From positions 1 through 32,710 of the forward strand of contig JAJCXO010000242.1 of NCBI GenBank assembly GCA_029263395.1: a DNA stretch of 32,710 nucleotides. The letters run 5' to 3'. A program made the position numbers and the translations under genes. This document shows positions 1-32,710 of this stretch, one piece after another. Each line of letters starts with the position of its first letter. The stretch's first letter is position 1. The notes under the pieces are model-generated. The model saw nothing but the letters and a program-made list of their open reading frames with translations. It ran no database searches and was not told where the DNA came from. The DNA comes from Acidobacteriota bacterium (GTDB taxonomy: Bacteria; Acidobacteriota; Thermoanaerobaculia; Multivoradales; J023).

Positions 1-1
1 C

Positions 2-454
2 CTGGGGGCAGGGGCCGGTATGAGCGGGCGCTTACCCGAGCGCATTCGGGAACAAGAAGGACTCGCTTATTCGAGTGACATCAACATCGCATCGGGCTCG
101 GGTCTCGACGCGGGACGCCTGGTAGCTTATGTCGGCACCTCACCGTCGACTTTGGCGCAGGCCGAACGTGCGATCCGGGAGGAGCTGACTCGCTTGGTTG
201 ACGATGGGATTGCGCCGGAGGAGCTCGAAGACGCTCGAGCTTATCTCATTGGCCGCGATCCCTTCCGCCGTGAGACAGCGCGACAGTGGGCAAATCTGCT
301 CGCCGAGTCCGAGCTCTACGGTTTACCTTTGGATCGCCCAGAATGGGTTGTCGAAACCCTCGAGGCCATGTCTTTGGCGGACGTCGAAGCCGCGGCACGA
401 CGCTGGATACGGCCCAACGAGCTCAAGGTGACCGTCGGGATGCCGAAGTCATAA
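2..454 (+). CDS. M16 family peptidase, C-terminal part (5' truncated by window edge)
   Basis: The open frame runs in from the window edge and ends with TAA at 452-454, so only the last ~150 residues are visible. The start (LGAGAGMSGRLPERIREQEG, then LAYS) matches the second-domain motif of M16 (insulinase/pitrilysin-like) zinc peptidases, normally GGGMSSRLFQEIREKRGLAYS. The tail (RWIRPNELKVTVGMP) is the usual end of an M16 domain, where a strand follows the 'l.pd.l.vvvvG' motif. The HxxEH zinc site belongs to the N-terminal domain and is outside the window, so I cannot tell whether this is an active subunit or an inactive partner. The ATG at 20 is internal to the domain and not the true start. 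The gene converges on the patatin-like gene with a 17-bp gap. Confidence 0.85.
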   Translation: MGAGAGMSGRLPERIREQEGLAYSSDINIASGSGLDAGRLVAYVGTSPSTLAQAERAIREELTRLVDDGIAPEELEDARAYLIGRDPFRRETARQWANLLAESELYGLPLDRPEWVVETLEAMSLADVEAAARRWIRPNELKVTVGMPKS

Positions 455-471
455 GTTAGCGAGTCGGCCAG

Positions 472-1596
472 TTAGACGTTGGCGCAGTCTTCCGCCTCGC
501 AGTCGTGGGTCATGGCATCGTTGAATCCGTACTCAATGAATTTCTGGGCCTTGTCACGGTCATAATCCAGGACTTCGAGCACATCCCACAGCGGTTTCTT
601 GGGGCGGTAACAGTGCGCCGTGATCTCCAGGGGAGAAGAAGGTCTCTTGCGTCGATCGTCCGTGCGAATGCCTTGCTGCAGCGTTCTCAGCTCGAGCCCC
701 TTCATTTGCAGGTAGGTCAGGCGGTTGAAGGTGTCGAAAGTGTTCGGCATTTTTGGTGGATCGATGTTCTGCAGCTTGGGGCGGAGGTAAACGACGTGCA
801 GAATCAGCTTCTTAGCACCGAGCTGGACTGCGGCATCTACCGCTGGACGAATGGGCGTCGGCGAGGCGATACCACCGCCAGCGATGGGATGGCCGTTGAT
901 GATGGGGCGCGGAAAGAGTGCGAAGACGGCGAGGGAGGCGAGGATCTGTTGGTAGGTGAGATCCTCCTGGCCATACACCGCGGGAGTGCCCGTGACCCAG
1001 TCGGTCGCCACGATCCGGAGCTGTCGGTCGGAGTTGCGTAGGCGATTGAGATCAATGTGCTTTTCAAGCAGCTTGGCCAAAGGGCTGGTATCGAAAAAGT
1101 CCGCGATGTCCGGGAAGTCCAGCAAGCGTTTGGAGAGCGGCTTCTTCGATGTCAGAAACTGTGACAGGCGCGAGGAGAAGCTGCGGGAGAGGAAGCTCAC
1201 ATCGTTCAGCAGGTTGCGAAACGGCTTCGTCGGATCGCGCAACAGTGTCCGTGGGTCGAAGAAACTGCGCGGATCCAGGCGAAGCCGATACACACCGTTT
1301 TGACGCGGCAATCCCAGGCGGGTCAGTAGATCTTCCTGGCTGGTGATCTCCTCGAGCCAGATACGTTCCAGAGCGTCGAGGGTGTCAGCGTTACTGCCGG
1401 CCATCTGAGACGCCATGATGGCAATGTTGAAGGCGCTGAAAACGGTGCCAGAATAAATCTCCGGATCGACGACCTGATTCCCGGCATGCGGACTGGGATT
1501 CTGGATCAGCCTCTTCATGACACCGATGCCATAACAAGAGGAGGCACCAAAACCGGAGCCTGTCAAAACCAATGCGTGAACCGTACCGTCGCCCAT
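472..1596 (-). CDS. Patatin-fold protein with substituted catalytic dyad (probable pseudoenzyme)
   Basis: The overall pattern is patatin-like (RssA/COG1752 type). It has a glycine-rich N-terminal strand-turn (LVLTGSGFGASSCYGIGV, residues 9-26), a nucleophile-elbow region (YSGTVFSAFN, 48-57), 'FDTSPLAKLL' (168-177), 'IVATDWVTG' (195-203) and a C-terminal 'GHPIAGGGIASPTPIRPA' block (235-252) leading into 'GAKKLILHVV'. Active patatins read GTSAGA and DG[GA] at these places. Here the nucleophile Ser position is Val52, and the dyad Asp position is Gly240 (or Ala239). The Arg of the GGGxRG oxyanion loop is also missing. Lipid hydrolysis is therefore unlikely, and a binding or regulatory role is inferred. 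I chose the ATG at 1596 because AAAGGAG lies 6 nt upstream; an in-frame TTG at 1626 is the alternative. No signal peptide is seen. It is the last gene of the - strand block, 33 bp after the TonB receptor. Confidence 0.75.
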   Translation of the reverse strand: MGDGTVHALVLTGSGFGASSCYGIGVMKRLIQNPSPHAGNQVVDPEIYSGTVFSAFNIAIMASQMAGSNADTLDALERIWLEEITSQEDLLTRLGLPRQNGVYRLRLDPRSFFDPRTLLRDPTKPFRNLLNDVSFLSRSFSSRLSQFLTSKKPLSKRLLDFPDIADFFDTSPLAKLLEKHIDLNRLRNSDRQLRIVATDWVTGTPAVYGQEDLTYQQILASLAVFALFPRPIINGHPIAGGGIASPTPIRPAVDAAVQLGAKKLILHVVYLRPKLQNIDPPKMPNTFDTFNRLTYLQMKGLELRTLQQGIRTDDRRKRPSSPLEITAHCYRPKKPLWDVLEVLDYDRDKAQKFIEYGFNDAMTHDCEAEDCANV

Positions 1597-1629
1597 GGGG
1601 TGCTCCTTTGTGCTGTCCGTCGCCAAGAC

Positions 1630-3879
1630 TCACCAGGCTAGGGAAACGTGGCCCAAAGCTCGACGCTCCACGATGTCGCCGCCGAAGATCTCGAAATGCC
1701 CGTTATCCAAGATGTTGCTGATGTCGATTCCGAATCGCCAGCGGTCATTGAGCTGGTAGGCCGCGGTGAGATCAACAACGTCGTACGACGGGACCGTACC
1801 TTGGTATAACCCGGAACTCCAGTCGAAGCTTTCGGAGTATCGATAGGCGAGACTCGCAGCCAAGTGCTCGGTGGTGTAGGTGAGGCCAAGGTTGAGCTTG
1901 TTCCTGGGATTGTTGGGTAAAACTGGGTCGTCCGGCAGTTGGCGCTCGATGTCGAATTCGAAATAGGCATAACCGGCGTCGAGTCGCCACAGCGGGCTCA
2001 ACGTGACATCGAGGCCAATCTCAAGCCCACGCGCTTGCACGCGGGCGAAATTGGTGTGGGACAACGCGGTGAAAATCGGATCGCCGTTGGGTGCATTCGA
2101 CAAAATACGGAAAAGATCCGGTGGCAACGCTCCAGCCAGGGCCTGCAGCAGCATCGAGGCCAGGGGTTGCGGCAGGCTGGCGGGGGGCCGGTAGGCGGGG
2201 AAGTTGTCGTGAATGGCTCCGCCCAGAGTCGCATTGTCAAAGCCGATCAGATCGGTGATGAAGTTGTCGATGCGATTGTCATAGAGGTCAACGGTGAGGA
2301 ATGCCTTGTCCGCCAAGACGCCGGAGTAGCCGAACTCGAAGCTGCGAATCTCCTCGACTTCGAGATCTTCGTTACCGACCGCCAGAACCGGAACCAGATT
2401 GAAGCCACAGACGGTTCCGCCCAACGCACAGAGGGTCTCGAAGGGTGCCAGCGAAACCGAGGGCGCAACCGGTACGGCTTGGAAGAGCTCACCGTAGTTC
2501 GGGGTTTGGAAGGCTTCGCTATAAGCCAACCGGAGTGTGCTGTGGGACGTCAGAGCGTAGACCAAGGAGGCGCGGGGTGACACTCGAGACGCGTGCAAAG
2601 AGCTGTCGTCCCAGCGTCCGGCGAGGAGTCCCTTGAGCTTGCTGCTCAGGTCATATTCGAGTTGCCCAAAAACCGCCTGGAAATCGCCACCCAGCGCTTC
2701 GAATGAGAGCGTCTGTGCACCCTGAGGGTCCGCGGTGTCGACAGTTTCATCGATGGCTGACGCCCCGGCAACGAAGAAACCCTTGCCGGCTGCAAAGCCG
2801 GCGTTACCCTGAATTTCTAAACTGAGTTTGTCTTCGTCGAGAAAGGTTGTCGTGGCAGTGCTCAGCAATAGCTGGTCGGCAGCGTCTCTGGCGGTCAAGT
2901 AGGCGAGGGCGTTCCAGTGGCGAGAGCTGAAATTCCAGCGGACCCAGGGGCGCTCGACATCGGTCATTTGCGTGCGCCCTATTCCGGCGGCGATGACCGG
3001 GCCTTCGAGCTTGCTGGTACCCGCCTCGATCGTCATGACGCTGTGGTCTCCGAGGTATTTGTCGACTCGAACAGATGCGCTCCACAGTTGGTTACGATCG
3101 AGGGCCAGGGGGGTGGCCTCGGGCAGAACGCAGTTGGCCTGCCCTGGGAAAGCGCAAGGGCTGGAGTATTCGACCGACGTATTGCGAGAACGGGAAAAGT
3201 CGTCACTTTCGCCGACACTGGCGAGTGTTTTGAAAAACGTGTTCTTTCCCAGGTCGGCGGCATACCGTAGGTCGAGTTTGAAACTGTCCAATTCGCCAGC
3301 TGCTAGCCGCAGGTTACCTCCCTGACTGTCTCGTGGGGCTTTGGTGGTCATGTTCAGAACGCCGTTGAAGGCGTCGGCACCGTAGAGCGCTGACCCTGGT
3401 CCGCGCACCAATTCGATGCTAGCCAGGTCGTCGAGAGGAAACGAGGTCGCGCCCCATTCCTGAACTCCGAGCGATGGTAAGGCGATATCCCGGCCATCGA
3501 TCAGAGTCAGTACCCGGCGTCCGAGAGAGGTGTTGAAGCCGCGGACATTGAGCTTGAAATCGTACAGCCCACTCTGGGCGAGCTCGGCGCCAGGGGTGAA
3601 TTCGAGCAGCTTCGGCAGCTGCCCGCTCGCGCTATGGCGTTCGATCTCATCCTCCTGCACGAGGGTGATGGCTGCGGGAGCATCGACGATCCGTTGTGCT
3701 CTGCGGGTCACTGAGTTGACGGTGATTTCATCCATGAAGCCCGGCTGTTGTTCGGGCTGTGGCTGTTCTGGCTGCTGCTGTTTGTTGGCCTGCTGTTCGT
3801 CTAATTGTGGCTCGTCGGCCCAAGTTGGTGAGATGGCGAGCGATACCAACACGAGGCAGAACAAGGCCAGCCTGATCAC
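1630..3879 (-). CDS. TonB-dependent outer-membrane receptor
   Basis: About 749 residues. A signal peptide (VIRLALFCLVLVSLAISPTWA, cleavage before DEP) is followed by a Gln/Pro-rich linker (about 25-47), a TonB-box-like DEITVNS (50-56), a plug domain ('DAPAAITLVQEDEIE', 'LNVRGFNTSLGRRVLTLIDG', 'IELVRGPGSALYGADAFNGVLN') and a long beta-barrel. The barrel ends in an aromatic residue ('GHVSLAW'), as outer-membrane barrels usually do. The family imports chelated metals, vitamins, glycans or peptides using TonB energy; the substrate cannot be read here. The start is GTG at 3879, whose bases overlap the upstream stop (GTGA). It has AAGAGGA just upstream and places the hydrophobic stretch at the N-terminus. 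An in-frame ATG at 3939 would put about 20 polar residues before the signal. The overlap implies translational coupling with the preceding gene. Confidence 0.92.
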   Translation of the reverse strand: MIRLALFCLVLVSLAISPTWADEPQLDEQQANKQQQPEQPQPEQQPGFMDEITVNSVTRRAQRIVDAPAAITLVQEDEIERHSASGQLPKLLEFTPGAELAQSGLYDFKLNVRGFNTSLGRRVLTLIDGRDIALPSLGVQEWGATSFPLDDLASIELVRGPGSALYGADAFNGVLNMTTKAPRDSQGGNLRLAAGELDSFKLDLRYAADLGKNTFFKTLASVGESDDFSRSRNTSVEYSSPCAFPGQANCVLPEATPLALDRNQLWSASVRVDKYLGDHSVMTIEAGTSKLEGPVIAAGIGRTQMTDVERPWVRWNFSSRHWNALAYLTARDAADQLLLSTATTTFLDEDKLSLEIQGNAGFAAGKGFFVAGASAIDETVDTADPQGAQTLSFEALGGDFQAVFGQLEYDLSSKLKGLLAGRWDDSSLHASRVSPRASLVYALTSHSTLRLAYSEAFQTPNYGELFQAVPVAPSVSLAPFETLCALGGTVCGFNLVPVLAVGNEDLEVEEIRSFEFGYSGVLADKAFLTVDLYDNRIDNFITDLIGFDNATLGGAIHDNFPAYRPPASLPQPLASMLLQALAGALPPDLFRILSNAPNGDPIFTALSHTNFARVQARGLEIGLDVTLSPLWRLDAGYAYFEFDIERQLPDDPVLPNNPRNKLNLGLTYTTEHLAASLAYRYSESFDWSSGLYQGTVPSYDVVDLTAAYQLNDRWRFGIDISNILDNGHFEIFGGDIVERRALGHVSLAW

Positions 3880-5294
3880 GGGTAGTCCTCTTGGTCGCCC
3901 GTTTTGATCCAGTAGGGTAAGGCCTCGGGACGCGTCCAATCTGGAAATCTTCGCCAGTTGGCCAGTGTACCGAGCTGGAAGTCATAGGTATCCATGAAGT
4001 GGATCGCCATCACTGTTCTCAGAACCTCGCGCCGAGAGATCAAGAGCTCTTTGGCCGCTCGTCCATTGGACAAGAAGTTGGCGAGCTTGACGAAGGTGAA
4101 GACCGGGTCGAGTTGCGCCGAGCCGAGCGGTAGGTCTCGCAGGACTTGGCGCAGCGGGCCAAACAGTCGACCGGTCAATCCAAAAGAGGCCCGCTCGGCG
4201 ATTTCGAAGCCCCATTCGACTGGATTCAAGGGAATGCGGACGAACGACGTCGGTTGATTGGCGGCGAAGTAGTTGTACAACCTGACATCGCCACTCTCGT
4301 GGACATCAAAGTGGAAGGACATGAAGGCTGGACCGAGCCCTTCGGGGCCATAAGCCAGGAAGCTTTCGGGATCTTCAGGTTTAATGAAACTGTAGCCCCA
4401 GCCGTAGCGGCCGACCACTTTGTCGTCTGGCCTTGGGCTGTTGGGGTTTGGCTCCGGAGGAGCATCTTCGTCGACAATGAAATCAGGGCTCATGATCACT
4501 TTGGCAACCGCGCGAAAAGGAAGCCCCAATTGGGCGCCGGACGTAAACGGTGGGAAGTTCAGTGTGAAGTCAAAGATGTTGACGTCCAAGATGACCCAAT
4601 CGTAGATGCGACCCGATGATTCTTTGTGATGATCGTGTTGAGGGTCGCCACCAACTTGTCGGGCATCGACGATCTTGCATTCTTTGTTGGCTGGGAACCT
4701 TCCGATATATCCGTTTTCACTCAGTTTAAAGTATTTTTGTTTGTAGCCCCAGCCGCGCTTCTCTGGCGGGCTTGAGGTTCCAAAACTCAGAGGTCGGAGA
4801 TAAAACGGGGGTTCTGTCTCAGGAGTCGAGGGAATGAACCTGGGATCAGAGAAAGAGGCAATGCGCATAAAGTAGCGCAACATAAATTCTCTGACTTGCG
4901 CCTTGATCCAGGTGACGTCGGTTTTATCGGTTTTCTTTGGTCGGTAATACAGCATCTGCTGGACCGTGCCGACGACTGGCAGATTGGATTCTCCGCAGAC
5001 CGGAGCGCAATCGATGAAACCGAAGTTAGTATCCTGTGGATCGTACTGTTGCAGTAGACGAAAGCGATCCGCATAGGTGTTGTTGATATTGGTGTTTTTC
5101 CACCAATGAAAGAGTTCTCTGCCGGTTTGGAGGTAGTAGTCCACTCGCTTGAGGGTTTTCCAATCCTCGGCTGTGAGCTCGGGTCCTGGATGCGGATGTG
5201 AATCTAAACCTTGGCCCATCGCTGGCTCCTGAGCCTGCTCGATCATGTGCAGATTAGCGATATCTTTGGAATTATGAGCGTTGTCGACCGCCAT
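3876..5294 (-). CDS. Conserved-looking protein of unknown function (472 aa)
   Basis: I do not recognise a family. The protein is soluble-looking, with no signal peptide and no membrane segment. It is rich in aromatic residues and Pro, with motifs such as 'TGRELFHWWKNTNINNTYADRF' (about 57-78), a His cluster 'GGDPQHDHHKESSGRIYDW' near 220, a Pro/Asp/Glu-rich loop 'DEDAPPEPNPNSPRPDD' near 278-294 and 'GRYGWGYSFIKPEDPESF' near 297-314. The His cluster could bind metal, but that is speculation. The start ATG at 5294 has GGGAG 5-6 nt upstream and lies 42 bp after the cyclase gene. The stop overlaps the GTG start of the TonB receptor. Its position between a signalling protein and an outer-membrane receptor suggests it works with the receptor and the patatin-fold protein. 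Confidence 0.8.
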   Translation of the reverse strand: MAVDNAHNSKDIANLHMIEQAQEPAMGQGLDSHPHPGPELTAEDWKTLKRVDYYLQTGRELFHWWKNTNINNTYADRFRLLQQYDPQDTNFGFIDCAPVCGESNLPVVGTVQQMLYYRPKKTDKTDVTWIKAQVREFMLRYFMRIASFSDPRFIPSTPETEPPFYLRPLSFGTSSPPEKRGWGYKQKYFKLSENGYIGRFPANKECKIVDARQVGGDPQHDHHKESSGRIYDWVILDVNIFDFTLNFPPFTSGAQLGLPFRAVAKVIMSPDFIVDEDAPPEPNPNSPRPDDKVVGRYGWGYSFIKPEDPESFLAYGPEGLGPAFMSFHFDVHESGDVRLYNYFAANQPTSFVRIPLNPVEWGFEIAERASFGLTGRLFGPLRQVLRDLPLGSAQLDPVFTFVKLANFLSNGRAAKELLISRREVLRTVMAIHFMDTYDFQLGTLANWRRFPDWTRPEALPYWIKTGDQEDYP

Positions 5295-5336
5295 GGTACT
5301 CCCAGGTCGAACACCTGTTCAAGACGACCCGAAGGC

Positions 5337-8300
5337 TCAAGAGAAATCGTCGAGCAACGTCCGAGCGTCTCGGAGATCTGCTGAGGCCGAGCCTTCAGGG
5401 TGCTCAGCGAGCAGAGGAGCCAATAGGCCACGAGCCTCATCGCCGCGCCCTTGGCGCTGTAAGAGTCGGCCCAGGCTGACAGCAGCCCGCAGTTGTAGCG
5501 CTCGGGCGCCCTGATCTCGGGCAATGTCCAGAGCTTGGCGAAATGAGCCTTCGGCTAGCTGCTCCGATGGCTCTGGGGCCGTTTGCCCTGCCAATAGTAC
5601 CGTCTCGCCTCGCAAGCGGTGGGCTTCGGCTTCGAAGAAGCGCTCGCCGGTCTCACGGATCGCCGTGAAGGTTTCTTCCAGATTACGATCAGCTTCTTCG
5701 AGGTGACCCAGGCCGGCTGCTGCTTCGGCGAGCATTAGCAGATATTGGGTGCGGTGCAGGCGAGCGCCGGTAGCGAGGGTCGCACCGAGACCCTGGCGCA
5801 ACTCCTCTAAGCCTTGAGATCCGATGTCTGAGTCCACTTCTGAGCTCGAACCACCGTTGGCCGCCGCTGTCGCACGTGCCCAGCCTAAGCACAGTTGGCC
5901 TGGGATCGCGAACCAGAATCCTTGCTCGAGACTCTGAGCGATGGTTATTTCAGTATCCTTCAGGAAGCCGGTGACATCGCGATCATAGTAGGCGAGGAAG
6001 GGGATCAAGGAGTAGGTGATACTGAACGGGTGGGCGATTTGACGAGCCAGGTCTTGGGCTTGGGTCCGCCGCTTCTTGGCTTGGTCAGGGTGACCCATGA
6101 ACCACAGACACCAGCCATCCCAGATCAGGCTGGCGACGCCGGAGTCTTCGCCCGTTTGCGCAGCATAGTGTTGCGTCCGATCTAGCGAGTCCAGGTGGAT
6201 GGCTTGCCCTAAATAGTCGTGTGCAACAGCAAACTCGCCGCGGCAATAGAGTGTCGCTCCGACGGTGAAGTAGGCCGCGATCTGAGTTGCTGGGCCGCGC
6301 CTAGGGGTCGCCAGTCGCAACAGGGTGTGGCCAAGCTCCAGCGCCTTGTCGAGGTTGGCCTGGACAAAGTGGAAACGCCACAGGCCCCACAGGATCCAAA
6401 ATTGTTCAGGGCTATCTCCGCTGCGCTGGCAGATCTCCAGAGCCCGGCCGTAGGCTCGGATGACCTTCGGAGCTGCAAAACCTTCGAGTGTGCTGAGCGC
6501 CGCACCCATGGCAGCCTGCAGAGCCAACTCGCGTTGATCGCGGTCGGCACCCTCCGGCAGGCTATCGAGCAACTCGAGGCCGCTATCGATTTGGGCGCGT
6601 GCCTCGAGAACAGCGCCTTGCATGAACGAGCGTTGACTGGCTTGTTGCCAGTAGTCGATCCCGCGGTGGTGTTGACCGGCTTCGGTGAGATGGTATGCCA
6701 CAACCTCCGGCTGGGTTTCGCAGAGATCGACGAACCGGTCTTCTAGCGTGTCCGCGATCCTTCGATGGTAGAGCCGTCGTTGTCGTTTGAGCAACGAGCT
6801 GTAGGTGGCTTCCTGAATCATCACGTGCTTGAAGCGGTAGGTGGCTACCGGTAACGCTCCACCCTGTAGAAGCAACTCCGCTTCTACCAAGTGAGCGAGG
6901 GCAATCTCGAGGTTGTGAGAACGCTGCGGCGAGATCAGGTCGAGTAGTTCAAAGTTGAACCGGCGCCCGATGACCGAGCCGATCTGTGCCACCTCCTTAA
7001 TCGCAGGTGGTAAACGATCGAGTCGAGCGCGAAGCGAATCTTGCAGCGTTGATGGGATAGCGAACGTGGGCAGTGGTCCGGGTAGGGTGTAGGCCTCTGC
7101 TTGTTCGACCAGGATGCCTGATTCGAGGATCGTTTTGGTGAGCTCTTCGACGAAAAGTGGCACACCGTCGGTCTTTTCCATCACTTGCCGAAGCACAAGA
7201 CGCGGTAGCGTCTTGCCGTGTGTCCAGTGATGGATGACCTCGAGGATCTGTTCTTCAGCGAGGCGATCGATCACCAACTCGACGGACTCGCATTCTGCCG
7301 TCCACTCAGGCTGGAAGGCCGGGCGACACGTGACCACGAGGAGTAGTTTGGATGCGCTAGTCTGTAGGAGCAGATCGAGATATTGCAGGGTCGATGGATC
7401 AGCCCATTGAAGATTTTCGACAACTAGGACCAGCGGTTCGATTTCCGCCTGCTGCAATAGGATGGCGCGAAGGATTTCGAGGGTCTTCTCTTTTTGACGG
7501 TGCGGGCTGTCTGAGCTCGGTTGGTAAGCTGGTAGCAGAGGCAGTGACAGCAGACTGGAGATCAGCGGAAAAACTTCGCCGAGGTCGAGTCCTCGTTTGC
7601 CTAGGGCAATCTCGAGTTGAGCAGACTTCTCTTCCGGAGACGCCTCCGGAGGGATCATGAAAAGCCGCGTCGCCTGTTCTATCACTGGGTACAGAGGGCT
7701 GTTCTGATGATACGGCGAGCAGTAACAGGTCCACCAGCGGTGAAGATTGTCGCCCAAACGCAGCTTCAGTTCGTGTACCAAGCGAGACTTACCCAAACCG
7801 GCTTCGCCGCTCAACAGCACAACTTGCTGTTGCCCACGGCTCGCGGTCTCATAAGTTTGCTGTAGAACTGCGAGCTCACTTTGTCGACCGACTAGGGGCG
7901 GTAGGCCGGTTCTAGCGGCTGCCTGGAAACGCTCGGGGATGCCGCTCTCAGCGAGAACTCGATAGACGTCGATCGGCTTAGAGACCCCCTTGAGATGTTG
8001 GGGGCCCAGCAACTCAGTGGCGAACAACCCTTCAACGTTGGTGTGGGTAGTCGCGCTCATCACGATTCCGTTGGCCTCGGCTAGACCTTGTAAACGAGCT
8101 GCGACATTTGGGGTCTGGCCGACAGCGAGGCGTTCCCAGCGCCCACCAGCGCCCACGTCGCCGGTCACGACCGGGCCGGTGTGAATACCGACGCGGACTG
8201 CCAACTCGAGATCGTCGGTGAATTGCCGTCGTTCGTTGAGTTTGGCGATCGCCTCGACGATGCCGAGCGCCGCATGGACAGCGCGTCGTGGATCGTCCTC

Positions 8301-8756
8301 GTGGGCTTGTGGATAGCCGAAATAGATCAGCAAACCGTCGCCGAGGAGCTGTGCCACGTGGCCTTCGAAACGATCGATCACTTCACTCGCAACTTCCTGG
8401 TAAGACATCACGACTTGGCGAAGGGTCTCAGGATCGAGCCGCTCAGCGAGTGCCGTCGATCCAACGAGGTCGCAGAACATCACAGTCAGTTGACGGTTTT
8501 CCGCCGTGTCGGAGATCGGGGAGAGCGATAGGTCGGTGCCTGGTGATTCCTCTGCTTGGTTTGGTTGCGTCGGTCGCGGCGTGTTGCCGCCGGGGACACC
8601 TCGACCAGAGAGCGCGGAGCCGCAGCGCCCACAGAACTTGAACTCCACCGGATTGTCGCTGCCGCATTCTTGGCAGGCAAAGCTCAAACCAGCACCGCAC
8701 TGGCCGCAGAAGCGCATGCCAGGAGGGTTTTCGAAGGCGCAGGAGGTGCAGTTCAT
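5337..8756 (-). CDS. Zinc-ribbon / class III nucleotide cyclase / AAA-type ATPase / TPR regulator
   Basis: A 1139-residue multidomain protein. Four CxxC pairs (C3/C6, C17/C20, C28/C31, C42/C45) form a double zinc ribbon. A class III cyclase homology domain spans about 88-270, with metal-binding Asp96 (FCDLVGST) and Asp140 (LLGDGLLIYF) and transition-state Asn217/Arg221 (PNVAARL). A STAND/predicted-ATPase module follows, with Walker A GEAGLGKS (317-324) and a Walker B-like LVLVVENLQWAD. The C-terminal half is helical and TPR-like. Such proteins are annotated as adenylate/guanylate cyclases with an ATPase sensor. The usual substrate-selecting Lys before the second Asp is not present (Gln/Leu there), so cyclase specificity or activity is uncertain. 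No obvious Shine-Dalgarno precedes the ATG. It heads the four-gene - strand block. Confidence 0.9.
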   Translation of the reverse strand: MNCTSCAFENPPGMRFCGQCGAGLSFACQECGSDNPVEFKFCGRCGSALSGRGVPGGNTPRPTQPNQAEESPGTDLSLSPISDTAENRQLTVMFCDLVGSTALAERLDPETLRQVVMSYQEVASEVIDRFEGHVAQLLGDGLLIYFGYPQAHEDDPRRAVHAALGIVEAIAKLNERRQFTDDLELAVRVGIHTGPVVTGDVGAGGRWERLAVGQTPNVAARLQGLAEANGIVMSATTHTNVEGLFATELLGPQHLKGVSKPIDVYRVLAESGIPERFQAAARTGLPPLVGRQSELAVLQQTYETASRGQQQVVLLSGEAGLGKSRLVHELKLRLGDNLHRWWTCYCSPYHQNSPLYPVIEQATRLFMIPPEASPEEKSAQLEIALGKRGLDLGEVFPLISSLLSLPLLPAYQPSSDSPHRQKEKTLEILRAILLQQAEIEPLVLVVENLQWADPSTLQYLDLLLQTSASKLLLVVTCRPAFQPEWTAECESVELVIDRLAEEQILEVIHHWTHGKTLPRLVLRQVMEKTDGVPLFVEELTKTILESGILVEQAEAYTLPGPLPTFAIPSTLQDSLRARLDRLPPAIKEVAQIGSVIGRRFNFELLDLISPQRSHNLEIALAHLVEAELLLQGGALPVATYRFKHVMIQEATYSSLLKRQRRLYHRRIADTLEDRFVDLCETQPEVVAYHLTEAGQHHRGIDYWQQASQRSFMQGAVLEARAQIDSGLELLDSLPEGADRDQRELALQAAMGAALSTLEGFAAPKVIRAYGRALEICQRSGDSPEQFWILWGLWRFHFVQANLDKALELGHTLLRLATPRRGPATQIAAYFTVGATLYCRGEFAVAHDYLGQAIHLDSLDRTQHYAAQTGEDSGVASLIWDGWCLWFMGHPDQAKKRRTQAQDLARQIAHPFSITYSLIPFLAYYDRDVTGFLKDTEITIAQSLEQGFWFAIPGQLCLGWARATAAANGGSSSEVDSDIGSQGLEELRQGLGATLATGARLHRTQYLLMLAEAAAGLGHLEEADRNLEETFTAIRETGERFFEAEAHRLRGETVLLAGQTAPEPSEQLAEGSFRQALDIARDQGARALQLRAAVSLGRLLQRQGRGDEARGLLAPLLAEHPEGSASADLRDARTLLDDFS

Positions 8757-9041
8757 CTAGACGAGCTCGGTGTAGGACCAGCCGTAGATTCTACATCGCG
8801 TTGACCCAGGTCTCCGGTTCGAAGCACACATTGACCAAGCACTTCGGGGGATAGAGAAGGCCCCATCCTTTTGTGGCAAGATGAGGTGTGCCTGACCGAC
8901 GCCGCTATCCTGGACCCAATCCGCGGACTACGTTACAAGCTTCGTTTGCGAGAACGTTCGGCATTGCAGCGTTGTGCGGTCGGGGAAGCCATTAGAAAAA
9001 TTGCGGCAGGCTGGTGAAGTGGCGCCAGGCCAGAAAAACGA
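8757..9041. other. Intergenic region upstream of the cyclase operon
   Basis: I see no convincing gene. The region lies between the cyclase start (8756, - strand) and the superoxide dismutase terminator. It must contain the operon promoter on the - strand, but I find no good -35/-10 pair and no sigma-54 motif. A 'GGTTCGAAG' stretch near 8816 resembles a T-loop but has no tRNA around it. Confidence 0.5.
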
Positions 9042-9066
9042 AAGGCTCCGGAAAAACCGGAGCCTT
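9042..9066 (-). terminator. Intrinsic terminator of sodA
   Basis: A perfect 10-bp stem (AAGGCTCCGG / CCGGAGCCTT) with a 5-nt loop. In the - direction it is followed by CGTTTTTCTG. It lies 24 bp past the sodA stop. Confidence 0.9.
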
Positions 9067-9090
9067 CGATTCGATCACGCAGAGGATGTC

Positions 9091-9684
9091 CTAGCGTGAG
9101 CCGGCCACGTCCCAGTTGATTACATTCCAGAACGCTGCGATGTAGTCTGGGCGTCGATTCTGGTAGTTGAGGTAGTAGGCGTGCTCCCAGACGTCGATAC
9201 CGATTATCGGGGTCCTACCCGCCATTAACGGCGAATCTTGGTTGGGGGTCGCCGTCACGGCGAGCTTGCCATCGGCATTACGCACCAGCCAACCCCATCC
9301 GCTGCCGAATTGGGTCGTGGCGGCTTGGGTGAATTGCTTCTTGAATTCATCGAAGCTTCCGAAGTCGCGGTCGATATCCTGCGCCAGTTGGCCGGTCGGA
9401 GCCGTAGCGCCACCGGGGGTGAGGATTTGCCAGAACAAGCTGTGATTGGCATGACCGCCGCCGTGATTGATCACCGCCGGGCGCTTGGCTTGAGGAATCG
9501 ATTCGATGTCGCTCAAGATGGCCTCGATCGTCTGATTACCTGTGTCGATGCCGTCGAGAGCTTTGTTTAGGTTGGTGACGTAAGCCGCGTGATGCTTGTC
9601 GTGATGGATTTCCATCGTCTTGGCATCGATGTGGGGCTCGAGAGCATCAAACGCGTAGCCGAGATCCGGAACTGAAAACGCCAT
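9091..9684 (-). CDS. sodA: Superoxide dismutase, Mn type
   Basis: A 197-residue Fe/Mn superoxide dismutase of normal length, converting superoxide to oxygen and hydrogen peroxide in the cytoplasm (no signal peptide). Metal ligands are His27 (MEIHHDKHH), His81 ([11 protein letters not shown]), Asp164 and His168 ([18 protein letters not shown]). The second-shell Gln comes from the C-terminal domain (Gln149 in PNQDSPLM), and Gly75-Gly77 precede the His81 region. This is the manganese or cambialistic signature rather than the iron one. AAGGAGG lies about 6 nt upstream of the ATG at 9684. The gene appears monocistronic, with its own terminator at 9042-9066 and a candidate promoter at 9857-9886. 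Confidence 0.97.
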
Positions 9685-9856
9685 CGGGAACCTCCTTGTT
9701 CGGTGAGCCTGCCTGGTCTGGGAGGGAGAGATCCCGTCCGCTGATTTGGCGGGTCCGTGAATGGACGTAAGCCTGTAACTGGACTTCGGTCCAATAGATT
9801 GTACGGTTGGTTCTTGGCGGGCCAGCTTACGGATGAACCAGCCCCGCAGAATTAGG

Positions 9857-9886
9857 ACTTTACAGCCGCGTCTTTGCCATCGTCAA
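9857..9886 (-). promoter_or_regulatory. Candidate sigma-70-type promoter of sodA
   Basis: On the - strand TTGACG (9886-9881) is followed after 18 nt by TAAAGT (9862-9857). This puts transcription start near 9850 and gives a leader of about 165 nt. The -35 matches 5/6 and the -10 matches 4/6 of the consensus. A short perfect hairpin (stem TGGAC/GTCCA, 4-nt loop, 9780-9793) lies in the leader. Confidence 0.4.
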
Positions 9887-9911
9887 CCTTGCTCGCGACG
9901 GTTTCGGTCTG

Positions 9912-11066
9912 TCAGTCGACTACCAACCGTGGTAGATCCCAGTTGATACGAGTCAGGATTTCGTAGTGAATCGTGCCGGCGAGGTTCGCGAGGTGTTCTG
10001 CAGTCACCGTCTGGTCTCCTTGTCGACCCAATAAAACAACTTCGTCTCCCAGCGCCACGGTCGGGATGTCAGTGACGTCGACCATCGTGAGATTCATGCA
10101 TATCCGGCCGCGAACCGGCGCCCTATTGCCGCCGATCAGCACGTGAGCCTGATTCGAGAACCGTCGATCATAGCCATCAGCGTACCCAACTGGCAGAACA
10201 GCGATTCGGGTCGAACGAGTTGTTTGGTAGGTGCAGCCGTAACCGACGTAGCTCCCTGCCGGAACTTGCTTGAGTTGGCTCACTCTGGTTTTCCAACTGA
10301 GAGCGGGCTGCAGGTTGGCGCTGGCGTCCGGGTGTTCGAGTCGGTAAGAGAGGTAGGTTTCCTTCGAAGACCAGAGACCGTATTGGCTGATACCGAGACG
10401 CACCATATTGAAATGGGTCTCGGGAAAGACCAGCGTTGCCGCCGAGCAAGCGGCGTGGCATTTTGATGGATTGATGCCTGCAGCCCGTAAGCGCTCGACT
10501 GCATGTTTGAAGTTGGTGAGTTGGACCTCGGCGTAGTCGTGGTCCGTGGTGTCCTCGATATTTGCGAAGTGCGTGTAAACACCCTCCGCGACGACCAGCG
10601 GGTGCTGTGTCAAGAAGTCAAGAAACCAGTCGAGCCCGTCAGCGTCGACACCCTGGCGATGGGTACCTGTCTCCAGCTTGAGGTGGATCCGCACCGTTCG
10701 CTGTTGTGCATGCGCAAGCTCTGCAAGACGGATGGCGCTTTCACGGGTGAAAAGCGCCATGCGAAAATCTCCTGCGATCACCTGTTCGAGATCTTCGATC
10801 GGGATTGGGCCAAGAATCAGAATGTCGCGTGAGAAGCCAGCTTGCCTCAGCTGCTGAGCTTCCGTCAGCGCGTGAACACAGAATGAGTCCGCACCGCTGG
10901 CCATCGCGGCGATTTGCTCCAAACCATGCCCATATGCATTCGACTTCACCACTGCTGCCAACTCGACGTCAGGGCCGATCAGCTGGCGAAAGAAGTTCAA
11001 GTTGTGGATGTAGGCTTGTTTGGAGATCTCCAGCCAGACGTTGAGAGCGTGCTGGTTCATCGTCAT
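9912..11066 (-). CDS. alr: Alanine racemase
   Basis: A 384-residue PLP-dependent fold-type III racemase that interconverts L- and D-alanine for peptidoglycan. The PLP Lys is Lys41 in AVVKSNAYGHG. The catalytic Tyr of the C-terminal domain lies in VGYGCTY (about residue 270). 'LPVGYADGYDRR' and 'RGRICMNLTMVDVT' are family blocks. The length is normal (about 370). The start ATG overlaps the upstream stop as ATGA (11066-11063), so translation is coupled to the DUF885-type metallopeptidase gene. An ATG two codons further in is an alternative. The stop lies 227 bp before sodA. Confidence 0.96.
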   Translation of the reverse strand: MTMNQHALNVWLEISKQAYIHNLNFFRQLIGPDVELAAVVKSNAYGHGLEQIAAMASGADSFCVHALTEAQQLRQAGFSRDILILGPIPIEDLEQVIAGDFRMALFTRESAIRLAELAHAQQRTVRIHLKLETGTHRQGVDADGLDWFLDFLTQHPLVVAEGVYTHFANIEDTTDHDYAEVQLTNFKHAVERLRAAGINPSKCHAACSAATLVFPETHFNMVRLGISQYGLWSSKETYLSYRLEHPDASANLQPALSWKTRVSQLKQVPAGSYVGYGCTYQTTRSTRIAVLPVGYADGYDRRFSNQAHVLIGGNRAPVRGRICMNLTMVDVTDIPTVALGDEVVLLGRQGDQTVTAEHLANLAGTIHYEILTRINWDLPRLVVD

Positions 11067-12415
11067 CGTAAACCCGAGGGGAGTCGGGGCGACGACAAAA
11101 GCTGTTCGAAGACCTGCCAGCGTTGCTGCGGGTCTTCACCTGCTTGGGCCTCGATATAGCTCCGCACCAAATCTTGGCCTAGGTTGTAGTTGATGACATA
11201 GCTGCGATATTGGTCGAAGAACGTGATCCGTTGTGCTGCACGCTCCGGTGATGTGGCGGCGTAGTGGGTGAGCCACTCTGTCGCCGCTTGGGCGTCGATC
11301 TCACCGTCCAGATACCGGCGCGCTGCCTCATTACCGGCGTAACTCAGCCGTTCGGAGAGCGCCAGAACCTGATGGTAGGCGCTGGCCCGCTTGGCATCGA
11401 GACCAGCCAACGGGAATAGCACATCCCGTTCGTAAGTGAGCCGCTCGTCGCCGGGGAAAGCCATCTCGATTCCAAAGTTAGCGCTGCCCTCGGCGATCAA
11501 CGACTGTGGGCTGAACAGGGGGTAGACCGAATACTCGATCCAGCCGCGGTTGCGCACCAAGTGTTGCTCGAGCAGTGCATTGTAAAGATGGTGTCCTGGG
11601 TAACCCTCGTGGCAGGCGAGGTCGACAGCCCGGTCGATGAAGATAGGTAGATCGGTGTTGACCTGGATCAGGCTTTGGAGCTCTCCCTGGTACCAGTTGT
11701 AGCCGCTCCAAGATTTACCGGTCACATACTCGATCTTGAAGTTTTCACCAGCAGGCAGCTCAATATGACGTTCGGTACGCTCACGGCAGGCGTCGACCGC
11801 TTCCCGGAAGACGACGTCGAGCTTGTCGGTTGGAATGACAAAATCTCGTCGAAAGGTCTCTAATCGTTCGATGAGCGAGCCACTGTCAAAGCCTTCACTG
11901 GCGAGCAGGCGATCAAGTTCGTCGAGGGTGGCTTGGAAATGGGCTTCTTCGAGGCGTGGCGGTGTAGCGTCATAGAGGGCACGAGCTTCGGCCTCGAAGG
12001 TCAGGGGCGTTCCGCTCAAGAGCTCGACCCGTGCGTTGAGCGCCCCTAACTGGCGGTGAAGATACTTCCGTCGCAAGGATTCGAGCGTATCGTCTCCGGC
12101 TAGCGGTTCGGGTTCAAACTGACCAAGCAGGATGTCGGCTCGACTCTGGATGGATGCGAGAGTTTGTGATTCGGCGGTCGCTTCGTCTTGCCACGCTTTG
12201 GGTCCGTAGTAGGCGTCAACGTAGTCTGCGTCATGCTGGCCTACAGCGAGGACGAGTTTGACGTAAGACTCGGCTACCGTATCGAGGTTGATTGTCGCGT
12301 CAGCGTTCAAGGTCGTGTCTTCCTTGGGTGGCGCCGTCGCACCTTGGCAGCCACAGAAGACCAAAAGCATGACAAGCGTTGGTTGGGCGAGTTGCTTGGT
12401 GTTAGGCAGGTGCAT
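11063..12415 (-). CDS. DUF885-type metallopeptidase, probable lipoprotein
   Basis: About 450 residues. The N-terminus has a hydrophobic stretch ending in Cys (LVMLLVFCGCQG), consistent with a lipoprotein signal peptide, although the lipobox is loose. The segment 'CHEGYPGHHLYN' (about 268-279) is the HExxPGHH zinc motif of the DUF885 family, and a downstream Glu in 'IAEGSANFGIE' (about 307-317) is a plausible third ligand. Early motifs 'DYVDAYYGPKAWQ' also fit the family. The expected activity is peptide hydrolysis outside the cytoplasm; the substrate is unknown. ATG at 12415 is preferred because GGAG lies 8 nt upstream; TTG at 12421 is the alternative. It is transcribed ahead of alr with a 4-nt overlap, so it may act on muropeptides or peptides linked to wall metabolism (inference). 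Confidence 0.82.
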   Translation of the reverse strand: MHLPNTKQLAQPTLVMLLVFCGCQGATAPPKEDTTLNADATINLDTVAESYVKLVLAVGQHDADYVDAYYGPKAWQDEATAESQTLASIQSRADILLGQFEPEPLAGDDTLESLRRKYLHRQLGALNARVELLSGTPLTFEAEARALYDATPPRLEEAHFQATLDELDRLLASEGFDSGSLIERLETFRRDFVIPTDKLDVVFREAVDACRERTERHIELPAGENFKIEYVTGKSWSGYNWYQGELQSLIQVNTDLPIFIDRAVDLACHEGYPGHHLYNALLEQHLVRNRGWIEYSVYPLFSPQSLIAEGSANFGIEMAFPGDERLTYERDVLFPLAGLDAKRASAYHQVLALSERLSYAGNEAARRYLDGEIDAQAATEWLTHYAATSPERAAQRITFFDQYRSYVINYNLGQDLVRSYIEAQAGEDPQQRWQVFEQLLSSPRLPSGLR

Positions 12416-12506
12416 CAGCAAGTCTCCGTGAGAACTCGGATGGTTCGAGGAAGATGGTATCGGATGTTTCCCGGGTAAAGGTGTGTCCAGCTACAATGCT
12501 TGGATC

Positions 12507-13103
12507 ATGACCGATGAGCCAATTAGCCAACAGCTTCTCACACCTCTCGACGAGTACTTACGGCAAGTTCGCGATCTCGAGAACGACGCCAGGCAGTTGA
12601 CCCGTGGCTTGAGTCCTCGCCAGTTCAATTGGTCTCCAGAGGCTGGTCGATGGTCGATTGCGGAGTGTTTGGTTCACCTCAACGCAGTTGCAGAGCCCTA
12701 TTGCGAGGCCATCGCGAAGGCCATCGAGACCGGCCGAGAGCGGGCGGTCGTAGCCGGCGGTCCAGTGCAGTACAGTTGGCTCGAGCGGTGGATGATTCGT
12801 TCTCTCGAGCCGCCCCCCAAGCGGCGGCTGCCAGCGCCGAGCATCTTTCGTCCGACGGCGAAACACAACCAACATTCCTTGGCCGACGTGTTGGATGAAT
12901 TCGTCGGCCTCAAGCAGCGTTTTGCCGACCTCCTAGGCGAGGCGAACGGCCTGAACGTCGGCAAGATCAAGGTTACCTCGCCGGTGTCCAAGCTGATGCG
13001 ACTGCGCCTGGGCGCTGCCTTCGCATTTCTCGCCAGCCATGAACGACGCCATTTGTGGCAAGCACACCAAGTTCGTGAGAGTGCCGCCTTCCCTGAGAGC
13101 TAA
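12507..13103 (+). CDS. DinB-family / four-helix metal-binding protein
   Basis: About 198 residues. The N-terminal helix contains 'WSIAECLVHLN' (His57) and the C-terminal helix contains 'SHERRHLWQ' (His178, His182). This is the spaced His pattern of DinB/DUF664-like four-helix bundles, often associated with thiol transferases (BSH, MSH) or stress responses. The exact activity cannot be read. The ATG at 12507 gives the natural family start (MTDEPISQQLL). An in-frame GTG at 12483 would add eight residues. TACAAT at 12492-12497 would be a -10 box for a nearly leaderless message, but no -35 is evident. It is divergent from the DUF885 gene and convergent with HMG-CoA synthase. Confidence 0.82.
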   Translation: MTDEPISQQLLTPLDEYLRQVRDLENDARQLTRGLSPRQFNWSPEAGRWSIAECLVHLNAVAEPYCEAIAKAIETGRERAVVAGGPVQYSWLERWMIRSLEPPPKRRLPAPSIFRPTAKHNQHSLADVLDEFVGLKQRFADLLGEANGLNVGKIKVTSPVSKLMRLRLGAAFAFLASHERRHLWQAHQVRESAAFPES

Positions 13104-13141
13104 AATCTCAAGAGCTCGCGTTCGAGACCTCGGTCTATCGG

Positions 13142-14260
13142 TTAAGCGGAGGCTGCCAGCCTGGCGTCTCTGAGACTTTCATAACCTGCCGCGTCGATGT
13201 GCTCTCGGTTGGCGAGGTCGTGTTCGATGTCGGCAGTCCAGGCTCCGGTGGCGGCTTCGGGGCCAGCGGTGAGGGTGAGCAACTCGGCACCAAAGCCGGA
13301 GCCATAGGAGAAGGCAGTGATTTGCTGGCCTTCGTCCAGGCCTGCCAGTGCCTCGGCAACCGACATCCAAAGGCTTGCCGTGTACGCGTTGCCACACTGT
13401 CGGTTCCAGCCCATGTTGGGGTCGATCTTCTGCGAGAAGATCTGGTTGGAGAGCTCGTAGTCCCAGCCGAAAGATTCACCGACATGAAGAAAAGCCTTCT
13501 TGACCATCTTGGGGAAGGGCACGTGAAAACAGATGGCTGCGAGCGCCGAAAGCTTCTGTTGCGCATCGTCGTCACCGACGAAGGCTCGGAAGCAGTTTTC
13601 AGCCGCCTTTTTGTAACAATCGAGGCTGAACTTGCCATCGACCCGTGGAAAACTCTCGCCCACAGGACGCCAGAAATCGAAGGCTGGTTCACTCCACGGG
13701 TAGGACATCGGGTCGATCACTGCGATGTCTGGCTGGTCGACGATCATGGCGACAGCACCCGCACCCTGGGTGGGCTCGCCGGGGTCGCTGAGTGCATAAA
13801 GCGCAACGTCGGTTGCAATCACCAAAGCAGCTTTGTCTCCCGCCGCGCCCGACAATTTCCACTCCAATGCTTGCCGCAAAGCGACAGTACCGCCGTAGCA
13901 AGCATGTTTGACTTCGTAGGAGCGAACCGCACCTCGCAAACCGAGTTCTTCTGCCACCCACGCACTCAAAGGGCGACTCATGTCGACCGCCGATTCAGTG
14001 CCAACAACGATCATGCCGATTCGGCCGAGGTCACCATCCCATCTGCCGAGGGCTCGTTTGGCGGCTTCGACGGCCATTTCCACGGCTCCGAAGTCTGGCG
14101 GACACAAGGCCATTTCCTGGCATCCCAGCCCGAGCGTGTACTTCTGGGGATCTTGACCTCGCAGCTTAGCGAGTTCTTCGACGGGCAGGGCCAGGGGTGG
14201 CAGGCTCAGGCCTATAGAGGCGAGGCCGATCGAGGGGGAGGTTGCGGCATGGGCGGTCAT
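13142..14260 (-). CDS. mvaS: Hydroxymethylglutaryl-CoA synthase
   Basis: 372 residues with the thiolase-like fold. The catalytic triad is readable: Glu89 (VVGTESAVDMSR), Cys121 (VKHACYGGTVAL) and His246 (CFHVPFPKM). The 'GNAYTASLW' and 'FSYGSGFGAEL' blocks are also typical. The reaction condenses acetyl-CoA with acetoacetyl-CoA to form HMG-CoA for the mevalonate pathway. The same family includes synthases for polyketide beta-branching, but no polyketide genes are near, so the mevalonate role is preferred. Mevalonate genes are uncommon in most Gram-negatives and no other pathway gene is here. AAGGAG lies 8 nt upstream of the ATG. It is divergent from the RND exporter across 282 bp. Confidence 0.88.
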   Translation of the reverse strand: MTAHAATSPSIGLASIGLSLPPLALPVEELAKLRGQDPQKYTLGLGCQEMALCPPDFGAVEMAVEAAKRALGRWDGDLGRIGMIVVGTESAVDMSRPLSAWVAEELGLRGAVRSYEVKHACYGGTVALRQALEWKLSGAAGDKAALVIATDVALYALSDPGEPTQGAGAVAMIVDQPDIAVIDPMSYPWSEPAFDFWRPVGESFPRVDGKFSLDCYKKAAENCFRAFVGDDDAQQKLSALAAICFHVPFPKMVKKAFLHVGESFGWDYELSNQIFSQKIDPNMGWNRQCGNAYTASLWMSVAEALAGLDEGQQITAFSYGSGFGAELLTLTAGPEAATGAWTADIEHDLANREHIDAAGYESLRDARLAASA

Positions 14261-14542
14261 ATCGGATCTCCTTGGAGTCCTGAGCCGGCGAAAGCATTGT
14301 TGGCCCTGGCAGGGACTCGAACCTTCGCCGTCCTTGGGTCGGTGAATCTTGAGTCTAGGGGGTCACTGATCGGTCTGAGATCGCCTTGACCGAAACCTGA
14401 CACACCGTGACAAAAGCACGACCGCAGCGCGACAACGGGGTATCATCACACGCTCCAAGCTGCCTTGAGATGGGCGGACGTCCCAAGAGACTTGTGTGTT
14501 ATCGCAGCAAGCCCCTCGATCCATGAAGATGTCAACTGATCC

Positions 14543-16906
14543 ATGAATTCCAATCGGTTTCGGCGACTCGCTGATTGGGAACTCCGGCATCGCGGATGGG
14601 TAGTCTTCGGGATCGTCGCAGGGTCGCTATTTGCTCTCGCCCAGCTGCCTCGCTTGCGGTTCGATTTTCGACCGGAAGCCTTGCTCGAATTTAGTGCGGA
14701 AGAGAAAGAGTTTGCCCGCAGTTTTCGCGAGCAGTTTCAAGTTCGCGATGACCTGTTGTTGGTTGCGCTGCGTGGGTCGGACTCGGGCTCGGTGCTCGAC
14801 GCCCGGGGGCTCTCTCTACTCTTCCGCCTGACGGAGTCGGTGGCAGCAAATCCGGCGGCCGACGGTGCGTACAGCTTGACGAAGGTTCCGCGTCGCGATC
14901 TTGCCGGCGGCTTGGCCGCCCTTGCTCTCGGCAAGTTACCACCACTGATTGCGGGACTGCCGATCGCTGCTCAAGATGTCGCGAGGGTCAATGCCCAGGT
15001 CGCAACATCGAGGATGCTGCCGCGACAGCTGATCTCCGAAGACGGCTCGACCGCTGCCATCGTCATGGTAATCAAGCGGGAGTTCGAAGACCTCACTTTG
15101 CTCGACCAACCTCTAGGTGATTTGCAAGTCGAGCTGGAGGGTCTGCTGTCTGCGGATGCGGCGGATGCAGCCACAAATGCGGATCGGACCTACGAAATCC
15201 ATCTTGGCGGCCTACCGTTTATTCGTCTCGAGACGGTACGCAAACTCAAGAGTGAACAGCGAAGCTTCTGGCCGCTGACCGCAGCATTGTATTTGTTCTT
15301 CTTATGGGTTCTCTACCGAGATTTGGGCCTTGCCGTGACCCCGTTGTTGGCGGTCGGGCTGGCGAGCCTTTGGGGCATCGCACTCTTGCCGCTGGTTGGC
15401 TCGGAAGTGAATGTCATCAACAACATCGTGCCGAGTTTGATTCTGGTGATCGGAGTGTGCAACGCCATTCACATGCTCCATGCCTATGTCGAGGCGCGTC
15501 GCGGCGGAGCTTCCGGAGAAGAGGCTGTCCAGCAGATGATGGCAGAGCTTGGACTGCCTGTTCTGCTCACCAGCGTCACAACGGCTATTGGGTTTGCGTC
15601 CCTGCTGGTCGCTCGCAACGGGACCCTACAGGATCTCGGTTGGCAGGCGAGTGCCGGGATTATGATGTCCTATCTCGCCCTAGTCACTCTGCTACCGGTG
15701 CTGGTCGGACGGTTCGGGCGTCGAGCAGCCTATGCTGTGTCGTCGGTGAGGCGGCGTCAACGGCTCGGCTTTCGGCCAATGGAGGTGCTGGTCAGCGGCG
15801 TGACTCGTTGGCCGCGATCGGTGCTGGCGGTCGCCCTTGTGGTGCTTGTTCTGGCGATTGCCAGCGGTTTCCGTGTTCCCATCGACGCCAGGGTCAACGA
15901 TACGTTTCCACCCGGGCATCCAATCTACGAGAGCAACAAGTTAGTAGAGGATGAACTCGGGGGTATCTTACCTCTGGAGATTCACCTGAAAGCTTCCGAG
16001 GCTGGTTACTTCACCCGCTCAGACCGGCTTCATCACGTGTTCGCACTACAAAAAGCCTTGGCCGAACGGCCTGAGGTGCTTGACGTGAAGTCGGTTGTCG
16101 ACCTGATTGCGGAGGTCCATGGTGCTCGACCGGATGACCGTGTCATGGAGGCTCTAAGTCCTCGGGGAGTGCCCTTCGCTCTCGAAGCGCTGCGTAAATA
16201 TCAGCCGGAAGGACTGGTCCAATTTGTGAACGAAGAGGCTTCGGAGATCCGGATTGCGGCCCGATTGTCGGATGGCGGTATTCGAGCTTCGCTGACGCTG
16301 CTCGAGTGGATCGAAGAAGTCGATGCGGAGTGGTTGGAGCCTTTTGACGACGAGGTCTCGTTGCGTTTGACCGGTGAGGCGTTTCTGGCGTCTCGGGGGC
16401 TCGACTTTTTTATTCGAGATCTGATCCTCAGCTCGGTGACCGCCGGCGGCGTGATCTTCGTGGTGCTAGTGGTCGCATTTCGTTCTCTGCGTATGGGGCT
16501 GCTCAGTATTCTGCCGACAGTGCTGCCTCTAGCACTGACACTCGGCCTGATTCCGTTCTATGGCTATCAGCTCAATACCTCGACGGTGGTTGTCTTCACT
16601 ATCTCGATCGGCATGGCGGTCGACAACACGATCCACTTGTTGACCCGGTTTCGCGGCGCTCGCAGCGGTGGCCTAGGTCTCGAAGAGGCCGTCAGGGAAA
16701 CGTTTGGTCAGACCGGGGCGGCAGTAGTAGCGTCGAATCTGTTGTTGATCGGCGGCTTCGGGGTGTTGTTTGCGAGCACTTTCGAACCGATCTTCCGGGT
16801 CGCTGTCTTGACAACCACCACCATCGGTGCCGCCATGCTCTCAGCCATACTGGTTCTACCCGCGCTCTTGATGTTGTGGGGTGGACCGCTCGGCCAGTCG
16901 AAGTGA
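14543..16906 (+). CDS. RND/MMPL-family transporter
   Basis: 787 residues with the duplicated layout of RND exporters. There is an N-terminal membrane segment (about 18-36), a periplasmic domain, a membrane bundle (about 240-400) and then a second repeat beginning with a membrane segment near 426-445, a second periplasmic domain and a second bundle (about 629-780). 'NNIVPSLILVIGVCNAIHMLHAY' and 'VVVFTISIGMAVDNTIHLLTRF' are the matching sterol-sensing-like motifs (G-x-x-x-N/D-x-x-I/H-x-L). This MMPL/HpnN-like subfamily moves lipids or other hydrophobic compounds; which one is not clear here. The ATG lacks a clear Shine-Dalgarno. A 10-bp direct repeat GATCCATGAA (14518-14527 and 14538-14547) brackets the start. 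The adjacent isoprenoid enzyme hints at a lipid substrate (weak inference). The stop is followed by a second in-frame TGA. Confidence 0.88.
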   Translation: MNSNRFRRLADWELRHRGWVVFGIVAGSLFALAQLPRLRFDFRPEALLEFSAEEKEFARSFREQFQVRDDLLLVALRGSDSGSVLDARGLSLLFRLTESVAANPAADGAYSLTKVPRRDLAGGLAALALGKLPPLIAGLPIAAQDVARVNAQVATSRMLPRQLISEDGSTAAIVMVIKREFEDLTLLDQPLGDLQVELEGLLSADAADAATNADRTYEIHLGGLPFIRLETVRKLKSEQRSFWPLTAALYLFFLWVLYRDLGLAVTPLLAVGLASLWGIALLPLVGSEVNVINNIVPSLILVIGVCNAIHMLHAYVEARRGGASGEEAVQQMMAELGLPVLLTSVTTAIGFASLLVARNGTLQDLGWQASAGIMMSYLALVTLLPVLVGRFGRRAAYAVSSVRRRQRLGFRPMEVLVSGVTRWPRSVLAVALVVLVLAIASGFRVPIDARVNDTFPPGHPIYESNKLVEDELGGILPLEIHLKASEAGYFTRSDRLHHVFALQKALAERPEVLDVKSVVDLIAEVHGARPDDRVMEALSPRGVPFALEALRKYQPEGLVQFVNEEASEIRIAARLSDGGIRASLTLLEWIEEVDAEWLEPFDDEVSLRLTGEAFLASRGLDFFIRDLILSSVTAGGVIFVVLVVAFRSLRMGLLSILPTVLPLALTLGLIPFYGYQLNTSTVVVFTISIGMAVDNTIHLLTRFRGARSGGLGLEEAVRETFGQTGAAVVASNLLLIGGFGVLFASTFEPIFRVAVLTTTTIGAAMLSAILVLPALLMLWGGPLGQSK

Positions 16907-16919
16907 TGAGCAGCTTGGA

Positions 16920-19900
16920 CTAGCTATCCTCGGCCGCCTTCGCCACGGGTCGCTGACAACATTCGAGGCGTTCAAACAGAGCCGCTAGTGCCTGCAGCTT
17001 GATCGGCTTGCTGATGTAGTCGTCCATGCCCGCCTCCAAGCATTTGTCTCGATAACCCCGCACGGCATGTGCGGTCATCGCAACGACCGTCGGGCGCTCC
17101 CCCGGGAACCTCTGGTGAATTCTCCGCGTCGCTTCGAATCCGTCCATCTCAGGCATCTGTACATCCATCAAGACCAGATCGTAGGTCTGTCGCTCCATGG
17201 CTGCGAGAACCTCGGTGCCTGTGCCGACGACATCGCATCGATAACCAAGGTTCTGGAGCAACAGAGAGGTAACCTTTTGATTGACCAGGTTGTCTTCGGC
17301 GAGCAAAACTCGGAGTAAAGATAGAGACTCCGTATCGTCGTTCGCTCGCTGTGATTCGACAACTACCGTCGGCTTTTCGGCAACGACGACCGCAAGTTCG
17401 GTCAAGACCTCGTGCAACTGAGCTGGCTTGATGGGTCGGCTCAATTCCGTGTAACCCTCAGCGCCAGGCGCTACGTTTCTGTTCTCGTTGCGGGCCAACG
17501 GCGTCAAGAGGACCAGCGGGAGATCGCGGTACAAACCCTCCCTGCCCCAGGCTTTGGCCCAGTTGACCTCATCACGGTGGGCGATTTCGCGATCCATGAT
17601 TGCCATGTCGATCCGTTCACCCGAGCTCAGTCGTTCGATCGCTGTCGCCGCCGAGCTGGCCGCAATGGGCAGCATGCCCCAGGCGTCGGCTTGCCGGCTC
17701 AGCAAAAGCCGCATGTCGGCGTTTTCATCAATGATGAGGACTCGCAAGCCGGCCAAGCGTGGGTCGCTGCGATAAAGGAAAGAGCGATCAGGTTCCGTCT
17801 CGGTCTTGGCGACAATCGTGAAATGGAATGTCGAGCCATAGTCTGGAGTGCTGTCAGCCCAGATGCTGCCGCCCATCAGTTCGCTGAGGCGGTTGCAGAT
17901 GGCCAGCCCCAAGCCCGTGCCGCCGTAGCGCCGCGTGGTTGAAGCATCAACCTGGCTGAAGGGTTGAAAGATTGCCCGCAAGCGATCTGGTGGGATACCG
18001 ATCCCGCTATCTCTGATTGAAAATTGAATCTCGTGGCGATCCGGTGCGGTCACCTGGGCCGACACCTCGATGAAGACGCCTCCATGCTCGGTGAACTTCA
18101 CGCCGTTCGAGAGCAAGTTCATCAAAACCTGGCGAGTGCGAACGCTGTCCCCGATCACGGTTTCTGGCGTGTTGTCTTCCATCCAATAACCGAGAGCCAG
18201 CTCCTTGTCGGCTGCGATTGGCGCCACCAAGCTCAGAGCTTCTTCGATCAAGCCGCGGAGGTCGAAAGGAGCCTGCTCCAGTTCCAGCTTCAACGACTCG
18301 ATCTTCGAGAAGTCCAAGATGTCGTTGAGGATCTCGAGCAGAGCATCGCCACTGGCACGAATGGTTTCCAATTGTTCTCGCTGCCTGACTCCGAGATCTG
18401 AAAGTAAGAGCAGTTCGGTCATACCGATGATGCCGCTCATGGGAGTGCGGATCTCATGGCTCATGTGGGCGAGGAAGTCGCCCTTGACCCGACTCGCAGC
18501 TTCGGCTGCCTGAGCCGCCTCTCGGGCTTCCCGAAGGGCGATCTGCCGTTGTTGTTTTCGGCGTGTTGAGGCGAGGAGCCAGATGCCTGCAGCAACTAGG
18601 GCCAGGGCATAAAGAGAATATGCCCACCAGGTTCGCCAAACGGGTGGTGCGATCACAAGGTCTAGACTGACGGCTTCTTCGTTCCAGATGCCGTCGTGGT
18701 TTGCCGCTTTGATCTGCAGCGTATAGGAACCCGGGTCGAGATCCGTGAACGTCACCCGGCGGTGGGTTCCGAGGTCGATCCAATCAATCCAACCTTCGGT
18801 CAGGCCTTCGAGACGGTAGGCATAACGGTTGCGATCGGAGGCCGTAAAGTCGAGTGCAGCGAACTCGAACGAGAAGACATGATCTCTGTAATCTAGCGCG
18901 ACGCTGCTCAGATCCTGCAGCGGTCGATCGAGATCGACGGGTTGCCCGTACTTCAGAAACGAAGTGAGGACTACCGGCGGTCCAGCTGTCTGTCTGATGA
19001 TGCTGTCGGGTTGGAAACCGTTGTAGCCTTCGACACCGCCGAAGTACATCGTGCCGTCATCGCTGCGGAAATGCGCTCCGAAGTTGAACTCATTGGACTG
19101 CAAGCCGTGGCTTGCCTCGTAGTTCCTGATAGTTCCGGTTGCCGGCTCGAAGCGTGAGAGGCCGTAATTTGTGCTCAGCCACAAAGCGTTACTGTCGAGC
19201 TCGGGTTGGATTCCAGAGACGACGCGACTAGGCAGCCCATCGGACTCGGAAAAGCATTCGAAGACAGCGCTGCTGGAACTGGCATCGAGTTGCTCCAGAC
19301 GGCATAAGCCGCCACCCTGGGTGCCGATCCACAACACGCCTGATTCGTCGACTTGGAGGGCGGTGATGGTGTCCACCCTCAAGCTTCCGTTCTGGCGACT
19401 ATTGTGGCTGAACTGGGTGAATACCTGGCGATCGGTATCGAGGCGGTGGAGCCCAGCGCCAAACGTGCCGACCCACAAGGCGCCGTTGGAGTCTTCGGTG
19501 ATGGCACTGACTCGGTCGTTGCCGAGTGTAGTCGGATCATCATTCCGAGCGCGGTAGTGATTGAACGAGCCGGACTCGCGATCAGTTGGCTCGAGCCGGC
19601 TGAGGCCGGCACCGTACGTACCAACCCACAGATCGCCGCGCCGATCCTCGAACAAAGACATCACTCCGTTGTTGCCGAGACTCTCTGGGCGCTCAGGGTC
19701 GTTGATGAAATGGGTGAAATTCTTGGAGTTGGCGTTGAAGCGGTTGAGCCCACCACCCCTCAGGCCAATCCACAGGACCCCGGAGCGATCGTGAAGCAGC
19801 GCGGTCACAAGATCGCTACCCAGGCTCGCGGGATCCTCTGGATCGTGTCGAAAAACCTCGTGAAAGCCGGTCACGGGGTCGCGTCGGTTGAGGCCACCGC

Positions 19901-21128
19901 CGTGGGTGCCGATCCACAGATGATTTTCGGCATCCTGCGCGAAGGCGAGCACTGGATTGGTACTCAAGCCATGTTCGTCATCTGGGTTGTGTCGGTAATG
20001 AGGAAACGACCAGATAGCGGGATTCCACTGGTTGACGCCACCACCCCAGGTGCCGATCCACATCACTTGGCCGCGGTCTTGATAGATCGACATGACCCGG
20101 TCTTGACTGAGGCTAGATGGGTCGGTCGGCGAGTGTTGATATCGATGGAATTGTTGCCGGTCACGATCGAAGAGATTCATGCCACCGTCGGTACCGATCC
20201 ACAACCGCCCGTCCTGGTCTTCAAAGAGAATTCGAACTCGATCTTGACTCAAGCTAAGGCGGTCGGTCGGGTCGTGTAGCAACCGGTGAAAACCGGTGGT
20301 CGGACGATCGAACCGGTTGAGACCTGAGACGGTGCCAATCCACAGATTGCCGGTGCGGTCTTCGAGAATGGAGAGGACGTGGTCGTCGCTCAGGCTAGCG
20401 GGATTATTCGGATCGTGACGGTAACGTATGAAGGTCTTGCTGTCGCGGTCATAGAGATTGAGGCCGCCTTGGGTGCCAACCCAGAGGTTACCGAGTCGGT
20501 CCAAGGCCAAGGCGCGGACCTGATTATCACTGAGGCTCGTCGGATCTGACGCAAGATACTGGAAGCTTTCGATCGAGCTATCCGTTGGGTCGAGGCGATA
20601 GAGGCCACTATCGAAGGTGGCGATCCACAAGCTGTCGTCAGCGTCTTGAAGAAGCGTTTCGACCCGTTCTCCGAAAGTACCTTCCATCGGGTCGTCGGCA
20701 GAAAAGTGGTGGCGGGTGAACCTGCCGGTCTGTTGATTTAGATAGCTCAGTCCGCGCTCAGTGCCTACCCACAAATCCCCGGAGCGATCCTCGAGCAGCG
20801 CCCGGATCGAGCTGTCGGACAGCGTAGCCGGATCGTTGGGGTCGTGCTCGTAAACTACGAAGTCATAGCCGTCGAATCGATTCAGGCCGTCCTGGGTGCC
20901 GAGCCAGACAAAACCACGTCGATCCTGGACGATGGCGGTGACGGTGCTTTGGGATAACCCTTCTTTGATCGAGATCCGGTTGAAGCGGATACTCCGACTG
21001 TTTGCCTCAAGACTTGCTGGTAAGCCAAGGTGTAGGCAGAGTCCACTAACGATGAGGCAACGCGAGAGCCTGCGTGCGACACCCTTGGGGTGTGCGATCG
21101 GCTGATTGCGTCGTGAAAAAAGGTTCAT
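16920..21128 (-). CDS. Hybrid sensor histidine kinase with 14-blade two-component-regulator propeller
   Basis: 1402 residues. An N-terminal export signal (about 20-42) is followed by about fourteen Reg_prop repeats of the form 'D..G.LWVGT..GLNR.D' (about 50-745), which would make two seven-bladed propellers in the periplasm. A Y_Y_Y domain (about 760-830) and one membrane helix (about 833-854) come next. The cytoplasmic part has HisKA with phospho-acceptor His891 (AHMSHEIRTP) and an HATPase with Asn1008, DSGIGIP and GGTGLGL. It ends in two receivers. Receiver 1 (about 1128-1260) is degenerate: it keeps Asp1179 but has Arg1231 where Lys is expected. Receiver 2 (1273-1390) is intact, with Asp1322 and Lys1374. 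The architecture resembles Bacteroidetes-type HTCS kinases but lacks the AraC output. A separate regulator must receive the signal. Propeller sensors of this kind often detect glycans or peptides. Confidence 0.93.
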   Translation of the reverse strand: MNLFSRRNQPIAHPKGVARRLSRCLIVSGLCLHLGLPASLEANSRSIRFNRISIKEGLSQSTVTAIVQDRRGFVWLGTQDGLNRFDGYDFVVYEHDPNDPATLSDSSIRALLEDRSGDLWVGTERGLSYLNQQTGRFTRHHFSADDPMEGTFGERVETLLQDADDSLWIATFDSGLYRLDPTDSSIESFQYLASDPTSLSDNQVRALALDRLGNLWVGTQGGLNLYDRDSKTFIRYRHDPNNPASLSDDHVLSILEDRTGNLWIGTVSGLNRFDRPTTGFHRLLHDPTDRLSLSQDRVRILFEDQDGRLWIGTDGGMNLFDRDRQQFHRYQHSPTDPSSLSQDRVMSIYQDRGQVMWIGTWGGGVNQWNPAIWSFPHYRHNPDDEHGLSTNPVLAFAQDAENHLWIGTHGGGLNRRDPVTGFHEVFRHDPEDPASLGSDLVTALLHDRSGVLWIGLRGGGLNRFNANSKNFTHFINDPERPESLGNNGVMSLFEDRRGDLWVGTYGAGLSRLEPTDRESGSFNHYRARNDDPTTLGNDRVSAITEDSNGALWVGTFGAGLHRLDTDRQVFTQFSHNSRQNGSLRVDTITALQVDESGVLWIGTQGGGLCRLEQLDASSSSAVFECFSESDGLPSRVVSGIQPELDSNALWLSTNYGLSRFEPATGTIRNYEASHGLQSNEFNFGAHFRSDDGTMYFGGVEGYNGFQPDSIIRQTAGPPVVLTSFLKYGQPVDLDRPLQDLSSVALDYRDHVFSFEFAALDFTASDRNRYAYRLEGLTEGWIDWIDLGTHRRVTFTDLDPGSYTLQIKAANHDGIWNEEAVSLDLVIAPPVWRTWWAYSLYALALVAAGIWLLASTRRKQQRQIALREAREAAQAAEAASRVKGDFLAHMSHEIRTPMSGIIGMTELLLLSDLGVRQREQLETIRASGDALLEILNDILDFSKIESLKLELEQAPFDLRGLIEEALSLVAPIAADKELALGYWMEDNTPETVIGDSVRTRQVLMNLLSNGVKFTEHGGVFIEVSAQVTAPDRHEIQFSIRDSGIGIPPDRLRAIFQPFSQVDASTTRRYGGTGLGLAICNRLSELMGGSIWADSTPDYGSTFHFTIVAKTETEPDRSFLYRSDPRLAGLRVLIIDENADMRLLLSRQADAWGMLPIAASSAATAIERLSSGERIDMAIMDREIAHRDEVNWAKAWGREGLYRDLPLVLLTPLARNENRNVAPGAEGYTELSRPIKPAQLHEVLTELAVVVAEKPTVVVESQRANDDTESLSLLRVLLAEDNLVNQKVTSLLLQNLGYRCDVVGTGTEVLAAMERQTYDLVLMDVQMPEMDGFEATRRIHQRFPGERPTVVAMTAHAVRGYRDKCLEAGMDDYISKPIKLQALAALFERLECCQRPVAKAAEDS

Positions 21129-21257
21129 CGAGGTCGTGGTTCAAGGTAGCCCCAACTTCCGACAGAGAGACTACACGGAATGGCCCAACAGCGTGACTCG
21201 ACACTTTGGGCACCCATCCTAACGATTTGACCTTACGGTCTGCATAACAGACAAAAA
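21129..21257. other. Intergenic region between hybrid kinase and subtilase 1
   Basis: A short region holding the upstream sequence of the kinase gene. No clear promoter or ribosome-binding site is visible before the kinase ATG. It is bordered by the subtilase terminator. Confidence 0.45.
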
Positions 21258-21282
21258 TGGCGCTCGGAGTCACCGAGCGCCA
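21258..21282 (-). terminator. Intrinsic terminator of NPWTD subtilase 1
   Basis: A perfect 10-bp stem (TGGCGCTCGG / CCGAGCGCCA) with loop AGTCA. On the - strand it is followed by TTTTTGT. It lies 27 bp past the subtilase stop and separates it from the kinase gene. Confidence 0.9.
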
Positions 21283-21309
21283 CGACAAATACGGACTTCT
21301 GTGTAAACG

Positions 21310-23421
21310 CTATTCCTGATTGACCCAGACATTGACCGACATACGGTCGCTGAGATCGCTATCGGTCCACGGGTTGGCGTCCGTCCATGGGTTGGCGTCG
21401 GTCCAAGGATTGGCATCGGTCCACGGATTGGCGTCAGTCCACGGATTGGCGTCGGTCCATGGGTTGGCATCGACGGTGAAATCGGTCCATGGATTGGCAT
21501 CAGTCACCAAATCAGTCCATGGATTGGCGTCGGTCCATGGGTTGGCGGCGAGCTTATAAGAGCCGTCCCAGGGTTGCCCGAAGCCGGCAACGTAGAAGGT
21601 CTCGGTGACCGGATCCCACGCCGCTTGGCCGGTATAGTGTTCTTGATTCGTGAACTCGGCCGCAACGTCGAGACCAGGGTTGGCGCAGCCGGAGGCCAGG
21701 CTGTCAGCGGCCGCCAAGGCGTCGACTAGTCCAGCACCCTGCTGGAACGGGCTATAGGCCGGTGTGCCATCAGCGGCTTCCGCAGCCCGTGCGCTGGCAA
21801 TCAGGCGGCATTTGACGTCCTCTGGTGACAGCGCCGGATTCGCTTCCAACAACAACGCTGCGACGCCGCTGGTGATCGCTGTTGCTGGCGACGTCCCCGA
21901 CATCTCGAAGTAGGGGAAGTCGGAACGTGATCCGGAGTAGACCAAGCCACGAAAGCTGTCCCAGGAAGTCATCCCGAGGATGTGACCACCCGGAGCGACG
22001 ATTTCGGGCTTGATGAAGCGATCGAGAGTGGGACCGGAGGCCGAGAACGACGCCAGAAAGTCATCACTGGCATTGCCAGGGGTGAAGCCGTCCGACAATG
22101 CGCCGACCGTGATGATGTAAGGGTTGTTGCCGGGTACGCCGACCGTCAGTGGATCGGGGCCGGCGTTACCTGCCGCAGCGACCACCACAAGTCCGGATTG
22201 CCACGCCGCCATCACGGCTTGATTCAGCGGATCTTGCCAATAAAATGAGGTCGCTGGACCACTGAAAGCAAGGTTGAGGACGCGGATACCATAGTCTTGC
22301 TGGTACTCGACGGCGAACTCGATTCCGCGAATGACGTCTGCATAGGTGGCGTCGCCCTTGTCGTCGAACGCACGGATGGTCACCAGGTCGGCGCCGGGGG
22401 CGATACCGTTGTAACTGCCAGAAGGTGTTTGCTTGGCGCTCACAGCGACACTTGCGACATGCCCGCCGTGGCCGTTCAAATCTTGTTCGAGCGGGGGATT
22501 GTCGGGTCCGAAATCATCGGTGTCGAGTAGGACGTCGGCGATGGCGTCGTATTGGGCAAGATAACGCCACTGGCCGTTGGCGTTGTAGTGCATGGTGTCG
22601 GAGATCGTCGAGTTGCCAGTGTCGACGATAGCGATGGTGACGCCGGCGCCAGTGATGCCTCGAGCGTGCAGCACATCAGTATTGATGCGGTTGCCGTAGT
22701 GAGTCTCGAGTACCGGGTGGCCGTCATCCAGTACCCCGGCCTCTGGGTACTCGACGGTACAACCCTCGGCGAACTCCAGAAGCAAGGTGTAGGCGTCCGG
22801 GTCTCGGCTGACACTGCTTTGGAATTTGAACTCCAGCGTCACGCTTTCACCAGCTGCTAGTTGGCGGTCTCTGGTGGCGCCTCGCCAGTTGGAGTCGATG
22901 ACCGTAGAAGTTGGCTGGCGCCAGTCCTGCGAGATCTTCTCACCGCCAAGCTTGACCTCTTTGAGCTCATCGGCTGCTGATGGCCAGGTAATCGAAAGAC
23001 TGTCGAGAGTGAGCATTGAGGGGCCGGTGTTGGTAATGGCCCAAGTCACCTTCTTGTTACCGAAGGTGGGCTCACCATCGATCGTCACACCATACGCTCC
23101 ACCCGCGCTGCTCGTTCTGAGTTGGCGGTTGAGATGGATTTTAAGCTCGTTACGGCGTGAGAGTGCCGCCACCTGGTCCTGATCGAGTTGTGCTCCGACC
23201 CCGTTGATGATGCCGAGACGATGCGTCACGTCACCTCCAACCGCTTCTACCAGCTGATAAGCCTGGGTGGCATCCTCACCTTGAACAATGAATGAACGAG
23301 TTTCTCTTGTGGTGTTCGTCGGTCCTTGGGCTAGTGCAGCCCGGCCGACAAGCGAGATCAAAACGAGACAACCGGACCACAAGATGCGGTTGGTACTGTT
23401 GGCGGGTGCTATCCAAGCCAT
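21310..23421 (-). CDS. Secreted subtilisin-like S8 peptidase with nine NPWTD repeats (paralogue 1)
   Basis: 703 residues. A signal peptide (about 10-31, ending in RAALA) is followed by an I9-like prodomain ('RSFIVQGEDATQAYQLVE ... LGIINGVGAQL') and an immunoglobulin-like stretch. The S8 domain has Asp267 (IAIVDTGNS), His318 (NGHGGHVASVA; Gly where HGTHV usually has Thr), Asn419 (AAAGNAGP) and Ser511 (MSGTSPATA). The C-terminus carries nine copies of NPWTD between residues 627 and 687, mostly in 6-residue steps (ANPWTD), with spacers LVTD and FTVD after copies 2 and 3. It ends in a short cap, VNVWVNQE. The start is ATG at 23421 with AGAAGGAG 9 nt upstream; an in-frame ATG at 23505 would hide the signal peptide. 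It has its own sigma-54-type promoter and terminator. The repeat tail is unlike a known sorting signal that I recognise. Confidence 0.93.
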   Translation of the reverse strand: MAWIAPANSTNRILWSGCLVLISLVGRAALAQGPTNTTRETRSFIVQGEDATQAYQLVEAVGGDVTHRLGIINGVGAQLDQDQVAALSRRNELKIHLNRQLRTSSAGGAYGVTIDGEPTFGNKKVTWAITNTGPSMLTLDSLSITWPSAADELKEVKLGGEKISQDWRQPTSTVIDSNWRGATRDRQLAAGESVTLEFKFQSSVSRDPDAYTLLLEFAEGCTVEYPEAGVLDDGHPVLETHYGNRINTDVLHARGITGAGVTIAIVDTGNSTISDTMHYNANGQWRYLAQYDAIADVLLDTDDFGPDNPPLEQDLNGHGGHVASVAVSAKQTPSGSYNGIAPGADLVTIRAFDDKGDATYADVIRGIEFAVEYQQDYGIRVLNLAFSGPATSFYWQDPLNQAVMAAWQSGLVVVAAAGNAGPDPLTVGVPGNNPYIITVGALSDGFTPGNASDDFLASFSASGPTLDRFIKPEIVAPGGHILGMTSWDSFRGLVYSGSRSDFPYFEMSGTSPATAITSGVAALLLEANPALSPEDVKCRLIASARAAEAADGTPAYSPFQQGAGLVDALAAADSLASGCANPGLDVAAEFTNQEHYTGQAAWDPVTETFYVAGFGQPWDGSYKLAANPWTDANPWTDLVTDANPWTDFTVDANPWTDANPWTDANPWTDANPWTDANPWTDANPWTDSDLSDRMSVNVWVNQE
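21361..21543 (-). repeat. NPWTD-coding tandem repeat block, paralogue 1
   Basis: Nine degenerate 18-bp (occasionally 30-bp) units encoding ANPWTD. Codons vary synonymously between units (for example CCA/CCG context GTCCATGGGT versus GTCCACGGAT on the + strand). The amino acids are constant, which points to selection on protein rather than recent slippage. Confidence 0.92.
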
Positions 23422-23471
23422 GAAAGCGAACTCCTTCTGCGTGAATCTCAATGAAGACCGTAAGGAAGGTA

Positions 23472-23487
23472 AGCAAGCCAGGTGCCA
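23472..23487 (-). promoter_or_regulatory. Sigma-54 (-24/-12) promoter of NPWTD subtilase 1
   Basis: On the - strand the sequence is TGGCACCTGGCTTGCT. The consensus is TGGCACG-N4-TTGCW, and only one fixed position differs. The GG and GC doublets have the exact spacing. It lies 51 bp before the start codon, predicting a leader of about 40 nt. Confidence 0.75.
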
Positions 23488-23723
23488 GACTTGGGCCAGC
23501 CACAAGTCGAGCGAGTTGGTCTACAAAGCTGTGAAGGCGAGAGGGCAGCCGATAAGCGGGACGAGCGATTCAGCCTGGTGCGGCTCGGAATCTCCGAGAT
23601 CGGTGCTGGGCAGGAAGGCGAGATTGTGGGCTCGGTTTATTTCTTCGAGTATTAAGAAGTACCCTGCCGGCCTGCGATCTGGTGGAACAATCTCGCTGAC
23701 GTACTTGGTATGGATACAAGGTA

Positions 23724-23738
23724 GCCAACAAAATTGGC
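23724..23738. promoter_or_regulatory. Dyad GCCAA-N5-TTGGC, candidate activator site 1
   Basis: The sequence GCCAACAAAATTGGC has a perfect 5-bp inverted repeat around 5 nt. It sits about 240 bp upstream of the sigma-54 promoter of paralogue 1, within the normal distance for enhancer-binding activators. Confidence 0.5.
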
Positions 23739-23755
23739 AGTTCAGTTCGAGAATC

Positions 23756-23770
23756 GCCAACTAACTTGGC
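23756..23770. promoter_or_regulatory. Dyad GCCAA-N5-TTGGC, candidate activator site 2
   Basis: The sequence GCCAACTAACTTGGC has the same half-sites and spacing as the first dyad. The centres are 32 bp apart, about three helical turns, so both would face the same side of DNA. Confidence 0.5.
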
Positions 23771-23782
23771 AGGCGACGTGAA

Positions 23783-23813
23783 GCCACCAACACACCGGAG
23801 GTGCGCTGGTGGC
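23783..23813 (-). terminator. Hairpin after NPWTD subtilase 2, probable terminator
   Basis: A 14-bp stem (two G-T pairs) around a 3-nt loop, 25 bp past the stop of paralogue 2. No T-run follows, so termination may need Rho, or the hairpin may protect the message end. Confidence 0.55.
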
Positions 23814-23838
23814 CAGCCATCCCGCCAATATGGAGCGC

Positions 23839-26040
23839 CTATTCCTGATCGACCCAGATGTTGATCGCCATCCCCTCGCTCATGTCGCTGTCGGTCCAAG
23901 GGTTGGCGTCGGTCCATGGATTAGCGTCAGTCCATGGGTTGGCATCGGTCCACGGATTGGCATCGGTCCATGGATTGGCGTCGGTCCATGGGTTGGCATC
24001 GACGGTGAAGTCAGTCCACGGATTGGCGTCAGTAATGAGGTCGGTCCACGGGTTGGCGTCGGTCCATGGGTTGGCATTACCACTGTAGGAACCATCCCAA
24101 GGCTGTCCGAAGCCCTCAATGTAAACCGTCTCGGTCACCGGATCGTAGGCTGCTTGGCCGATGAAATGCTCGCTACCGGCGAGGTCGGCATCTACATTGA
24201 GGCCCGGGTTGGCGCAGCCTGCTTCGCTGCTGCTGACGGCACCGGCAGCATCCACCAAGCCGGCGCCCTGTTGAAAGGGGCTGTAAGCCGGGGAGCCGTC
24301 GCCAGCTTCGGCAGCACGTGCACTAGCGACCAGACGACACTTGACGTCTTCGGGAGACAAGCTCGGATCGGCTTCGAGCATCAGTGCCACGACACCGCTG
24401 ACGATGGCGGTGGCGGGTGAGGTCCCCGACATCTCGAAATAGGGGAAGTCAGAACGCGAGTCAGCGTAAACCAGGCCGCGGAAGCTATCCCACGGAATCA
24501 TGCCTAGAATGTGACCACCTGGAGCCACGATTTCCGGTTTGACAAAGCGGTCGATGGTCGGGCCAGCGGCCGAGAAGGAAGCCAGAATATCGTCGGTGCC
24601 GTCGTCCGGTGTGAAGCTGTCCGACATCGCTCCGACAGTGATGGCATAAGGATTGTTCCCGGGTACCCCGACCGACAACGGGTCGGGGCCACCGTTGCCG
24701 GCGGCGGTGACGACGACAATGCCAGCCTGCCAAGCTGCCATCACGGCCTGATTGAGGGGATCCTCCCAGTAGAAGGACACCGCTGGACCGCTAAAGGCGA
24801 GGTTGAGTACCTGGATGCCATACGCGTCTTTGAAGTCGACCGCAAACTCGATGCCGCGGATGACATCGGCATAGGTGCCGTCACCCTTGTCGTCGAATGC
24901 GCGGATGGTCACGAGGTCGGCGCCGGGAGCGATGCCGTTGTAGTTGCCCGAATCTGTCTGCTTGGCGCTCAATGCAACACTGGTCACATGGCCACCGTGG
25001 CCGTTCAAGTCTTGCTCGGCGGGAGGGTTCTCGGGCCCAAAATCATTGGTGTCGAGTAACACGTTGGAGACGGCGTCATACTGGGCAAGGTATCGCCATT
25101 GCTTGTTGACGTTGTAGTCGATGGTGTTGGAAACCATTGAGTTGCCGGTGTCGACAAAGGCAATGGTCACCCCTGCGCCGGTGATGCCATCCGTGTGAAG
25201 CGCGTCTGCATTGGTGCGGGTTGGGTAGTCTGTTTCCAGTACCGGGAAGCCGTCGTCTAGTGGATTAGGATTGAAGGTTGCCGAGCAGCCTTCAGTAAAC
25301 GTGACGGTCAGCGAGTAGTCGTTCGGGTTGACACTGGCGTCGTTCTCAAATTTGAACTTGAGTTTGCCCTTCGCATCTGCTGCGATGATGCGATCTCCCG
25401 GCTCACCCTGCCAGTCTGAATTGATCACGGTAGCTGGGGCAGGCTGATTCGAAGTGAAGATCTTGTTGGCACCTAACTTGACCCACTTCAGTTGTCCGTT
25501 GGCTGCTGGCCACTCGAGAGAGATACTGTCAATGGTGATCGGTGTTGTAGCTCGGTTCTTGATCTTCCATTTCACAACTTGATTCTGGACTTTGATCGGA
25601 ACACGAATTCTGGCAGAGCATAGATCGGGCACTAAGTCCGAATCCGAATCCGAATCCGAATCTGAGTCCGAGTCTGAGTCCGAGTCCGAGTCCGAGTCCG
25701 AGTCTGAGTCCGAGTCTGAATCCGAGTCACCACCTCTGTCATGGGCGCTGGTGCGGACCGTCAAGTTCTTGGAAATGCGCAGCACGTCGAGTTGACGCAA
25801 CTCGGTCAGCTGTTCGTCAGTGAGCAAGGCTGCGACACCGTGGATGATGTCGAGCTCATGTGTGATTTCTCCGCCTACGCCCTGAACGATGTCGGCAGCT
25901 TCGGTGCTATCGTGAGCCTGAACGATGAAAGACTGTGCGGTCTGCTCGGCCGAATGTTCCGAGAGAGCGATCGAGGATACGGCGAATAAAACTAGAAGGA
26001 AGAGTCCGGCGAAAATTGCGGCAGATCGGATTATCGACAT
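23839..26040 (-). CDS. Secreted subtilisin-like S8 peptidase with nine NPWTD repeats and a Ser-Asp tract (paralogue 2)
   Basis: 733 residues. A signal peptide (about 1-26, MSIIRSAAIFAGLFLLVLFA...) is followed by an I9-like prodomain. A pure D(SD)15 tract fills residues 105-135. The S8 domain has Asp297 (IAFVDTGNS), His348 (NGHGGHVTSVA), Asn449 and Ser541 (MSGTSPATA). The C-terminal NPWTD block covers 657-717 with nine copies, and the cap is INIWVDQE. From the LDDG motif to the end (473 residues) it aligns with paralogue 1 without a gap at a constant offset of 30. The two thus arose by duplication, and most length change is in the prodomain linker where the Ser-Asp tract sits. TGAGGAG lies 5 nt before the ATG at 26040. 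It has its own sigma-54-type promoter. Confidence 0.94.
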   Translation of the reverse strand: MSIIRSAAIFAGLFLLVLFAVSSIALSEHSAEQTAQSFIVQAHDSTEAADIVQGVGGEITHELDIIHGVAALLTDEQLTELRQLDVLRISKNLTVRTSAHDRGGDSDSDSDSDSDSDSDSDSDSDSDSDSDSDSDLVPDLCSARIRVPIKVQNQVVKWKIKNRATTPITIDSISLEWPAANGQLKWVKLGANKIFTSNQPAPATVINSDWQGEPGDRIIAADAKGKLKFKFENDASVNPNDYSLTVTFTEGCSATFNPNPLDDGFPVLETDYPTRTNADALHTDGITGAGVTIAFVDTGNSMVSNTIDYNVNKQWRYLAQYDAVSNVLLDTNDFGPENPPAEQDLNGHGGHVTSVALSAKQTDSGNYNGIAPGADLVTIRAFDDKGDGTYADVIRGIEFAVDFKDAYGIQVLNLAFSGPAVSFYWEDPLNQAVMAAWQAGIVVVTAAGNGGPDPLSVGVPGNNPYAITVGAMSDSFTPDDGTDDILASFSAAGPTIDRFVKPEIVAPGGHILGMIPWDSFRGLVYADSRSDFPYFEMSGTSPATAIVSGVVALMLEADPSLSPEDVKCRLVASARAAEAGDGSPAYSPFQQGAGLVDAAGAVSSSEAGCANPGLNVDADLAGSEHFIGQAAYDPVTETVYIEGFGQPWDGSYSGNANPWTDANPWTDLITDANPWTDFTVDANPWTDANPWTDANPWTDANPWTDANPWTDANPWTDSDMSEGMAINIWVDQE
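23890..24072 (-). repeat. NPWTD-coding tandem repeat block, paralogue 2
   Basis: The layout is the same as in paralogue 1: nine NPWTD units, with spacers LITD and FTVD after units 2 and 3. Synonymous differences between the two blocks show they are not the result of very recent copying. Confidence 0.92.
25637..25726 (-). repeat. Hexanucleotide repeat encoding the Ser-Asp tract
   Basis: Fifteen units of TCCGAA/TCCGAG/TCTGAG/TCTGAA (+ strand view) encode alternating Ser and Asp in paralogue 2. The hexamer array is slippage-prone in multiples of 6 bp and always stays in frame. Ser-Asp tracts in other bacteria form flexible stalks, sometimes glycosylated (known); the role here is inferred as a linker. 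Confidence 0.93.
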
Positions 26041-26092
26041 GCTAACTCCTCAAAAACTGTTGTTTGTAAGGCAATGCCCTATACAGCTCTTG

Positions 26093-26108
26093 AGCAAGTA
26101 TCATGCCA
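26093..26108 (-). promoter_or_regulatory. Sigma-54 (-24/-12) promoter of NPWTD subtilase 2
   Basis: On the - strand the sequence is TGGCATGATACTTGCT. It matches TGGCACG-N4-TTGCW at all fixed positions except one (T for C). It lies 53 bp before the start codon, almost the same distance as in paralogue 1. Confidence 0.78.
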
Positions 26109-26400
26109 GTTGGTTTTTGTCGCTCTTGATAGATTATTTCGGCGCTTGAAGTACCGCCTCAGGACGATCTGGGGGAAATTACAGGCAGAAGATAATGGAG
26201 CCCTAGGAAAAAATACCAGGAGCTTATTCCTGCCTCTAGGCATCCTTATGGTTATCTTGGAATGCAAATTATTCAGTTGGATAAAGATGATTTGTAGGAC
26301 AGATCGGTATTCCGTAGGTTAAATCTTACGGTCATTGGAAGACCTTCAGAGGAGGGGTTGTCTTTAGCCTGATTGCTCGAATGGCAAATCTCTGCCGAGG

Positions 26401-26423
26401 AAGGTGTCAAAAAACGACACTTT
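26401..26423 (-). terminator. Weak hairpin after the giant subtilase
   Basis: An 8-bp stem (AAGGTGTC/GACACTTT, one G-T pair) with a loop containing a T-run on the - strand, 28 bp past the stop at 26451. No T-run follows the stem, so the terminator role is uncertain. Confidence 0.3.
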
Positions 26424-26450
26424 CTCTTGTCGCTTCCAGTCGCCTTTCTC

Positions 26451-29400
26451 CTACTCCTCGAGGAGGAAGGAGGTGGGGGGGCCGCAAGGCACTGTCGCAT
26501 CGTCGACGTAAGCGGCGACACTCCATACTCCGTAAAGGGAGCTACGTACGATCGATGTACCTGCGACAGGCCACGCGACTGTCAGCGATGACGTCGAGGT
26601 TTCCAAAGACAAAGGCTGTAGTGTGTCCACGGGGAGGGGATGTGGGAAACCTTCGATGCGGCGGAGTGCTTCGCGGAGTGAGGAGTCGCCGCTGAAGGGT
26701 TGCGTCAGGACTTGATACAGATGGCCTTGGGGCGTCGACAGTTCGAGCCGCAGGAGATGATGAGAATCCATCGCCTCCGCGAATCGAACGTGCAGATCCA
26801 GATCGAGGATGCTGGTGACTGGGAACCCAGAGAAGCTCGGGGCGTTGGAGGTCCAGGCAGAGAGATCTCCGGACTCGAAATCGTCTGAGAATATTGCCTG
26901 TGGTGAGCCCACTCGGACTTCGCAGGCAGTCGAGATGTTGGTGGACTTGGCGGCCCTAGGGACTGCCAGCGCTTCAGGCGTGGTTTCGATCCGTGGCGTC
27001 TGTGATCTGGCTTGCGAGCCGCGTCGGGATCCACCCGGCAGCGGAACTTCGGCGGCGTAAACTCGGCCATCTTCAGAGCCGACATAAAGCACTCCGCTCG
27101 ATACGTCGAGTGCAGGACTGCCGATCGCCGCGCTGCCATTCCCCAAGGTTACTGAAGTGAACGTCGGGCTGGCACCCGAGACATCGAGTTCGTACAATCG
27201 GCCGTCACTGGCGCCAATCCAGGCCAGCGGTGAGCTGATCGACACCAGCGGGACAGAAGGGGCAGGAATCGAGACCACCGACCAGTCCAGACTGGCACTG
27301 GTCCCGCCGTCGAGGATCGACCAGACCGTGTTGGTGGTACTGAAGATCAATTCCGAAGAGCCGAACCGCGGCAGGACATACCCTTTGACCGGGCCGTCGC
27401 CGGTGGTGAAGGGAATGCTCCAGAGGTTGTTGCCGGTCACCGCGTCGAGGGCGTGGACCTGTCCGGAGTTGGTGCCAACATAGACTTTCTCGCCATGCAG
27501 AATCGGGCTGCCGTCGATATCGCCGAGGGCGCGGGACCATAGCAGACTGGCGCTTCCGGCTCCGAAGCCGAGGCACCAGACAGTGGCTGCGCTACCCCCC
27601 GGATTGGCACGGCTGGCGAAGTAGACGCGGTTGTTGAAGATATCCACCGAGGCGCTGGCGGAGATGATGCCGATGCCACTGGCCCCGCCGCCGTTGTCGA
27701 ATGTCCAGGCGAGGCTGCCGTCCGCCAGATTCAGACCGTAAAAGGCGCTGTCGCCCAGCGCGTTGCGCATGCCGGCCAGGATTAGATCCTGGGCGCCCCC
27801 GAACACCGTGAAGATGCCGGCCGGCGCCGCTTGGATTTGGCCGCCGAGGTCTGGACTCTGCCAGAGCAGAGCACCCGATGTGGCGTCGACGGCGTACACG
27901 CGATGGTCTTGGGAGCCCAGGAAGGTCACCTTGGATGCTGCACCAAGAGAGATCGGGACAACCGCGGGTCGTTCTTGTGCCGGACCGTTCATCGCCATGG
28001 GCGTCCAAGTGTCGGGCCAGGTTCCTGCGTCACCAACCGTCTCCATCGAATGGACAACACGATCGTTGGAGACCCCATAAACCGAACCGATACCCGGGGG
28101 AGTCATCGCCGACGCACCGGTCGAGTATGCCCATTGCACCGCACCGGACGTGTCGAAGGGCCGTGCTGATACGTGCCGGGCGGCAGACATGACGCCTGAA
28201 CCATTGTCGACGAAGGCAGTGTAGTAGTAGGTGGTGCCGTTAGTGAGGGTTGTGTGCATCACGTTGTCGGCCCCGCCTGTCGTCCCCGCTTGGTTGGTGA
28301 CAATTACACCGTCGGTGGGGTCGGCGGGGAAGGTGTCGGTGCGATAGCGGATCAGCGTCGAGTCATAAGCCGGGCCGGTCGGGTTGAGCCATTCGATCTC
28401 GACCTGTCCGTCGGTGGCGGTGGCAGTCAAGAATTGAACTGCTGGCGGCGCCACGGTACACGACGCTGGAACGGTCGCTTCGAGCCGCACGTTGTCGACG
28501 ATCCAGCCGTCGTCAAGGCTCGAGAAACGATCGCCACCGTGGTTCCATGCCAGCCACACTCGCTGACCGGCGTAAGCGGTCAGATCAACGGTCTCTGGAA
28601 TGCATCCAATCGAGTCGGCAACATAGGCCGGCACACCGGGCCAAGGGTGGCAAAAGAAAGTGCTGTTGAAGACAGTGCCGGGATAACCGCCGATTGGCGT
28701 CAAGGGGGTGAAGTTGGGCCAGTTGCCCACACTGATCAGCAGCCGGCCACCGTCCCAATCCTGGCTCGACGATTCGAAGTCGTAGTCATGGTCGAAACTC
28801 AAGGTGATCGACGTCGCCCCTGCCGGCAAGACAATGCCACCGTCCGAAAAAGGAGGTCCAGCGGAGGGCTGCAGCCCCAAAACCGCCAAGCCATCGTTGA
28901 AGTCGCTGTAGATCGGGCTGGCGCTAGCATCGTTCGAAGCCAGGGCGTTGCCGCCGCAGAAACCGGTCTCCGGTCGGTACCAATCGTTGCTGTAGTTGAC
29001 GGGGCCGGTGCCGCTAGGTGGTGGCGCGCAGGAGCCGGACACGTAAGTGTTGAGAGGCGTGACCCCGAGTTGCCACAAGTCCCCGGGGGACTGGTTGCCA
29101 TCGAAATCATCGGCGAACAGCAAGACATTGGCATCTCCGCCAGCGGTGCCTGCGAGCTCGAGCGTGTTGCCGTCGGTATTGCCGTTGCGGCACGGACCGT
29201 CACTGCCGAGGGCGGCGTCTTCAGCGCGCACTGAGTAGTGGTAGGTGATGCCGCTAGTAACCGAAGTGTCATCGAAGGACGTTCCGGTGACACAGGCTGC
29301 CAGTAGGTTGGCCGGTCCGGGCGTGAAGTCTGGGCTGGTGGAACGGTAGACGTTGTAGACCATCGGTCCACCCGGGCAGTTGGCATTGCCATTCGACCAC

Positions 29401-32387
29401 GAGACTCTCAAGCTACAGCCGCCACCTGAGGTGGTCGGTGCAACCGACGTCACCCCGTTGAAAGACGGCGCCAACGTGCAGTCTCCCTGAGCAGTGGTGG
29501 TTGCCTCGCTGGAGTTTGCCGACTCGCAGCCCGGATTGTTCACTGCGGTGACGACGTAGTAGTAGGTGGTATCGCCGGAGACGCCGGTATCGGTGAACGT
29601 AGTCGAAGCCAATCCAGACGCGATTCGTTGGTAGGGGCCGCTCGTCGTCGTCGCTCGATAGAGACTGTAGGTATCGGCAGCCACTGAGTTCCACGAAAGA
29701 TCGATCCGATTGGAACCGTTGGGGGTGGCGGTGAGCCCGGTTGGTGCGGCGGGAGTTGCGCAGGGTGGGGCCAGCACCCCAGAGACCACCAGCGCGTAGG
29801 GTTGGACGGTAGTACCGGGCTGGCCATTTCCTGGGACACTCCAGCCCGAAACGCGAACCGTCCAGTTGCCGACTTGGGGGGTGCTGACGGTGGTCTGTTC
29901 AACGTTGTTCGTCCGATCTGCGGATCCGATCAGGCGATCAATGCCGTTCGGGAAGTAGGTGGTGCTACTGGGCGAGATGACCGTCAAGTCGAGATCATTG
30001 ATCAGTTGGGTACCCGCGCCGAGAGTTGGGTAGGGGTCGGTCCACACCAAGGTGGCGATCAACGGATCTGCGGACGAGGCCACAGGCACGACCAGGTCGA
30101 CGAATAGACCCGTGGTAAGCCCTACCGTGGCGTCGTGAATCTCCATCTCTCTCGCTGGATCGTGACCGTAGCCCGAGCCGGGGAATAAGGCGGACTCGAG
30201 ATCGAGGCGGCCATACCCTTCGGCGTTATTCGGTAGCGTGCTCCCAGTGTCCCATGCCGGCGGGAGCTCCTGGGTTGGGCCGACACCGTACTGCCCGGGC
30301 GTCATATCCCATGCACCGTTGAGCAACGTTGCTTTGACCAGGGCAGCCGACGGGTTGAAGCCATTGCTCGGTACTGGGATGTCTTGGGTGATGCGGCTAC
30401 CTTCCGCGTGCCAACCATCGGCGTAATATTGGCGGGTCAAGACGCTGGCGCCAGCAGCCAACGGGTTGGCCATCGAGGTGCCACCGAGCACGACGTAATA
30501 AGGCCGAAGGGCTGGCGGAACCTGACAGGTGCCCCACTGTTGATACGACTGAAATCGGTTGGTGCGGGTCGAGACGATTGCGATGCCCGGGGCCACCAGG
30601 TCAGGTTTGATCCGGCCGTCATCGGTCGGGCCGCGGGAAGAGAAGGCGCCGACGCCAGAGGCGTTGTCTGCCATCAGGTCCGGGAACAAGGGTGCTGCCG
30701 AGAAGTTACTCGAACTGAACCAGCCCCAAGTCTTCTGTTCGATGCCGTTCGACGAGGTGCAATCCCCTTCCGGGACTTCGTAAACAAAGTCCGGTCGATA
30801 GTTCTCCGAGGCCCCGACTACAATTGCGTTCTTGGACGTGCCGGGGGCGCCGATGGCGTCGGCATCGACGATCCCATCAACCGGGCTGAGATCTCGTGAT
30901 CGGTTGCCCGCGGTGTAGGTGATCACCATGTCTGGATGACCCCACGTGAACTCGTCCACTTCCTGGGAGTCGGCGTTGTAGGCGCCGAACAGGGGGGTTC
31001 CCCAGGAGTTGCAGTGCACTCTAGCGCCGTCGTCGTAGGGAGGTTGGAAAAGCGTGTTGAGGTCGCCTGGAATACCACCAAGGGCGCCGTTGCCGTCCAG
31101 AATCGACTGAAAGACCAAGTTGGCCTTGGGAGCGGTGCCGGCATAACTCGACGCCGGGTAGTCGTCGATCGACGGATCCGAACCGGAGCGTATGCCGTTG
31201 CCGACTAGAGAGCCCGCGACGTGAGTACCGTGACCACCAGCCAACGTTTGATTGTCGTCCCAGGTGGCGCGTCCGAGAGCGTAGGTCTCGATGACTCGCA
31301 GCGGATTGGTCGCCGAGCCCTGTTCGCCGAAGTCATGGTGGAGCGTCGCCAGATCACCGGTCGAGAGCCCCGTGTCGGAGACCGCTGCGATCTGGCCTTC
31401 ACCACGGATGCCGCGATCCCAGACATCCTCCACATCCATCAAAGGGCCCGCAGCGCCGTTACGACCGGTCGCCAGATTGTCGGAAGATCGTGCGACGTTG
31501 TTGTGCAGCTCGTAGCCGGCAAAACGTTCGACCCACAGACAACCAGGCATCGTCAACAGCTTGCGGGCTTCGGCGGCCGATCCCGCCAACCGAGCTTTGA
31601 AGCCGCGCCGCCGTTCGAAGATGTTGTGAACATCGAGCCCGGTCTCGGCCAGCTCTGCTCGGAGTCTCGCGAGGGTTTCGACGCTGTTGGTCTCGCCGTC
31701 TTGTGCTTCGAAGAGGGCTGTCAGCCGTAGCGCATGATTGGGGTTGGTTTCGATGATGAAGTCGAGCTTGGGGGAGATCCGCCAGGCTGGTTGATAGAGG
31801 CCCAGCCAGAAGACTTCGGGTCGCTGCCCCAGGAGTTGATACTCGGCACGCGACAACCGGACCAAGTAGGCGAACCGCGGGATGTAGCCCAAGACCGGAA
31901 TGTCGAGTTGCTCGAGCTGCGACCTTAACGTGAGCTGTTCCTTGGGCGACTGCGCTTGAACGATGAACAGGTCACTGTTGCGGTCAGCAAACGCTTCGCG
32001 GACCAGGTCGGGTGGGAACGATTCGAGCTCTGGCGTAAGGAATTGGCGAGACTCGGAGCTGTCTCCATCGACTAGTTCCGAGGTTGCAAATCGTATGGCC
32101 GCAAGCACGATCATCGGAGATTCTGGATCCGTGCCGAGGGATGGGAATCGTGCTGAGAATGGCTGGCTGTTCCGCCAATTGTCCGGGATGGTGATTGTGT
32201 CGACGTCCGGCATGCCGGCGTTTGGTGGGCCGGCTTCTTGAGCTTCGACGGTGCCTGGCCAGGAGACGGTGCCTGGCCAGGAGACGGTGCCCGGCCAGGA
32301 GACCAAAGCCACCAAGAGCCATCTACCGATGGATCGTCGCGAAGACGTCCAACGGTTACATTGCAGGGTTGTTTGAACCCTTGTCAT
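26451..32387 (-). CDS. Giant secreted S8 peptidase with FN3-like and PQQ-type propeller modules
   Basis: 1978 residues. The N-terminal hydrophobic stretch (RWLLVALV, 22-29) is followed by SWPGTV three times (30-47) and then 'EAQEA'. A propeptide-like region leads into an S8 domain with Asp338 (AVSDTG), His386 (GGHGTHVAG), Asn495 (TAGNRS) and Ser638 (GGTSMANPLAAG). Next come a proprotein-convertase-like domain (about 760-880), fibronectin type III-like domains (about 885-970, 985-1085 and 1350-1440) and a jelly-roll-like region (about 1100-1340). A beta-propeller with PQQ-type repeats ('VYVGTNSGQVHALDAVTGNNLW') spans about 1450-1830. The C-terminus contains 'FSDDFESGDLSAW'. The role is probably extracellular protein degradation with substrate or surface binding by the accessory domains. 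The ATG at 32387 has AAGGG about 6 nt upstream. Confidence 0.93.
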   Translation of the reverse strand: MTRVQTTLQCNRWTSSRRSIGRWLLVALVSWPGTVSWPGTVSWPGTVEAQEAGPPNAGMPDVDTITIPDNWRNSQPFSARFPSLGTDPESPMIVLAAIRFATSELVDGDSSESRQFLTPELESFPPDLVREAFADRNSDLFIVQAQSPKEQLTLRSQLEQLDIPVLGYIPRFAYLVRLSRAEYQLLGQRPEVFWLGLYQPAWRISPKLDFIIETNPNHALRLTALFEAQDGETNSVETLARLRAELAETGLDVHNIFERRRGFKARLAGSAAEARKLLTMPGCLWVERFAGYELHNNVARSSDNLATGRNGAAGPLMDVEDVWDRGIRGEGQIAAVSDTGLSTGDLATLHHDFGEQGSATNPLRVIETYALGRATWDDNQTLAGGHGTHVAGSLVGNGIRSGSDPSIDDYPASSYAGTAPKANLVFQSILDGNGALGGIPGDLNTLFQPPYDDGARVHCNSWGTPLFGAYNADSQEVDEFTWGHPDMVITYTAGNRSRDLSPVDGIVDADAIGAPGTSKNAIVVGASENYRPDFVYEVPEGDCTSSNGIEQKTWGWFSSSNFSAAPLFPDLMADNASGVGAFSSRGPTDDGRIKPDLVAPGIAIVSTRTNRFQSYQQWGTCQVPPALRPYYVVLGGTSMANPLAAGASVLTRQYYADGWHAEGSRITQDIPVPSNGFNPSAALVKATLLNGAWDMTPGQYGVGPTQELPPAWDTGSTLPNNAEGYGRLDLESALFPGSGYGHDPAREMEIHDATVGLTTGLFVDLVVPVASSADPLIATLVWTDPYPTLGAGTQLINDLDLTVISPSSTTYFPNGIDRLIGSADRTNNVEQTTVSTPQVGNWTVRVSGWSVPGNGQPGTTVQPYALVVSGVLAPPCATPAAPTGLTATPNGSNRIDLSWNSVAADTYSLYRATTTSGPYQRIASGLASTTFTDTGVSGDTTYYYVVTAVNNPGCESANSSEATTTAQGDCTLAPSFNGVTSVAPTTSGGGCSLRVSWSNGNANCPGGPMVYNVYRSTSPDFTPGPANLLAACVTGTSFDDTSVTSGITYHYSVRAEDAALGSDGPCRNGNTDGNTLELAGTAGGDANVLLFADDFDGNQSPGDLWQLGVTPLNTYVSGSCAPPPSGTGPVNYSNDWYRPETGFCGGNALASNDASASPIYSDFNDGLAVLGLQPSAGPPFSDGGIVLPAGATSITLSFDHDYDFESSSQDWDGGRLLISVGNWPNFTPLTPIGGYPGTVFNSTFFCHPWPGVPAYVADSIGCIPETVDLTAYAGQRVWLAWNHGGDRFSSLDDGWIVDNVRLEATVPASCTVAPPAVQFLTATATDGQVEIEWLNPTGPAYDSTLIRYRTDTFPADPTDGVIVTNQAGTTGGADNVMHTTLTNGTTYYYTAFVDNGSGVMSAARHVSARPFDTSGAVQWAYSTGASAMTPPGIGSVYGVSNDRVVHSMETVGDAGTWPDTWTPMAMNGPAQERPAVVPISLGAASKVTFLGSQDHRVYAVDATSGALLWQSPDLGGQIQAAPAGIFTVFGGAQDLILAGMRNALGDSAFYGLNLADGSLAWTFDNGGGASGIGIISASASVDIFNNRVYFASRANPGGSAATVWCLGFGAGSASLLWSRALGDIDGSPILHGEKVYVGTNSGQVHALDAVTGNNLWSIPFTTGDGPVKGYVLPRFGSSELIFSTTNTVWSILDGGTSASLDWSVVSIPAPSVPLVSISSPLAWIGASDGRLYELDVSGASPTFTSVTLGNGSAAIGSPALDVSSGVLYVGSEDGRVYAAEVPLPGGSRRGSQARSQTPRIETTPEALAVPRAAKSTNISTACEVRVGSPQAIFSDDFESGDLSAWTSNAPSFSGFPVTSILDLDLHVRFAEAMDSHHLLRLELSTPQGHLYQVLTQPFSGDSSLREALRRIEGFPHPLPVDTLQPLSLETSTSSLTVAWPVAGTSIVRSSLYGVWSVAAYVDDATVPCGPPTSFLLEE
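32248..32301 (-). repeat. 18-bp triplication encoding SWPGTV in the leader of the giant subtilase
   Basis: Three 18-bp units (ACGGTGCCTGGCCAGGAG on the + strand) with a single T-to-C change in the third unit. They encode three SWPGTV copies directly after the hydrophobic core of the signal peptide, so copy number changes the length of the export signal without shifting frame. Confidence 0.93.
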
Positions 32388-32531
32388 GAAGCCCTTTTCA
32401 CGAAGTTGGTGACTCCAGGCGTCGAGCTAGCTGCGGCTGCTGCTCGATCTCAGTTCCAGCCGACCGGTCAAATCGATGGTTGCCCGAAAGGTGGTTGAAC
32501 AACCCCATCGGCTCATCACAAAATGCTGCTG
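32388..32531. other. Intergenic region upstream of the giant subtilase
   Basis: No gene is seen. Unlike the two NPWTD subtilases, I find no sigma-54-type motif here and no good sigma-70 promoter. The promoter may lie within or beyond the adjacent repeat array. Confidence 0.5.
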
Positions 32532-32710
32532 CTCAGTCTTATACAAACTCAGTTCTATACAAACCTAGTCTTATACCAGCACAGCCTGATTTCAGCACAG
32601 TCTGATTTCAGCACAGTCTGATTTCAGCACAGTCTGATTTCAGCACAGTCTGATTTCAGCACAGTCTGATTTCAGCACAGTCTGATTTCAGCACAGTCTG
32701 ATTTCAGCAC
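32532..32710. repeat. 16-bp tandem repeat array running off the window edge
   Basis: Seven perfect 16-bp units GCACAGTCTGATTTCA (32595-32706) and the start of another at 32707 are preceded by one unit with a single change (32579-32594). Three diverged 15-16-bp units of the form CTCAGTCTTATACAAA precede that (32532-32578). There is no spacer variation, so it is not a CRISPR array. The array gets more uniform towards the window edge. Confidence 0.95.

Follow-up and report, generated by a model that had tools for sequence, protein, structure and literature searches.

Several described systems come close to the locus analysed here. Secreted S8 subtilases (PF00082) that carry a prodomain and a C-terminal extension are one of them. 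The hybrid two-component sensors (HTCS) of Bacteroidetes combine Reg_prop, Y_Y_Y, HisKA, HATPase and receiver domains in one protein, and Reg_prop sensors of Bacteroides are described as recognising oligosaccharides (PMC3243724). Yeast MF-alpha-1 and fission yeast P-factor are fungal multi-copy peptide pheromone precursors, in which near-identical short peptides stand in tandem and a receptor is implied (PMC5850478, PMC6342294). The subtilase and the propeller sensor of our locus are already known types of protein, and it is the repeat array at the end of the protease and its pairing with the sensor that appear to be undescribed.

The window, by which we mean the whole 32,710-nucleotide stretch of DNA analysed, from an Acidobacteriota bacterium, encodes two such proteases, P0001 and P0002, with ORFs of 731 and 733 residues (Table 1). 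The original prediction of tandem subtilase paralogues was correct: both ORFs are real, lie on the minus strand and match Peptidase_S8 (PF00082) in Pfam, with E values of 1.2e-46 for P0001 and 1.8e-43 for P0002 and scores of 159.8 and 149.3 bits against a gathering cut-off of 21.8. The interval to which it referred, 21310-24072, takes in the whole downstream gene, the DNA between the two genes and, of the upstream gene, the array. The likely start of P0001 is the ATG at 23421, and its parts follow each other in the order signal-peptide-like start, prodomain, beta-rich insert, S8 domain, W array and cap. The prodomain is recognised by a conserved N-terminal block; in P0001 both prodomain and beta-rich insert were assigned via homology to P0002. 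The two proteins share 80% identity in the S8 domain and 38% in the prodomain region. Residues D297, H348 and S541 occupy invariant columns of a 10-row alignment, and from the known S8 motifs we take them to be the catalytic triad, with proteolytic activity predicted. P0001 and P0002 have the S8 domain, the D/H/S columns, the hydrophobic start and the prodomain-like N-terminal block in common with secreted S8 subtilases, and their PDB relatives in this family include 3afg. They differ from these enzymes in the Trp-word array and the WVxQE cap, which are unmatched above the curated cut-off in Pfam, NCBIfam and the PDB.

Table 1. Features of the tailed subtilase locus in the window.
Feature	Position	Strand	Evidence
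P0001, tailed S8 subtilase	21310..23505	-	ORF call, Pfam, homology to P0002
P0001 array, nine ANPWTD units, spacers LVTD and FTVD	21361..21546	-	Tandem Repeats Finder, paralogue alignment
P0001 C-terminal cap SDLSDRMSVNVWVNQE	21313..21360	-	tail alignment
P0002, tailed S8 subtilase with Ser-Asp repeat linker	23839..26040	-	ORF call, Pfam
P0002 array, nine ANPWTD units, spacers LITD and FTVD	23890..24075	-	Tandem Repeats Finder, paralogue alignment
P0002 C-terminal cap SDMSEGMAINIWVDQE	23842..23889	-	tail alignment
Candidate partner sensor, 1402 aa, directly downstream	16920..21128	-	Pfam: Reg_prop repeats, Y_Y_Y, HisKA, HATPase, receiver

The nine-unit NPWTD block that had been described, with spacers after units 2 and 3 and a cap, was found in both proteins. 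The layout in both paralogues is two units, LVTD or LITD, one unit, FTVD, six units and then the cap, which ends in WVNQE or WVDQE (WV-x-QE). At the DNA level, Tandem Repeats Finder recovers the greater part of each array as a repeat of 18 bp. All six word positions are fixed across the 18 window units, and the two arrays are identical at 61 of 62 aligned residues. Among degenerate codons for the same residue, 32 of 52 are identical between the arrays and 20 of 52 are different. Between neighbouring units of the regular six-unit run, each window array shows 0 amino-acid changes against 13 synonymous codon changes. The residues stay constant while the codons differ, so it is the protein sequence that is selected; the earlier claim of codon drift under selection stands. 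Interlocus gene conversion was considered as the sole cause of the identical window arrays and rejected, as the synonymous identity between P0001 and P0002 is only moderately higher in the array (0.62) than in the S8 domain (0.49). With these values recent conversion is not needed, and older conversion may have occurred.

Unit number and spacing had been thought to be conserved as well, but the orthologues in a sister species (L039, Acidobacteriota, contig JAJCXQ010000801.1) have 6 and 3 NPWTD units and neither spacer. In the S8 domain, the orthologue pairs share 89% and 93% identity and the paralogues 80%; the orthologues are the closer ones, and the gene duplication therefore probably predates the species split. 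The longest regular run among 91 family arrays has up to 32 units, with runs of fewer than 4 units uncounted in that survey, and the copy number across the family ranges from 3 to 32. As in the fungal multi-copy pheromone precursors, copy number differs between close relatives (9 and 9 in the window, 6 and 3 in the sister species); unlike in those precursors, the array units are fused to a protease and are known here from genes alone (PMC5850478, PMC6342294).

In agreement with the original prediction, in which the block was not recognised as a known sorting, anchoring or binding repeat, no such repeat was identified in Pfam, in NCBIfam or, by sequence, in the PDB. Pfam gave no match above the curated cut-off for the window tails or for 34 family tails, the 78-residue window tail matched 0 NCBIfam families at E 1, and a PDB sequence search with the tail returned no match. 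Stray signals were few: on one distant array LED_rpt (PF20854) scores 20.1 bits, where its cut-off is 59, SOK matches one of the 34 tails in Pfam at E 0.0042, and over the same 34 tails NCBIfam gave one match, in one member, to a collagen-like adhesin model at E 0.0068. LPXTG, PEP-CTERM, GlyGly-CTERM and T9SS CTD are C-terminal sorting signals. The window tail matches none of the curated sorting models of NCBIfam, and a hydrophobic C-terminal helix is absent, the best 19-residue hydropathy means in the last 90 residues being -0.29 and -0.16. The Hexapep hexapeptide repeats of left-handed beta-helices have the six-residue period in common with the arrays; the arrays differ in that each unit has a Trp, that none of the 34 tails matches Hexapep in Pfam and that no fold is predicted. 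The W-x-D element resembles the motif of tri-residue cyclophane peptides, which were considered and set aside; in several arrays Gly takes the third place (GYMWSG, AFAWNG). Structure prediction of the tail, which had been proposed as a check, was run with AlphaFold2 and yielded no confident array fold. The model of P0002 (10-row alignment) has a mean pLDDT of 55.5 and a pTM of 0.55, is weak even in parts of the S8 domain and gives the array block means of pLDDT of 20-27; the tail alone (10-row alignment) reaches a mean of 40.6, with blocks at 37-41. Such low values say only that no fold is predicted. The glycan-binding tail, the self-assembling stalk and the export signal removed later, which the original prediction had suggested, are candidate roles that the array models and the hydropathy of the C-terminus neither support nor refute. 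Among the literature matches listed, which do not cover subscription papers, none concerned the tails or the protease-sensor pair; the string NPWTD itself occurs, among the matches listed, in texts on wound dressings or surgery.

Relatives were collected with P0002 and with a 34-row tail alignment (A1). The A1 search profile contains the stretch preceding the array, which favours S8 relatives, so that arrays on unrelated proteins could be missed; many of its matches are nevertheless to the array part alone. About a hundred tailed subtilases from three phyla were obtained. Of 72 genomes from the order to which the window belongs, 23 match the tail (E 0.001), two of them (G005 and G025) showing no array ORF; of 396 genomes sampled from its phylum, 27 match (1e-10, with at most 11 candidates scored per genome). 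It is also present in 10 of 298 genomes of the class Anaerolineae (represented by L045 of G447) and in 17 of 295 genomes of the Colwellia order (represented by L044 of G446). The original prediction had suggested a search for further repeat proteins with tabulation of their domains: among the 113 distinct hexad-array ORFs of all fetched loci, 109 have an S8 HMM match, and words other than NPWTD are found. The remaining four, each shorter than 250 residues and so too short for the domain scan, are by inspection three S8 C-terminal pieces at contig edges and the tail of one apparently frameshifted S8 gene (L079).

The word differs from gene to gene and is mostly uniform inside one gene; relatives carry GFLWSD, GFVWSD, GYMWSG, GYAWPD, AYIWSR, AFAWNG, RNPWLD, TSPWTD and more, and one genome (G000) has two unlike words, ANPWTD and GFLWSD/GFVWSD. 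The consensus positions of 91 distinct arrays are mostly G/A, F/Y/I/V, L/I/A/P/V, W, S/N/A/T and D, with D two residues after W in 81 of the 91 words. To be counted, an array had to contain 4 or more Trp spaced by 6, with units that are on average 0.6 identical; the W in every unit and part of the uniformity are due to this rule. Irregular tails also occur (for example L014, L034 and L043), as do periods of 7, 11 and 12 in Anaerolineae and the Colwellia order. A quick tree was built from 118 of the 119 S8 domains, one being omitted for its length. It gathers the tailed enzymes in a single group of 98 rows with an SH-aLRT of 90 (below the tool's star), which splits into subclades of 70 and 28 rows; the other 20 rows, all untailed, fall outside it. 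Within the group, five rows are labelled untailed by the rule: L169, L045, L044 and L129 carry Trp/Phe arrays of other spacing or regularity, and the fifth is L079. The SINxWVxQE-like cap is mostly kept in the larger subclade and not in the other. In the collected set, the tailed S8 enzymes thus appear from their sequences to be essentially one clade, and the two secreted subtilases of the window are members of a single S8 subfamily whose hallmark is an array of Trp-centred words at the C-terminus.

Some candidates outside this picture were rejected. Three apparent stand-alone arrays without a protease (L280, L284 and L286) are ORFs cut at a contig end. A weak match adjoining a sensor (G000:C23) is a Trp frame inside an unrelated repeat, for which the likelier coding frame, on the opposite strand, reads ESNQGL units. 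In the window's own genome, four Trp codons spaced every six codons occur at 39+41 sites against 53+45 in a reversed control; the control sites outnumber the real ones, and this pattern therefore does not discriminate.

The gene context supplies the main lead to the role of the array. The candidate sensor begins 181 bp after P0001 on the same strand and has a hydrophobic segment near residue 836; we infer its partnership with the window protease. The sensor resembles the Bacteroidetes HTCS in domain content, and it differs in that its gene adjoins a tailed protease and that at other loci the outputs are GGDEF, GGDEF-EAL or none found (PMC3243724). In four genomes (G000, G002, G006 and G010), a Y_Y_Y sensor lies at most 8 kb from 11 of 12 tailed S8 genes, compared with 2 of 74 untailed ones (Fisher 3.7e-11, the true weight being less since genes of one cluster were counted separately). 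S8 matches split in two were counted once, with five second-half rows omitted. In G016 and G029, by contrast, 0 of 11 tailed genes have Y_Y_Y within 8 kb, and over eight genomes, which take in these two and the tail-free G004 and G011, the counts are 11 of 23 tailed and 2 of 102 untailed genes. Among the 49 sensors of 14 further Acidobacteriota genomes, 17 are at most 8 kb from a tail, where 0.75 would be expected at random, and 23 of 61 tailed genes have a sensor within that distance (the weak tail places G008:C47 and G050:C128 were omitted). For the Colwellia order, a Y_Y_Y search was made in 10 of the 17 matched genomes, which hold 2 to 24 sensors each, and in 10 of 10 a sensor lies 2.4-2.7 kb from a tail match, against 0.29 expected.

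A motif-count test for Reg_prop-like ORFs within 6 kb was applied to the collected loci. Such an ORF is present at 14 of 14 loci of families f1 and f5, at 13 of 34 loci of f3 with G063 (21 are without, and 13 were set aside for short flanks or a missing ORF) and at 4 of 20 loci of other Acidobacteriota classes (16 without, 3 set aside). For the Colwellia order, 7 of the 8 loci with long flanks have one, as does the single Oceanococcus locus (1/1); in Anaerolineae it was found at 0 of 14 loci (1 set aside). In the short-flank loci of the Colwellia order (L241-L258), a Reg_prop-like ORF accompanies 16 of 18 tail matches. Pfam confirms Reg_prop in 13 of 15 scanned neighbour proteins. Of six presumed sensors scanned together, one, L106:2994-7268, was wrongly assigned and has Glyco_hydro_3, beta-lactamase and NamZ domains; the neighbour at L045 is a propeller-less kinase. 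The partners differ in output: some are kinases, with a receiver or lacking one, others have GGDEF or GGDEF-EAL, and in some no output was found. This leaves the propeller as the constant part among them. The pairs are mostly on the same strand, with the protease gene mostly first. The Anaerolineae contribute 15 loci from 10 genomes. At 4 loci (L045, L262, L265 and L267) the gene directly downstream encodes a histidine kinase, at 5 (L260, L261, L263, L264 and L266) a class III cyclase-AAA-TPR protein adjoins in either orientation, and at 6 there is neither by these tests; these counts carry no control for background frequency. Since the tailed S8 enzymes are essentially one clade, the sensor adjacency may partly be inherited; this common descent and the many tailed genes without a neighbouring sensor weaken the argument from linkage.

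The constancy of the word was compared across the family. When the codons of adjacent units are compared in all 91 arrays together, 516 changes are nonsynonymous and 922 synonymous, which amounts to about 0.18 of the neutral ratio; 16 of the 91 arrays combine at least 5 synonymous changes with zero amino-acid changes. Nonsynonymous changes exceed synonymous ones in 29 of the 91 arrays, and 9 lie at or above their own neutral ratio. Strict constraint on the word thus applies to the window and the pooled family and not to every member. One of 13 singly reported arrays, L247, reaches 1.2; its first units are irregular and its ASAWGD units show few synonymous differences, a pattern as after recent homogenisation.

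Sensor adjacency in several lineages suggests that the tail may be read as a signal or docking tag. We tentatively propose that the window proteins may form pairs with a receptor, in which they would be the protease partner and the array the recognised element; this reading rests mainly on the gene context. The array would be recognised by a receptor, which in the window would be the propeller kinase. If the attached array is sensed, the sensor would report the presence or state of the protease; alternatively, the array would be cut into copies that are then recognised. Repeated units would raise avidity or dose. A bolder version, which we regard as doubtful, is that the secreted subtilase bears its own multi-copy peptide signal, released or displayed, whose lineage-specific word is read by a cognate receptor next door for communication or self-sensing. 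The receptor would be, depending on the lineage, a propeller kinase, a propeller diguanylate cyclase, a plain kinase or a cyclase-TPR protein. If the array is a ligand, this would be a peptide-signalling design with enzyme and signal in one polypeptide, and its lineage-specific words could be read straight from genomes. The sensor link also offers a test of what the Reg_prop propellers of Acidobacteriota and the Colwellia order sense. Independently of its role, a repeat on about a hundred subtilases from three phyla for which no family model was found is a gap in protein annotation.

The main rival to the protease-receptor pair is an adhesive or anchoring tail, a possible explanation to which we give limited credence, in which the Trp of each word would bind a glycan, lipid or envelope partner with avidity and the nearby sensor would merely control protease expression. 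It accommodates the W of every unit (by the counting rule) and the D two residues later in 81 of 91 words, the copy numbers of 3 to 32, the many tailed genes with no sensor nearby and the 29 of 91 arrays that vary more by residue than by codon at other positions. A generic sticky tail, however, need not fix every residue besides the Trp, and the window keeps all six positions in 18 units; the tail is also restricted to one S8 clade in the collected set, although the search profile favours S8 relatives. That same restriction, the recurrence of the C-terminal cap in the larger subclade and the absence of a predicted fold in the models would suit a tail that serves the enzyme's own regulation or maturation, acting as pseudosubstrate, autoinhibitor or folding aid and being trimmed by the protease. 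We consider such a tail unlikely, as it predicts neither the sensor linkage nor the change of word among enzymes with 75-83% S8 identity, and the conserved N-terminal block indicates that a prodomain is already there.

Quite improbable, in our judgement, is a sorting signal for a secretion or surface-anchoring machine. The C-terminal position agrees with it, and so does the greater likeness of words within genomes (0.51-0.60) than between them (0.32-0.42, in an unmatched sample). Such signals normally occur on many types of protein, whereas the array is on one S8 clade only in the collected set; there is neither a hydrophobic C-terminal segment nor a match to an NCBIfam sorting model, and G000 has two unlike words (ANPWTD and GFLWSD/GFVWSD). 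That the array arose by slippage of an 18-bp DNA repeat and has no function as protein is hardly credible, being already contradicted by the codon pattern of the window. The 18-bp units in variable number, the contig breaks inside arrays of other genomes and the neutral or higher ratio of 9 of the 91 arrays are what slippage would leave, but synonymous changes are far above the neutral share in the pooled 91 arrays and in both window arrays, and arrays are kept across three phyla.

Under the protease-receptor reading, each lineage would see its word and its receptor change in step. In the Colwellia order, four relatives whose S8 domains share 75-83% identity carry the words TSPWTD, ANGWSD, AIGWND and ASAWGD, and the N-terminal parts of their sensors are 45-58% identical. 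L246/L249 and L252/L254 keep their words at S8 identities of 84-86%, with sensor parts 61-64% identical. The sensor parts diverge fast even where the word is kept, and their divergence is therefore no proof of co-evolution. This fast divergence and the array exceptions (29 and 9 of 91) weaken the co-evolution detail but not the context result. At S8 identities below 0.75, word likeness is 0.51-0.60 within a genome and 0.32-0.42 between genomes, the latter pairs being a random sample that includes distant lineages and is unmatched for relatedness. Words are common to different loci of one genome, which fits one common partner or DNA homogenisation. At the same S8 limit and within one genome, words at the same locus have a likeness of 0.61-0.69 (n=16) and those at other loci 0.51-0.60 (n=171), a gap too small to argue for one private word per receptor, and this idea was dropped. 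GFLWSD and NPW-type words persist over an S8 divergence of 20-50%.

The longest regular run of Trp units seen was 32, in an S8 protein at locus L176, where the units read SALWSD or GALWSD and follow one another in unbroken succession. In other genomes, contigs stop within Trp arrays, and therefore fragmented assemblies probably give too low a count of tailed genes, S8 subtilase genes with such a C-terminal array. Where the word of an Anaerolineae array has seven residues, the tailed gene has a class III cyclase-AAA-TPR protein as its neighbour. The L260 protein, the one scanned against NCBIfam, matched the TOMM_kin_cyc and HaaT TPR models, in each case under the model's own cut-off.

In the window, the large S8 protein adjoining the tailed pair carries SWPGTV three times close to its N-terminus, with 97% matches at the DNA level; here too, the Trp spacing is six residues. 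The tailed subtilase P0002 has a long Ser-Asp repeat between the prodomain region and the S8 domain, which is shared with its sister-species orthologue and absent from P0001. A tandem repeat of a 16-bp unit (CAGCACAGTCTGATTT; 8.4 copies) reaches the contig end.

Coordinates of features in the window and at other loci
Location	Coordinates	Strand	Feature
Window	25635-25728		Ser-Asp repeat
Window	26451-32387	minus	1978-aa S8 protein (S8, fn3, PQQ propeller)
Window	32247-32303		SWPGTV repeat
Window	32577-32710		Tandem repeat
L176	4905-6959		S8 protein
L260	620-4207		Cyclase-AAA-TPR protein
L261	1536-5003		Cyclase-AAA-TPR protein
L263	3256-6798		Cyclase-AAA-TPR protein
L264	3033-6608		Cyclase-AAA-TPR protein
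L266	1407-5408		Cyclase-AAA-TPR protein
L280	5568-5816		Contig end within Trp array
L284	3-263		Contig end within Trp array
L286	8173-8430		Contig end within Trp array
L287	3329-5119		Contig end within Trp array
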